From Prorocentrum cordatum (lineage: Eukaryota; Sar; Dinophyceae; Prorocentrales; Prorocentraceae): a stretch of DNA of 64,000 nucleotides. Position numbers and translations under genes: made by a program. A model generated the notes under the pieces. The model was not told where the DNA came from. It saw nothing but the letters and a program-made list of their open reading frames with translations, and did no database searches. The stretch's first letter is position 1. Each line of letters starts with the position of its first letter. The DNA is taken from contig CAUYUJ010008113.1 in the NCBI GenBank assembly GCA_963575745.1, forward strand, positions 76,001-140,000, read 5' to 3'. Of this stretch, positions 1 to 64,000 are shown piece after piece.

Positions 1-742
1 CGCAGGACCCTATTGCAGGCAGTAGCATGGCAGAAGGGTGCGGATGAGGGTCGACCCTTTGCGTTGGCAGCGATCAACGACGCTTGCTCGACTATCGAGA
101 CAGCGTCGCAGACCATGGGCGCGCGCGCTACCAGCGGAGCGCAGATGGGACTCGCGCTTGCTCCAGGACAATGTGACGACTGCTACAGCATGTACGCGGG
201 CCGACGGCACCAAGAGGGCAGAGCGCTGGATAGATCGCAGATTCTGCGCGACATTGCAAATCCAGTGACGGGGGAAAAGCGCGACCTGGCCATCAACGCA
301 CTCATGGGCGACGCTGATAGGGCGCATCTGCTTCCGCCAGGAAAAAGCGGCAGAGGAAAGTGCCGCGCATATTCACGGCGTGGCGACACGGTTGGGGGAA
401 CACTAATCAAGAGGAGGAATTGATGCTTCGGCCCGCCAAGAAGGGGGGGGGATCTGGAATCGGCAGGGCACTGCGCCAAAGTGGGCGCGACCATGCGAGA
501 TACGAGGGCACGAGGGCCACGCATGCCAGGCGAATATGTCGTTGGAGGCGAGAGAAGGGGGGGGGGGGGGCGGCAAACATTAGCACGGAGACATGGGGCA
601 GAAGGAACCCACGGGCAATGCAGCGACTCATGTCTACGGCAATTGTGGCTGGAGCTGCTCCGAGTGGACTGACAGCGTTCGCGGTGCCGAAGAGATGCGC
701 TGACGCACTGGGCGCAATCCTGGCAAAGTGTTTGAGCTCTTG

Positions 743-773
<31 letters not shown>

Positions 774-2520
774 TGAGCTGGGCAATGGCAGGCGGGGGCG
801 TCAGATGTCCCAGCGCAGATCGAGTATGTAGAGAATGGAAGATGGAGCGCTGCGCAATCGCACTGAGGGCGAAGGGGATTCGGCGGCATCTTTGATGGGC
901 CAAATGTCCAGGGGATCGCGGAGCAATTGTAGCAGCAGTATTCGAAGCGTCACTGCTGGATAGTATGGGGGGCAGTGCAGAGTGAGGGATGGGTGGGTCA
1001 CTGGCGCATCTGCCCCGCGGGCGACTTGGATACCTTGGCTGCGGCGAGCGAAGACTCGAGGGCTTAGTGCGCCACTCGCAAGTCAGTCATCAGCCCACTG
1101 GCGCTTGGGACAGGAGTGCGAACGCTGGACAAGTGCGGACCCTGCCACATTGCGCAGCGCAGCTACATCAGCAAGGAGGGGGTGGGGTCGGAGGGGGGAG
1201 TTGCAAGAAATCGTCAACAAACCTTACTTGTGCGATCGCATGCGCATGGGGGAGGAGGGGGGCCGCCACGCGCGCGGCGAGAGATTTGCGACGGCCCATG
1301 CACTGGTAGGGCGCAGACGGGATACGCATAATGTCTGACCGCCGGCGGCGCAATTTGCAGTTGCGAGCCGCTGCCCGCGGCGCCTCAGCGCGTTCAGCAA
1401 TCGGCGCGCAGTGATTGACCGTGCGACCAGAGCTACGGACCAGTTTGGGGCATGTCGCATCGACCGCCGTAAAATGGAGACGCGTTGTACAGCGGCCCGG
1501 GTCGTTAGCATGCGCCATATGTAACCGTCGGGCTCAAGACTTGATGGCGCCGCGTCGCCGCGCGCGGCGGCGTCGCGCGGGGCCGCGCTCAGCGCGCTGC
1601 GCTCCAAAAGCAGGTGCGCGAGATGTGGCGCGCGGGCATCGGAGTCAAGGGAGGGGGGCGAGAGGTCGACGGCAGCCAGGCCACAGGGAAGCAGGCGAAG
1701 GACGAGGCGGCAGTGGGGGGGGGCGGAGGGGGGAGCAGCGGATCGGGATCGCAGAGATCCTCGGATGCCCCCCCCCCCCCAGGCCTTGCACATGTTGCTG
1801 CTGAGGGCGGCGCAGGAGACGCGCGCGCCCATGCGCCCCCCGGCGATTTCCTGGCCGGTGCCGACCCCGTGCGCAGCGCGCGTCGCCATGGCCGAAGCAG
1901 GAAGGGACTGCGCCCACCATGTCAGAGCCAAGAGAAACGGGCATCAGCTCGGCTCTCCACGCATCCACCTCGCATGCAGCCCGCTGCGCGGCATCGCGAA
2001 AACGCTCGGGCCGGCGGGGCCCGAGCAAGGGGGGCAGGGGCGCGATGGCGCCTGCTCAAGGAGCACGCGCAGGCGGCGGAGACGGAGCGGGGGCCCCAGT
2101 TCTTGGCGGAGACGATCCTGCATTGCAAGGCCGCGGACGCGTGCGAGCGCAGCGACGCGAGCGACAATGATCGGCATGGCAAGGTGAGCTTTCGCAGCGA
2201 ACCCGAAGCCGCGCGCCCGCCCGGCGATGATCGGCGCGCAAGCCCCCCCAGGAGCGCGTCGAGAAGATCGACGAGATCGACGCGTCGAGGACTCAAGGCA
2301 TCGATCGACCACGGACTGTTCTCCCTGGGGGGCAAGCAGGCGGCGAGCTGCAGACCGAAGACGGAGCTCGAGAGGGCGGGCGAGAGGAATTTGAAGGCGC
2401 GCCAGAGGCGCTAGACAGCGCGCAGAGCAGCGCGAACATCGTTCAGGATAGCAGTCGCTCATCCAGGATCTCCCGAATACCCAGGAGCCTTGCCTGCTGC
2501 GTGGAGGGGCCCGGGGCCGC
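1..2520. other. No confident gene; degraded GC-rich sequence
   Basis: Open frames occur on both strands, but none has a convincing protein composition: they are Arg/Ala/Gly rich and overlap each other in several frames. The stretch holds many poly-G or poly-C tracts, including one of about 28 G at 745-772 and others at 560-570 and 1770-1780. I could not recognise a domain in it. Confidence 0.5.
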
Positions 2521-2522
2521 CG

Positions 2523-2657
2523 CCAGCAGCCCCACCGAGGACGAGAGAAGAACGAACAGCTGAGGACATGAGAATCGACCCCGCGAGGCTCACACAGCTC
2601 AGAGAGCTAGCCCCCAACAGCAGCAAACTGCAAGCACTGTCAGAGTCAGAAAACTAG
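2523..2657 (+). CDS. Possible 3' coding end of unknown gene
   Basis: The frame reads a plausible hydrophilic, helical C-terminus with the segments TREERTAEDMRIDPARLTQL and KLQALSESEN, then TAG at 2655-2657. The 5' part is not recovered in one frame upstream. The family is unknown. It may be the last exon of a gene or a fragment of the same degraded region as 3.7-4.6 kb. Only its amino-acid composition supports it. Confidence 0.25.
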   Translation, partial: PAAPPRTREERTAEDMRIDPARLTQLRELAPNSSKLQALSESEN

Positions 2658-3713
2658 TATCGCGCCAGGAGAGCAAGCGAACAGTCATCCCTGCATGGGC
2701 AAGGGTGGCCTACAGCGAGAATTCATATTGGAGGTGCTGGTTAGGTATGCAGGGTATTATCAACTACGGACTGCGACGGACGGACATCTATAATCACGAT
2801 TGTAGGGGCCAGTTGATCATTAATTATACCAGGGCGTTGACGGAACGGGGATGCACGTTCTATGGGCTTGGCTCAGAGGTGATTATTGCCGCACGTTAGT
2901 ACTGATGTCACAGAAGGAGCGGCCGAGGGATGCAGCCCGCTAGCACGGAACGAGGAGGAGAAGAAGATAATGAGTGGCCAAGTGACGACCTCGATCGGGT
3001 CTCTGTGCTCGGGTCTCTGTGCATTGCAGATCTCAACCGCGCAGTTAGCATGTTGGACGGAGCGATCGCATTGTTCAAGTTTGCGCATGTGGTTCTCTAT
3101 CAGCAGGAGGGATGTTGCAGAGGAAGAGATTGCTACTCATCGCGCGATCGGCGAACCCGACCCAGTTTGCCAGCCTGACGATCATTCGCCTCCGCAGCCG
3201 CGCGATTGACTCCGTGGGAACAGATCCAGCTCATTCGGACGAGCACGTTCGCTATTGAAAGAAACTCGAATATCATCTCAACAGCAGGCGGATGGGTCAG
3301 AGGCCCCTGGGATATTATTACACGAGAAGATCTCGCGCTGGAAGCGCAAGAGGCAGCAGGTCGATACTGCGGGGAGGGGGGGGGGGGGCGGCGGGGCTAC
3401 TTGGGAGCCATCGTTCGCTGTGGTCCAGGAAACACGCAGCCGAGGAGCCCCGGATAAACAACGGCAGCAGCAACGCTTGCGAGGAGCCCAATATGAGCTG
3501 CGGACACCTGTGGCCCAGTGTTTATGACGAGCGCTACCATCATTGGTGGAATACACGAGCTGGGGAGGAATAGCACCGCGTGCAGGTTACGGTCATGGGT
3601 GAAATTCAAGGGCCCCCTAGGATTCCAGAGGCACCTTGTTAGGGCCCCGCGTGGTCCGAGGCCCCAGGAGAAAGTGAAGACGCCTGCTACCGCGGCCAAA
3701 AATTACCCAAAGA

Positions 3714-4575
3714 ATGCGATCCGACTCCAGCCATTCAGGCACAACCCAAGACAGCGACAAGCCTCTGATCCCAGCGCGAGGGGGGCGCTACTGCCACGGA
3801 GGAGTCACGTCGTCCAGCGGGGCGAAGGGCGCCTACTACCGTGGCAAGGTGGCCGCGGAGGTGGGGGCGATCAATCGCGCGCTGAAGCGCGCGGTGGCCA
3901 GCTCTAATCGCGCCGAGCACGCCCTCCAGTCGGTGGCGGGGGGTACCTGGCAAGAGCTCGGAATTATGAAGGACCACAAGCGCATGCTGGCGATCTCCAT
4001 GGTTTGGACCAAGCCGGGGAAGACGAACGCGGTGACCGTGGACATTGCCAAGGAGCAGCACTATCACCAACTGAAGAACCAGGCCAACCATATAGAGATC
4101 GCGATCCAGAAAATGACGGGCCCTCAGCATGCTGCGCGAGAAGATTCACGTGGAGATCGAGTATTGCGCAGACAAGGACTACGCGGAGCCGCAGAGTGAT
4201 GAACAGGTTCAGTTCGCGCAGGAGAACGGGAAGGAGGCGCTGGTGATTCAGGCGAGCGGGGCCCCATGCCAGCCGCCGTGGAAGCACATTGATCCGAGTG
4301 GAGACCCGTCGATGTGGATCGAGCCAGAGGAGCGTCAGCGCATGTGCGGAGGGGGGGGGGGGGCGTCGGACACGAGCGCGAGCAGCAGCCCAGGCACGCA
4401 TCAGACGAATGCGCTGTGGGCGAGGGTCAAAGAGCTCGAGAAGGGGGGGGGGCGCGGAGAAGAACGACGACGATTCCCCCTCGAAGCCTACCGCGAACAG
4501 GACCTGAGACGGCGGCTCGCAGCTCGCAGCGAGAGGGGCAGCGCCAGCTCAGTTGTTCGCGCTGCGCCCGGTTGA
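3714..4575 (+). pseudogene. Frame-broken ORF of unknown family
   Basis: Two overlapping frames both look like real protein and join near 4110-4130. The first, from 3714, gives a basic helical segment (SSSGAKGAYYRGKVAAEVGA, then KDHKRMLAISMVW and KEQHYHQLKNQANHIEI). The second, from 4129, gives MLREKIHVEIEYCADKDYAE and EQVQFAQENGKEALVIQASG and ends at 4575. A single-base shift between them is the simplest explanation, although a very short intron cannot be excluded. The third frame just downstream (about 4600-4670) has a Cys/His-rich stretch loosely like a zinc knuckle but without the proper spacing. It could be the gag-like part of an old retroelement. That is a guess, and no known domain is recognised. 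Confidence 0.4.
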
Positions 4576-4689
4576 CCACTCTATGCTGCGCAGACGCCGA
4601 CGCAAGTGCGCTGCTTGGGCAAACGCGGACATGCGCGCTTCTACTGCGCAGCACATGGGAGATGGGGGCTACTACTAATTGGAGAGGAG

Positions 4690-5510
4690 GAAAAAAACGG
4701 CACCCTCAGAGATCATCTCAGAAAGAGCAGCGCGAGCCAATGAGCATGCCAGCGCTTATGATTCGGCCGCGGCGTCCACCGAGCCAGTTTCTAGTAGGCG
4801 AGCGGCGGGGGGGGGGGGGCGGGCGGGGGGCGAGAGAGCGGGGGGCGCGCGCCACGCGCGCGCTCGCTCGACAAGTGCCAGGGCCCCGCTGCCGCCCCCC
4901 ACCGCCCGCCCCCTTCCCCCCCGCCCCCCCCCCCCCCCCTCGGGCTCGAGCCCGTCGCCCGCTCCCGCGCGCAGGCCCAACAAGGGTGCCCTGCCAAATT
5001 GCCCCGTCGCAGGGAGGCCAGAAGAGCCCATTTGGTTTTCTCGGTCGATCGGATTCATCTCCCCAAGCGCCATACCTTACCTTGCCTTACCCCCCCCCAT
5101 CCCCGGCTCACTTCGGGGGGATGTCGAGGCCTTGGCCTGACAGGGCGCATCATAGTTTCAACGTGGTCAAGACAAGCGCGGCCGCCGATAATCCAAGCGC
5201 GCCGAGAAGGAATCACTTCGGCGGGGTGTTGAGGCCGTGGCCCGAGGGTTTCCACTGGGGCAGTGAACTCTCAACCTGGCGTTGAAAAACGATTGCAATG
5301 GGATCCCAGTAGAGTTGGGCCCACATACAGTAGGGCGAATTCGAGTTAGACCGAGCCCGACTAAGATGATATCAAAGTTACGACCAGACCCCTTCGTTTG
5401 CCCAGGCTGAGGGGGGCATCGCCCTCCTCTTCGCCCCCTCTTCTTTTCCTCATCCTCTCCCTGGCCCTCCTCTTCATCCCTTTGGTTTAATGACTGCGGC
5501 GGACGGGGCG
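4690..5510. other. GC-rich non-coding stretch with G/C tracts
   Basis: No gene is supported. It contains poly-G (about 4806-4820) and poly-C (about 4915-4940) tracts and two partial copies of a short unit, near 5110-5140 and 5218-5250. Both copies pair a 'cttcggggg/cttcggcgggg' stretch with a GAGGC(C/)TGGCC-like stretch, about 110 bp apart. The region follows the 3' end of the minus-strand phosphatase gene. Confidence 0.4.
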
Positions 5511-5513
5511 CGC

Positions 5514-6357
5514 CTACTGCGAGAAGACGGTGCCGACGTAGATGCTGATGTCGTCGGGCTTCGGCGCCCCGCTGCGGCAGCGGTGCGCCAGGGCGTCGCG
5601 GGCGATCGAGGCGCGGTCCATGTGCGGGGAGTTGCGCAGGATGCGGCATAGCTCTTCCTCCGCGGCGTCGTCGGAGACGCCGTCGCTGAAGAGAGTCGGC
5701 GCGTCGCCCGGGCGGGCGTCTCTGACCAGCTGCACGGCGCCCTGGCGGGCCGCTTGCTTCAGCGCGTCGACTGTGCGATGCTGGTCGTTGCGCGCGGTGG
5801 ACTGAAGCGGCCCGATCGCGCTGTTGCCGCGGGCATTAAGCATCTGCGCTCTGTGGTCCACCGTGCGAAAGGCAATGCGCCACGCTCCCAGCTTCGAGGA
5901 GTAGCGGAAGATCATGGCGACGCAGTCGCCCAAGTGGTGCGCGTTTAGTTTTTTTTCCCCGATGACGGTGGCGACCGCCATGCGCGTGCTTCCCAGCGAC
6001 TCGGTAAACGTCCCCGCAATAACGATCAGGTTCTCGAGGCACAAGCCCGCGGCGTGCGTCGTGGGCACAGGGATCGGGTTAAGAAGCTGGCCGCCTCGGC
6101 GTCAAAATCGCCCCGATCAGTGCTGCGCGCGAACCGGCGAGCCAGGAAGTAGCGGAGGGAGTCGCGCATGTCCCGCGCCAGACCTTCGGGGGTCATTGGC
6201 GGCGGGGCGCCGCTGACGCCGTCGAGGGCGACAGCGTAGTGGTCGGAAGCGGCGGTCGTGTCCGCGTTGGCGCAGCCGGTGCTCGCCTTCACGGGGCGCT
6301 GGGTCTTGGCCGCGTAGCCCATCAGGGCGAGCATGGCGAGGGCGCGAGTAAGCATTG
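5514..6357 (-). CDS. PP2C-type protein phosphatase, PPTC7-like, frameshifted
   Basis: This is a metal-dependent Ser/Thr protein phosphatase of the PPM/PP2C fold, closest in layout to the PPTC7/SpoIIE-like branch. Reading on the minus strand, the first frame carries DHYAVALDGVSG (first metal-binding Asp region). After a frame change, the second carries STRMAVATVIGEKKLNAHHL, then HLGDC (matching NLGDS of PPTC7), TLFSDGVSDD (matching TDGLFDN) and KPDDISIYVG (matching KPDDITV), with TAG at 5514-5516. All the Asp positions expected from the family are present. The frames join near 6087-6097, at a TTCTT run, and need a one-base correction. That means either an assembly error or a young pseudogene. 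The ATG at 6355-6357 is chosen because the frame upstream of it translates a tandem repeat. The hydrophobic start (MLTRALAMLALMG) could be a targeting peptide. Confidence 0.7.
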
Positions 6358-6745
6358 CGCTTCTGACGAGGAGGAAACATTGCGCTTCATACAGAGAGGA
6401 AACATTGCGCTTCCGGCGAGGAGGAAACACTGCGCCCCCGACAGAGAGGAAGCATTGCGCTTCCGACGAGGAGGACACTTTGCGCTTCCGACAAGCACGA
6501 AGCCTTATGCTTCGACGGGTCCAGAGCATTGCGTTCCGACGAGGAGGAAACATTGTGCTTCCGATAGAGAGGGAACATTGCGCTTCCGACGAGGAGGAAA
6601 CATTGCGCTTCCGGCGACGACAAAGCATTGCGTTTCGATGAATGCAGAACATTGCGTTCCACCGAACATGAAGCTTTGCGTTTTTGACGAGGAGGAAACA
6701 TTGCGTTTCTGACGCAGAGGAAACATTGCGCTTCCGACGCAGGAA
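6354..6745 (+). repeat. Tandem array of ~27-30 bp units
   Basis: About 12 imperfect units built on CATTGCGCTTCCGACGAGGA follow one another directly upstream of the phosphatase start. The array is open in several frames, which produces spurious ORFs on both strands. Its position at the 5' edge of the gene suggests a promoter or leader minisatellite, but no function is shown. Confidence 0.85.
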
Positions 6746-6759
6746 AAATTGCGCCTGCG

Positions 6760-7290
6760 AGCTCCCGATAACCTGGCCAGGCGCTGGTTGTTCTGAGTTT
6801 TTCTTGTCTGGGAGCTGAGAAAACCTGGTTAGGCGTTGCTGTTATTATTTTCTGGTCAAGGAATTCAGAAAACCTCGCCAGGCGTTGGCTTTTATGTTTT
6901 TTTCTTTCTTTTTCTAGTCTGGAAGCTCAGAAAACCTGGCAAGGCGTTGTTTTTTATGTTTTCTTTGTCGGGGGCCCACAACACGTGGCCAGGCGTTGGC
7001 TTTTTCTGGTTGTTCTGGTCTGGGGGCTCACAAAACCTGGCTGGGCGTTGGTTTACTTGTTTTATGTTGGTCCGAGGGCAGTAGTTCGCAAGCCCCCAAC
7101 CTCCAGTCTAGGCTTCGGGGGCTCCCAGACAAAAAAAAAAAAACAACGCCTGGCTTGGTTCTGTGAACTCCCAGACCAGAAATACAGAAAAGCCAACGCC
7201 TGGCCAGCTTTTCTGAGCCCCCCGACCAGAAGCAAAATCATAAGAAACAACGCCTGGCCGGGTTTTCTTGGTTTCTTGGTTTCCTGGCCT
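6760..7290. repeat. Tandem repeat that inverts on itself (long hairpin)
   Basis: From about 6760 to 7080, four to five units of 60-70 bp repeat the core ACCTGGCCAGGCGTTG, separated by T-rich DNA with TTCTGGTCTGGGAGCTCAG. From about 7140 to 7290 the same core appears in reverse complement (CAACGCCTGGCCAGCTTTTC). The two arms flank a short A-tract spacer near 7100-7140. Transcribed RNA from here could form a long imperfect hairpin. Confidence 0.8.
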
Positions 7291-7739
7291 CCTCCCATGG
7301 GCCCCAGGGGGAGGATATCGAAGGAGGTAGAGCGAGAAAGAATAAGGAGCACAGGGGAACGCTCAAACAGTAAAGCACAACAGAACATCATAAAACAGAA
7401 GAGTACACGCATCAAGGAAAACAAAAAAGACGACGCCGCAGCCGCATGGGCAAACTGGGGGATATGTGGGCAAAGTTAGAGCCAACTACAGTAGGATTCC
7501 GTCGGCTTTGGTCGAACACGAATGAGATTCCATTGAGTTGAAGGGTGCGCGGGGGGGGGGGGGTTAAGCCCCCCCTCTCCCCTCCCTTTGAAGACGCCCC
7601 TTCCCCCTGGGTGGGGAGATGCATTTTGCTTGCCGTTTCACATGCTGAAGAAGGAGGAACAAGGGGCGACCCCGACGTGTACAGGGATTTTTCCAAGCAG
7701 ACGTCCACGCACCGCCTGCTGTGAGAAATCGCACATATA

Positions 7740-8060
7740 TATATAGTAAAACAGAGATGGAGAGAGAGAGAGAGGGAGAGAGAAAAAATGAGAGAATGAG
7801 AGAGAGAGAGAGAACAACACAAAAGAAATAAAGAGAGAGAGAGAGAGAGAGGGTGAGAGAGAGAGAGAGAGACCACACACACACAAAACAACACAGAGAG
7901 AGAGAGGGAAAGCGGGGGGAGGGAGAAAAAGACAGACAGAGAGAGAGAGAGAGCGGGCGCGCGGACGATGCCCATTGCGAGCCAGCACTAGTTTCGGAGA
8001 GAGCGAGAGAGAGCGAGAGAGGGGGAACCATAGAAAGAGAGAGAGAGAGAGAAGCATCAA
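7740..8060. repeat. (GA)n-rich microsatellite
   Basis: GA dinucleotide runs interrupted by short CA and AAAA segments. The long ORFs here on either strand (Ser/Leu-rich on the minus, Arg/Glu-rich on the plus) are translations of this microsatellite and are not genes. Confidence 0.9.
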
Positions 8061-8432
8061 AACAAAACATTGCCACAGTGCCCGGAAAGTCGGTCCTCGT
8101 GATTATGTTGGTCGCGCGTTTGGCCGTTGAAATTGCAATCGGCGATTTCGTTTGACATTGTGTTCCACTCTTCGAACGTAGCAGTTGCGTATGTTGCAGA
8201 GCACTAGCTGGAATTCCTCGGCATGCTGGCCGCACAGCGTGGCGAGAAACAACGAGAGGGACAGCGAATACCGCCCAACAGCCGCATGCAAGTGCAAGGC
8301 GTCGAGCAGAGGATGATAAGGATGATGAGGCGGAGGCGGAGAGAATCAGATAGACACCACGGAAACGAAAGGCCATTTGATTTATCAACAATACATCGAG
8401 GCTCTGTCCCGCACCAGCTCGTGGAATGTCAT

Positions 8433-8946
8433 TCACGTTGTCGGTCCAGTGGCTCTCGAGCCCCCTCGCTCCCCTTCTAGGCGCTGTTGAATGCAGCGTG
8501 CTGTCTGGCCCTCGCAGCACAGTCGGCACACTGAGAGAGGGAACGCCACCTGGTACGGAAGGGACCCGAGGCTCCTTCGATACTTCCCGAGGCTCTTGCG
8601 ATACTCTCTTTGGATCCTTGTCATGTTTCTCGGTAGTCCTGGCTGGAATGCCCACCAGGAGAAATAGTGCAACTCCCCGCCAGGCTCCCCAGACCGTCCC
8701 AGACAGGTATGCCGAAGATCTTGAGCTTGGAACCCCAATCGCCGTCAACGACGACAACACTGCTTCGCAGCCAGTAGTGGGACAGAAAACGTTGCGTCGT
8801 TCCTGATCTGAGGCCCCCTGAGACTTCGACTGTGCACTTCCCCATCGCCTTGCGCGGGCGCTGCGTGGGTACTCATCCCGCCGTCTCATCCTCCCTCCTC
8901 CTTGCGAACTTGCTGCGGCCTTGATCGCGTCGAGCAAACCTTCCAC
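8433..8946 (-). CDS. Weak candidate exon(s), unknown protein
   Basis: On the minus strand from 8946 the frame reads EGLLDAIKAAASSQGGG. A second frame (8621-8845) reads VVVVDGDWGSKLKIFGIPVW. Both look more protein-like than their surroundings and could be two short exons or one exon with a frame error. A CAG precedes the first segment, as a splice acceptor would. No domain is recognised. Confidence 0.22.
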
Positions 8947-9212
8947 TGCGTGTGATCTTAGCTCAGGGAGACAGGGAGCACCGCCATCGGGAACCTATCG
9001 TGGTTGGCCGTTCCCTCGGCGGTGGCGCGCCCGAGCGTCGTCCTGCACTGCGTGACGCTCGGGCGTGCCACCGCCCAAGGGTCGCCCTCCCCCCCCCCCT
9101 CAGATGGGTGGGCTCTCGGTGGTGGTCGTTCCCGGGGATGGGGAGGGGTGGGGGAGGGAGGGAGGAGGAGGAGGAGGAGGAGGAGGAAGAAGAGGAGGCT
9201 CTTCTGATCAGC

Positions 9213-12200
9213 GCAGCACCAAGGTAGAGGGCATGAAGTACCAGTACCAGCTCACCGAGGACGACCTCCAGAAGGTGCCCGCTCTCGCACCCCTGGCTCC
9301 CACTGCCCGCGTTTCCCCCTCTGCCCTGGCCGCCCCCCCCCGCGCCCTGGAGCCTCTCCAGGACCGCTGACGGGGCCGAGGGGCCCATCAGTGACTCCGA
9401 CCAGCATGAAGGGAGAGGAGGGCCAGACTCGAGGTTTTGGGCTCGTGGATGCTGTTTGCCTTTGTCGGTCTCCGGGGGGCCCTTTCCGGGCCGCGGGACC
9501 GTCAGAAACGGATTCGGGGTGCAGGGTGGCACCATGGACCCCGGGCGGGAGGGGTCTGGGGACAGGTGCTGAGCGAAGTTGAGGCCTGAGGGGTCGGCGT
9601 AGGGAGGCGCTCTCGAGGCCTCCGAAATCTAGGAGAGCCGCCGGGGTTGACAAAAACAAGCGAACATCACATCGTCGGAAGCCTGGGGAGGCCCGTGGCG
9701 TGGGATGAGGAGGCGACCACCGGCAGTGGCGATGTCGGGGCGGCGCCTTCCGTGCGCCAGCGGCCGCCGCAGGTCTTCAGCCGGTACGGTGCCGTCGCGA
9801 AGATCGCCGTGGACGAGGCGGGCACGTCGGCGCTGATCACGTTCCAGGCGCAGGGGGTTGGGGAGGCCTCTCAGACTCGAGCGAGAGGGGCAAGGCACGG
9901 GGGGGCGGGGCCGGAAGGGGAGGGGGAGATGGGAAGGGCGACAGGGGAAAGCGGGACGATCAGGGGCAAATCCAGGGGGCGGGGGATAGGCTCATAGGGG
10001 GGGACGCATCGACCCCCAATCACTCAGTCATCGCCGATAGGGGCCCGATAGCCCACCCCGCCCAGGAGCGTGCGAGCTCGCTATCGGGGGCCTAATGCCT
10101 GTTGCCGATGCACGGGCGACTTATCACCGATTCCAGCTCGATGTTTCCCCCCGAGCGGGTCCTCCTCTGCCGTCCCCCCTTAGCGGTGAGGAGCGACAGG
10201 GGGAAGTGTTGCATAAAGGGAGACGGCGTCCGCAGAGGAGGCTCTTCTTCTCTCCCTTCAAATCCACCACCACCTCCGCGCTGCCTCCTCCTCTTGTCTT
10301 CGGGGAGTTCGGATCTAATAGTATGATCCCTCTCTTCTAGGCGTCCAGTCTCTCGCTTCCACTTGCTTGCTCTGCCTGCTTCTTCTAGAAAATTGTTGTG
10401 TTTAATCCTCAAGCGCGTAACGATTACCCGGGCTACTCCCACATCCCCAGGTAACCGTGACGATCGTACTTACGTAGGGAGGGGCTTGGACCCCCCCCAT
10501 GTGCTGTGCTCGCGCGCATGCCATGGCGATAGCAGCGCACCCTCGCTCCGACCCCGCCCAAGCGTTACCGAAATCGGAGACCCGCTATTCTGACAGCTGG
10601 TTGCCAGAATCTGTGTAGTTTCTGTAAACTTAAATTATGCATACGATATCTAAAGATAGATATCTCACCAAAAAACCAACAAGAATATCCCCCCTTTCGC
10701 TCCCTCCCCTCCCTGCCCTATGCTCGCACCCCGAGACGGGTCGGCAGGCCGGGTCGGGCGCTTCGCCGGAGAAATCTTCACCATTCATGATTTTGACGCT
10801 TGCAATGACGAACAGTCGCATCAGTGCCGCGCATGTGTTTTTTCTTTAATATTTTGGTTTTGAAGAATTCAACGGAAGGGGGTGATCTCTTTTCAAAATG
10901 TGACGATCGCCTTCGCGCCGCGCACATTCATTCGTGTGTGTTTTTTATTTGCCAGAATTGCATGGATGAAGGGCGGTTGGTTTTCAACATGTGGTCTTCG
11001 CACTAGCGCCGCGCATATCCATCTTAATTCTTCACATCGCATTCACGGATTCTTGTTGTTGACGTCCCAGAAATGGTTTTGTGGCACGGTTTGATAATGC
11101 CAGGGTGCGACAGTAACGTTGAGTCGCGGCGTTGACGTTTCAGCGATGGTGCCCTGGCACGATTTCGGATCGTCAGGTCGCCACAGTAACGTTCATTCGC
11201 GGCGTTGAAGTCCTAGGTCTTTGGCACGGTTGCAGTTTTTCAAATACCCGCAGTTGAAATACGTTTGTATCGGAGCCTATGAAGAGGGAGTTTGGAGGGA
11301 GGGTGTATTGCAACATCGTTGATGCTTCTTGGGCTTGCATTGGTCCTCCTCCTCATCCTCCTCCGTCATAGCCCGAAGCCCGAGCATCCACTCAGTCCGC
11401 TCAGGGGCCCTGCATTCTGAACTGCGATTCATCACGGGTACCACACCCGCAGCAGGTTCTGAGAGCAGAGACGGTGCTCAGTGGGGCGCAGGCCTTGGAG
11501 CTTGCAGGGGCCGTGCGGCTCGCCGTGCGCCTGCCCTTCACAGGCGGAGCCGTGCAACGATTCTCCCATCGGTGAAGTCTCGCCAGTTGCGAGCGGGAGG
11601 GGCCGACGCAGGCGCCCGTCGAGCCAGGCGCAGGTGGGCTAGCAAGGATGGGCGAGACCCCCAGGAGCGGAGGACCTCCTGCCCTTCATCATAACGCTTC
11701 GCGCAAGCGACGTGGTCATAGATAGCGCCGGGTTCTGGTGGGAAAACAAGAAGCTGGCATGTGAAGGGGGCGATGCTCTAGGCCTCCGAGTCGATGGGGT
11801 CGAAGGATGGAGCCGCATAGCCGATGCATCGGCGATGCGGCTCGATGCGGGTGCGCAAGTCGCCGATGCATTGCCGACGTCGCCGCCGATGGGGCGCGAT
11901 CCCCCGATCCCACCTACTCGGTCCCCATTTGGGAAGCCTCTAGATGATTCACTGGCTTACGCGACACCGCCGACCCCTTAGGGCCCGTGGGTACCGATAT
12001 CACCGTTGATTACAGGAAGTCGATTGACGTGTTGGTATTAGTATGTTCTTTCACATCTTTCCAGTCCTATTTTCATGCTCTCCTTCTTTCCGTTGCTTCC
12101 CGCTGCAAGCCCCGATTGTTGTTCGATGATTAGTTGTTATTTTCCCGCCTCGTCCATCTTCGATCGCAATCGTCCATCCGTATACGTGAACGCCGCCCAG

Positions 12201-13944
12201 AAGACAGGTGTCCAGAGTTCCCAGAACGTCAAGAACTATAGTCTTTGCGCCTGCGTTGGGCCTCTCATCTTTCGTCGGATCCTCGATGTCTCTCCTCCTT
12301 CCTCTCTTCCCCCTCCGCCCCCTCCTGCTCCTTTCCTCGACCCGTGCTGCCGTCGATCTTCGACCGTCAATCGTCGATCCTACGGCAACGCCACTTAGAG
12401 AACAGGCATTCCAGCCCCCGAGAGCGTGAAGAACTCTGTTTTGCTATTGCGAAGGGCCTCCTCGCCTCTCGACCGGCCCTCTCCCATGGAGGCGGTTTGA
12501 CGCCGCATGGGGGTCGTTCGGAAGCCTCCAGGGGGCTCGTTGGGACCCCTTGGGTGCCTCTTAGGGCCCTCCTGGGCCGTCTGAGGCGCCTTTTGGGTTG
12601 TATTGAGGCCGTATTGGGCTGTCTGGGGCCCTTCTTGGGCCGTCTTGGGGCCATATTGTGCTGTCTTGCGTCCCTCTTGGGTCTTCTTGAGCTGCCTTGG
12701 GCGTCTCTTGGGCCGTTCCTGGGCGGTCTGGGGCCGTCTTGGGGCCCTCTTTGAAGCCTCTCTACCCGTATCGGGTCGATCTTCCGGGCCTCTGAGGCAG
12801 TCTGCAGAAAACGTCAGTGTCCCCGTTTCCCCGATTGAATGGGAAACATGTTGCGCTTGTCGGGGCCCTCTTGCGGAGGCGTTCGTGGAGCCCTCGGGTG
12901 GCGTCTTGGAAGCTTCGTAGCCTGTTTTGAAGCCACCTCAAGGCGACTGGGTGCCGTCCGGGGGCGTCTGGGAACCCTTCAAGAGGGCATTCCGAAGCCG
13001 TCGGCGGCTGTCCAGAGGAGCATCTCTGCGGCGGTCTGGGCCGCCGACACTTTTAATAACCCCCCCGCCCCTCCCCTTTCAAACGGACCGGACGGAGTTC
13101 CCGGGGGAGGGATTTGGGGAGGGGCAACAGCTGGTAGTCCCCAAACGTGGTGGTGACAACACCCGGCGGTGAGTCTCGGGCGATTTGGTGTCACCACCCG
13201 GTTTGGGGACTCATGTGGTTTTTGAAGGATGTCCCGAAGGTTGGAGTCACAGAACCCGGCGGTGACCCCGTGTTCCAAAACCCAGCGGTGATTTTTGGGG
13301 GGATTCCAGGTCACCATTTGATATCTCACCAACTGGTTTGGGGGCCTTCCAAAACAGTCTCACACTCCGTAGACCCTATGGTGTCGGCGGACCTGAGTAC
13401 ATGCCGCAACTTCCCCCTCCCCAGACTTCTTCGCGTCGTGATGGACGGTTGTTGGTGATTTTCAGCTTCGCGGGGCCCTCGCCGGACCTCGGGGCCGTCA
13501 GCTCACGAATCGGGACGAACAACCAGTCCTCGGGAACTGGTCCAGAGCTTTGGGGTTGCTGCTCCCTTCGAAAAAACAAAAACTACATTTATACAAGCTT
13601 GCGGAGGTCCGTGCGGATTTCTTGGATCGGCGCTGGACCCCCCTCCAGAGCTGCCGCTAGGGGGGCCCAGCGCCGATCCAAGAAAGGTCAAGTTCGTGTG
13701 GTTGCTCTGGCTCTTCGATCCTTCCGCTCGACACGTGCTATGGGCGGTGCGGGCCCGGGCCCAGGAGTTCCACAACGCCCAGTCCGCCATGGCCGACCTG
13801 CACGGCAAGGTGCTGAACGGCCTCGAGGACGCCACGCGTTCCACCCTCCCCCATGGCCGCCCGCGGCACGGAGAGGCCTCCTCCCTCGAGCAGTGCCAGC
13901 CTTGGCGTCGGATCCGCCGCACTTTGGTTGACTATCCGACTTGA
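9213..13944 (+). CDS. RRM-domain RNA-binding protein, three exons
   Basis: Three in-phase exons together spell one RNA recognition motif. Exon 1 (about 9213-9274) gives the RNP2-like KVEGMK and helix 1 (QLTEDDLQK). Exon 2 (9773-9856) gives VFSRYGAVAKIAVDEAGT and the RNP1-like ALITFQAQ. Exon 3 (from 13765) gives helix 2 EFHNAQSAMADLHGKVLNG. Exon 1 ends AAG|GTGCCC, exon 2 begins after CCGCAG and ends before GTTGGG, and exon 3 begins after GCCCAG, so both introns are GT-AG and phase 0. The RNP1 strand lacks the usual aromatic pair, and the RRM is compact (about 65 residues). If no further splicing occurs, exon 3 ends at TGA 13942-13944. Such proteins bind single-stranded RNA. The specific role is unknown. 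The 5' end and any further exons were not found. Confidence 0.6.
9275..9772 (+). other. Intron 1 of the RRM gene
   Basis: A GT-AG intron of 498 bp between the RNP2 and RNP1 exons. Around 9470-9550 it contains a stretch resembling the dispersed unit also seen near 53.9-54.1 kb (CCGTCAGAAACGGATTCGGG compared with GACTGTCAGAAAACGACTCA). Confidence 0.5.
10000..10160 (+). repeat. Dispersed repeat R1, copy 1
   Basis: About 160 bp running from a 'ggggacgcatcgac' stretch through GCCCAGGAGCGTG to CAGCTCGATGTTTCCCCCCG. Copy 2 is at 52425-52560 (same strand) and copy 3 at 54750-54905 (opposite strand). All three share the order GACGCATCGA, a GCCGATGCAC-like box and CTCGATGTTT. Confidence 0.6.
10790..11225 (+). 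repeat. Short tandem-like units
   Basis: Three ~85-bp units share GCCGCGCA(C/T)... followed by T-rich DNA (10813, 10915, 11008). They are followed by two ~80-bp units with CAGTAACGTT, CGGCGTTGA and GGCACG. They lie inside the large intron. Confidence 0.5.
12530..13010 (+). repeat. GT-rich minisatellite, TTGGGGCCGTC type
   Basis: Imperfect units of roughly 18-25 bp built on TTGGGCCGTCTTGGGGCC. The same class, on either strand, recurs at 20000-20600, 26750-27330 and 29420-29760, so it is a dispersed minisatellite class. ORFs in it are Leu/Gly-rich shadows. Confidence 0.65.
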
Positions 13945-14211
13945 CATTGTGTGGAAAATGAACCCCAGACGAGGCGAAGCTGTACGGCGGCGGAGGTGTC
14001 CGCCTCAGAAATATGGAGGAATGAGGGCGGAAGTCGGCATCAAAGAATCGTGAAAAGGCAGGGCGGGAATTTCCGCCCTGCTTCCGAAATCGCCCGAAGC
14101 GCGCTGGATCCGAAGTCAGGGAAGCGGAGGTCACCACTAGGGGGGGTCGCCATTAGCTGTAAATCGAGGATGGGGGAGGAGGAGTAGGGAGGACCGAGGA
14201 CCGAGGAGGCC

Positions 14212-15386
14212 TTGAGCACAGGTCAGGGGCAACGCTTCGGGGGTTGCTACAGGTGCCATTGGGCCAAGATGCCCCCAGCTTTTCGCTCTATTCTGGAGCC
14301 TCCAGGGCCATTTGTGCATCGTGATGGGTGCTCTGGTGGTCTGGGAGGCCTCCGTGGAAATCTGGGGGGCACCTTGGGCCATGGGCACTTCTGGCAACAC
14401 CCGAAACGCTGGGGGGGGACGTGCGGTCAGGAATTATTCACGCTTCGCGTCTCCCCACCAGTTCCGTATAACTATAGCCCCCCTTGGCTCAAGCCCCCCC
14501 GGGCTCAAGCCCGCCCCTGGACAGGTTCGCGCCGGGCCGGCCACGCGATGGCCTCGCCCCCCTCGGGCGCCGCCCTGCGGCGGCGGCAGCGCCTGGCCGC
14601 CGCCGCTCGCGCCGGGGTGCCGCCTGCCGCGGCCGCGGCTGCTCCCGCCGCTGCTGCCGCCTCCGCCTCCACCCAGGAGGCCGGCGCGCGGGAGGCGGCG
14701 GCGAACGGCGGTGGCGGCGGCGGCCGGCGGCGAGCCTCGCCGCCGCTGCCGCTGCCTTCCCCCTGGGGGCTGGCGCTTGGGCGGCTGGAGGCGGCCGGCA
14801 GCGCCACTGCCGCCACAGCCGCCGCTGCCGCGGCCGCCGCCGCCTCCGCTGCCGCCGCCACCAGCTTCCTCCCGGCGGCGGCGGCGGCCGGCGGCGCCGC
14901 GGCTGCCTTCGCCGCGGCCGCTGCTGCTGCCGCTGCCGCCGCCGCTGCCGGCCTCCCGCCGGCCGGCCGCCACGACCAGCCCCCCAAGCCCCACAGCCAG
15001 CCCCACGGCCAGCCCCGGCCAGCGGCGCGCGGCGCGCCGCCGCCCGCGGCCGCCGCCGCCGCCGCCGCCGCCGTGGCGGAGGCGCCGCCGCCGCGGCCGC
15101 GGGCTGCGCGCCCGGTGCCGCCGCCGCCGTGGCCCGCGCGGCCGCGCACGGGCCCGCCGCGGCGGCGCCGCCGCGGCCGCCGCGGCCGCCGCCAGCGCCG
15201 CGGCGGCGGCGGTCGCCGCGGCCGCCCTCGGCGGCCCCCCGCGGCAGCGGCAGCAGCAGCGGCATCAGCAGCAACAGCAGCAGCGGCAGCAGCAGCAGCA
15301 GCAGCAGCGGCAGCAGCAGCAGCAACTGCAGCAGCCGCGGCAGCAGCAGCCGCATACCCCCCAAAGCGTGTAGAGCAGCAGCAGCG

Positions 15387-15465
<79 letters not shown>

Positions 15466-15899
15466 CACCCCGCAGCTGCAGCAGCAACAACACCCCCCTC
15501 AGCAGCCACAGCAACCGCCGCAGCACCCACAACCACAGCCGCACCACCAGCAGCAGGTGCTGCAGCAGCAGCAACAGCCGCCCCAACAGCAGCAGACCCA
15601 CCCCGGGGACGAGAGACCCGCGAGACTTCAAAGAACCCTCTCTGACTACCAGAAGGAGGTACCCCTACTCCCTGACAGCCTCCAGGGCACTTCTGGGAGC
15701 CAGCAGAACCCACGAGAAGACTCAGAGGTACCCTTGCTCCCTCAGCAGCAGCAGCAGCAGGGCAGAAAAAAAGGAGAGGGAGGCCGCGGCGGAGTCGGCG
15801 GAGGCTGCGGAGGCCGCGGAGTATCGGGGGCCCGAACCTGCGGAAGCTTCTGAAAGGTGCGGAAGAGGCACAAGCCGTCATCCGTGTCTCTGGATTTGA
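14212..15899 (+). CDS. Ala/Gln-rich low-complexity ORF (possible Q-rich protein)
   Basis: The region is extremely GC-rich from 14560 to 15240, then becomes (CAG)n from about 15240 to 15470. One plus frame gives poly-Ala with QPPKPHSQPHGQPRPAARG. Another gives a Q-rich run (15373 TAG interrupts it) that resumes as PPQHPQPQPHHQQQ and ends with RTLSDYQKEVPLLPDSLQG at 15.6 kb and TGA near 15853. The Q-rich 3' part reads like a genuine Gln/Pro activation-type segment. TAG codons at 15371-15373 and 15391-15393, in different frames, mean no single frame spans the region. CAG-repeat slippage or introns could explain this. The ORFs reading 'SSSS' or 'LLLL' here are repeat shadows. No folded domain is visible. 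Confidence 0.35.
15240..15470 (+). repeat. (CAG)n triplet repeat
   Basis: The run is nearly pure CAG/CGG/CAA triplets, with an uninterrupted stretch of about 20 CAG near 15395-15460. Depending on frame it encodes Gln, Ser or Ala. Confidence 0.9.
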
Positions 15900-16092
15900 A
15901 CCGGGCGGGCAGGGGTTGGCCCCCGAAAGTGCTGACGGCAGCCGCAACAGTCAGCTAAGCGAGATCCCAGAACAGCAGGGGCTCGCCTGCCACGCCGCGC
16001 CGCCCCCGCCCCCCCCTCAGAACAATCAGGCCGCCAGCGGTCCTCTGGGGGCGCCAGAGACCCAGCAGGGGGGCCGCGGACTAACCGTCTAG
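15850..16092 (+). CDS. Candidate exon, Pro/Gln-rich, unknown
   Basis: One frame reads KLLKGAEEAQAVIRVSGFEP, then NSQLSEIPEQQG and a proline run followed by QNNQAASGPLGAPETQQ, ending at TAG 16090-16092. The composition is protein-like and continues the Gln/Pro bias of the preceding ORF, so it may be the last exon of the same gene. No domain is recognised. Confidence 0.35.
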   Translation: MKGAEEAQAVIRVSGFEPGGQGLAPESADGSRNSQLSEIPEQQGLACHAAPPPPPPQNNQAASGPLGAPETQQGGRGLTV

Positions 16093-16331
16093 ACGCAGGA
16101 CAGCGCGTGGCCATCCACTGGCTCGTCGGGAGAAACCCCTTCGCGCCTATTCGCCCCCCTTCCCCTGCCAGCGAACCCACTCTAATGGGCGGCGAACCCC
16201 GAGCGCTCCCTCCAGACGTCCAGGGCACGACTAACAAATAATCCTGTGCTCTGGCAACGGAAACAGCGTCGCCGCACGCGCGCGCGCCTGGCACGACCAG
16301 CCGCGCCCCCGAGACCGGCGAGAGTCCTGCG

Positions 16332-17220
16332 TTGACCGAAGGGGGCGCGCCCAGGAGCGACGGCGGGCGCAGGCCCGAAGGCGAACGCCAGCGAAAGGGG
16401 CCTCTCCCCGCACGCCACAGGGCAGCGTCCGCCCTGGCTGCCGGGCGCGATCCGACCCCCGCCTGGCGGCCAACTATGCGGCCCGCCTCTCCCCGCAGAG
16501 CCCCGCCAGGCGTGCAGCCGGAACTGTCGCGAGCAGATCGCGAATCCTCCGGCCGGGACAGCGAGGCCGGTGCGCCGGAGACTTGCGGCCAGAATACACG
16601 GCAGCACCAATGGCCTGACCCGCGCCAATGGCCAGAGCCCGCGGACCCCGACACGGGACAGCAGTTGTACAAAACAGAAATCGACGACATCCAGTGGGAC
16701 CTTCCCGGGGAGACACCGGGCGAGGCGATAGGGCGGCTCCAAGTCACCCTGGGAACAATGTTCACAGGCACCTGGCACGCCTTCGCCAAGCGGCAGACCG
16801 TGCCTGGCAGCAAAGGCGCGCTCGACCCGCTTCGGCGCGACCCGCAAACCTGCCACCTTCCTGGAATCCTTCCGCAGCCACAAGTGCGACGTACGGGTCG
16901 TCAGCGACGCGCTGGGCCTCGACGTCGACTGGACTCGGCTGTGGCATCTGCACCCGGGTCGAAGCGGCGGAGCGAGCAGGGGTCACCACGCGGCAGAGGG
17001 CCACCCGAACGCCCAGGCACCCAGGAAGGGCAAACAAAACAGTGGCGGGCCGTCTCCCCACAGTAGCCGTTGCTGCCCCACCTCGTGGCATCGCACGCGC
17101 GGGGATCAGGTGCGAGGAGGGTGGTCACTGGCAGCAGGCCCGCTGCTGCCCAGCAAAACGCGGCCTGCGGCATTGGGGCCCGACGTGGTTTTTCACAGCA
17201 GAGGGATCTGAGCGCGCGTG
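16332..17220 (+). CDS. Frame-interrupted ORF, unknown function
   Basis: The frame from 16332 gives a charged, Pro-rich N-terminal part and then a well-formed segment (QQLYKTEIDDIQWDLPGETP and LGTMFTGTWHAFAKRQTVPG, about 16655-16825). The next credible segment is in another frame (about 16843-16960): RKPATFLESFRSHKCDVRVV and DALGLDVDWTRLWHLHPG. A one-base change around 16825-16843 would join them into one protein. I do not recognise the family. The 3' end runs into the host tandem repeat. Confidence 0.4.
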
Positions 17221-17581
17221 GAGGACTGACAATGGCAGCAAGCAGTGTTCCCGCTCGACGGGTGCGCCACCTTTCCCACGGGTGGGGTGCCTACCGATGG
17301 GGGGGGCGGCTTCCCCCCGCCTCCCTCCTTGGGGGCCAGGCGGGCGTCGCAGCGCGCGTGGCGGAGGCGGAAAGTGGCACCTTCGTTGCTCTTCCATGTT
17401 CTGTCCCATGCAGCGATTAGCTGCGACCCCCGATGCCCTCCCCCACCTATCTGGTCACGCTGCAGTTTCACATCGGCCGCGGCTTGCTGCGACCCTGGAG
17501 GGCCATCATAGGAGAGCGCTGGGGTCAGGGGGCACACCTACCATCAAATTGTGATGCGCGGCGGTTAGCTGTGACCCCCGA
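17100..17581 (+). repeat. Host tandem-repeat unit, left half (interrupted by element A)
   Basis: This segment ends with GGCGGTTAGCTGTGACCCCC. Its blocks, such as GTCACTGGCAGCAG and GGGATCTGAG, match the repeat units at 30.1-31.7 kb. At 17581 the unit stops abruptly, and it resumes at 30100 with the half that is missing here (GTTAATGAAAGGGG). This identifies the DNA between as an insertion. Confidence 0.75.
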
Positions 17582-17866
17582 CCCTAGTGTACGTAACCAA
17601 ATCATTTGGTTACGCTCGAAACTGTTGTGCGTAACCAAAACGCGAAGAATTTGGTTACGATCAACCCCTCACACACTTGAGCCATCAACATGCATTCAAC
17701 ACCCCGTAACCAAAATCTTCCCGGGAAGATGTTCGCATAACCAAATCGTAACCATGTTTTCAATTTTCGTAACCAAATCATAACCAAATCGCATAAGTCG
17801 TAACCAAATCATAACCACATCGTAACCAAATCGTAACCAAATCATAACCAAACCGTAAGTATATCG
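17582..17866. repeat. Element A left terminus and subterminal repeats
   Basis: It starts CCCTAG and carries about 14 copies of GTAACCAAATC or CATAACCAAATC, first in both orientations and then mostly forward. It is much more AT-rich than its surroundings. In CACTA elements, arrays like this bind transposase-associated proteins. Confidence 0.8.
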
Positions 17867-17869
17867 AAA

Positions 17870-19340
17870 CGACCATGTTCGACATTGCCGATGGGGCTGA
17901 AGATGGGGGCGGGCGGAACGGGGGGGAGTCTGCCAAGCTGGTAGAGCAGGAGGAGGAGGAATAGGAGGAGGAGGAGGAGGAAGAGGAGGAGGAGGAGGAA
18001 AAAGAGGAGGAGGAGGACGGAATCACGGTGAGAGCACGAGGGCTCAGGAGTAATATTGACGCATTGATGGTTCGACGTGGGGTTTGAAGATCAGAGGGAG
18101 GAGGTTTGGAAGAAGAATTTGAGGGAGGCCGAAACAGACGGGGGCGATACTGAGGCTTGCAAGAAGTATCGCAGGAATGGCAGGGCAGGGGGAGGCTTGG
18201 AGGGGAGGAGGCAGCTAGGAGAGGGAGGCTCTGAAGAAGGACTAGGTGCGGGGATACATGATCGAAACTTGGCGGTGCTAGGGGGAGAAGGAAGAATATG
18301 AGGAGCGTGGGTTTCAAAGAGGCGATTTACGCGGGGGGTCTGCACGGAAGAGGCATAAGATATGGTGGAGGGCTCTGTTTGGGTGGGTGCTAGACCCGTG
18401 GGGACAAGCTCGGATCAATGTGTGACGAGAGGGCTCTGGCACGGGGTAGGGGCGGCGAGACATCGGAGAGGTTCGGGGGGAGGAACGAGGGAATCACGAT
18501 GTAACGCGGTGTGTGCACGGACGGGCCCACCAGGGATAGGCTCCACCAGGGATGGGCCATGGGCTGGTCAAGCCAAGATGAGACCTATGATCTCTTATCC
18601 AGCGGTGAGCCCTCCTACGCATTCTTACGCACTCCTCCTACGAATCCCTCCCGGCTGAGCTCCTACGCGCTTCTCGTGTTCCTCCTCCTCTCCTCCTCTT
18701 CCTCCGCCACTTCCCTCCTCTTGCTACATACTCCTCCTCGCTCCTCCTCATTCTTCGTCCCGCTCGCCACTCGCCCTCGCCCTTTCACCTCTCATCACTG
18801 TTTTCACTCCTCCTCATCACTTCTCCAGGCTTCACTTCCTGCTCACTCCGCCGCCTCCTCCTCCTCCTCTTCCCCCTCCTCCTCCTCCTCCTCCTCCTCC
18901 TCCTCCTCCTCCCTCCTCCTCCTCCTCCTCCTCCTCCTCCTCCCCCTCCTCCCCCACACTCCTCATCCATTTTGCTCGCTTTTCCTCCTCCTCCTCCTCC
19001 TCCTCCTTCTCCTGCTCACTGTCCGAATCCCTCCTGGATCATCCATATCCTCACTATTCCTCCTCCTCCTCCTCGTCCGCACGCGTTCTCATTCCCCCGT
19101 CGTTCCACCGCCTCCACATAATCCTCGTCATCTTCCCCCTTGGCTTTTGAAGCAGGCCTGATCGGGTCCTGAAGGGCCCTCCAGAGGGCCCCGGCAAGGT
19201 CCTGAGAGAGTCCTGAAAATGCCTGTCTGGTGGATCCTGGGAATAATTCGGACGCACCGAAATGCAACCTAAGAACCGTGCGCGTTGAGGGGTTGGGACC
19301 GATTCGGGCAACACGCGACGTATATTTGGTTGTCCCGAGG
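17870..19340. other. Element A left non-coding arm
   Basis: No gene is supported. It holds GGA repeats (about 17945-18015), an unrecognised stretch to 18600, and a long CCT microsatellite at 18660-19075. Long Ser/Leu ORFs here are microsatellite translations. Confidence 0.6.
18660..19075 (+). repeat. (CCT)n microsatellite
   Basis: CTC/CCT runs interrupted by short unique pieces, within element A. Confidence 0.9.
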
Positions 19341-19431
19341 TGTCCAGATCGCCTGCGCGAGCCATCAGCTGTTGCCCATCGCTGGCTCAAGGCGTCGCCG
19401 CCTGCCCTTTTCACTTTGGGGTTTTGGCCGC

Positions 19432-22134
19432 ATGGCTTCTAGCTTTTCTCTGTGGAGGCGGAAAGCAAGCGGTAGGGCAGAGCTGGCGGTGCTCTTAGGT
19501 TTTGCCAGGGGTAAGAAGACGTACGAGGATGTGAAAACCGAAGCACAACGATATGTATGTGAAGCTCCAGTTCTGGAAAACCTGATTGGCCAAAACACCG
19601 CCAGAACAATCCAGAAGATACTTGAAGCTCTGACTGGAATACGCAAAGACCCGCTTACATGTTTTAACATCAGAAAAATGGAACGAGCGAAGACGAGTGA
19701 TTGCAGGCGAAGCGCCACCCGTTCAACTTGATAACTTCCACCATCAAGCAACGCTTGAAGACGGACCAGAATTATTTCGAAGTGGTGCAAGACACGGACC
19801 AATCTGACACAGTAGCCTCTTCATTCATAAACTCACCAGAATACACCTGTCACGAATTAGTGCAATATTGTTTGCCTCTAGGAGAGATGGTGGCGCCTAT
19901 CGCGATATATGGGGACGGCATTGCGGTTGGAGTCGACGTTTACCAAGATAGTTTGTACGTCGTGTGCGTATATGACTGCTTACGGCTTCTTCCGCCGACG
20001 CCTTTGGGGACATCTTGGGAGCCCGTTGGTTCGTCTTGGGCCGTCACGGGGCGCAGTGGTTTCCAATGGGGGCCATCTGATCTGAGCGTTTGGTTGGGCC
20101 GTGTTGTGTTTTTTTGGGCCATCCAGTGGCCTTTTGGGGCCACGCGAGTGGTCTTGGCTAGTTGCCGAAGTTCTCTTCGAAGAGGCCCCAAAACCGCTCC
20201 AAGGCAGCTCCTGTAGCGGCCGCGGAACATCCCAACGAGGCCCCCGAGAGCCCCAAATCCTTCAAACACAATGTTGTGTGCAATGCTGTTTGCCTTCCCA
20301 ATGCTGGCACGAGGAAGCCTCCCAGGGCTTCCACGGAGGCCCCGACAGAGCCCCAAGAGAGCCCCCAGAGGCTTCCAGAATGGTCCCGGAATGGTTTCAA
20401 AAGGGCCCCGCGATGGTACAAAATGCCTACCATATGCTCCCAGAGCAAAGAAATTCAAAGGCCGTGATGGTTGACTCCGGTCGTTGTCGTCGTTGCTCGC
20501 AGGCTTTCCAAGAGGGCCCAAAGAGAGCCCCAGCAGGGCCCAAAGGGCTTGCAAATTGGTCTCAGGACGACCCCACGATGGCACCAATAGGCTTCCAAGG
20601 CGCTCTCAGAGCGCAAGAGCCGCACAAACTGTCGCGTGTTCGTCTTCTTCGCCGTCTTTTGCGTATTCCTTCCCTTCCTCCTCCTCCTCCTCCTCCTCCT
20701 GCTCCTTCTCCTCCTCCCGCTTTCTCCTCCTCCGATGTGTCCTTCTCCTGCTCTTCTTCCTCTCCCTCCTCCGTTCCTTCCTCTTCCTGCTCTCTCCCTG
20801 CCTCCCGTCTCGTGTTTCTCTTCGGAATTATCCTTCGTCTTCCGCTAATTTCCCACAGGTAATGTCTGCCTCCCCTGCTTGTTACACTGTGTGCCACAAC
20901 GCGGCGTTGCAAGCCGAAGCATCGGTGGCGGATACTTCCCACATCGGGGAAGCGATGAAGGCCGACAGATGCATTCCAAACACATTTTCACAGTATACCG
21001 GAAATCGAAAGCGACGCAGGAGACTGTGAATGATATATGGGACGTGCTTCTCTGGGAATTGCAAGCTTTATCTTTGGGGAGGGAACCGAACATCGGTGAG
21101 CTAACGAAAACTTTGCAGTCTCAGGAACCAGGGCCTTTTCTGAACGGGGATTGGGGGCGTAAGCATAGATTTGTTCTGATGCAAGTGAAAGGGGACACCG
21201 CGTACCTGGTGGAGGTATTTGGTTTGCGGCAGTGGGACAGCAAGGCATTCATGTGTCCATTTTGCCGCGCCCACCGTGATGGCCCCCTGACCTGGCACAA
21301 CTTTTCTTTGCAAGCGCCTTGGTGGCGATCGCTCAGGACGCATGCTCAGTTCAGACGAGACCTTGATGCTTCCATAGCGAACCGCTTCCAGCGCGGCAGT
21401 GCACCATTCGCCTTTGATCCGCTGCTCGTGAGGGCGCCGTACTTCCGATGGTCGATGATCAAACTGGACTGGATGCACGTGGTGGACCTTGGGTTATTAA
21501 CGTATGTTCTGGGAGAGGCCTGGTGGGCGCCGAAGCTGGCCCCGCGCGTTTGGGGCCGACAGGGTGGCGCTCAGGAAAAGCGTGCACTTGGGCTCCATAA
21601 GTTGAAAGCAAAGCTTCGGGAATACTACAGGATGCATCGCACAGACACAAAACTCCCAGTGGAGCGGCTGACCTTGCGGGAAGCGCGCGCGAGGAAGCAC
21701 CCGAAGTTGAAGGCCAAAGCAGCCCAGGCGCGGCGTTTGCTGCCGTTCACTTTGAACTTGGCGCGGGATGTGTGGCGACGGCGGGGGGTCGACGGGCATC
21801 GCCTTCAGGCTCTGGAGTGCCTGTCGGAAATATTTGCCCTCAGTGACCTTGGAGAACTCAGCGAAGATGGGCTGATGGAGCGGCGCCGTCTGAATGCTAC
21901 GTTCATCTACCACCGCATCTTTGCGGCACATTCCATTTCTTCATGCACATGCCCCAACAAGTCCGCCAATCGGGCGTCGCCAGGTCGTTTTGGTGTTATA
22001 CAGAAGAAGCGAAAAACAAAGATGTCAAGAGGATTTGGAACGCGTCATCGAAAGGCCACGCGGTGGAGCAGCAGATCTTATTACATGTGATTTGGACGTT
22101 TAAGCTGGAGAACTTGGAGCGCAGTTCCGTTTGA
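19432..22134 (+). CDS. TNP2/CACTA-like transposase, copy 1 (damaged)
   Basis: The first coding block, from ATG 19432, reads SLWRRKASGRAELAVLLGFA and IGQNTARTIQKILEAL. After a frame change near 19700-19715 it continues as QAKRHPFNLITSTIKQRL and then PIAIYGDGIAVGVDVYQDSL, the likely first catalytic Asp region. An intron of about 890 bp (about 19967-20858, GT...CCCACAG) follows. The long exon has a CPFC pair (KAFMCPFCRAH) and a DWMHVVDLGLLTYVLGEAWW motif, equivalent to the 'D-x-MH' box of TNP2-type transposases. Its true C-terminus is in another frame (GVARSFWCYTEEAKNKDVKR, then QQILLHVIWTFKLENLERSS, TGA at 22132-22134). It is therefore broken at least near 21850-21950. The DDE roles are inferred by analogy. 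Confidence 0.6.
19967..20858 (+). other. Intron of transposase copy 1
   Basis: A GT-rich minisatellite (20000-20600) and a CCT tract (20670-20830) lie between the YGDG exon and the acceptor CCCACAG|GTAATG. The same intron, with the same internal layout, is present in copy 2 (about 26440-27345), so it predates the duplication. Confidence 0.6.
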
Positions 22135-22464
22135 TTTCTGTTTGCCTCCAGCGAGAGACACGCCGACAGCGCAGGAGCCCGTCGGCGCAAGCAAGCCCGC
22201 TCAGAGAAAACAGTCCGCCGCCGCCTCGGAATGTGCAGGGGGGGCGCTTTTCTGCGCGCGGGCAGTGGGCGATTGAGTCCTCCCCAATTGTGGCTGCCAC
22301 GCGTCGTTTCGACGTGCGTCTTCTCTGCCGTCGCCCAGAGGGCCGCCGGCGCTTCGCACCGTCTTGCGCCTGCCTCCGCCGCATTCTTGTATTCGGCGTG
22401 GAGGTCCGAAGAGCGGAACGCGCGCCCCCCCGTGCCCCCGGGCACCCCCGCTCCCGCGCGCGCC

Positions 22465-24149
22465 ATGCCCTCCGGGACGAGCAGCGCGACGTCTGCAGAC
22501 ACCCTCCTGGGCGGTTTGCAAACTATCTCCGGCGCCATCATGGGCGAGATTGTCAAGAACGGGGGCGCTTTCGAGCTGGGAGCGGACGAGGGCGGCCAGC
22601 AGCCGAAGCACGTCATCCTGGCGGCGCTCCACGACGAGCTCCTGAAGAAGGGCCTCTTCAAAAAGGGCCCCTGCGAGGAAGCGTTCCGGCGATGGGGCGA
22701 GGAAGGGCAGGACTTAAATATAGGGATATCAATACTATGCCCGCCCATATCCCCTTTCCCTCCTCCTCACTCCTCCTTTCTCCTCCTCCCCATTCTCCTG
22801 GTTCCCCCCGTCAGTTAGGGGGCGGTGCGCGGGTGCGTCTCCCATTGGCAAACGCCGCAATGACAAAAAACACCCCTTGGGCATAAAAATTTTTAGTTTC
22901 AAGTGCCCCGTCTTCCATTCTCCCGGCCGTTTTGCTTCCCCTCGTGAAGAGCGCGCGTCTGCGGTTGCGGCAGCGCCAGGAAACCGAAGCAGAACCCACA
23001 GGCGAGGGAATCAGACACGCAAGCGCTACAAAGACCCCCTCTGACAATGCAAATTCTTGGTTGCAGGGGCTGTTCTCCCCGGCCCCTTGGCCAGATGCGC
23101 GCCCGCCGCGGGCGACGCTTTCCCGCGGGTGCGAAAATGCCACGAAAATTTGCGCACCGCACCAGCGAGGGCATCGCGCAGGCACCGGTCACCAACCCAC
23201 CCTTTCACAGTGAAGATTTTTAGTTTCAAGGGATCCCTCTCCGCCTCCCCCTGGCCAGATTGCTGCCTACCGCGAGCCGCGCTTGCCCGCGCTTGTGCAA
23301 TGGGTGCATCGGCCCGCGCAACGCACCAGCGAAGGCGGCGGACTGGCAAAAACTGCCAATCCACCCCTTCACAATGAGGATTTTTAGTTTCAAGGACTCT
23401 CTCCGCCTCCAAGTGGCCACGCTGCGGCATGGCGCGAACAGCGATTGCCCGCGCTCGTGAGATAGCTACGACGGCCAACGCAATGCACCAGCGAAGGCCG
23501 CGGACTGGCAAAAGTTGCCCAAACCACCCCTTGACAACGAACATATGTTGTTTCAAGGGCTCTTTCCGCTTCCCCTTGGCCAGATTGCTGCCTACCGCGA
23601 GCAACGCTTGCCCGCGCTTGCGCAATGGGTACAACGGCCCAAGCAACGCACCAGCGAGGGCAGCGGATGGGCAAATATCGTAAAACCACACCCTTCACAA
23701 TGATGATTTTTCGCTTCAAGGGTTCTCTCCGCCTCACCCTGGCCAGATTGCGGCCGACCGCGAGAGACAGCGCCCGCGATTGTCGGGCGCAGTCTGCCGA
23801 GGTGGGCTCGGCGACCGTGAGCGCGCCCGCTGGGGCGCCGGGGAAACTTGCTGGCGCGTGCCCGGAGATTGAGGAGTCCGAGGACGACCGCGAGTCTGAC
23901 GAGGACACCGAGGGCGGGGAGGGCACGGACAAGAAAAAAACGGGCACGAAGGCCATGAAAGCGATGAAGGCCGCGAAAGTGACGAAGGGGAACAAGGCAT
24001 CGGTCTCACAGGGCAAGTTGCCGAAGGGCTGGGAAGTCGCGTATAAGCCACGCCCTAGCAAACCGGACCTCAAGGACAAGAACTGGGTTGCCCCGTCTGG
24101 AGAGCAATTCGACCGCTGGGCAAACGTCCTGAAGTTCTTGGCGGAGTGA
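22465..24149 (+). CDS. Small MBD-like protein, two exons
   Basis: Exon 1 (22465-22710, 82 codons) starts MPSGTSSATSADTLLGG and ends GEEGQ. Exon 2 (23793-24149) follows GGGCGCAG and encodes an acidic stretch (EESEDDRESDEDTEGGEGTD), a Lys-rich stretch (KKKTGTKAMKAMKAAK) and a C-terminal LPKGWEVAYKPRPSKPD...NWVAPSGEQFD with KFLAE, stop 24147-24149. LP-x-GW, then a variable loop, then (V/S)PSG and a final (Y/F)L is the layout of the methyl-CpG-binding domain fold. The joint is phase 0 on both sides. The donor would be GA (CAG|GACTTA), a donor type known in dinoflagellates, but this is inferred. The product would be about 200 residues and likely nuclear. DNA methylation binding is not shown. It lies at the centre of element A's inverted duplication, so it may be captured host sequence or element cargo. 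Confidence 0.5.
22830..23792 (+). repeat. ~162-bp tandem array, forward (about 6 units)
   Basis: Units begin at about 22887, 23047, 23213, 23372, 23536 and 23699. Each has a GATTTTTAGTTTCAAGGG-like box, a 'ctccgcctccccctggccagattgc' type block and a CAACGCACCAGCGA-like block. Spacing is 159-166 bp. The array fills the presumed intron of the MBD-like gene. Confidence 0.85.
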
Positions 24150-24289
24150 GGCGGCCGTCGCCTGAAGGGGCCTTTGCGCCGCCGCCCTCCCCGCGCGTCG
24201 TCAGAGCCAGCGTGCGTTCCCGAGCCCCGCCTGTCGCAGTCATTTCGCACGCGGGCGGGCCACGCTAAAACTAGAAACCAGCTTGCGCG

Positions 24290-24902
24290 AAGCCCAGAGA
24301 CCCTTGAAACGAAAAATCATCATTGCGAAGGGGCGTGCGCGCGTGACTCGTGCGACTCTGCTGCCGTATCTGATGCTTTGCGTGCGCTGTTGGGGCCATT
24401 TCACAATCGCGGGCGCTGTCTCTCGCGGTCGGCCGCAATCTGGCCAGGGGGGGGCGGAGAGAACCCTTGAAGCGAAAAATCGTCATTGTGAAGGGTGTGG
24501 TTCTGCGACTTTTGCCATTCCGCTGCCCTCGCTGGTGCGTTGTTTGTGCCGCTGTAACAATTTCACAGGCGTGGGCGAGCGTTGCTCGCGGTAGGCAGCA
24601 ATCTGGCCAAGGGGAAGCTGAAAGAGCCCTTGAAACAACAAATGTTCGTTGTCAAGGGGTGGTTTGGGCAACTTTTGTCAGTCCGCGGCCTTCGCTGGTG
24701 CATGGCGTAGGCCGTCGCAGCTATTTCGCGAGCGCGGGCAATCGCTGTTCGCGGCATGTCGCAGTGTGGCCATGTGGGGGTCGCGGGAGCCCTTGAAACT
24801 AAAAATCTGCATTGCGAAGGGGTGGTTCGGCAATTTGTGCCAGTCCGCCGCCTTCGCTGGTGCGTTGCGTGGGCCGTTGTACCCATTGCACAAGCGCGCG
24901 GG
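24290..24902 (-). repeat. ~162-bp tandem array, inverted (about 4 units)
   Basis: The same units appear in reverse complement, with the CCCTTGAAAC(G)AAAAATC box at about 24303, 24465, 24630 and 24790. With the forward array it forms an inverted repeat around the MBD-like exon 2. It abuts the right transposase arm at 24903. Confidence 0.85.
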
Positions 24903-25182
24903 GCTTCGGACCTCCACGCCGAATACAAAAATGCGGCGGAGGCCGGCGCAAGACGATGCGAAGCGCCAGCGGCCCTCTGGGCGACGGCAGAGAAGACGCA
25001 CGTCGAAGCGACGCGTGGCAGCCACAATTGGGGAGGACTCAATCGCCCACTGCCCGCGCGCAGAAAGGCGCCCCCCCCTTGCACATTCCGAGGCGGCGGC
25101 GGATTTTTTTTTCTGAGCGGGCTTGCTTGCGCCGACGGGCTCCTGCGCTGTCGGCGTGTCTCTCGCTGCAGGCAAGCAGAAA

Positions 25183-27890
25183 TCAAACGGAACTGCGCTC
25201 CAAGTTCTCCAGGTCAAACGTCCAAATCACATGTAATAAGATCTGCTGCTCCACCGCGTGGCCTTTCGATGAAGCGCTCCAAATCCTCTTGGCATGTTTT
25301 TGTTTCTCCGTTTCTTCTGTATAACGCCAAAACGACCTCGCGACGCCCGGTTGGCGGACTTGTTGGGGCACGTGCATGAAGAAATGGAATTTGGGGTACG
25401 CCCTCCATCCCGCAGAGATGCGGTGGTACATGAAGGTAGTGTTCAAGGTCATTGAGGGCAAAAATTCCCGACAGGCACTCCAGAGCCTGGAGGCGATGCC
25501 CGTCCACACCCCGCCGTCGCCACACATCCCGCGCCAAGTTCAAAGTGAACGGCAGCAAACGCCGCGCCTGGGCTGCTTTGGCCTTCAACTTCGGGTGTTT
25601 CCTCGCGCGCACTTTCCGCAAGGTCAGCCGCTCCACTGGGAGTTTTGTGTCTGTGCGATGCATCCTATAGTATTCCCGAACCTTTGCTTTCAACTTATGG
25701 AGCCCAAGTGCGCGCTTTTTCTGAGCGCCACCCTGTCGGCCCCAAACGCGCGGGGCCAGTTTCGGCAACAGCGCCCACCAGGCCTCTCCCAGAACATACG
25801 TTAATAACCCAAGGTCCACTACGTGCATCCAGTCCAGTTTGATCATCGACCATCGGAAGTACGGCGCCCTCGCGAGCAGCGGATCAAAGGCGAATGGTGC
25901 ATTGCCGCGCTGGAAGCGGTTCGCTATGGAAGCATCAAGGCCTCGTCTGAATTGATCGTGCGCCCTGAGCGATTGCCACCAAGGCGCTTGCAAAGAAACG
26001 TTGTGCCAGGTCAGGGAGCCATCGCGGTGGGCGTGGCAAAATGGACACATGAATGCCTTGCTGCTCCACTGCCGCAAACCAAATACCTCCGCCAGGTACG
26101 CGGTGTCCCCTTTCACTTGCATCAAAACGAATATGTGTTTACGCCCCCAATCGCCGTTCAGAAAAGGTCATGGTTCCTGAGACTGCGAAGTTTTCGGTTG
26201 CTCACCGATGTTCGGTTCCCTTCCCAAAGATACAGCTTGCAGTTCCCAGAGAAGCACGTCCCATATATCATTCACAGTTTCCGGCGTCGCTTCCGATTTC
26301 CGGTATACTGTGAATATGTGTTTGGATTGCATCTGTCGGCCTTCGTCGCTTCCTCGATGTGGGAAGTATCCGCCACCGTCGTTTCGGCTTACAACGGCGC
26401 GTTGTGGCACACAGTGTAACAAAGAAGGGAGGCAGACATTACCTGTGGGAAATAAGTGGAAGACGAGGGATAATTCCGAAGAGAAACACGAGACGGGAGG
26501 GAGGGAGAGAGCAGGAAGAGGAAGGAACGGAGGAGGGAGAGGAAAGAGCAGGAGGAGGACAAATCGGAGGAGGACGAGGAAGTGGGAGGAGGAAAAGGAG
26601 CAGGAGGAGGAGGAGGAGGAGGAGGAGGAGGAGGAGGAGGAGGAGGAGGAAGGGGAGGAATACGCAAAGGACGGCGAAGAAGACGAACACGCGACAGTTT
26701 GTGCTGCTCTGGCGTTCTGAGAGCGTCTTGGAAGCCTATTGGTGCCATCGTGGGGTCGCCCTGACACCAATTTGAAAGCCCTTTGGGCCCTGCTGGGGCT
26801 CTCCTTGGGGCCTCTGGGAAAGGCTGACAGCAACGACGACAACGACCGGAGTCAACCATCACGGCCTTTGAATTTCTTTGCTCTGGGAGCATATTGTAGG
26901 CATTGTCTACCATCGCGGCGCCCTTGTGAAACCATTTCGGAACTATTCTGGAAGCCTCTCGGGGCTCTCTAGGGGCTCGCTCGGGGCCTCCGTGGAAGCC
27001 CTGGCAGGCTTCCCCGTGCCAGTATTGGGAAGGCAAACAGCATTGAACACCACATTGCTTTTGAAGGATTTGGGGCTCTCGGAGGCCTCGCTGGGAGGCT
27101 CCGTGGCCACTATAGGAGCTGCCTTGGAGCGGTTTGGGGGCCTCTTCGAAGAATTTTGGCAGCTAGCCAAGACCACCCGTGTGGCCCCAAAAGACCACTA
27201 GATGGCCCAAGAGAAAACAACACGGCCCAACCAAACGCTCAGATCTGATGGCCCCCATTGGGAACCACTGCGCCCCGGGACGGCCCAAGACGACCCAGCA
27301 GGCTCCCAAAATGTCCCCAATGGCGTCGGCGGAAGAAGCCGTTAGCAGTCATATACGTACACGACGTACAAACTATCTTGGTAAACGTCGACTCTTACCG
27401 CAATGCCGCCCCCCATATATCCCGATAGGCACCACCATCTCTCTTCGAGGCAAACAATATTGCACTAATTCATGACAGGTGTATTCTGGTGAGTGTATGA
27501 ATGAAGAAGCTATTGTGTCAGAGTGGTCCGTGTCTTGCACCGCTTCGAAATAATCCGGGTCCGTCTTCAAGCGTTGCTTGATGGTGGAAGTTATCAAGTT
27601 GAACGGGTGGCGCTTCGCCTGCAATGGTTCGTCTTCGCTCGTTTCTTTCTGATGTGAAAATATGTAAGCGAGTCTTTGCTTATTCCAGTCAGAGCTTCAA
27701 GTCTTTTCTGGATTGTTCTGGCAGTGTTTTGGCCAATCAGGTTTGCCAGAACCGGAGCTTCAAATACATATCGTTGTGCTTCGGTTTTCACATCCTCGTG
27801 CGTCTTCTTACCCCTTGCAAAATCTAAGAGTACCGCCAGCTCTGCCCTACCGCTTGCTTTCAGCCTCCACAGAGAAGAGCTAGAAACCAT
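25183..27890 (-). pseudogene. TNP2/CACTA-like transposase, copy 2 (pseudogene)
   Basis: This is the inverted copy of the gene at 19432-22134. It starts MVSSSSLWRLKASGRAELAV at 27890. It keeps the CPFC pair (KAFMCPFCHAHRDG), the DWMHVVDLGLLTYVLGEAWW box and the C-terminus (RYTEETEKQKHAKRIW, then VIWTFDLENLERSS, stop at 25183). It has the same frame change as copy 1 between its first two blocks, plus its own defects: the YGDGIAVG catalytic box is destroyed by an insertion in a G run (reads YGGRHCG), a frame break follows SQSQEP near 26170, and another lies near 25440. It is clearly non-functional as one reading frame. Confidence 0.7.
26439..26700. repeat. (GGA)n microsatellite in transposase copy 2 intron
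   Basis: GGA runs (CCT on the sense strand of the gene) just inside the intron acceptor, mirroring 20670-20830 in copy 1. ORFs here are shadows. Confidence 0.85.
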
Positions 27891-28049
27891 GCGGCCACAT
27901 GTTCAACGGAACTGAGCAGGCGGCGATGTCTCGAGCCAGCGAACGGCAGCAGCACAGCTCTCACGCAAAGGAAGTTGTTTCCCAAACTTATTCCGTCTTG
28001 AGTTATCGCTCTCTGTCCGCACCGCCGCGCGTCTCACTCACGCAGTATC

Positions 28050-28250
28050 TCGCATGTTTCCTCCTCCTCCTCCTCCACCTCCTCCTCCTTCTCCTCCTCA
28101 TCCCCCTCCTCCTCTTCCTCATCCTCCCTTATTTTCCCCGTTCCTCCTTCGCCTCCTCGCCCTCCTCCTCCTCCTTTTTTCATTGTGCTTCCTCATTATC
28201 CTCATCTCCTCCTCCTCCTCCTCATCCTCTTTCTTCCTCCTCGCACGCGT
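28050..28250 (+). repeat. (CCT)n microsatellite
   Basis: CCT/CTC runs between the transposase inverted repeat and the ~97-bp array. Confidence 0.9.
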
Positions 28251-28254
28251 CACG

Positions 28255-29265
28255 CCGCCCAGTGCGGCGCATCCCTCATGAGGATCGTGCAAGGTAGTGA
28301 GCTGGACCCATGTTCCCAGTGGGTGCGTCCGCATGGTGCCGTCGTCACTCGAGATACCTGTTACGAGGATCACGCCCCATAGGGGGCTCCACTCATGGCC
28401 CAAGCAGGTGCGTCCACAAGGCGCCGCCGTCTCCGTGCTGGCACATCCTTTGCAATAGTCGCGCCCCGTAAGAAGCTCCGCCTGTGGCCCTGCTGGGTGC
28501 TTCCGCATGGTGCTGTCGTCCCCATTTCGGCTTACACCTCACAATGACCACGGACAGTTTGGAGCTCGACCTATGCCCCCAGCGGGCGCGTCCGCATGGA
28601 GCCGCCCCCGTGTCGGCACTCCCCTCTCGAGGATCGCGCCTCATAGGGAACTCTACCCGTGGCACCAACAGGTGCGTCCGTTCCCTATTTCAGCATACTC
28701 TTCATAGGATCGTGCCTCATAGGGAACTCCAGCTCTGGCCTCAGCGGGTGTGTCCGGATGGCGCCGCCGACGCCGTGTCGACACGTTTTCCATGAGGCTC
28801 GCGCCCCTCGTGGGTCTCCACCTATAGCCTATGGCCCCAGCCAGTGCGTCCGCACGGCGCCGCCGCTACCAAATCTGCCCCGTAGGGCTTGGGCGTTCCA
28901 CTGGGATTTCTTCCGCGCATACTCTTCCCCCGCCAATTGCGGCACAACCCTCGCGCGAGGCGTGCCACATGGGAACCCTCACCTAGCCCACTGGTTGTGC
29001 TGGCATGGCGTCCCTGCCCATGTCGGCACACCCTTCACGCGGAGCGTGCCCCTCAGGGAATTTCACCAATGGCCTGAATGGAGGTGCTCGCACGGCGCTG
29101 CCGCCCCCATTTCAGCACGCCCCTTACGTGGATCGTGTCCTCAGGAAGCTCCACTTCTTGCCTTGTCGGGCGTGACCACATGTGCCCCCCGTCGATTTCA
29201 GCATTTTCCTCACAAGTATTTTGCCACAGGGAGTTCGGCGCCCTCCTGCCCACCTCGTCGGCGGC
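28255..29265 (+). repeat. ~97-bp minisatellite array (about 10 units)
   Basis: Units share the order 'GGATCGCGCCTCATAGGGA', an ACTCCA block, a 'GGTGCGTCCGCATGG' block and CGCCGCC...TCGGCAC. They diverge by perhaps 20-30%. The frames are open by chance. The unit resembles the 82-bp unit at 58.1-59.0 kb. Confidence 0.75.
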
Positions 29266-29419
29266 TCCCGATCCTGACTGCCCTGCGGCTCGCATCGTAA
29301 AAAGAATGCCATGCTCCACGTCACATGCAGCTGCATCAGGCTTGGCTCTTCGCAACACTAACTATCCAGCTGCCTGCGGCAAGTCCCGGCACCGCGCCTG
29401 GGTTGTAGGTTATAGGCCT

Positions 29420-29760
29420 CTTGGATGTTCGCTGGGATATCGTGGGGGGCCTCTCGGGGCCCTGTTGGATGCAGTTTGCAGGCCTCTTGGGGGCCGTTTG
29501 GGGGCCTCTTCACGGGCTTCATTTTGGCTTCTTGGGGGGGCTTCTTGGGGGTCTCTTGGGGCTTCCTGGAGGCCTCTTGGAGCCTCCTGGGGTATTGCAG
29601 GGTCTTTGCAGGGAGCTTTGCAGGGTATTGCAGGGTCTTTGCAAGGTCTTTTTAGGGTTTTTGCATGGTCTTTGCAGGGGGGCTATGCATGGTCTTTGCA
29701 AGGTCCTTGCAGGGGGGTGGTGCAGTCGCCTGTCCGTGTCCCGCGGATGGGGGCCCTCTA
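29420..29760 (+). repeat. GT-rich minisatellite with GGTCTTTGCAGG units
   Basis: GGGGCCTCTTGGGG-type units pass into GGTATTGCAGGGTCTTTGCA-type units of about 13-20 bp. Confidence 0.7.
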
Positions 29761-29825
29761 GAAGACGACAAAAACCTTCCCAGTCAGCGCCTGGGAACAT
29801 CATCCGTTTCCACGACGGACCCCGT

Positions 29826-30099
29826 TTAGCCAAATCGTAACCAAATCGTAACCGTCGTAACCAAATTTGATATAGCGTAACCAAATCGTAACCAAATCTG
29901 ATATTTTCATAACCAAATCATAACCAAATCACACTTCGCAATCAAATTGCGCGCAACCCCAAATCAAAACAATGCACCCCTCTCATACGAAATTGGCTCA
30001 ACAAGAAGCCGATTTGGTTACGCACGTACACGCAACAAACCATTGTAAATTACAGTATTTTGGGCGCGTGATTTGGTTACGATGTCTTGTCTTCTAGGG
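29826..30099. repeat. Element A right terminus and subterminal repeats
   Basis: About 10 copies of GTAACCAAATC or its reverse GATTTGGTTAC lead to the end CTTCTAGGG at 30099. The outermost 100 bp carries the reverse orientation, as expected for a terminal inverted repeat. Confidence 0.8.
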
Positions 30100-30393
30100 G
30101 AGTTAATGAAAGGGGCCGCAACCGGACAGAGCGACCCTGGACGCACGCGGGGGCTTGCCTGAAACACGGGCCCGGGGCCTCTCTTGGGGGCTCAAGGCAC
30201 TCTCGCATCCCTGTTCCGGCAGCCAAGGGCCGCCCTTCGCCCCCCCCCCCGTGCGCGCTTCGTCTTCACGGCGCCCACTGTCATCAGTTGCAGCGCTGAG
30301 AGCAAGTGCGTGAAGGGTGGACACTGGCAGCAGATCCTTCCCGCCCAGCAAGGCGGCAGGTGGCCAACGTGATCTGTGACTGCAGTGGGATCT

Positions 30394-30430
<37 letters not shown>

Positions 30431-31740
30431 GCGGGTACTCCTGGGGCTCTTGCATCCCGGCGCTGTCCTCCCTGGGGTGTCTGCCGTTCGGGCTCGGGTC
30501 CGCCCTCTGGGGCTCAGCTACTCTTGCATCCCGGCGCTGTCGGTTCAGCGGAGGCGGAGGCGCAGTCCAATCAATAGAGATCCACATGCTCCGCCGCATT
30601 CCGGGACGTGGGATGCTAAGTTGGAGCCCGCGTCGTCAGTGGCAGCGCTGGGATCAGGGGACACACCTACAATCAAATTGTGATGCGCGGCGGTCAGCTG
30701 CGACCCCCGAGTCAATGAAAGGGACCGCACCGGGCCCAGCGACCCTGGACGCACGCGGGGGCCTGCCTGAACCACGGGCCCGGGGCCTCCCACGGGGGCT
30801 CAAGGCACTCTCGCCTCCCAGTTCTGGCAGCCAAGGACCATCCTTCGCCACCCCCCCGTGCACGCTTCGTCTTCACGGCGCCCACTGTCATCAGTTGCAG
30901 CGCTGAGAGCAGGTGCGTGAAGGGTGGACGCTGGCAGTAGCTCCTTCCCGCCCAGCAAGGCGGCAGGTGGCAAACGTGATCTGTGACTACAGTGGGATCT
31001 GAGTGCGTGTCCCGCGGGTACTCCTGGGGCTCTTGCAGGTACACATACCATCAAATCGTGATGTGCGGCGGTTAGCTGCGACCCCCGAGTCAACGAAAGG
31101 GACCGCCACCGGACACAGCGACCCTGGACGCACGCGGGGGCCTGCCTGGACCACGGGCTCGGGGCCTCTCACGGGGGCTCAAGGCACTCTCGCATCCCTG
31201 CTCTGGCTGCCAAGGGCCGCCCTTCGCCACCCCCCCCCCCCCCCCCCCTTGCACGCTTCGTCTTCACGGCGCCCACTGTCACCAGTTGCGGCGCTGAGAG
31301 CAGGTGCGTGAAGGGTGCGCACTGGCTGCAGCTCCTCCCCGCCCAGCATGGACGCAGGTGGCCAACGTGATCTGTGACTGCAGTGGGATGTGAGTGTGTG
31401 TCCCGCGGGTACTCCTGGGGTTCTTGCATCGCGGCGCTGTCCTCCCTGGGGTGTCTGCTGTTGGGTTCGGGTCCGCCCTCTGGGGCTCAGGTACTCTTGC
31501 ATCCCGGTGCTGTCGGTTCAGCGGAGGCGGAGGCACCATCCATTCAATCGTGATCCACATGCTCCGCCGCATTGCCGGGACGTGGGATGCTAAGTTGGTG
31601 CCCGCGTCGTCTGCGGCCGCGCTGGGTTCAGGGGGCGCACCTACCATCAATTGTGATGCGCGGCGGTCAGCTGCGACCCATGCGTCAACGAAAGGAACCG
31701 CAATCGGACACACCTACCCTCGAGATAGAGATCATAACGG
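30100..31740 (+). repeat. Host tandem-repeat array, right part
   Basis: Imperfect units of roughly 370-620 bp. Each contains GTCAA(T/C)GAAAGGGACCGC, an 'acgcacgcgggggcctgcctg' block, a GGTGCGTGAAGGGTG block, GATCTGTGACTGCAGTGGGA and CGGCGGT(T/C)AGCTGCGACC. Unit joints lie near 30715, 31090 and 31690. The first unit begins with the half cut off by element A. A (GT)n run sits at 30397-30427. ORFs here are repeat shadows. Confidence 0.75.
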
Positions 31741-31989
31741 CGATATTCGGTGACAGGGGGACGTCGGCAGAAGCAACCCCCCGTGCGCGCCAGCCTACCA
31801 GCCTGTCGTTTCAGGCCTCAGCTTTGGCATCTTAGCTCGAGGGCGCGCAGCTGCGACTCCCCAGGACCCACCCCCGGAGGCGCATCTCGCTGCTGTCCCA
31901 CATTCCGCGTCGACCGTGGCCCTGGTGGGCCGTCACCCGTTCGCAGTGGACTGCGGTCTCGGTGGGCCATCACCCGTCCGCATACATTC

Positions 31990-32195
31990 AACAGTGACCT
32001 CAGCGGCGATTAGCTGCGACCCCCATCGATGTAAAATGTATCCTAGCGGCGGTTAGCTGCGACCCCCCGTTTTTCCACGCAGGTGCTCGCGGCGAGTAGC
32101 TGCGACCCCCAGGATCTCAGCGGCGAGTACCTGCGACCCCCGAGGAGATTAAAGAGAGATCATAGCGGCGAATAGCTGCGACCCCCGAGAATGAC
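31990..32195 (+). repeat. Short tandem repeat, GGCGGTTAGCTGCGACCCCC
   Basis: Five units of about 40 bp, each with GCGGCGA(T/G)TAGCTGCGACCC, at about 32005, 32045, 32088, 32122 and 32165. The same 20-mer ends every unit of the adjacent host tandem repeat. Confidence 0.8.
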
Positions 32196-32759
32196 CCAAG
32201 AGATGACCATGGCCCCTTGCCTTCGGTTTCGGGGCTAGGCCGAGGGGTGAGACGGTGCTCCCCCTCGCCTCTCCCGTCTCGGGCCTGGCGGGTGCCCCCC
32301 GCCCTCGGCCTCGGGGCCTGCCAGATGTGCTATCAGACGTCAGGGTGGTTGCCCCCCTCCCAGGGCCGCCCGTGTTCCGCGTTTCTTGGGGTTTGGCCCC
32401 CACTCTCAGCGGAGTTTGCTTCGGCCCTGGAGGACCTCGTGGCGTGTGTAGGGTCACGGGTCTGGGGGGCAGTGCCAATCGGCAGACTGGGCCTGGCTTG
32501 CCTCCTGACCCCCGTGTCCTCCACAGTGCAGCTCCTCCGGGCGCTTCGCCTTATGGCACCGCTGAAGGCAGCACTATCACCAGTGCCGCACCCCCCTCCC
32601 TCCCCCCGCTGGCGGTGCATCCCTCGCCTGCGGGCCCTCCCCCCCCTCTCTGAGGCCTGGCGCCGTGCCGGCACGCGCTGCGTGGCCCACAGTGGCTTGT
32701 TCCCTCCATGCTCTGTGGGGTTGTCTCTCGGGCGTTGGGTCGCCACGGCGTAGTTCAGC

Positions 32760-33063
32760 CTTCCGCAGCAGGTGCAGCACCCCAGGCTCCTCCACCAGCT
32801 TCCGGCCAGTGCGCTGCACCATGTTCCGCGACAGCTGCTCCCTGACTTGCAGTCGTCGTCGTGGGCGTTCGGAGTCTGGCGCCCCACAGGCGACTCACTC
32901 CACCGGCCTCTCACTTGCCTCCACTGCAGCAGGACCCCCCTGGCAGGCAGCGCGGACGTCATCACCACCCGACGGCGGTGCTCACCACGCCAGCGGATCT
33001 CTTCGTTCCAGGGATCGGCATCGCAGTTGCGCCTTGGGCACAGCCGCATGGCTCCCCTCGGCA
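32760..33063 (-). CDS. Two exons of an unknown minus-strand gene
   Basis: Exon A (33063-32919) follows CCTCCCAG and reads RRNCDADPWNEEIRWRGEHR and VVMTSALPARGVLLQW. It ends AG|GCAAGT, a textbook GC-AG donor. The intron is 77 bp. Exon B (32841 to about 32760) follows GCAAGTCAG and reads EQLSRNMVQRTGRKLVEEPG and VLHLLRK. The frames join in phase to give ...LLQWR-EQLSRN.... A second GC donor (AAG|GCTGAAC) may end exon B. No family is recognised. Neighbouring exons were not found. Confidence 0.5.
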
Positions 33064-33069
33064 CTGGGA

Positions 33070-33750
33070 GGCGGAATACTGAGGACTGGGCGCTGAGTGG
33101 TTCAGCCTGCAACGCCTGTACAACCCTGAGAATTTAGTTCATTTTGTTTTGTGCACGTGCAACTGCGAGAGTGTCTTGCAGATGCGAGCTTTGCCCGCCG
33201 ACTTTGGCGGCAAATTGTCTTGCAAATTAGCCCCTTACCGCCACCCGGACGCCGCTTTCGCTCCTTGACCGTTGCCTTGGAGCCGCCGACCAAAAAGTAT
33301 CCCCACCAGCTGATAGCGCGCCGCTTGCTGGGTTGGCCCGGCGGTGGGAGCGCTCCGCTAGGTTGGTGCGTGGTTTGCATATACAGAGCTGATCATGTTC
33401 TCCTGGCGCGCAGGACTTAATTCCACTGGCGTTTTGGAGCCATTCGCTCGCATGGTGCATCAGCTACCCTGGCCGTTTGCAGTCAGCTCAGCCAGCTCCC
33501 CATCAGCCCGCAGCCCCACCGGCTGCTTTCTGAGTGCGGGCTCGGCCGCTGTGCTTTTAGGCTTGCGCGTTGCTAATTTGACAGGCCCGTGGCCCGGACT
33601 TCTCAGCTCGGCGACTGCGAATCCGCGTCCGCCCGCGACAGAAAAAAATATCCCCACCAGCCCATTCAGAAACCTTGCCCATCAGACTTGACGGGGAAAT
33701 GGACGAAGAGACACATGTAGTGAAACAGAGCGCGCAACCAGGGTGAATAG
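33070..33750. other. No supported gene
   Basis: Open frames exist on both strands, but none is convincing. The phrase TATCCCCACCAGC occurs twice (about 33298 and 33648), each after an A-rich run. It is otherwise featureless. Confidence 0.4.
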
Positions 33751-33824
33751 AGAGATCTCTTGGAACAAGGGGTTGGCCTTGGAGGTCTCTTCGGGCCATC
33801 CCTGGGGCCGGCGTGGGGGCGAAG

Positions 33825-34325
33825 GGAGGAAAAGGAGGAGGAGGAGGAGGAGGAGGAGGAGGAGGAGGAGGAGGGGGAGGAAGTCGACGACGACGACCAC
33901 GACCACGACGACGACGAAGACGACGTCGACAACGACAACGACGACGACGACCACGACCACGACGACGACGACGACAACGACAACGACAGCGACGACGACG
34001 ACGACGACCGCGACGACGACGACGAAAACCACGACCACGACCACTATCAGGAAGTGTCCGGTTCGGGCCGGTTCGGGCCGGTTCGGCGGCGGACCGGTTC
34101 GGTTGCAGCGGTTCGATTTCGGCGCCGGTCCAGTTTTGGTCGGCCGGTTTTGCCAGTCCGGGTCGGTTATGCCGGTTCGGTTCGGCGGTCGCGGGACGGT
34201 CCGGTTTTGGGGGGGCCGGTTTTGGGCCGGAGGAGGAGAAGGAGGAGGAGGAGTGAGGAGGAGGAGGAGGAGGAGGAGGAGGAGGAGGTTTAGGAGAGGT
34301 GCTCGGCGAGGTGCCTCGCTGCAGT

Positions 34326-34393
<68 letters not shown>

Positions 34394-34480
34394 TCGTCGT
34401 CGTCGTCGCCGCCGTCGTCGTCGTCGTCGCCGCTGTCGTCGTCTTCGTCGGGCGCCCCCGGACCTCTCGGCCCCTTCCCT
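33825..34480. repeat. Triplet-repeat and GGTTCGG-repeat region flanking element B
   Basis: In order: (GGA)n at 33830-33885, (GAC)n at 33885-34045, GGTTCGG/CCGGTTTTG units at 34050-34235, (GGA)n at 34225-34290 and (GTC)n at 34320-34450. All long ORFs here (poly-Arg, poly-Asp, poly-Thr, poly-Ser) are microsatellite translations. The same classes, GGTTCGG units and GAC/GTC runs, lie on the far side of element B. Confidence 0.85.
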
Positions 34481-34571
34481 CATGCCGCTTTTCCCCTCGT
34501 CTCCGCGGCCCCGGGGCCGGAAAACGCGGGCCTCCGGGGGCCCGGAGAGGAGGGCGGGGTTCGGCCGCCTG

Positions 34572-34605
34572 CTTCGAGAATGGTGGCTCTTACGCTAGTT
34601 GCACC
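34572..34605 (+). repeat. Element B left terminal inverted repeat
   Basis: Begins CTTCGAGAATGGTGG and ends CTAGTTGCACC. It matches the reverse complement of 50880-50913 at 32 of 34 positions. Confidence 0.85.
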
Positions 34606-34745
34606 CTATGTATAAGTATCGCAAGTAACATAGCTACTTACATGAGCTACTTATGGGTACTTACTAAGATACTTATAAGTAACTTAAGTTGATGTTCTTA
34701 AGTTACTTAAGCTAGCACTATAAGATACTTATATGTTACTTAGGG
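34606..34745. repeat. Element B left subterminal repeats
   Basis: AT-rich array of overlapping ACTTATAAGT, TAAGTAAC and TTAAGTTACTTAAG motifs, many of them small palindromes. The matching array is at 50638-50879. Confidence 0.8.
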
Positions 34746-34901
34746 AAATGAAGCGATCGCGATCGCTTGGGAGGAGGAGGAGGAGGAGAGCGATGTCGAT
34801 CGCTGTGAGGGGGGGGAGGGGGGGAGGAGAGTGATGAGCGCGGCGGGGCGCGCGGCCTCCTCACCGCGCGCGGCCGCGTCCTCAGTGTACGCGCGGCCTC
34901 C

Positions 34902-35373
34902 TCACCGCGCAGGGGGCTCACCCTCAGGGGCCGCCTCGCCGCCCTGCCCGTCGCGGAAGGCGGTCAAGCAGATCGCCTCCGCCTCGCTCAACGCCTGCAG
35001 CTCGGCCTGCTGTTGGAGCCGCCTGAGGACGCTGGAGTCGTTCCACCCATCCCCGCCCAGGGACGCGAGCAGCTCCACCAGCTCATCCTCGGTGGGAGGG
35101 CGCACGGTGGCGCTTTCGAACTCCCACGAACGCTGGACCTCCATTGCCTGCTCCCTCTCGGCCGACGGCTGCAACCTCGAGGCGCGGCCGCTTGGGTGGC
35201 GGCGGCGGCGCCGCGTCCTTGGAGGTGGCCGCAACGAAAGCGGCGGGCGACGGCATCTTGAAGAACTTCGCGTTGGCCATATTCGGCCACGGGCCGCCTC
35301 GCGGCAGCGGGACACTGGACGGCTTCGCGCCGACCAGCCCAGGTGGCAGCGGTTCCGAGGGGAGATCGTCCAT
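34902..35373 (-). CDS. Element B gene 1: small acidic protein, frameshifted
   Basis: Starts at 35373 with MDDLPSEPLPPGLVGAKPSS and reads to about KRPRLEV. The next credible segment is in another frame: EVQRSWEFESATVRPPTEDE, then LVELLASLGGDGWNDSSVLR and AICLTAFRDGQGG, stop 34902. A one-base change around 35150-35190 joins them into about 155 residues. The start is supported by a ~105-bp upstream module (35407-35510) shared with gene 3. The C-terminal half is a likely helical domain. No family is recognised. The frameshift may be an assembly error or decay. Confidence 0.5.
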
Positions 35374-35406
35374 GACGCGCCCCCTCCTGCGCGCGCGCGC
35401 GCCGTC

Positions 35407-35510
35407 GCTTGGCCGCGAGCGCCCCGTGCGTCACTCGCGAGGCGAGCCGAAACGGCTGAGCAATCGCCGTCATCGCGAGCCCATCGTCGCCAACGCCCGC
35501 CCGAGCGATC
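35407..35510 (-). promoter_or_regulatory. Upstream module of gene 1
   Basis: About 105 bp with CGCTTGGCC, GCGTCACTCGCGAG, the palindrome-like AGCCGAAACGGCT, CATCGCGAGCCCATC and CGCCCGCCCGAGCGATCGCC. It is roughly 85% identical to 39169-39276 upstream of gene 3, whose coding sequence is unrelated. Confidence 0.65.
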
Positions 35511-35998
35511 GCCATCGCTCCACCCATATTCCCACCCGCGCCCGAGCGATCGACATCGCTCTCCTCCTCCTCATCATCGTCATCCTCCTCTTCCTCCTTC
35601 TCCTGCCTCCTCCCCCTTCCAAGCGATCGACATCGCTTCGCCTCCCCCAGCGATCGGCATCGCTCTCTTGCTCCTCATCCTCCTCCTCCTCCTCCTCGCG
35701 GCGATCGAGATCGCGAGCCCCCCTGGCTGCCTATGCAAATCCCGCGGCCCCACTGGCTGCCCATGCACATCGCGATCGGCATCGCTACTCCTCCTCCTCC
35801 CTCCGCAGCCCCCTGGCTGCCCATGCAGATCCTGCTCCTCCTCATCCTCCTGCTCCTGCTCCTCCTGATCCTCCTGCTCCTCCTCCTCCTCCTCCTCCTC
35901 CTCCTCCTCCAAGCGATCGCCATCGCTACCTCCCCCAAGCGATCGACATCGATATCCCCCCCCATGCTTCTTGTTGGCGCGCGCAGCCTCGCGCCGCC

Positions 35999-36402
35999 TC
36001 ACTGCGGGGGCACAGGCCGCGGCGGCGGGGGCGGCTCAGTCAGGGCGTCCGTGGACGACCCTGGGCGCCCGTCGCCGCCCGCGAGCCCCTCCTCACGGGG
36101 GGGCCACGGCGGCGGAGGCGGCTTCGTCAGGGCGTCGGCCATGACCGCCGCCGACGCCATGGCCGCCTCCGCCTCGGGGGCGTCGTGCAGCCTCTGCAGG
36201 CGGATGATCGTCATCGCGTCCTGCTTGAGCTGCGCCAGCGCCGCCGCATGCACCGCGGCGCGGCGGCGCGCGACGCTCAGCAGCTCGGCGGCCCGATCCA
36301 GCTCGACGTCGCGCATGTCGATCTGGAGGGCCAAGTGCCGCGCCACCTGGGGGGGTCGTCGTCGTCGTCGTCGCCGCCGCCGCCGCCGTCGTCGTCGCCG
36401 CC

Positions 36403-36450
<48 letters not shown>

Positions 36451-36707
36451 TCGTCGTCGTCTCGTCGTCGTCGTCGTCGTCTTATCCGCCTCCTCCTTCT
36501 CCGCCCGCAGCTGGGCGTTCGCCGCGCGCAGCTGCTCGACCTCCCCGCGCAGCTGCTCCACCTCCCCGAGCAGCCGCTCGGGCAAGCTCGCCTCATTCGT
36601 CGCCGTCTTCGTCGCCGTCGTCGCATCGTCGTCGTCGTCTCGTCGTCGTGCGCGGCCGCCTTCGGCCAGCTCGAGGCGCGCTTGCGCGCGGCCGCCAGGG
36701 GCAGCAT
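35999..36707 (-). CDS. Element B gene 2: coiled-coil protein with triplet-repeat frame breaks
   Basis: From ATG 36705-36707 the frame reads MLPLAAARKRASSWPKAAA and HDDETTTT. Within a CGA/ACG repeat it shifts to NEASLPERLLGEVEQLRGEV with EQLRAANAQLRAEKEEADK (coiled coil). A second long GAC/GTC repeat then separates this from the last frame: RHLALQIDMRDVELDRAAEL, LKQDAMTIIRLQRLHDAPEA and a Pro-rich tail, stop 35999. The DDETTTT...NEA motif followed by a NAQLR coiled coil is shared with gene 9 (49127-49903), so the two are paralogs, and both have similar upstream DNA. Repeat slippage explains the frame changes. Confidence 0.5.
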
Positions 36708-37118
36708 CGCGCCTGCCCCGCGCGAGCCCAAGGGGCAGCAGCGCGCCAAAGCTGAACGGTTGCGCGCTGCGCGCAGTGATCTTATTTTCCTCCTCCCACC
36801 CCCCGCCCATCTTCCAGCGATCGATATCGCTATCCCCCCTCCTCCGCCACCTCCTCCTCCTCCTCTTCCTCCTTCAAGCGATCGACGTCGCTTCACCTCG
36901 CCCAGCGATCGGCATCGCTCGATTTTCTTTTCCGTCCCCCCCTCCTTCCAGCGATCGGCATCGCTTTCTCCCTCCCCCTCCTCCTCCTCCTCATCCTCAT
37001 CCTCCTCCTCTCATCTCCTCACCCGAGCGATCGGCATCGCTTCACCTCACCCAGCGATCGACATCGCTCCCCACACACACACACACACCGCGGCGCGGCG
37101 CATGTTTCCATATGTTTC

Positions 37119-39155
37119 TCAGCGCGCGTGCGCGATGACATAGTCACCGTTGCTCTTCGCGCGCCACGCCCAGACAGCGCCATCCAGGTCAGCGTCGGAC
37201 ATCTTGATGACGAGGAGCTCGTTCACCACGCCGCCAGCGCTGAGGCCGCACGCGCCCGTTGAGATCTCGATCCCGCGGGCGACGATGTGCAGTTCGCCAG
37301 AAATCTCCGCGCACGCGTCGATGATAAACACCTCGCCGCCGCGCGAGCGAACCACCTGGCCCACGTTGTAGGCGTTCCCTTCCCAGCGCAGCCCCCTGGC
37401 CACGGAGACGTCGGCGGCCCCGACTACGGAGCGCAACCCGTCAGATTCGGCACGCGCTCCCACCAGCGAGTTGCCCGTCGGCCCCATCTTCTCGAGTTGC
37501 CGCACTTGCTGCAATACGCAGCCCGCGAGCGTCGTGGCCTCCATGCGCGCGGTGTTCTCCACTGGTTCGGCCACCGCCTTTGCCACCTTATTGTGGCGCT
37601 CCGTCACGAAGCAGTCGGGCTCTTTCGGCTCCTGCTCCGCGTTGTGAAACACGTAGTGGTGTTTGGGCTTCACGTATTTGGTGCCGTACGCCTGCTTGTG
37701 CAAGTTGAGATGGGCTTCAGCCGCTGCAATGAAGTCACTGCGAGGGGGGGCACGCCCGCGCTTGACCTTCAGGAACGCGTCCGCCAGCAGGCCGCACGCC
37801 CGAAGGGGCGCTATTTCGCGCTCGAGCGACCCGATGCGGACGGCGCGCTCCTCGGCGAACGCCAAAAGGACGAAGAAGGTCGAGATCAGCTCGCTGGCGC
37901 CTGCTTTGAATGATTTCTGGCACGCGGTCTCGTGCCCAGGCGTGAACATATGTTTTGCCGTTCTGCCGTGCGACCTCGGGAACTGCCAGCGCCGTGTGAA
38001 CGCGTGAAGCTCGGGCCATCCGATGCCAGCTTTTCTCTGGCACGCCTTCACAAACGCGAACACCTCCCAGCCAACGGTGCCATTGCTCCATAGGTTGTGC
38101 ATGCTGTCATACGTCATGGCGGACGGCTTCATTGTCGCCCGCAATTCCTCATCCTCCAGCAAGCCATTGGGATGGTAGTTGAAGCCGCTGGCTTTGTAGA
38201 GCTTCTGGAAGTTGCCCTTCGTCATGTGGCCAGGCTGTCCCGCGGTCGCCGCCGCTGCGGCGAGGTCGTCCCACAGTTTCCACACGTCGGCGTCTGAATG
38301 ACGATCGAAGCGCGCGTGCTCGTGACAACAGGTGTCGACGAAGTAGCCGCCGTCGCCGTCGACGGAACCGCCCTTCAAGATCACGTTCTTGCATCGCAAG
38401 CAAGGCCTCCAGCCGTTGGCACCCCGCAAACGCAGAATGCCTTTGAACGCATCCATGTCTGCGAGAAGATTGGAGAGGCGCGCCCGCACCAGCATCGGAG
38501 TGCCGTTGGCCAGCTCCACGCGCGCGCCAGCTCCCGCGAGCCTGGAGGATCCGAAGAACATCTCCCTGATGAGGAGTCGAGTGGCACAGGAGATGCCGCC
38601 GTCCACGCGATTGCTCGCTTTCGTTCGCAGACACCCCAGCGGTAGCCACAGCTCTTCCCTCCATAGCATGTCAGCCCCGAACTCCAGGAACGTGAAGAAG
38701 ATCATCCAGAACTTCCGATCGTGCCTCAGGGCCAGCGCGTCGCCTGGTGTCACTTCGTCCATGTACAGCACCAGCGAGAGCGGCGCGCCGCGGACGCGGT
38801 TCGCGACCACCGCGAGAAGCTCACTGTACACGGGGCTGGCCTTGCAAACATACCGCAGGAGCTTGTCGATTCTGGCGAGCTTCCAAGCGAAGGGCGGCTC
38901 GTTATCTTGCATGGGCAATTCGATTGTCGCCCCGACGTCGCCGAATACGCCCTCAATGGTGGATTGGACCGCGTAAGCCGCCAGCTCTTGCGCATGGCCA
39001 GGCGTCGCGAGCTTCTTGGCGATGCGAACGAGGGCCTTGCCAGATGCGCCACGCGTAGCGATGGCATCGGATAGCCGACGCCGTTTGGCCGCCTGAGGTC
39101 GCGGACATCGGATACCCGACTCCGCTTCGGGGCCATCGCACCGCCGCTCGGGCAT
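37119..39155 (-). CDS. Element B gene 3: TNP2-like transposase candidate
   Basis: A complete ORF of about 678 codons from ATG 39155 (the frame is open to 39230, but the conserved upstream module occupies 39169-39276). Motifs in order: LVLYMDEVTPGDALALRHDR (likely first catalytic Asp), ARLSNLLADMDAFKGILRLR (likely second Asp) followed by WRPCLRCKN (Cys pair), TYDSMHNLWSNGTVGWEVFA (D-x-MH box of TNP2-type proteins), KPKHHYVFHNAEQ, and CFVTERHNKVAKAVAEPV (possible catalytic Glu). The order D-D-CxxC-DxMH-E matches the CACTA/TNP2 group and also the two copies in element A, which are different genes of the same broad family. It would cut and join element ends in the nucleus. The frame is intact. 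Residue roles are by analogy. Confidence 0.6.
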   Translation of the reverse strand: MPERRCDGPEAESGIRCPRPQAAKRRRLSDAIATRGASGKALVRIAKKLATPGHAQELAAYAVQSTIEGVFGDVGATIELPMQDNEPPFAWKLARIDKLLRYVCKASPVYSELLAVVANRVRGAPLSLVLYMDEVTPGDALALRHDRKFWMIFFTFLEFGADMLWREELWLPLGCLRTKASNRVDGGISCATRLLIREMFFGSSRLAGAGARVELANGTPMLVRARLSNLLADMDAFKGILRLRGANGWRPCLRCKNVILKGGSVDGDGGYFVDTCCHEHARFDRHSDADVWKLWDDLAAAAATAGQPGHMTKGNFQKLYKASGFNYHPNGLLEDEELRATMKPSAMTYDSMHNLWSNGTVGWEVFAFVKACQRKAGIGWPELHAFTRRWQFPRSHGRTAKHMFTPGHETACQKSFKAGASELISTFFVLLAFAEERAVRIGSLEREIAPLRACGLLADAFLKVKRGRAPPRSDFIAAAEAHLNLHKQAYGTKYVKPKHHYVFHNAEQEPKEPDCFVTERHNKVAKAVAEPVENTARMEATTLAGCVLQQVRQLEKMGPTGNSLVGARAESDGLRSVVGAADVSVARGLRWEGNAYNVGQVVRSRGGEVFIIDACAEISGELHIVARGIEISTGACGLSAGGVVNELLVIKMSDADLDGAVWAWRAKSNGDYVIAHAR

Positions 39156-39168
39156 CGCGCCGCCGCTT

Positions 39169-39276
39169 GGCCACGAGCGACGCGCGTCACTCGCGAGTCG
39201 AGCCGAAACGGCTGAGCAACTAGCCCCCATCGCGAGCCCATCCTCGCCAACGCCCGCCCGAGCGATCGCCCTCGCT
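39169..39276 (-). promoter_or_regulatory. Upstream module of gene 3
   Basis: Partner of 35407-35510. A shorter version (GCGTCACCCGCGA, then AGCCGACAACGGCT) lies upstream of gene 7 at about 48545-48580. Related GCGCA(A/G)CCG(T/C)TC boxes lie upstream of genes 2 and 9. Confidence 0.65.
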
Positions 39277-39520
39277 TCACCCCAGCGATCCCCATCGCTC
39301 CCCTCTCCCTAAGCGATCGCCATCGCTTCGCCCCAGCGATCCCCATCGCCCCCCTCTCCCTAAGCGATCGTCATCGCTTCGCCCCAGCGATCCCCATCGC
39401 TCCCCTCTCCACAAGCGATCGCCATCGCTTCACCCCAGCGATCCCCATCGCTTTTTTTATACACATGTGCGCCACCCACCAGCTGCGGGGCGGGGCGCGA
39501 AAGCGGGGCGGCGAGCGGCG

Positions 39521-41104
39521 TCAAAGCCTGCTGCTACCGCACGGCCGCGCGCTGGCCCCAGCGCTGTAGCTGATGGCGGCGGGCCCCCACGAGGACTTCG
39601 CAGTCACAAGGTACGCCTTGGCCATCGACATCACCAGAGTGCTCTGCGCCGCCGCCTGCGTCGACATGTCGCTGACATCCTGGGCGGACCAAGTGAACTC
39701 CGAAGGTGCGACCTTGCCACTGCTGACTCTATGGGCGACCTTCTTCATCTTGGTCAGCGTGTCCATGAGCTTTTTCGCGTGAACCAGCGTGGCCTCGGGG
39801 ATCTTCCCGACCCCGTCGCACTTGAGCGCCGACTCGAGCTTGTACATGGGCGCCACAATCCTGCTCAGGGTACGCGTGGCCAGGAGCTTCTGCTGCTGCG
39901 CCTCCTTGTCTTTCTTACTCTGCTCTTTCCTCTCCTGCTTCTCGCGCGCCGCGCGCTCCCTGGCGGTCTCGCCGACGCGCGGGTGCGCAGGCGACGAGCT
40001 CCCCGATTCGATGTCGCTGCCGCTCTGCGAGGAGCTGGTCGGTGGCTTCTGCTTCTTCATCTTCTTTGTCGAAGATTCGGCTGCCCCTTCGTTCGCCCGC
40101 TTCTTGCCCTTGGTCTTGCCATCGACCTTGGCATTGCTCTTATCCTTATCATGTTTATTGCCCTTGCTCTTGTCCTTACCGTCGGCCTTGTCGTCGGTTT
40201 TGTCCTTGTCTTTTTTCGTGGCCTTATGCTTGCCCTTATCTTTATCAGGGCCATTGCTCTTGGACTTGTCATTGTTCGCCCTCTTGTCCTTATCATTCTC
40301 CTTATATTTATCTTTGCCCTTGCTCTTGTCCTTATCCTTGCCCTCACCAGCGTCCTTATCTTTATCGGCGCCCTTGCTCTTGGCCTTGACCTTTTCCTTG
40401 TCTTTATCCTTATCCTTAGCCTTGTCTTTGCCATTGCTCTTGGACTTGTCATTGTCCTTATGCTTGTCCTTATCTTTATCGGTGTCCTTTGTCTTGGACT
40501 TTCCCTTGTCCTTATCAGCGTCCTTATCTTTATCGGCGGCCTTGCTCTTGGACTTCTCCTTCTCCTTCTCCTTATCCTTGTCCTTAGAGCTCTTGCCCCC
40601 CTTGGGCTTGTCCTTGATCTGCATTTTTCTGTTCTGGGGGGGTGGCGTGCCGTCGTCGCTGCTCTCATCGTTCGATCCGCCAGGAGTCACTGGAGGCGGC
40701 TGTCCGCCGTACGACCCGTCGCCGTCCCCCATGGAGTCCTCGCCCGAGGTCTCGAGGCCAAAACTGTCCGAGTCACCGCTGCCACTCTGCAACTGCTCCG
40801 AGCCCTCGGTGCTGTCGGACTCCCCGGCATCATCGACATCAGCGGTGCTGTCGGGGTCCTCGGCGCTCTCCTCATCGCCCTCCTCGGCGCTGTCGTCGGC
40901 GATCTCGGCCCCCGCTTGCGCGGATGCGGGCGTCTTTCTGGTGCAGGGCTCCTTGTCGTCTGAGCCTGAAGCCTCGAGCCCGTCTTCGGCCTCGGCGGCG
41001 CGCGATGCCCCATACTCATTCTCACGCCGCGCGATGTTGGCCTCCCACTTCTCGATCTCGTGGATGTCCACCTTGTAGCACAACCCCATCACGGCATGGT
41101 TCAA
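39521..41104 (-). CDS. Element B gene 4b: Lys/Asp-repeat protein (downstream of in-frame TAG)
   Basis: In the same reading frame as the gene at 41120-42340, separated by TAG and five codons, so probably its 3' half. It begins NHAVMGLCYKVDIHEIEKWE, then an acidic Ser-rich stretch, then a long KDKDK/EKEKSK repeat (about 180 residues), a KKMKKQK nuclear-signal-like run, and a helical C-terminus (LLATRTLSRIVAPMYKLESA and MDTLTKMKKVAHRV). The C-terminal helix resembles that of abundant dinoflagellate proteins of unknown function. If translated alone, the first ATG is in GLCYKV's preceding codon. Likely nuclear and disordered apart from the ends. Confidence 0.55.
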   Translation of the reverse strand: MNHAVMGLCYKVDIHEIEKWEANIARRENEYGASRAAEAEDGLEASGSDDKEPCTRKTPASAQAGAEIADDSAEEGDEESAEDPDSTADVDDAGESDSTEGSEQLQSGSGDSDSFGLETSGEDSMGDGDGSYGGQPPPVTPGGSNDESSDDGTPPPQNRKMQIKDKPKGGKSSKDKDKEKEKEKSKSKAADKDKDADKDKGKSKTKDTDKDKDKHKDNDKSKSNGKDKAKDKDKDKEKVKAKSKGADKDKDAGEGKDKDKSKGKDKYKENDKDKRANNDKSKSNGPDKDKGKHKATKKDKDKTDDKADGKDKSKGNKHDKDKSNAKVDGKTKGKKRANEGAAESSTKKMKKQKPPTSSSQSGSDIESGSSSPAHPRVGETARERAAREKQERKEQSKKDKEAQQQKLLATRTLSRIVAPMYKLESALKCDGVGKIPEATLVHAKKLMDTLTKMKKVAHRVSSGKVAPSEFTWSAQDVSDMSTQAAAQSTLVMSMAKAYLVTAKSSWGPAAISYSAGASARPCGSSRL

Positions 41105-41119
41105 CGTGTCAGTGCACGT

Positions 41120-42340
41120 CTACCTGATCCTTCTCCACGGGAAGCCTTGCCTCTTGTACCAGCTCAGCGGGTAGTAGCCGCCTCGCTTGCCCGCCCGCGT
41201 CCCTTTCTCGTGGATCGCCTTCGAGGTCGCCTGGGCCATGGCCTTGACGCTTGATTGGCCGCTGCAGGCGCGGATCTTCTTCCAGAACCCGACCCTCTCC
41301 TCAATGCTGAAGTCCTTCAGCTTCGCGGCCATCTCCTTCCACTCGGGCGCCCGATTCGCTTGCACCCCCCGCGTGCTGCACAACGCGCACCTGTAGATCT
41401 GGCCCTTCTTCGTCATCCGCACTGGGTACGCCTTCATGACGTCGCACGGCTGGTCGCACCTGTCGCAGAGGAACTCGTTCTCGACGGCGTCGAGCGAGAG
41501 CGGTGCTGCGCGCTTGTCAGGCGAGCTGAGCGCCGCGAACGATCCGACTCGAAACTTCGGCGAGGCGCCTGCCGTCGGCTCCTCGCCCATGCCCGCCGAC
41601 GCCTGGGACTCGGTGTCCGAGGTGCACCTTCGCGGACGAGACGGCGGCGACGACAACTCTTGCACCGTCGCCTTCATCTTCGACTTCGCCTTCGCCTTCG
41701 CCTTGCCCACCTGCAGCGCCCCATCGCCGTCCTTCGGCGAGGGCGCACTCTCGCCGAGCCTCAGGGTGGGCACACCACCGCTCGCCTTCGCCCTCGAAGT
41801 GGGCTGCATCCACTTCGCGATGTCGGCGAACTTGGGCGGCGCCTTCTTGGCTGCGGCCACTGCCATTGCCTTCTCCTTTGCCACGGCCTTGGCGTTCACC
41901 TTGGCCGTGGCCTTGGGCGGCGGGCCCTTCGGGCCTGCGTACTTCGCCCTGACCTTCTTCGGCTTGCGCCTGCGTCTGGCGGCGGCTGGCCTCCTCATCG
42001 GCCCCCGCTCGGCCGCATCCTCGCTTCCCTCAGCATCCACCTCCTCTTCCTTGGGCGCCTCCGCCTCCGCGGCTCCGCCCCCCTCGGTCGCCTCCTCGCC
42101 TTCCTCAGCCGCCACCTCCTCTTTCTCGGGCGCCTCCGCCTCCGCGGCTCCGCCCCCCGCGCCCGTCGCGCCCTCGAGACCGAGATCCACCGCGAGAATG
42201 TCCAGCAGCTCGGCGTCCTCGGGGACGCTTGCGCCCGCGGCGTCTGCCAACTGCAACGTCGCCTGGCTGTCCTCGCTCGCCGCCGCCTCATCGACCGCGC
42301 TGGTCAGCGCGCCGCCGCATCCCGCGGCCATCGCTCGCAA
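41120..42340 (-). CDS. Element B gene 4a: Cys4 zinc-binding protein
   Basis: 406 codons from ATG 42340 (a second ATG is at 42331). An Ala/Glu-rich acidic N-terminus contains two near-identical 'GGAAEAEAP..EE' repeats. A basic central part follows (RRRRKPKKVRAKYAGPKGP). A probable zinc-binding module reads CDRCDQPCDVMKAYPVRM and YRCALC (C-x2-C...C-x2-C). The end reads YYPLSWYKRQGFPWRRIR and is cut by TAG 41120-41122. The downstream frame stays open without a shift, so a point mutation or readthrough is likely. Dinoflagellate proteins I recall with this layout continue through this point, which supports a single ~930-residue protein. That recollection needs checking. Confidence 0.6.
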   Translation of the reverse strand: MRAMAAGCGGALTSAVDEAAASEDSQATLQLADAAGASVPEDAELLDILAVDLGLEGATGAGGGAAEAEAPEKEEVAAEEGEEATEGGGAAEAEAPKEEEVDAEGSEDAAERGPMRRPAAARRRRKPKKVRAKYAGPKGPPPKATAKVNAKAVAKEKAMAVAAAKKAPPKFADIAKWMQPTSRAKASGGVPTLRLGESAPSPKDGDGALQVGKAKAKAKSKMKATVQELSSPPSRPRRCTSDTESQASAGMGEEPTAGASPKFRVGSFAALSSPDKRAAPLSLDAVENEFLCDRCDQPCDVMKAYPVRMTKKGQIYRCALCSTRGVQANRAPEWKEMAAKLKDFSIEERVGFWKKIRACSGQSSVKAMAQATSKAIHEKGTRAGKRGGYYPLSWYKRQGFPWRRIR

Positions 42341-42518
42341 CGCCCCGCGACCGTTGGCGGTGCGCTCTCACCGATAGTCGAGCGACCTCGGTCGCTGGCT
42401 CTTGAGCCGCGCATGTTGCGTAGTGCCGTTATCAGGTAAGCTACGCGCGTCAGCGATCAGCATCGCTCGGGGAGGCAGCGATGAGTATCGCTCGATGTCG
42501 ATACTTACTCGAATAAGT

Positions 42519-42853
42519 GGCATAACTATCGTAAGTGGCAACCAATGTTATCCTTTTGTTATCCTTTTGTTATCCTTTGTTATCCTTTGTTATCCTGATC
42601 CCTGGGTCAGTTAGGATAACATGTTATCCTATCTGGCCCATGTTATCCTATCTGACCCAGTCAGTTAGGATAACAAAAGGATAACACTGGGTCGGTTAGG
42701 ATAACAGGTTATCCCATCTGACCCAGTGTTATCTTTTTGTTATCCTTTTGTTATCCTATCTGACCCAGTGACCAGGATAACAAAGGATAACAAAGGATAA
42801 CAAAAGGATAACAAAAGGATAACATTGGTTGTAACTTGCGATAGTTACGGTAG
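42519..42853. repeat. Central palindrome of GGATAAC repeats
   Basis: About 165-bp arms around 42683. The left arm carries GTTATCCTTTTGTTATCC repeats and the right arm their reverse (GGATAACAAAAGGATAAC). Both hold (C)TGACCCAG boxes, and the outer 30 bp also pair (GCATAACTATCG against CGATAGTTACGG). It lies within about 60 bp of the midpoint of element B, between gene 4a and gene 5, in AT-rich DNA. It could form a cruciform. An iteron-type origin is one possibility. Confidence 0.85.
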
Positions 42854-43606
42854 TTACCAGGGTAACTACCTCCCCACGCGATCACCATCGATGCCTCTCC
42901 TGCTCATTATCCTCATTCTTCCCTCAAGCGATCGGCATCGCTACCTCCCCCAAGCGATCACCATCGCTTCCCCTCCCTCTCATCATCCTCATTCTTCCCC
43001 AAGCGATCGACATCGCTACCTCCCCCAAGCGATCGCAATCGCTCCCCCTGTTCCTCATTCTCCCCCAGCGATCGGCATCGCGATCCACCTTCCCCCACCC
43101 CACCCCACCCCCGCCTACCCCCCACCCCCCAGCGATCGACATCGCTATCCTCCTCATCCTCCCTCTACTTCTCCTCATCCTCCTCCCCCCAGCGATCGGC
43201 ATTGCTATCCCCCCTCACCCCCAGCGATCGACATCGGTATCCTTCTCCTCCTCCTCCTCCTTCGTCTCCTCCCCCCAGCGATCGACATCGCTATCCCCTC
43301 TCCCCCAGCGATCGACATCGCTATCCTCCTCCTCCTTCTTATCCTCCTCCAAGCGATCGACATCGCTACCCCCCACCCCCCACCCAGCGATCGACATCGC
43401 TATCATCCTCATTATCCTGCTCCTTCTCCTCATTTCATATTCATAAGCATGCGGCGGCGCGATCCGCGGCCGCGGCCGCAGGCGGCGAACGCCACAGAGC
43501 GCCAGCGAGCCGCGACGAAGATGATGTCGGGCTCCAGGGTCGCCTCCCACATGTCGCTGGGAAGCGCCAGAGCCCGCTGAGCAGCGCCAAAGCCCGCTGC
43601 CACTGT

Positions 43607-44578
43607 TCAGAGCCCGCTGAGCTGCACCGACGCGCCCATCGTCTCGGCGACCTGCTCCCTCGCCGCCCTCAGGGACGTCTCCTCCTGCTCGAACGCCTGA
43701 GACGCCTTGAGGCACGTCTCCTTCGCCACCTTGGCGCAGCGCTCCGCCCGCTTCAGGCAGTCCATGAGCGCATCGGCCCGCGCCTTGCTGAGCCTGAACT
43801 CGGTCTCGGGGGGCACGTCGGGCAGCGAGACGTCTCCTGTCATGGGCGCCATGATCAGGTTCATCGCCGCGGGCGCCGCGGACGGCGCAGCCTTCCCCGT
43901 CAGGCCTGCAGTCGATTGCACCCGCAACTGCATATGCTGCTGTAGCTGCTGCTGCTGCTGCTGTATATGCTGCTGCTGCTGCCGCATCTGCTGCTGCTGC
44001 TGCTGCAGCTGCTCCGCCGTCTGCTGCAGCTTGTGCGCCGCCGCAGTCGCCAGGCTGGCCGCCGCCGCGGGGGCGCGGTCGTCTCCGCGGCCGCGGGGCG
44101 GCGTGCGCGGCGCGGGGCGGCCGCGGTGGCTGCGGTGGCTGCGGCTGCGGCTGCGCCTGCGCGCAGGCGATCGCGCGCGGCGATCGCGCCCGCGATTGCT
44201 GGCGGCCCCTGCGCTGGCGGCGGCCGCGGCGGCGGCCGCTGCGCTGGCGGCGGGCGCCGTCTTGTAGGGGTTGGCCGCGGTTGCCGCCGCCTTCTCGGCC
44301 TGGTGCTTCTGCCACGCCGCCACCTCGCTGTCGCTGAGGCGCTCCGCGTTGGCGTCGTCCAGGAGGCGGTTGATCTCCTCTAAGTTGGGCCCGCTCGCCG
44401 TCTTGAGAAACTTGTGGCTCTCCGCCGTCGACGTCGCCAAGTGGTTGAAGAGCCACTCCAAGCACTCCGCGTGGCTCTCCTTGTAGCACTTGGCCTTGCA
44501 GTTGCTGACGGGGCAGCCGACCGTGCACCACTCCTCCTCTGTCTTGACGGGGCAGGCTGCCGCGACGTCGGACGACAT
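43607..44578 (-). CDS. Element B gene 5: Cys-rich N-terminus, RS/Q-rich protein
   Basis: Start ATG 44576-44578 (MSSDVAAACPVKTEEEW). Upstream codons are only an ACCGAC-type repeat. The N-terminus has a spaced Cys/His set (CPVKTEEEWCTVGCP, then NCKAKCYKESHAEC), followed by LEWLFNHL. The middle is Ala-rich with an RS-type stretch (RRARSPARRRSRSRSHR). Then a Gln-rich coiled coil (QQQQMRQQQQHIQQQQ) and a helical C-terminus (RLSKARADALMDCLKRAERC), stop 43607. The N-terminal module resembles one repeated in dinoflagellate proteins of unknown function. It could bind zinc and nucleic acid. Intact frame. Confidence 0.6.
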   Translation of the reverse strand: MSSDVAAACPVKTEEEWCTVGCPVSNCKAKCYKESHAECLEWLFNHLATSTAESHKFLKTASGPNLEEINRLLDDANAERLSDSEVAAWQKHQAEKAAATAANPYKTAPAASAAAAAAAAASAGAASNRGRDRRARSPARRRSRSRSHRSHRGRPAPRTPPRGRGDDRAPAAAASLATAAAHKLQQTAEQLQQQQQQMRQQQQHIQQQQQQLQQHMQLRVQSTAGLTGKAAPSAAPAAMNLIMAPMTGDVSLPDVPPETEFRLSKARADALMDCLKRAERCAKVAKETCLKASQAFEQEETSLRAAREQVAETMGASVQLSGL

Positions 44579-44699
44579 GGTCGGTGCTGGCGACGGAGCT
44601 GGCGTCGGTGCTGACGACGGCGCTCGTGTCGGCGCTGGCGTCGGCGCGGGCGGGCGCCGATGGAGACACGCCCCGCTGGGCGCAGGCGATCCGCTCCGA

Positions 44700-44775
44700 T
44701 GGGCGCGCTGCGCGTGGAGCCGACAATGGCCATGCAATGCGTGCAATGATGCGTGCACTGTGAGCACAAGGCCAG
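44700..44775 (-). promoter_or_regulatory. Shared upstream box of genes 5 and 6 (gene 5 copy)
   Basis: About 55 bp with GCAATG, GCGTGCA and TGTGAGCACA, next to a 16-bp palindrome (44772). It matches 46545-46618 upstream of gene 6 (CAATGATGTGCGCAATGTGC). Each is followed, before the ATG, by a GC-rich GCGCC/ACCGAC-type repeat leader. Confidence 0.5.
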
Positions 44776-44959
44776 CGATCGGAATCGCTCCCCCACCCAA
44801 TTTTGTCGTCGTCGGTCGTCGCCTTTGTCAGTCGTCGCCAGAAGTCGTCACATCCCCTCAGCCAGCGATCGTAATAGCCATCCCCATCCTCACATCCCCA
44901 TCCACACATCGCAATCGTTAGTCGTCGGTCCTCATCCTCACATCCCCTCAGCGACGCCT

Positions 44960-45055
44960 CCCATCCCCTCAGCGATCGTAATCGCTATTGCACACACAAG
45001 CGATCGTAATCGCTATTGCACACACAAGCGGTCGTAATCGCGATTACAAACAATC
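44960..45055 (+). repeat. 27-bp tandem repeat containing the 16-bp palindrome
   Basis: Three units of AGCGATCGTAATCGCTATTG plus CACACACA. Confidence 0.8.
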
Positions 45056-45218
45056 TCTGCGCGTACACAAGAGATCGTTTTGCCACAGCGCCTGGAGCGG
45101 CAAGCGCATGCAGATCGCTTATGCGCGCCCACGGCGCGAAGAGGCGCCGCACCCCCAGCGCGCCGCGCCTGCAGCGCAGGCGCCAGCGGCGCCGCGCCAG
45201 GGCGCCGCGCGCCTCACG

Positions 45219-46479
45219 TCAGCCGCGACGGCGGCGGGACGGCGGCGGGGACGCCTCTGCGCCACGGCGGCAGCGGCGCTGTCGATGGCCTCGGCGCTGC
45301 CCCTGGCGTCGGCGCCGTTGCCAGCGGGCGCGCGGGCGACGCATGCGCGGGCGCACCGCGCGCGGCGCCGCGGCGGGCGGGGGCGGCCCCGCGGGGGGAG
45401 GAGCCAGGGAATCGCCCTTGCCGCCGCCCTTGCCGCCGCCCTTGACGCCGCTGCGGGGGTCGGGGCGCGACCCAGCGGGGACCTTGCCTGGCGCGCCGCC
45501 GCCGTACTTCTTCGCGAAGTACTCCCTGTTCCTCCCCCCGCGGTTGGCCCACTGCTTGGTGTTGGCGCGGTACCGCTGGCCGCGCCACGTCTCGGGCCCC
45601 CCCTCGGCTGGACCCGCAGGGCCGCGCTGCCACCACTGCAAGCCGAGGGCCTTCGCCGCCGCAGCCTCGCCGCGCAGGTCGGCGACCTGCTCCTCGGTGT
45701 AGCCCGCCCCCTGGCCAGCCGCGCGCTCCTCGTAGACCCTCGCCCACGCCGCCGCGGCCACGGCCTCAGGGGGGGGGGGCGGCACCCGAGGCGGGTGGGG
45801 CGGCGCCCGAGGCCATTGCGACCCCTTGGCGCGCGGGTCGAGGGCGCGCGGGCTGCGGCTCCGCGAGCGCTCCGCGGCCGTCGGCGCGGGCGGCGCGGGA
45901 GCCGCCGCTGGCGGCGCGGCCGCTGACTCCTCGGCCGCCGCAGCCGCTGCCGCCTGACGCACGGCCGCCAAATCGCGGCGCGAGACGCACGGCCGCGGCG
46001 CGCTGAGCGACAGCGACGAGCGGCCCGACTGGCCGCCCGACGAGCGGCTGTCGCGAGGATCGCGCGCCTGCGGCGAGGACACGACCTCGACGAGGGGCGC
46101 CTCCTCGCGAGGCACCGCCTCCTCCTCCTCCTCCTCCGCCGCCTGCTCCTCCGCCGCCGCGGGTTCCTCGACCTCCGCGCCCTCCTCGCCTGGCGACGCC
46201 GCAATCTCCAGGAGCACGTCTGGCGCATCGTGCGTCTCGACCTCCGCGCCCGCCTCGGACGCCTCCTCCTGCTCCTTCGCGGCGGCCTCTGTTAAAGGAG
46301 ACTCCTGCTCCTCCGCGGCCTCGGGCGGCGCCTCCTCCCCGTGCTCCTCCGCGGCCTCGGGCGGCGCCTCCTCATGAGCAGCCAACGCCGCGTTTGCGAA
46401 GACGTCCGCGGCCTCGTTCGCGAAGGCGAAGAACTCCTCGGCGGCATCGCGACGGCCGCGGCTGTGGGGCGGCGCCATG
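45219..46479 (-). CDS. Element B gene 6: acidic/basic protein with GGRNREYF motif
   Basis: ATG 46477-46479 (MAPPHSRGRRDAAEEFFAFA) is chosen because upstream codons are a repeat leader. The first half is Glu/Ala-rich with repeated EEAPPEAAEE. The middle has RSRSRSP. The C-terminal module is YTEEQVADLRGEAAAAKALG, then WRGQRYRANTKQWANRGGRN and REYFAKKYGGG, followed by a Gly/Lys/Arg tail, stop 45219. The 'RGGRNREYFAKKY' module resembles one repeated in dinoflagellate unknowns. Intact frame. Possibly RNA or DNA binding through the Gly/Arg tail. Confidence 0.55.
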
Positions 46480-46544
46480 GCGGCGCTGGTGCAGGCGCAG
46501 GTGTAGGCGCTGGGCCTGGTGTAGGCGCTGGCGCGCCACCTGCT

Positions 46545-46618
46545 GGGCCCCAAATGGCTAGTGTGATGCATGCAATGATGTGCGCAATGTGCGCACATGC
46601 CCAGCGATCGCCATCGCT
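46545..46618 (-). promoter_or_regulatory. Shared upstream box of genes 5 and 6 (gene 6 copy)
   Basis: See the copy at 44700-44775. The conserved blocks are CATGCAATGATG and GCGCAATGTGCGCACATG, then the 16-bp palindrome at 46602. Confidence 0.5.
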
Positions 46619-47024
46619 CCTCCGCCTCTTGCTCTTCCACCTCATCCACCTCCCCTCCCATCACCACGTCCACTCTAGCGATCGCCATCGCTGCAATCTC
46701 CATCACCATCTCCACGACAGCTGCAATTCCACTCGCTGAAATCCCCAAGCGATCGCCATCGCTGCAATCTGCACTCGCTGCAAACTAATCTACAATCCCT
46801 GCAACCACAATCGATCATCATCGCTGCCCTGCCCAACCGACCTCAAGCGATCCCCATCGCTGTCATGCAACTCCATCCCTGCACCCCCCCGAACAACCAT
46901 CCCTACACCAAGCGATCATCATCGCTGCCCCTCCTCCACCACTCCCTATTCATAGCCATAATCGGCTATCTAGTCGTGTGCGAGCACACGCATGCAGGCT
47001 GCATCGTCGCAGCACCCCTGCCGA

Positions 47025-48509
47025 TCAAGTGTGGATGCCGAGCTTCTTCTCCTGTTTGCGCACCCACTTCTTAGCCGCAGCGATCGCCTTGTCGCTGCTG
47101 CCGCCGTGGTCGCTGAACTTGATGGCCGTCGACTGGCCTGGACCTTTCATACCCGTGCGGCACATGACCTGGTTGCGGGACCATTCCACCGCATATGCGG
47201 GTTTCGGTGGTTTCTTGACCCCCTTCGCGCCCACGTGCTTGGCCTCAGTCTTCTTCTTCTTCTTGTTCTTCCTCTTCGCATTGGCCTTGGCTTTGGGGGG
47301 CGCGGGGTGGCCGTCGCCAGCGGCCTTGCGCTTCTTCTTCATCGGCGGCGGCGGCTCCGCCTCCTCCACGCCGTCGGCGCTCTTGTTATCGGAGTCGCCC
47401 CCGTCGCTGCCCTCCGACTCGTCTTCGCTCGGCGGCGTCTTGGCCACATCTGGCAGGCATTGTTTGCCGCCGAGCTTCGCGAAGATCTTGTCCCTGGCCT
47501 CCTCCACGCTGTGCGTCGTCGGCGGCGGCGCCGACTCCGTGTCGCCGATCGGAATCGCGCCGTCCGTGGCGGGCGCAATGGGCTGCGGAGTGTAACGCCT
47601 GCATGGCACGCCGTCTCGCGCACCTTGGCGGTCGCCACCCTGCATCGTCATCGCCCTTTCCGCGAGCTGCAACGCCATGTCGACGGACGACCGATTGCCA
47701 TCGGACGTGGCCTTGAGGCGAGCCTTGGACTCTCGCATCGGGACCGCGTCGCACAGCACCATCAACATGGTGCGGTCCAGCGGGCACTCGTTTGCTGGGG
47801 CCTCCCCTCCGCCACCATACGCGCGCGAGTACCACTCGGGGTGCACCTTCGGCATGTCAGTCGGGTCCGCAGGGAGCTCGCTGACGAAGGACGGCTCGGT
47901 CGCGGCAAGCTGCTTACACAACTTCCACGGCAGGAGCTTCTTGGCGTATGTTTTCGCCCGCTTGAAATAGCCCCACTGTGCCATCGGACACATGCGCATC
48001 GTCCAATCGAAGCCGTCCACGAGGAGGGCGACGCACGCCGCCAGTTGAACCGTCGGCTCATGCAGCGTGCGCCACCCGAGGGATTTGCAAGCCTGCAGGA
48101 CGACCGCAACCCGACCCATGAAGTCGTTGCGCTCGTCCAGGATCTTGTCCCACTGCCTCTTCGTGAGGTAGGCGAGGATGGACGAGAAGTCCTGCATCGG
48201 CGTCCTGCCCGACCCCGCCAGCTCCGCGCTTGCGGCCGCGTTAGCGGCCAACATTTGCGCTGAGGCCGTCGCCAACGTCGTGACGCGGCCGAGCAGCGTG
48301 GCAAGCGCCCTCTTGCCGAAAGGCATCTGGCCGATCTCCAGGACCAGCATGGCCGAGTCCTCGGCGGAGATGAAGGCCCACGGCGCCATGATGGCCATCG
48401 CCATGGCGCTCTGCGCCTCCGCGATCTCCTTGTACGCGTCGGACTTCTTCCCGATCTGGGCGAGGACCGACTTGGCGGCCTTCAGCTGCTTCACCAGGTC
48501 GGCCGCCAT
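47025..48509 (-). CDS. Element B gene 7: ~494-aa protein of dinoflagellate type
   Basis: ATG 48507-48509 (MAADLVKQLKAAKSVLAQIG). Helical N-terminal region of about 250 residues with FISAEDSAMLVLEIGQMPFG, LAYLTKRQWDKILDERNDFM and MCPMAQWGYFKRAKTYAKKL. The middle is disordered and acidic (PPSEDESEGSDGGDSD), then Lys-rich (KRKNKKKKKTEAKH). The C-terminal module is YAVEWSRNQVMCRTGMKGPG, then STAIKFSDHGGSSDKAIAAA and KKWVRKQEKK. That C-terminal module loosely recalls an AP2-type DNA-binding fold, but the match is weak. Intact frame. A conserved AGCCG-AACGGCT box lies upstream (about 48540-48580). Confidence 0.55.
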   Translation of the reverse strand: MAADLVKQLKAAKSVLAQIGKKSDAYKEIAEAQSAMAMAIMAPWAFISAEDSAMLVLEIGQMPFGKRALATLLGRVTTLATASAQMLAANAAASAELAGSGRTPMQDFSSILAYLTKRQWDKILDERNDFMGRVAVVLQACKSLGWRTLHEPTVQLAACVALLVDGFDWTMRMCPMAQWGYFKRAKTYAKKLLPWKLCKQLAATEPSFVSELPADPTDMPKVHPEWYSRAYGGGGEAPANECPLDRTMLMVLCDAVPMRESKARLKATSDGNRSSVDMALQLAERAMTMQGGDRQGARDGVPCRRYTPQPIAPATDGAIPIGDTESAPPPTTHSVEEARDKIFAKLGGKQCLPDVAKTPPSEDESEGSDGGDSDNKSADGVEEAEPPPPMKKKRKAAGDGHPAPPKAKANAKRKNKKKKKTEAKHVGAKGVKKPPKPAYAVEWSRNQVMCRTGMKGPGQSTAIKFSDHGGSSDKAIAAAKKWVRKQEKKLGIHT

Positions 48510-49126
48510 GGCGCCCGCGGGCGTCACTCGCGTCGCGCACGCGGGCGTCACCCGCGACTACAAAGCCGACAACGGCTATGCACAGCGATCGTTCAAAACG
48601 ATTGCCGCCTACTTAAGTTAGCGATCGGTATCGCTTCTCTGCTTCTCCCTCCTCCTCCCCGCCCTCCCCCAAGCGATCGCTGTCGCTTCTCCTTCTCCTC
48701 CTCCTCCTCCTCCAAGCGATCGCCATCGCAACCTCCCCCCATCCCCCTCCTCCTCACACAAGCGATCGCCATCGCTACATCCCCCGTCCCTCCCCCTCCT
48801 CCTATGATCCCTCCTCCACCTCCTCCTCCTCCTCTCTTGTTTTTGCAACCCGTAGGGTTCGGTCCGTGCACGTCCTACTCCCCCCTCCCCCCCTCCCCCA
48901 AGCGGTCGCCATCGCTGTTCCCCCCGTCGCCCCTCCTCCTCCTTCTGGGGGAGGTGAAGCGACGGCGATGACGATGAGGAGAAGGAAAAAAGATGAGGAG
49001 AAGGAAAGCGATGTCGATCGCTGAAAGGAAGGTGGATGATGATAAAGGAGATCACTGAGCGCCGCGCGCAGCCGCTCTGCCTCGTGGAGGCGCGCGGGGC
49101 TCGCGCGCGCGGGGCGCGGAGGCGCG

Positions 49127-49903
49127 ATGTGGGGTGCTCCGCGCGAGCTCGCGCAGGGGGCTCGCGCTTTGGCGCTCAGGCGCCAGCGCGACAACCTGCT
49201 GCAGCAGCTCGCGGAGGCGGATACCCCCTCCTCCCAGCGATCGCCATCGCTCTCCCCCGAATCCTCCTCCTCCGCTTCCTCCCCTTCCTCCTCCTCCTCC
49301 ACCTCATCCTTCCCCCTCCTCCCCCTCCTCGCCCCTCCCCCCACCCCCTCCTCCCTTCACTCCACCGCCCCTCTCCCCCTCCCCCCGCCTCTGCAGACTG
49401 TCAACGCGGAGCAGACAGAGCGCGCCGTGCAGCTCTCGCTGTGGCTGGAGGAGGCGGGAAACGATGACGACGAGACGACGACGACGGCGGCGGCGACGAC
49501 GACGACGAATGAGGCGGAGCGCGAGCTAGCGATCGCGATCGGCGAGAGGGACGCGGCGCTGCGGCGGGAGGCGGAGCTGAAGGCGGAGAACGCGCAGCTG
49601 AGGAAGGAGGCGCAGGGGGCGCAGCTGCTGCGGAGGGAGGAGCAGGCGCGCCTTCAGGCGGAAAATGCGCAGCTGAGGGCGGAGAAGGCGGAAAAGAAGA
49701 AGAAGAAGAAGAAGGAGAAAAAGGAGAAGAAGGAGAAGGGGGCGGCGGCGAAGGCGAAGGCGGCGGCGAAGGCGGCGAAGGCCAAGGCGGCGCGCGCCGC
49801 GGCGAAAGCGCCAGCGGCGGCGAAGGCGCCGCCAGCGCCGCCAGCGGCGCCAGCGGCGGCGAAGGCGCAAATGCCGCCGCCGTCGACTCCGCCTCCGCGG
49901 TGA
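49127..49903 (+). CDS. Element B gene 9: coiled-coil protein, paralog of gene 2
   Basis: The only plus-strand gene of element B. From ATG 49127 it reads LAQGARALALRRQRDNLLQQ. A Ser/Pro/Leu stretch at 49217-49396 is C/T-rich, holds a 16-bp palindrome and ends CCTCTGCAG, so it is probably a 180-bp GC-AG intron (phase 0, open either way). Then VNAEQTERAVQLSLWLEEAG and NDDDETTTT...NEAEREL (shared with gene 2), a coiled coil (AELKAENAQLRKEAQGAQLL), a poly-Lys run and an Ala/Lys/Pro tail, stop 49901-49903. The flipped palindromes and the GATCACTGAGCGC box upstream mirror gene 2. Probably nuclear. Function unknown. Confidence 0.55.
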   Translation: MWGAPRELAQGARALALRRQRDNLLQQLAEADTPSSQRSPSLSPESSSSASSPSSSSSTSSFPLLPLLAPPPTPSSLHSTAPLPLPPPLQTVNAEQTERAVQLSLWLEEAGNDDDETTTTAAATTTTNEAERELAIAIGERDAALRREAELKAENAQLRKEAQGAQLLRREEQARLQAENAQLRAEKAEKKKKKKKEKKEKKEKGAAAKAKAAAKAAKAKAARAAAKAPAAAKAPPAPPAAPAAAKAQMPPPSTPPPR

Positions 49904-50304
49904 GGCCGCGCGCCCGCAAGCGCGGAGCGCGCCGCGCGCCCGCAAGCGCGAAAACAAAAGACCAGCGATCGTAATCGCTATCCCCTCGTCCTCTTCCCCC
50001 CACCCCGCCCTCCCCCAAGCGATCACCGTCGCTTCTCTTCCTCCTTCCCGTCCTCATCCTCCTCCTTCCAAGCGATCGACATCGCTTCACCTCCCCCAGC
50101 GATCGCCATCGCTTCTCCTCCTCCTCCTCCTCCTCCTCCTCCTCCTCCTCCTCCAAGCGATCGCCATCGCTACCTTCCTCATCCCCCTCCTCCTCACCCA
50201 AGCGATCGCCATCGCTTCTTCTCCTCCTCCCCATCCAAGCGATCGACATCGCTACCTTCCCCATCCCCCTCCTCCCCACCCAAGCGATCGCCATCGCTAC
50301 CGCG

Positions 50305-50637
50305 GCGAGCACCCACCAGGCGGCGCCGCGACGAGCTCCAGGTCGATGGGCAAATCCCAAATCCTGAAAAACCTCTTTCAAATCCAGGTAACCTCCCCAA
50401 ATCCAGAAAACCTCACCAAATCCAAAAAACAATTTCCCCAAATCCGAAAATCGTTCCTGAAAACTACATCCACCTCCTCCTCCTCATCCCTCCTCCCCCT
50501 CCTCCTCCTCCTCCTCGTCCTCATCCTCGCCCTCCTTCTCGTCCTCTTCTGCGTGGGGGCCGCGGGCCGCGACGTCCCTGCGGCGCGGCGGGCGGGCGCG
50601 CGGCGGGAGGGGAAGAGAAGCGAAGGAGGGATGGAAG
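50305..50637. other. Non-coding right arm of element B
   Basis: Begins where the last 16-bp palindrome ends. It contains CAAATCC(A/G)GAAAA(C/T)C units (50355-50460, about 20 bp each) and a CCT tract (50470-50550). No gene is seen. Confidence 0.5.
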
Positions 50638-50879
50638 GAAGTTATAAGTTACTTATAAGTAACATATATGTTACTTATAAGTATTGCATCTCAGCACGGG
50701 TAAGTAACTTAGCGGTAGTTATAAGTATCTTCCAGCGTCATTAATAATCAGCGAAATACTTATAACTAACCTAAGTATAGTTATGCGACAAGACAAATAC
50801 TTAAGGGCACATAGAAATAGTTAGAAATACTTAGGTACTTATCCCTTGCTATAAGTATCTTATACCTAGCTGTACCTAT
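50638..50879. repeat. Element B right subterminal repeats
   Basis: AT-rich, with ACTTATAAGTAAC, TTATAAGTATCTT and similar motifs. Counterpart of 34606-34745. Confidence 0.8.
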
Positions 50880-50913
50880 GGTGCAACTAGCATAAGAACC
50901 ACCATTCTCGAAG
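50880..50913 (-). repeat. Element B right terminal inverted repeat
   Basis: Reverse complement of the left TIR with two mismatches. Confidence 0.85.
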
Positions 50914-51009
50914 TGGAGCTGCTTTGCCGCCTGGAGGAGGAGGAGGGAGGAGAGGAGGAGGAGGAGGAGGGAGGGAGGAGGGGGTCTTCGCCTCCCCCCC
51001 CCGCGCCAT

Positions 51010-51320
51010 GCTGCCCCCCCGAGGGGGGTGCCCGGCACCGGGGGGGGGGGGGGCCGGCACCGGGGGGGGGGGGGGGGGGGGGGGGGCCGGCACCGGGGGG
51101 GGGGGGGGGCCGGCACCGGGGGGGGGGTGCCGGCACCGGGGGGGGGTGCCGGCACGGGGGGGGGGGGTGCCGGGGGGGGGGGGTGCCGGCACCGGGGGGG
51201 GTGCCGGGGGGGGGGGGGGCCGGCACCGGGGGGGGGGCGGTGCCGGCACCGGGGGGGGGGTGCCGGCACCGGGGGGGGGGTGCCGGCACCGGGGGTGGGG
51301 GGGGGGTGCCGGCACCCCCT
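51010..51320. repeat. G-rich minisatellite with GGTGCCGGCACC core
   Basis: About 14 units of 16-30 bp: poly-G of variable length followed by the perfect palindrome GGTGCCGGCACC or GGCCGGCACC. It is strongly G-quadruplex prone. Pro-, Gly- and Arg-rich ORFs on both strands are shadows. Confidence 0.9.
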
Positions 51321-51334
51321 GGGCCGGCGGGGAG

Positions 51335-51500
51335 TCCCGGGGCCCGGTTCGGTTCCACCCGGTTCGGGCTTGCCGTGCGGGCCGGTTTCGACCGGCCGGT
51401 TCGGTTCGAACCGCCCGGTCCGGTTTCAGCCGGTCCGGTTCGGGCTCCGGTTCGGGCGGCTCGGTTGCAGGAGCCGCCGGTTCACGGTTACCAGTTCGGT
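51335..51500 (+). repeat. GGTTCGG/CCGGTTTC repeats
   Basis: Units such as CCGGTTCGGTTC and CCGGTCCGGTTTC, in the same class and orientation as those at 34050-34235 on the other side of element B. Confidence 0.75.
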
Positions 51501-51599
51501 TCGGACTCTTCTTGCACTATGTCGACGACGACGATGACGACCACCACCACGACGAGGAAACTGGGGACAAAGGAAAAGAAAGACGATGAGGGCAACGAT

Positions 51600-52030
51600 G
51601 GGGACGAGGGCAGAGCCCCAACAAACGCCTATTGGAACCTTCCTGGGGCTCTTTTGGGTGATCTCGGGACCCTATTTGGGCTTTTCTGAGGGTCTTGGGT
51701 CCCTTGTGGGGCCTCTTCGAGCCCTCTTCGGGATTCCTTAGGGCCATCGATCACAGGGGGGGGTAGGGGGGGGCAGGGGGCGAACGCTTGCCCCCCCCCC
51801 CCCCAACCCACCTGGGGGGCCCAAATGGGCCCCAACCCTAGTACAATCACTGGATCGGGCCTTTTCGCCCAGGCCATCTTCGACGCTCTCACCGATGGCC
51901 GCGACCCGCCCCGAGAGAAAACTCAGGGAAGGGGTGGGTAGGTGAACCTTCTGGAAGGGAAGAGATTTTTGGAAACGACTTTTGGAAGAGTTTTTTGGGG
52001 AGAGGTTTGGGTTTTTTTGAAGGGGTTTTC
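51600..52030. other. No confident gene; possible last exon of the minus-strand gene
   Basis: Mostly G/T-rich repeat DNA. On the minus strand near 51905-51835 a short frame reads VAAIGESVEDGLGEKARS and could be a further exon of the 52.0-55.3 kb gene. No clear acceptor was found. Confidence 0.25.
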
Positions 52031-52042
52031 ACTGCTGACAGC

Positions 52043-55000
52043 CTGGCATTTTCCGGCATTCTTCCCAGCATTGTCCGCGGCTGTTTTGTTTGTCGCAGTG
52101 ATGGCGTTCAGGTGCATGCAGTGGATATGCGCTTCGAGAAGCGAGCCTTGGGGGTCAAAAGCCCAAAAGGGAAATCGCGAGACCACCTTAGCCCAACTGG
52201 CTGGTGAAATTTTGGCTTCGCGTGTTGCGCCGCCGGCTCTGGCCCACGCTTCGGCGCGGCACGCTAGCCGTTGCCTGGTCCCCAGGCGTCAACGTTCCGA
52301 GCCTTTCCGAGCCTCCCGCCCTCTGGAGCGGTGCTACACGCTGGTCGCTCGCAAGGCATAACGCGTCGCCTGGGCCGTCGCGGCGACACACTGGGCGAAG
52401 CTTCCCGACCGCAGGGCCTCGAGGGGGACGCATCGATCCCCAATCGCCCATTGATTGCCCGCCCCGTCCAGGAGCGTGCACCATCGAGGGCACATCGCCG
52501 ATGCACCGGCGATGTATCCCCGATTCGAGCTCGATGTTTTTCTCCCCGAGCCGGCCCCCAGAGCGCTGCCCCTCAGCAGGAGGGGCAGGGACACGGCCAT
52601 CTTGCTATCGCTCAGAGCGTGAATTACCTACCCCGCTTTCGCTTCCAGGCAAAACCAAGCCATACCACGCGCCTCCTCGTCAAGCGGCCTGACCAGTACA
52701 GGCTGCAATTTGGCATCGTTTGGTATCTCTTGGAAGCGAGGGTGGTCAAAAGCGAGGTAGGTTTGTTTTCCCCCTAATCGCAGGGCATGCCCGAGCAAGG
52801 AGCGACGGGGCCACGGCGGGCCTCGGCCACGAGCGAAGGCTCCACGGCGATCCAGGTCTGGGCCTCGGCCCGCAGACTGCGGGGGCCCCGCCCGTGCCCA
52901 GAGCGGGCCCTGCCTCACCGCCTGCACTGCACGGAGCGGGGTGCGTTTCGACCCCATCGATCCGAGTCGGTGTCGTGTCTGGCCGGCCCGATTCGCGGCG
53001 ATTTTGAACTTATGGCGATCCGATGCGGCCCGATGCTCGACTGGCGCCTGTTGATTCTGCATTCTGGCGCCTTCGATCCGACTCCGACTCCGACTCCGAC
53101 TCCGAGCTGATGCTGTCCGATTCGGTACTCGCTCCGATCCGATTCGAGTTCCCGATTCGATGCTGGCTGTTCCTGTCGGACGAGCCAAGGACGAGGAAAA
53201 ATCCGTTCAAGAGCGCTCCGGAACGTGCTGACAACGTTCCAGAACGCTCTGGGAAGGCAGCGGCGCCCAGTAAATTCTCCAGAGCTGTAAGCCCCGAGAT
53301 TCTCGACACATCTCGGGCGGGTGGCCATGGGGGATGACCTGGTCAAGGGGCCATTCAGGCCCCTTTTGAGCCAGCTGGGGCCCCCACGAGGGGCCCTAAG
53401 AGGCCCCTGAGGGCCTTTTTCTTCACCCCACATTTCTTGGCATCGCTCGGACGTGTTCATTTGTTCTCGGCGTGGACCGTCGAGGAGCATCCTGGATCAT
53501 TTAGCACAAAAAAGCACGCACGGCATCGAGACATGAACGGGGAATGGACGTCCGAGCGATGACGAGATTTGGGTCACTCCCCAGTAACACCCTTCCGAAT
53601 ATCATCACCAGAATTTGTCCTCGTCCTGGCCTCGTCTCACCCCGTGGGCGAGGCCGAGGAGGAGGAGGGCGGCCCGGCGGGCGGGCGGAGACCATCGGCG
53701 CGGCGGGCGGCGCGCGGGCATGCGCGAGCCACCCCGCAGGGCACGCTGCGCCTGGCGTGGGCTGGCGGAGGCCCCGGCCCCGCACTGCCCTCGGGGTCGA
53801 CGGTCGACCCGAGGGGCGCAGTGCTTCCCAGGCCCCCCCCCTCGAGCAATGAGAAAAATCAGGACGGACGTTTTTTCTCGATTTCGGCGTCCTGGGGCCC
53901 TTAGAGGGCCTCGGGACTGTCACAAATGATTCAGGATTGACCGCTGGTCCCTGGGAATGGGTCGAGACCTCTGGGGGTCGACGTGGTGGGGGATACGGCT
54001 CCTGAGGGAAACGGGTCATGAGTTTGTTTTTACCGTTTTCGGGGTCCTGGGGCCCTCCATTGGCCCCAGGACTGTCAGAAAACGACTCAGGATGAAGAGC
54101 TGGTCCTGGGGAAAGGCCCTGGGATCCAGGACCCGTTTCCCTCAGGACCCGTTTCACCCATGCTAAAATCGGGACGTTCGAAATGAGTACGGAAACGTTG
54201 GGTACAAAGTCCAGCAGCATCGTTTGTTCATTCTGAACAGGGTTCGCTGTCGACGTCGCCGCGGTCGTCGTCCATCTGAGACAGGAGGCCGCCTGCCCAA
54301 CAGAGGCCGCTGTCTGTTTTGGACGACGTTGGTTGTTGGGCATCGTACCCATCTTTTCCATACCCGTTCCAGGCGTCCAACAATAATAATCACAGGCAAC
54401 GACAGTTGGGTATTCCTCGAAGTTCTTGTCAAAGCACGCCTGTGGAGAGGTCAATGGACTGATTTCGTGAAGGGAGGGTCCCGTGAATTCTTCACCGTTT
54501 TCCGGTCTCCCGGGGCAATCCCCTGGGGCCCCCGGACCATCAAACAAACAGCTCTGGAAAAACCTGCTCCCAGAGGATGCCCTGGCGACAAGGACTCGTT
54601 TCCATTTGGGCCCGTTTCCTTTATGCTAAGTCGCCCTTCCTCATGGCCAAAGGGAATAGCAGGAACAGGAGCAGGAGCAGGAGATGGTGGAGGCGGCGGA
54701 GGAGAAGGTGGGGTTCTCAGGGGAGACGACAGGGGGGATAGGCACAATGGGGGAAACATCGACCTAGAATCGGCGATACGTCGCCGACACATCGGCGACA
54801 GGCCCCCCGATAGCGAAACCACATGTTCCTTGGCGAGGTGGGCCATCGGACTCCAGTCGGCGATCAATGGGCCATAGGGGGTCGATGCGTCTCCCCCTGA
54901 GCCGATCCCCCCCGTAACGTTGCCCCTCAGACTGTCAGGAGCGAAAGAAGGACGCACCTGTACTCTTGAGTCCACTCTGGCTCCGACAGCACGTACTGCG

Positions 55001-55277
55001 CGAACGCTCGTATAGAAGGGTTGGTTTCGCAAACTGGGGGGGGGGGGGGGCGCGTATTCATGTACGCGTTTGGGCGCGTACGGTCTTTGCGGGCCCCCTC
55101 AGGTTCGGAGGGCGATTGAAGATCGAGGAGGATCCGGCGTCGAGGTTTCTGCGCGTTGCGATGCCCTTCTGGGCCTCCCGTGGCGGTCGCCCTCGTCGCC
55201 GCAGCCGGTACCCCTGGCACTTCCCAGCCCGTCGCGTGGGCCAGTTTTGGTGCATACTGCGCCGCGTATTCGAGCGA
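52043..55277 (-). CDS. Candidate multi-exon gene, unknown product
   Basis: Minus-strand segments with protein-like sequence and splice signals, in transcript order: about 55277-55103 (EYAAQYAPKLAHATGWEVPG); 55035-54958 after a C-run plus CAG (SIRAFAQYVLSEPEWTQEY, donor GTGCGT); 54439-54158 after CTCCACAG (CFDKNFEEYPTVVACDYYCW, then LLDFVPNVSVLISNVPILAW, donor GTGAAA, exactly 94 codons); 52774-52640 after GCGATTAG (TYLAFDHPRFQEIPNDAKLQ, then PLDEEARGMAWFCLEA, donor GTAGGT); and 52146-52043 after CCCAAG (LLEAHIHCMHLNAITATNKT, GC donor). The exons agree in strand, but not all joints were checked for phase, and they could belong to more than one gene. No family is recognised. Confidence 0.45.
52425..52560 (+). 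repeat. Dispersed repeat R1, copy 2
   Basis: Same order of boxes as 10000-10160: GGGGACGCATCGATCCCCAA, CCAGGAGCGTG, GCCGATGCACCGGCGA and GAGCTCGATGTTT. Confidence 0.6.
53070..53105 (+). repeat. (CCGACT)n hexamer run
   Basis: About five CCGACT units. It gives a spurious Arg/Ser ORF on the minus strand. Confidence 0.8.
53150..53300. repeat. MITE-like repeat M, copy 1
   Basis: Contains GACGAGCCAAGGACGAGG at one side and an internal hairpin-like pair (GAGCGCTCCGGAACGT / ACGTTCCAGAACGCTCT type). Related copies are at 57395-57560 and 63040-63205. Confidence 0.5.
53880..54140. repeat. Dispersed unit with GGGCC..GACTGTCA boxes
   Basis: Two imperfect copies about 150 bp apart: GGGACTGTCACAAATGATTC at about 53910 and GGACTGTCAGAAAACGACTC at about 54068. 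Each is followed by a 'ctggtcctggg' block. A related copy is at 9475-9550. Confidence 0.5.
54750..54905 (-). repeat. Dispersed repeat R1, copy 3
   Basis: Reverse orientation. Contains GGGAAACATCGA, TCGGCGA and GGGTCGATGCGTCTCCCC, matching 10000-10160. Confidence 0.6.
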
Positions 55278-55289
55278 GGTGGGTAAATG

Positions 55290-55665
55290 GTCAACTCCTC
55301 GTCTTCATCCTCCCTCCTCCTGCTGCTCCTCCTCCTCCTGCTCCTCATGCTCCTCCTCCTCCTGCTCCTCCTAGTCCTCATCCTGCTTCCTCCTCCTCCT
55401 CCTCCTCCTCCTCCTGCTCCCTCCTCCTGCTCCTCCTGCTCCTCCTCTCTTCATCTTCGATTTCTCTCCTCCTCAATCATCCTCCTCCTCCTGCTCCTCA
55501 TCCTGCTCCCTCCTTCTGCTCCTTCTCATCCTCCCCCCCCCCCCCTCCTCCTCCTCCTCCTCCTCCTCTCCTCCTCCTCCTCCTCCTCCTCCTCCCTCCT
55601 CCTCCTCCTCCCTCCTCCTCCTCCTCCTCCTCCTCCTCCTCCTCCTCCTCCTCCTCCTACTACTC
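55290..55665 (+). repeat. (CCT)n microsatellite
   Basis: Long CCT/CTC tract with C-runs. Ser/Leu/Pro ORFs here are shadows. Confidence 0.9.
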
Positions 55666-55719
55666 TCCTCGTCCTCGAGGTCTCTCCTTCTCGACCATCC
55701 TCATCCAGGGGTCGAGCTA

Positions 55720-56055
55720 AACCATGTTTTTGCAATTTCGTGGACCGTTTTCGTTTTGGTTTCGTTTCGCAGCAAAGGCAGATCGAAGGAACACAATAAT
55801 ATCGCGAAAACGAAAACAATTGTTTAGTTCGAGCCCTGTCCTCATCCTCCCCCCATCCTTATTTCTCCCTCCAGGCATTCTCGGGTGAGATTTGCCACAC
55901 CGGCTTTTCGCACTGAGCCGTTCCTTTTTGACAGTCCCGCGGGGCTCAGGGACGGCCCCTTCTGAGGCCGAAGACGTACAACAAACGCCCGGTGCCCGCA
56001 CGCAGCGGCGCTTGTTGACCCGAGGAGGTCTTTTGCACAGGGTGTCTAGAGCTCC
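55720..56055. other. No supported gene
   Basis: A mixed-composition stretch between the CCT tract and the next minisatellite. A minus-strand frame (LNNCFRFRDIIVFLRSAFAA) is weakly protein-like but has no splice support. Confidence 0.35.
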
Positions 56056-56059
56056 AACC

Positions 56060-56905
56060 ACTTTATTCTGCGTCGCACCCCCCCCCGTGTCCCCAGCGCC
56101 AGAGTGGGACCCCCGCGCCGTGGCTCTCTGCCCCGAACCCCCCCGCGTCCCCATCGCCCCAGCGGGAGCCCCGTCCATTGCCCCCTCCGCCACGAACGCT
56201 TTATTCCGCGTCGCACACCCCCACCCCCCGCGTCCCCCAGCGCCACAGTGGGACCCCCGCGCCGTGGCTCTCTGCCCCGAGCCCCCCCACTCCCCCAGCG
56301 CCCCAGCGAGAGCCCCGTCCATTGCCCCCTCCGCCACGAACGCTTTATTCCGCGTCGCACACCCCAACCCCCCGCGTCCCCAGCGCCACAGTGGGACCCC
56401 CGCGCCGTGGCTCTCTGCCCCGAGCCCCCCCGCGTCCCCAGCGCCCCAGCGGGGCCCCGCCCCGTGCCCCCTCCGCCACGAACGCTTCATTCCGCGTCGC
56501 ACCCCCCCCCCGCGTCCCCAGCCCCGCCCACTGCCCCCTCCGCCACGAACGCTTTATTCCGCGTCACGACGCACACCACCTCCCCCACCTCCCTCCCCAC
56601 GTCCCCAGCGCCCCAGTGGGGGCTCCGCCCCGTGCCCCCTCCGCCCCGACAATGTTATTCCGCGTCGCGACGCACTCCACCCCCCCCCTCCTCCCGCGTC
56701 CCCAGCGCCCGAGTTGGACCCCCGCCCCATGGCCCTCTGCCCCAAGCCCCGCCCAGTGCCCCCGCCGCCCCGACCAGTTTTATTCCACGTCGCGACGCAG
56801 ACCACCTCCCCTTCCCTCCTCTCCGCGCCCCCAGCGCCCCAGTGGGACCTCCGCCCCGAGCCCCCTCCGCTCCGAGCTCTTTACTCCGCGTCGCGACGCA
56901 CGCTC
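56060..56905 (+). repeat. ~110-125 bp C-rich minisatellite (about 7 units)
   Basis: Each unit has 'CGTCCCCAGCGCC(A/C)CAG', GGGACCCCCGC, CTCTGCCCC and GCCCCCTCCGCC, then CGAACGCTTTATTCCGCGTC. The long open frames on both strands are repeat translations. Confidence 0.85.
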
Positions 56906-57394
56906 CCCCCCCTCCCCACCTGGGATTTAGGCACCGTTGCTGGGCCCCGAGGGGCGATGTCTTGTCCCTTCTTCCCCCCTCCTTCTCCAACTCCTCCTCT
57001 CCCTTCCTGCTTGTTCAAGAGCCATGGCACACGTGCCACTTGTTTTTGCCCCCCTGTTTCTTTCGACGGGGAGTAAACTCGCCCCTCCTCTGCCTCCTGC
57101 TCCTCGTCCGCTTCTTCCTCCTCCCCCCTCCTCTTCTGGCTCCTGCTCCTGCTCCACCTCGTCCTCCTCCTGTTCCTCCTCTTCCTCCTCCTCGTACTCC
57201 TATTGCTCGTAGTCGTAGTCGTAGCCGAAAAAGGTAATTAGTTTTCGGCTATCAGGGGAGGGTTCTGAAAACCTATCGCGGTTAGCGACGGCGTATTCCG
57301 TGGGTTCCGCCGTTGTCCCCCCCCCTGCATTTGCGAGCGGCCAGCGCCGTCCAAGATCGACAGCGTGCCTTGGGGGGGGAAGTTCGGACTAGAC

Positions 57395-57560
57395 TGGGAC
57401 GAGGGAAAGTCCGCTCCAGAGCGTTGCAGGACGCTTCTCAAAGCGTTCTGGAACGTTATGAGAAGGCCGCGGCGCCTGAGACACCCTGCAGAGGCGGCGT
57501 CCTCACCCGATGGTGTCTCGTGCTGGCTTCGTCTTGGAAGGCCGAGGGGGCAGGCCTTCT
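57395..57560. repeat. MITE-like repeat M, copy 2
   Basis: GGGACGAGGGAAAGTCCGC, then paired GAGCGTTGCAGGACGCTTC / AAAGCGTTCTGGAACG stretches. It resembles 53150-53300 and 63040-63205. Confidence 0.45.
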
Positions 57561-58139
57561 TAGGGAGCGGCGGGACTTCCTGGAAGCCCTCTCCCCGCCC
57601 TCTGAGCAGCCGCCCGTGGCCTCGGGGAGAAGCCTCAGAAGGCCCTTCAGAAAGCGGGAGGGCTTCTCAGATGGCCTCTCGTCGTCGTCGCCGCCGTCGT
57701 CGCCGCAAGCCCCGCTGCCTTCTGAGAAGGCCCGCCCCCTGGCCTCCCCCCTGGGCGCGCCGCGAGCAAGAGAGGTCGGGAGCCTTGAGACGGGGGTCCG
57801 TTCAAACGGGGGGTTCGGCCAGAGCGATGGATCTTTCTGCAGAGCCAGGGTTGCATTGACCCAGGCTAGCGCGCAAGACCCTCTAGGATCCTGCAAAACC
57901 GGACTGGCCCAGGTTTGCACTGGCCCAGGTCAGTAGAAGCCCGATGAGGAGCTGCTATGGCGGTTCACCATTTGTGCGCTTTTTACGGGGACGCCCCTAC
58001 TACACCGTGGCACGTTTGTTCCCAACCATCCTGTGGTGTTGGGTCTTCGTTTTGAAGCCACAGCGCCCCGCGTTCTCCTCCTTCCTCCTTCCTTCATCCT
58101 TCCTTTCTCCTCCTCCTCCTCCTCCTCCCTTCTCCCTGC

Positions 58140-58985
58140 GCTTCCCCCACCCAGTACAGCGCCTCGTGGCCCCATTGGGAGCTCCTCCAAAGGTCCCAGT
58201 GGCGGAACTCGTATGCAGTTCCTGCGCCCAGTACAGCGCTTCGTGGCCCCATCGGGAGCTCCACCGAAGGTCCCAGTGGCGGAACTCGCATGCGGTTCCT
58301 GCGCCCAGTGCGGTGTTTCGTGGCCCCATAGGGAGCTCCACCGAAGGTCCCAGTGGCGGAACTCGCAGGCGGTTCCTGCGCCCAGTGCAGCGTTGTGGCG
58401 TCATGTCGAGATCCACCAACGGGCCCAGTGGCGGAGTTCGCATGCGGTTCCTGCGCCCAGTACACTGCTTCGTGGCCCCATCAGGAGCTCCACCGAAGGT
58501 CGCAGTGGCGGAACTCGCATGCGGTTCCTGCGCCCAGTGCTGCGCTGTGGCGTCATATCGAGATCCACCAACGGGCCCAGTGGCGGAGCTCGCATGCGGT
58601 TCCTGCTCCCAGTGCGGTGTTTCTTCGCCCATCGTGGCGGAACTCGCATGCGGTTCCTGCGCCCAGTTCACTGCTTCATGGCCCGATCGGGAGCTCCACC
58701 GAAGGTCGCAGTGGCGGAACTCGCATGCGGTTCCTGCGCCCAGAGTGGTGTTTCGTGGCCCATCGTGGCGGAACTCGCATGCGGTTCTTGCGCCCAGTGC
58801 GGTGTTTCGTGGCCCCATAGGGAGCTCCACCGAAGGTCCCAGCGGCGGAACTCGCAGGCGGTTCCTGCGCCCAGTGCGGTGTTTCGTGGCACAATTGGGA
58901 GCTCCACCGAAGGTCCCAGTGGCGGAACTCGCAGGCGGTTCCTGCGCCCAGTACAGCGCTTCGTGGCCCCATAAGGAGCACACCT
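58140..58985 (+). repeat. ~82-bp minisatellite array (about 10 units)
   Basis: Unit blocks are CGTGGCCCCAT(C/A)GGGAGCT, CCACCGAAGGTCCCAGTGGC, GGAACTCGCATGCGGTTCC and TGCGCCCAGT. Two units carry the variant block CGTCATATCGAGATCCACC. The 300- to 400-residue open frames on both strands are translations of this array. Related single units lie at 59570-59690. Confidence 0.9.
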
Positions 58986-59017
58986 TTCACACGCTTCGTG
59001 GACCCATAGCCCCACAG

Positions 59018-59202
59018 GTAGCCACGAGGACCTGCTCATGCGGGCGCCGCGCATCGAGTTCTTCCTGGCAGGGCCGCCGCAGAGCTTGCGGAAGCAGCTG
59101 GAGGAGTTTGCTGCCCGCGCGAAGCGGTGCAGAAGGGAGGCGACGGCCCTGGCCAGGGAGGGAGCAGGGCTTCACCGGGTTCATCCGCGAGGCTTGACCT
59201 GA
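59018..59202 (+). CDS. Candidate terminal exon, helical protein
   Basis: Follows CCCCACAG. In frame it reads SHEDLLMRAPRIEFFLAGPP, then SLRKQLEEFAARAKRCRREA and TALAREG, ending at TGA 59200-59202 (60 codons). An amphipathic Arg/Leu-rich helix is evident. It may instead splice before the stop. The family is unknown. Confidence 0.4.
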
Positions 59203-59765
59203 GGAGCGGCCCGCCCCAGCCGCGCCATCTCTCGATTGTCAAAATGTTGGGCCTCGCGCCGCGGACGTCCCGCGCGCGTCGCTGGGACCCTCTCGGAGCG
59301 ACCAGCGCGCGTCGCGGCAGCGCCTCGCACGCCCGTCGTCGCTCTGCCCAGCGGCCAGATCCTGGCCCGCTATCAGTCAGCCAGGTAGCTCCCTTTGCTC
59401 CGCGCGGCAGACGACCCGCGTGCGTCGCTGGGACCCCTCCGGGGTGACTAGCGCTCGTCGCGGGAACTCCGCGCTGCGCTGCGCCCCGTGCCATGGGCTT
59501 CGGAGCGCGCGTGCGCAGAGGGATAACAAGATGGGCAGGACAATCTTGGGACGGAGGGAGCCACGCCGAAGGCCCTAAGGGAGTTCCACCGAATGCCCCA
59601 GTGGCAGCGCCCGCGTGCCGCCTCCATTCCACTTCGGCGCACCCGTCACACGGTTCGTGCCCCCGTAAGGAGCTCCACCGAAGACGATGTTCACAGACGC
59701 GGTGTTCGCAGCTGCATCTGTCGCCAGGCTAGTAGCATATTTTGTTCCTCTGGCTGCGGCGGCGC
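59203..59765. repeat. Short duplicated blocks, no gene
   Basis: Two copies of GTCGCTGGGACCC(C/T)TC..GG followed by a TGAC/CGACCAGCGC block (59278-59320 and 59425-59470), then single units related to the 82-bp array (59580-59690). No coding sequence is supported. Confidence 0.5.
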
Positions 59766-59767
59766 AG

Positions 59768-59864
59768 GCGCGGTGCCCCGCGCCGACTATCCGCTGGAAG
59801 CCGGCCTCTCGCACGCTTTCCACGTCTGGCTCGCAGGGCCGGGATATCACCGCGAAGAAACCGG
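59768..59864 (+). CDS. Candidate internal exon
   Basis: Follows GGCGGCGCAG. It reads AVPRADYPLEAGLSHAFHVW and LAGPGYHREET and ends at GG|GTCCCG. A composition-based call only. Confidence 0.3.
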
Positions 59865-60014
59865 GTCCCGAGGGAAGTGGGTCCTGAGCTTGTGGTCGCC
59901 GCTTTCGCCCTCCTGGTGTCCACGGCCGGCCCAGGGGCCGTCGAGCGATTGCTCGGGATGGGAAGGCCGCCCTTGGGGCCCCGGTTCGTGGATCTCCACT
60001 TCCTGTCCGTTGAG

Positions 60015-60255
60015 AGCCTCATGATTAACGCGACGTAGCGGGCATAACTCTTGACCACCCCAGGGAGGAACCGCTTGCGACGTGGGGATGTCTCAAGCGA
60101 GGTGTTTGTTTGGAGCCCCCGACTCCTTTCAGAGGCCCATGATTACCGCGATGTAGGAGGCATAGCCTTTTGGCGCCCCAGAGGGGGAGCCACCAGGGCG
60201 TGTTGCACTTGCACGTTCGCACCCGTGCGCTGCCAGATCGCGGGGACATCTCAAG
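60015..60255 (+). repeat. Two ~120-bp direct repeats
   Basis: Shared blocks: CATGATTA(A/C)CGCGA(C/T)GTAG, (G/A)GGCATA, a GGGAG(G/C) block and GGG(A/G)(C/T)(A/G)TCTCAAG. Copies start near 60017 and 60137. No gene is seen from 60.26 to 61.30 kb. That stretch has three TGTGACCGAAA units at 60815-60865. Confidence 0.5.
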
Positions 60256-61139
60256 GGAAACGCTGATTTGGGCACCCCCAATTCACTTTTTGTTCTGGAG
60301 TCGCGATATCATCCTGATGAAGCACGGAAGCTTCAAGCGAAGACACACATTCACAGCGAGAAGTGCCAGGAAATCATATGCACATACGGGGACCTCCGCG
60401 TCGAACATTGTTTCATTCACTTACGGCGCGAGGCGTCTGGGCCCCTCAGGGCCCCGTCTCCTCACATTGCGCGCAGCAATTGCATCATCCAGTCCACGCG
60501 CCCGCCCCGTCGACGCTCGCTCGGCGACGACCCGACCGCGACCCTTACGCAACTTGGGCCCCGAGCTGCCGCGCGATGCCTCCGTGGACTTCCTTCGTAC
60601 ATGTTCCCCCCAAAGATCAGATGCCTTGATTTGTTCAAATCAGGGGTCCCCAGATGTCCTGGCCCTTGACTCGGGGCCAGCGTCTCGTTTCTCGACGGCC
60701 CCAGGGATCCCAGCAAAACTACAAAATCTGTTGCTTTGATGGTGTCAATGCGCTGAAGGCCTGTCATCGCGCTTTGCCCCGATCAGCCAACAAGGTGCGT
60801 GCTCGAAAGCAGATGTGACCGAAAACGTGTGACCGAAAACGTAGTGTGACCGAAACCTCGCGGTTGGTTTTGAGTCCGGTCACATTCGGGCAGGGTCGGA
60901 GCCAACATCGGGCGCCAGTTTCGGGCCGATGTTCGGGCACATGTTCGGTTATGGCAAGCCCCCCCGATGGAGACGACGCTGCGTTAGAGGTCTCGACCAG
61001 CCCTGCTTTTTAGAGGCGTGCGGGCCGCGGCCCCCGACCTATATGGGCGACAGAAGAGCAGGCGCGCACCGGCGACGCAAAGCAACACCACTGTGCCCTC
61101 CTGGCGTGCTTCGGACGCCCACGGGCCAGCGCGGACAAG

Positions 61140-61290
61140 AGGGGAGGAGAGGAGGAGGAGGAGGAGGAGGAGGAGGAGGAGGAGGAGGAGGAGGACGAGG
61201 AGGAGGACGAGGAGGAGGAGGAGGACGACGACGACGACGAGGAGGAGGAAGAGGAGAAGGAGGGCGAGGAAGAGAATGGAGGAGGAAGGA
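61140..61290 (+). repeat. (GGA)n microsatellite
   Basis: GGA/GAC runs directly downstream (on the minus strand) of the next exon. ORFs here are shadows. Confidence 0.9.
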
Positions 61291-61304
61291 GGAGGGAGAC
61301 GGAC

Positions 61305-61364
61305 CTTTAGCTTTTACAATATCCAAGGTGTCCTTGACGCGCTTCGGCTGCTCGTGGGCAAGTG
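61305..61364 (-). CDS. Candidate short exon
   Basis: Minus strand, after GCTGTTAG. It reads LAHEQPKRVKDTLDIVKAK and then AAAG|GTCCGT. It is a short but well-formed helical peptide with flanking splice signals. Gene unknown. Confidence 0.35.
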
Positions 61365-61379
61365 CTAACAGCGGGGCGG

Positions 61380-62060
61380 GGGGGCGGGGCCAGGGCCGGG
61401 GCCAGGGCCGATGCCAAGGCAGAGGTTGGAGTCGAAGCTGGAGCCGGAGCCGGGGCGGGGAGAGGGTCACAGCAACCTTGGCACTTTTTTCAAAGCATTT
61501 TTGGCACACTTGAGGGACCCTTGAAGGGCCCTTTGCTGTTTTTTGAATACGTATGTTCGGCGCAGGGACGCTGCCAGCGTTTCACTGCGCAGTGGAACCT
61601 ACGCGCGCGAAGCATCTAGCATTATCCGGATGATGGAGCAAAGTCAGACTGCGAGGGGCTGCGTGGTGACACCCAGGTTTCGTGTGCGCGGCCGCCGCGC
61701 CCCGCCCAAAAGTGGATGCATGTTCTGGGCTTCCTTCATTCATTGCAGTGCAGTTCTGGGCCCCTGAAAGGGCACTTTCGAACCACTTGTTGACCCACTG
61801 CGGCAGTTTAGGGATTGGGGCACTTTAATGCGTTGCAAGCCGATGTTACGCATCAGAATGTCTGAGCGGGAGGCTACTGCGCGTGACGTTCGTGGCGCAA
61901 CTCAATGGCCACGTCTGGAGTTGCGCCGCAAGCGTGGGTGAGCCACCGTGTGAAATGAAATGATCATGTCGAGCAACAACATACCATATGCGAGAAGGGC
62001 TTTCGCCTCCAACTGCCTCGTTTGGAAAACGTGCGTTCCTCCCCCCAGTTGCGTCCCCCA
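61380..62060. other. No supported gene
   Basis: Contains GCCGGGGCCAGGGCC-type short repeats at 61385-61450. Otherwise mixed sequence without a credible exon. Confidence 0.35.
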
Positions 62061-62395
62061 TGAACACCAAGGCTAGGGCTGTCCCCGAAGTCGAGGCCGA
62101 GGCCAGAGCCGAAAAGCAGACTTGTCCTATGCAGCGGGCCCCCCCGTGGGGAAAGGAGGAGGAGGACGAAGGAGGGGGGCCTCGGCGGCTGCGCCGCAGA
62201 AGGATCCGTGAAGCGGATCCCTCCGCGGCGCAGCCTTCGGGCGAGCCGAGGGAGGGCGCGGCGCCTCCGCCCCGCGCGGTTAGCGCCCCGCCCGCCCCCG
62301 AGGCGCGGCCGCGCCCGCGGCAATGCCCGCGATGGCCATGCCAGGCCGACGGGGGGCTTGAGCGGCGAGGACAAGGCAGGGGCAACGTTACTTAG
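62061..62395 (+). CDS. Weak candidate ORF, Pro/Arg-rich
   Basis: An open frame from ATG 62061 (MNTKARAVPEVEAEARAEKQ), then SGEPREGAAPPPRAVSAPPA and a Cys/Arg end, stop 62393-62395. Alternative frames are also open. An internal acceptor GGCGCAG near 62240 could mark an exon. Unknown product. Confidence 0.2.
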
Positions 62396-62834
62396 GTCGG
62401 GTGTTGCCAGAAGTGCTCTTGGCCCAAGGTCTCCCCAGGATCTCCAAGGAGGCCTCTACGGCCTCCAACGCACCCCTCACAAGGCCCAAGGGGTCCCAGG
62501 GGCTCTAAAACGGCGCGGAAAGCTGGGGGGCACCTTGGGCCAGGGGCGCCTCTAGCAACCCCCGAGTCGGGGGGCGGGTAGGCTCAGGCGGTTCGAGGTT
62601 TTCGGCGTCGTCCTCCCCCTTGGTGGGCGTCCTGGCGGAGCCACGAGGGCCGCGCTGCACGCCCAGCGGCCCCGAGAGGCCCCGCGCCGGGGCTCTCGCT
62701 CGCCTGCGCCTCGTGGGGTCGCCACAAAGGTGGCGAGGGGGCAGGCGCGGAGGCGGGGCGAGGCGAAGCCACGACGAGGACAGAGTCGGACCGGGGGGGA
62801 GGGGTAGTGATGTCCCCAGGCACCTCATGGGGGG

Positions 62835-62841
62835 TCGCCCC

Positions 62842-62872
<31 letters not shown>

Positions 62873-63030
62873 TCTCCTCCTCCGCCTCGCCCCTCCTGCT
62901 CCTCCTCCTCCTCCTCCTCCTCCTCCTCCTCCTCCTCCTCCTCCTCCTCCTTCTCTTCCTCCGTCTCCTCCTCCTCATCCTTCTCCTCCTCCTCCTCCTC
63001 CTCCTCCTCCTCCTCCTCCTGTTCCTCCTC
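62835..63030 (+). repeat. (CCT)n microsatellite
   Basis: Nearly pure CCT with few interruptions. Confidence 0.9.
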
Positions 63031-63039
63031 TTCTAAGAC

Positions 63040-63205
63040 GAAGCCAGGACGAGGATCATATCGGGTGAGGGTAAAGCGGGAATCTTTGAGATCCGGCGGT
63101 TCTAGAGGATTTCTCGCGCTCCGGGGCCTTATCAGAGCGTTTTGGAGCGCTCTGAGAGGGTTCCAGAATTCTTTCGAACGGATCGATCCTCGTCCTAGCC
63201 CCGTC
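63040..63205. repeat. MITE-like repeat M, copy 3 (best copy)
   Basis: The ends pair as GAAGCCAGGACGAGGATC on the left and GATCCTCGTCCTAGCCCC on the right, about 165 bp apart. An internal pair AGAGCGTTTTGGAGCGCTCT could fold. No coding capacity. This looks like a short non-autonomous inverted-repeat element. Confidence 0.55.
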
Positions 63206-63494
63206 CGATTGGGGTCAGGAGGAACAACGCCACACAGACACAACATGACACAAACAAACCCCGATTCCCACGGATAGATGGGAATTATGGAAAGTGGAGG
63301 GGAAGACGATAATCTATAAAATATCGGAAAGATCTGGAATCCTGTAATTTGTACCTTTTTGTTTGTGTGCCCCTGGGCCCCTTCAAGGAGGGGGGAGAGG
63401 CGGGGGGGGGCACGGAGGCCCACAGACAGTATGTGGCGCCTGCCTCTCGGCAGTTCTGATTCCAGCCACGCGCGGAGGAGGGCGGGGGGGAGGG

Positions 63495-63650
63495 GGGAGG
63501 GCTTCTTGGAAGCACCCTTGCTTCTAAGAAGCCTTCCCCCCTCCTTCCACCCCCTGCTTCTAAGAAGCTCCCCTGCTTCTTGAAAGCACCCTTGCTTCTA
63601 AGAAGTCCACCCCCTTCGTCTAAGAAGCACCCATGCTTCTAAGAGCCTTC
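63495..63650. repeat. GCTTCTAAGAAGC hairpin repeats
   Basis: Six or so copies of the self-complementary GCTTCTAAGAAGC or GCTTCTTGGAAGC, separated by CACCC(T/A)T and C-rich spacers of 10-25 bp. Confidence 0.85.
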
Positions 63651-63701
63651 CCCCCTCACTCCACCCCCTTGTGCGCGCCGCCAAGGCACTTCTTGTCGCA
63701 G

Positions 63702-63830
63702 GATTCCCTACCGCGTGTCCCAGCCGTGCTAGTCTCACCTGGTGTAGTGCCCAACGCCGAACTACAGTGGCTGTCGTTGAGGCGCCAGTTTGTGCAACCG
63801 ACCTCATCACTCGGCGTGGGATTGGGGTGA
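63702..63830 (+). CDS. Weak candidate exon at window end
   Basis: Follows CTTGTCGCAG. It reads DSLPRVPAVLVSPGVVPNAE and LQWLSLRRQFVQPTSSLG to a stop near 63828-63830. Another frame through the same DNA is open to 63973. Composition-based only. Confidence 0.25.
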   Translation, partial: DSLPRVPAVLVSPGVVPNAELQWLSLRRQFVQPTSSLGVGLG

Positions 63831-64000
63831 CCGCTTCCCCGAGGATTTCGATGACGGTGTGGGGACCACGCCGCGATGAGGTTCGGGTTCACCGCGCAGT
63901 TTTGGGACTTGGGCCGTTCTCTGAGGAAGTCTCGGGCGATTGGAGCCTCCAGGGTTCCAAGATCGTGTGGTGACTGACCGCACGGTGAGGTCGCTGGGGA

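Follow-up and report, generated by a model that had tools for sequence, protein, structure and literature searches.

In the En/Spm elements of plants, which encode TnpA and TnpD, a transposase is accompanied by an element-encoded DNA-binding protein, and the elements carry subterminal repeats. CACTA/EnSpm elements proper are delimited by CAC..GTG termini and generate a 3-bp target duplication. Enlarged EnSpm/CACTA families of 16-20 kb with 4-5 ORFs are described from the red alga Chondrus crispus (Kojima 2013, as cited in PMC6431247) and, going by that secondary account, the large multi-ORF DNA transposon is already a known kind of element. Here we analyse a window of 64,000 nucleotides (C8113:76001-140000) of the assembly of the dinoflagellate Prorocentrum cordatum (4.13 Gb in 21,875 contigs), which was also the genome searched; the genome summary in PMC10666404 gives 4.15 Gb and 59.7% GC. 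A segment of 16,342 bp within the window (34572..50913) is bounded by terminal inverted repeats (TIRs), and we consider it, with a probability of roughly 0.78, to be an autonomous and recently active multi-gene DNA transposon in which gene B encodes a DDE transposase of the CMCT kind. Its features, in window coordinates, are:

34570..34571, left target-site duplication TG, a 2-bp YR duplication repeated at 50914-50915
34572..34605, + strand, left TIR, beginning CTTCGAG (from the inverted-end match and the TIR search of the genome)
34606..34745, left AT-rich subterminal repeats of the TACTTATAAGTAACTTA type, seen in the sequence
34752..50298, array of the palindrome AGCGAT-NNNN-ATCGCT, 67 sites with at most 2 mismatches, 48 of them exact
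34905..35144, - strand, gene A1, 80 aa (MEVQRSWEF...), open in 8/8 copies seen, the window included, and present in P0013
36280..36810, - strand, gene A2, about 177 aa, coiled-coil and low-complexity, a weak gene call (codon-position-3 GC 0.85)
37119..39230, - strand, gene B, likely transposase, 703 aa, with D158...D258-C277xxC280...H525xxxH529...E544
39521..42331, - strand, gene CD, with a CxxC..CxxC centre resembling a zinc ribbon and then a tail rich in K, D and E; in-frame stop at 41120-41122
42502..42868, 120-nt inverted repeat with GATAACAAAAG-type repeats, seen in the sequence
43607..44578, - strand, gene E, 323 aa, Cys-rich N-terminus (open frame with a counterpart in the second family)
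45219..46709, - strand, gene F, 419 or 496 aa according to the start (46478 or 46709; open frame with a counterpart in the second family)
47025..48509, - strand, gene G, 494 aa, with a C-terminal AP2-like DNA-binding domain in the predicted fold
49127..49903, + strand, gene H, 258 aa, coiled coil, K/A-rich, the sole + strand gene and doubtful (open frame)
50637..50879, right AT-rich subterminal repeats, seen in the sequence
50880..50913, - strand, right TIR (from the inverted-end match and the TIR search of the genome)
50914..50915, right target-site duplication TG, pairing with 34570..34571

A preliminary description of this locus had reported 34-bp inverted ends with two mismatches and AT-rich subterminal repeats at both ends, and this is what we find: the TIRs agree at 32 of 34 bases (37 of 41 when lengthened), with repeats of the TACTTATAAGTAACTTA type at either end. 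The composition change that it saw at the borders holds for GC skew, which is mostly negative within the element (the cumulative value runs from +1.05 near 35 kb to -3.9 near 50.5 kb), and for the AT-rich ends, but GC content itself is otherwise nearly flat across both borders. Matches to Rfam, lying mostly on the hairpin at 42.7 kb, scored under the gathering thresholds and were regarded as chance; the word AGGATAACAAAA of the inverted repeat at 42502..42868 is frequent in the second family as well.

The element is mobile, has exact ends and generates a 2-bp YR duplication. The ends CTTCGAG...CTCGAAG are common to other copies and the sequence beyond them diverges. Genome-wide, 122 TIRs (60 + 62) were found at up to 3 mismatches, against 0 for the control, so that the TIR pair is not a chance occurrence at this one site, an outcome that the preliminary description had allowed for. 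The element's first 229 bases gave 40 matches at 97-100% identity among those scored (121 candidates). Twenty of the 39 other copies were picked by hand and fetched (three near contig ends were omitted and the remainder left unfetched), and every one ends in the same TIRs, the right TIR being present in 20 of 20, as expected of the large, multi-gene, TIR-bounded mobile element first proposed. Nineteen measure 16,084-16,778 bp, and one, of 19,572 bp, holds a nested insert of 3,261 bp. With the window's copy included, a YR dinucleotide flanks the element in 21 of 21 copies on the left and in 21 of 21 on the right, and the two are equal in 17 copies (the window and 16 of the 20 others), which indicates a 2-bp target duplication. 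The pair is preceded by C in 17 of these 21 copies and followed by G in 15. All four unequal pairs differ by transitions, and two of them (C17871 and C3716) are one duplicated locus. Empty sites had been suggested as a check, and three insertions in tandem repeats (C17925, C7825 and C19900) provide it internally: when their flanks are joined the repeat is restored, as judged by eye. An 8-bp candidate duplication, GCCGCCTG, adjoins the left TIR of the window and recurs 12 bp beyond the right TIR; because the 20 other copies show 2 bp, this match is taken as chance. Pairwise divergence among the 21 copies over the right 3.8 kb is 0.18-2.8%.

Transposon families usually contain more short, gene-less derivatives than full copies. 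The element departs from this pattern, since nearly all pairs among the TIRs listed are full length. The 100 TIRs listed, all exact, form 40 pairs and leave 20 unpaired, and 38 of the 40 pairs span 15.9-17.1 kb, with outliers of 11.0 kb (the shortest) and 21.7 kb. Short copies are thus rare among the pairs listed, and their rarity suggests cis action of the products or a spread confined to complete elements.

GC at codon position 3 is high (0.79-0.92) in eight frames. The preliminary description counted about nine genes, mostly on one strand; the strand bias stands, only H being on the + strand, but the count becomes about eight, because C and D are one gene split here by a single in-frame stop. 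The frame is identical on either side of this stop, the gene is open at that position in all 11 copies that cover it, and the relative P0015 is fused. One of the 12 copies fetched for CD (C5868) has another stop within the gene, and the stretch from C17871 stops short of the position, its one stop sitting just before the frame opens. Gene B is open in 8 of the 9 copies read directly, the window included, and is without stops in 29 of the 30 matches from the window's family listed in the search with protein P0002. In gene G, 4 of the 20 other copies, several of them partly covered, have indels that are not multiples of three and a fifth has a stop; gene H has such indels in 8 of 20, which makes it a doubtful gene. 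A Pfam scan of ten frames at E<=1 gave weak matches only, under the family cut-offs. Gene G has a relative among the annotated proteins of P. cordatum. The P. cordatum gene model P0013, which includes KH domains and sits on a 628-kb contig, holds parts of G, F, E and A1, collinear and on a single strand, with one residue differing away from the junctions, together with a KH part and tail that are absent from the window. These collinear pieces suggest that another copy of the element lies at that gene. Where the pieces meet, the window sequence shows no consistent splice-like signals by eye, so that P0013 may be an artefact of gene prediction although the collinear DNA beneath it is real.

The preliminary description spoke of cargo genes and asked whether the same set co-occurs elsewhere. 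It does, in other copies with the same ends, and a dispersal of the genes without shared ends was not what we found. Furthermore, the block B-CD-E-F-G is kept in two families. Searching the genome with P0002 gave 67 matches, 66 of 3,430 candidates being scored; those listed comprise 35 at 81-86% identity, 30 of the window's family at 67-68%, and two pieces of one further copy at 80 and 83%. The gene order of this second family was read in one copy, on C10402, which is 17,259 bp long, has TIRs beginning CTTAAAGGCTTCAAGATCTTA that match at 29 of 33 positions and a CG/CG duplication, and is AT-rich at its ends as well. It carries B, CD (as one open frame), E, F and G in the order and on the strand seen in the window, at amino acid identities of 64% (B), 47% (CD), 34% (E), 33% (F, by tblastn) and 57% (G). 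The matches of E and F reach 61 and 53 bits, whereas the best of 50 shuffled sequences apiece gave 25 and 27; no match to A1, A2 or H was found in this copy. Left ends, found in 6 of 7 copies of the second family, all read YR and then CTTAA, and right ends, found in 4 of the 6 copies with sequence, are all followed by YR (registers set by eye); the flanking pair is equal in 2 of the 3 copies with both ends, C15966 having CA and CG.

These findings bear on the view that only gene B is needed for movement and that the remaining genes are passengers taken from the host. The transposase is indeed one gene of about eight, and differences within the family in G and H look neutral, with both frames broken in some copies. 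However, a core set of genes inherited together, apparently the element's machinery, is the better reading of the so-called cargo, because B, CD, E, F and G keep their order and strand in a family with a transposase of 64% identity and because 38 of the 40 pairs among the listed TIRs are full length, and we give the passenger view only a small chance. It is more improbable still that the segment is an integrated virus or Polinton-like element, using TIRs and a DDE enzyme for integration and its extra genes for virion or replication. Polintons and Polinton-like viruses carry capsid and DNA polymerase B genes. The compact multi-gene layout, mostly on one strand between TIRs, and the unfamiliar proteins would suit such an origin, yet the Pfam scan of ten frames detected no capsid, polymerase or packaging family at E<=1, IMG/VR held no relatives by TIR, palindrome pair or alignments of B and G, and viral integration sits poorly with dozens of near-identical full-length copies flanked by a 2-bp duplication. 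The genome-contig collection searched likewise held no relatives of the element.

As the preliminary description supposed, gene B is the likely transposase of the element. Residues D158, D258 and E544 are invariant in all five aligned transposases, as are C277/C280 and H524, H525/H529, in that order and assigned by eye. No Pfam transposase family matched any of the five at E<=10, in a search whose HMMER filters discard most weak matches. From its motifs, gene B would be a DDE transposase of the CMCT kind, in a Cys-Cys/His-His variant: the order D...D-C(2)C...H(3-4)H...E is that given for the CMCT clade (CACTA/Mirage/Chapaev/Transib) in the outline in PMC12730594. The same outline gives target duplications of 2 to 5 bp, which the element's 2 bp (17 of 21 copies equal) fits, and mostly 5'-CA..TG-3' termini, in contrast to CTTCGAG..CTCGAAG here and CTTAAAG..CTCTAAG in the second family. 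PlavakaA, as far as its description goes, also makes 2-bp duplications. The CACTA type named in the preliminary description does not hold in the strict sense, as the CTT..AAG termini and the 2-bp duplication rule out CACTA proper. Membership of the KDZ/Zisupton group is very improbable, given the 8-bp duplication reported for Zisupton in PMC12730594, although the fungal KDZ elements covered there are also large and carry extra genes.

The palindrome was first described as private to the element. It is clustered there (67 sites, against 5, each with 2 mismatches, in the rest of the window), but the second family has it too, with 44 exact sites inside the copy on C10402 and 0 in 2.5 kb outside. 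No exact site was found in the right flanks of the 20 other copies, nor on the left in 1.5 kb of flank from 8 copies, counting the window's own. Each of the nine gaps that separate the genes from one another or from the ends contains sites, and 63 of the 67 lie outside coding sequence, although coding makes up 64% of the element (p 2.7e-23); the 4 within become 2 if gene F begins at 46478. Among asymmetric sites 50 of 53 share one orientation, and those on C10402 divide 26 to 2 in the same sense as the window's, with 16 other. AP2 domains consist of a three-stranded sheet plus a helix and bind DNA. Gene G is predicted to end in an AP2-like fold: the model, built on an alignment of 10 of 11 rows with the chimeric P0013 row excluded, has an AP2 structural match at its C-terminus. 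The Foldseek rows at the top were 14-3-3 and other helical matches (probability about 0.1), the VIA rows ranking above the AP2 row fall on the helical N-terminal part, and Pfam AP2 was not found at E<=10, the KH domains that Pfam did report coming from P0013. From their position, number, orientation and co-occurrence with G in two families, we infer that the palindromes are candidate binding sites for G.

A working model can be outlined on this basis. Gene B would act on the 34-bp TIRs, and probably also on the AT-rich subterminal repeats, and insertion would occur at a short CYRG-like target with duplication of the central YR pair. The predicted AP2-like protein of gene G may bind the intergenic palindromes (AGCGATNNNNATCGCT, AGCGATCGCCATCGCT) and so serve the element as its own regulator or as an organiser of its nucleoprotein. 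Accessory proteins working for the element, perhaps in cis, could be encoded by CD, E and F and, with less certainty, by A1, A2 and H. More speculatively, and as a possibility we consider less likely than not, the element may represent a new superfamily built as a self-contained genetic system. In it at least five genes (for the transposase, the zinc-ribbon/K-rich protein, E, F and the AP2-like protein) would be inherited as one fixed block, and the AP2 factor would act on some 44-67 palindromes in each copy, the copies together making up a single regulon or nucleoprotein compartment of their own; cis action of the products would then keep short copies from spreading.

Unexplained protein families abound in the huge genomes of dinoflagellates, and one block of them is now placed in a mobile element. 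The suggestion that many of these families belong to such elements is shown for the families seen here, and the element, with its dozens of near-identical copies, gives a precise handle for finding the rest through its ends, target, gene block and palindrome. Dinoflagellates are thought to have little transcriptional regulation, according to a statement in PMC11071213, and the element offers a direct test of sequence-specific control in them. A literature search on dinoflagellate TIR, cargo, KDZ and CACTA transposons, covering titles and the starts of abstracts and mostly outside subscription papers, returned no description of the element, which to the extent of this search is new in its gene block, ends, target and palindrome array.

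Judged from the available accounts of the CMCT clade, the element stands apart in having about eight genes and no detectable Pfam transposase match. The TET/JBP-carrying fungal DNA transposons, in the treatment of PMC12730594, resemble it in having an accessory gene beyond the transposase; what they share is a dioxygenase gene, whereas the two families described here have at least five genes in common as a block. The enlarged Chondrus EnSpm/CACTA families, known by description, are alike in size class, algal host and possession of several ORFs, and the element differs from them in its about eight genes, termini, duplication, AP2-like protein and palindrome array. Like plant En/Spm, the element combines a transposase with a DNA-binding protein of its own, here a candidate binder, and with subterminal repeats; unlike En/Spm, it has candidate sites in every intergenic region and an AP2-like protein as the candidate binder.

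Substitutions among young copies of the element were examined as singleton changes in its right 3.8 kb, aligned over 21 copies (window 46972-50913 together with loci L029-L048). These changes are biased towards GC, with A>G and T>C together making up 140 of the 282, compared with 59 for C>T plus G>A. Expressed per site, the rate of T>C is about 0.10, roughly four times that of C>T (about 0.014-0.043), and by the same per-site rates CpG is no hotspot in this data set. The usual mutation bias runs in the opposite direction, and the pattern could have a bearing on the high GC content of the P. cordatum genome.

The copies on contigs C17871 (L010/L030) and C3716 (L013/L033) have both flanks in common, indicating that the surrounding locus has itself been duplicated or was split in the assembly. 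A further copy, on C14719 (L038), is interrupted by a nested insert of 3,261 bp, which, on reading the sequence by eye, appears to have a duplication of 6 bp (ACACAA).

Three sequence features were recorded in and beside the window's own copy:

35443-35458 and 39199-39214, - strand: leader with CAGCCGTTTCGGCTCG, genes A1 and B
42502-42868: between genes E and CD, an inverted repeat of 120 nt with many words of the GATAACAAAAG type
51006-51330: shortly beyond the element's right end, a long tract, rich in G, made up of repeats of the GGCACCGGGGGG type

The word AGGATAACAAAA, frequent in the inverted repeat region, is also frequent in the stretch read from family 2, a related element family with other TIRs. 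The leader common to A1 and to the transposase gene B contains CAGCCGTTTCGGCTCG, which agrees at 12 of 15 bases with part of the dinoflagellate spliced leader; it may be a relict, or else a site of trans-splicing.
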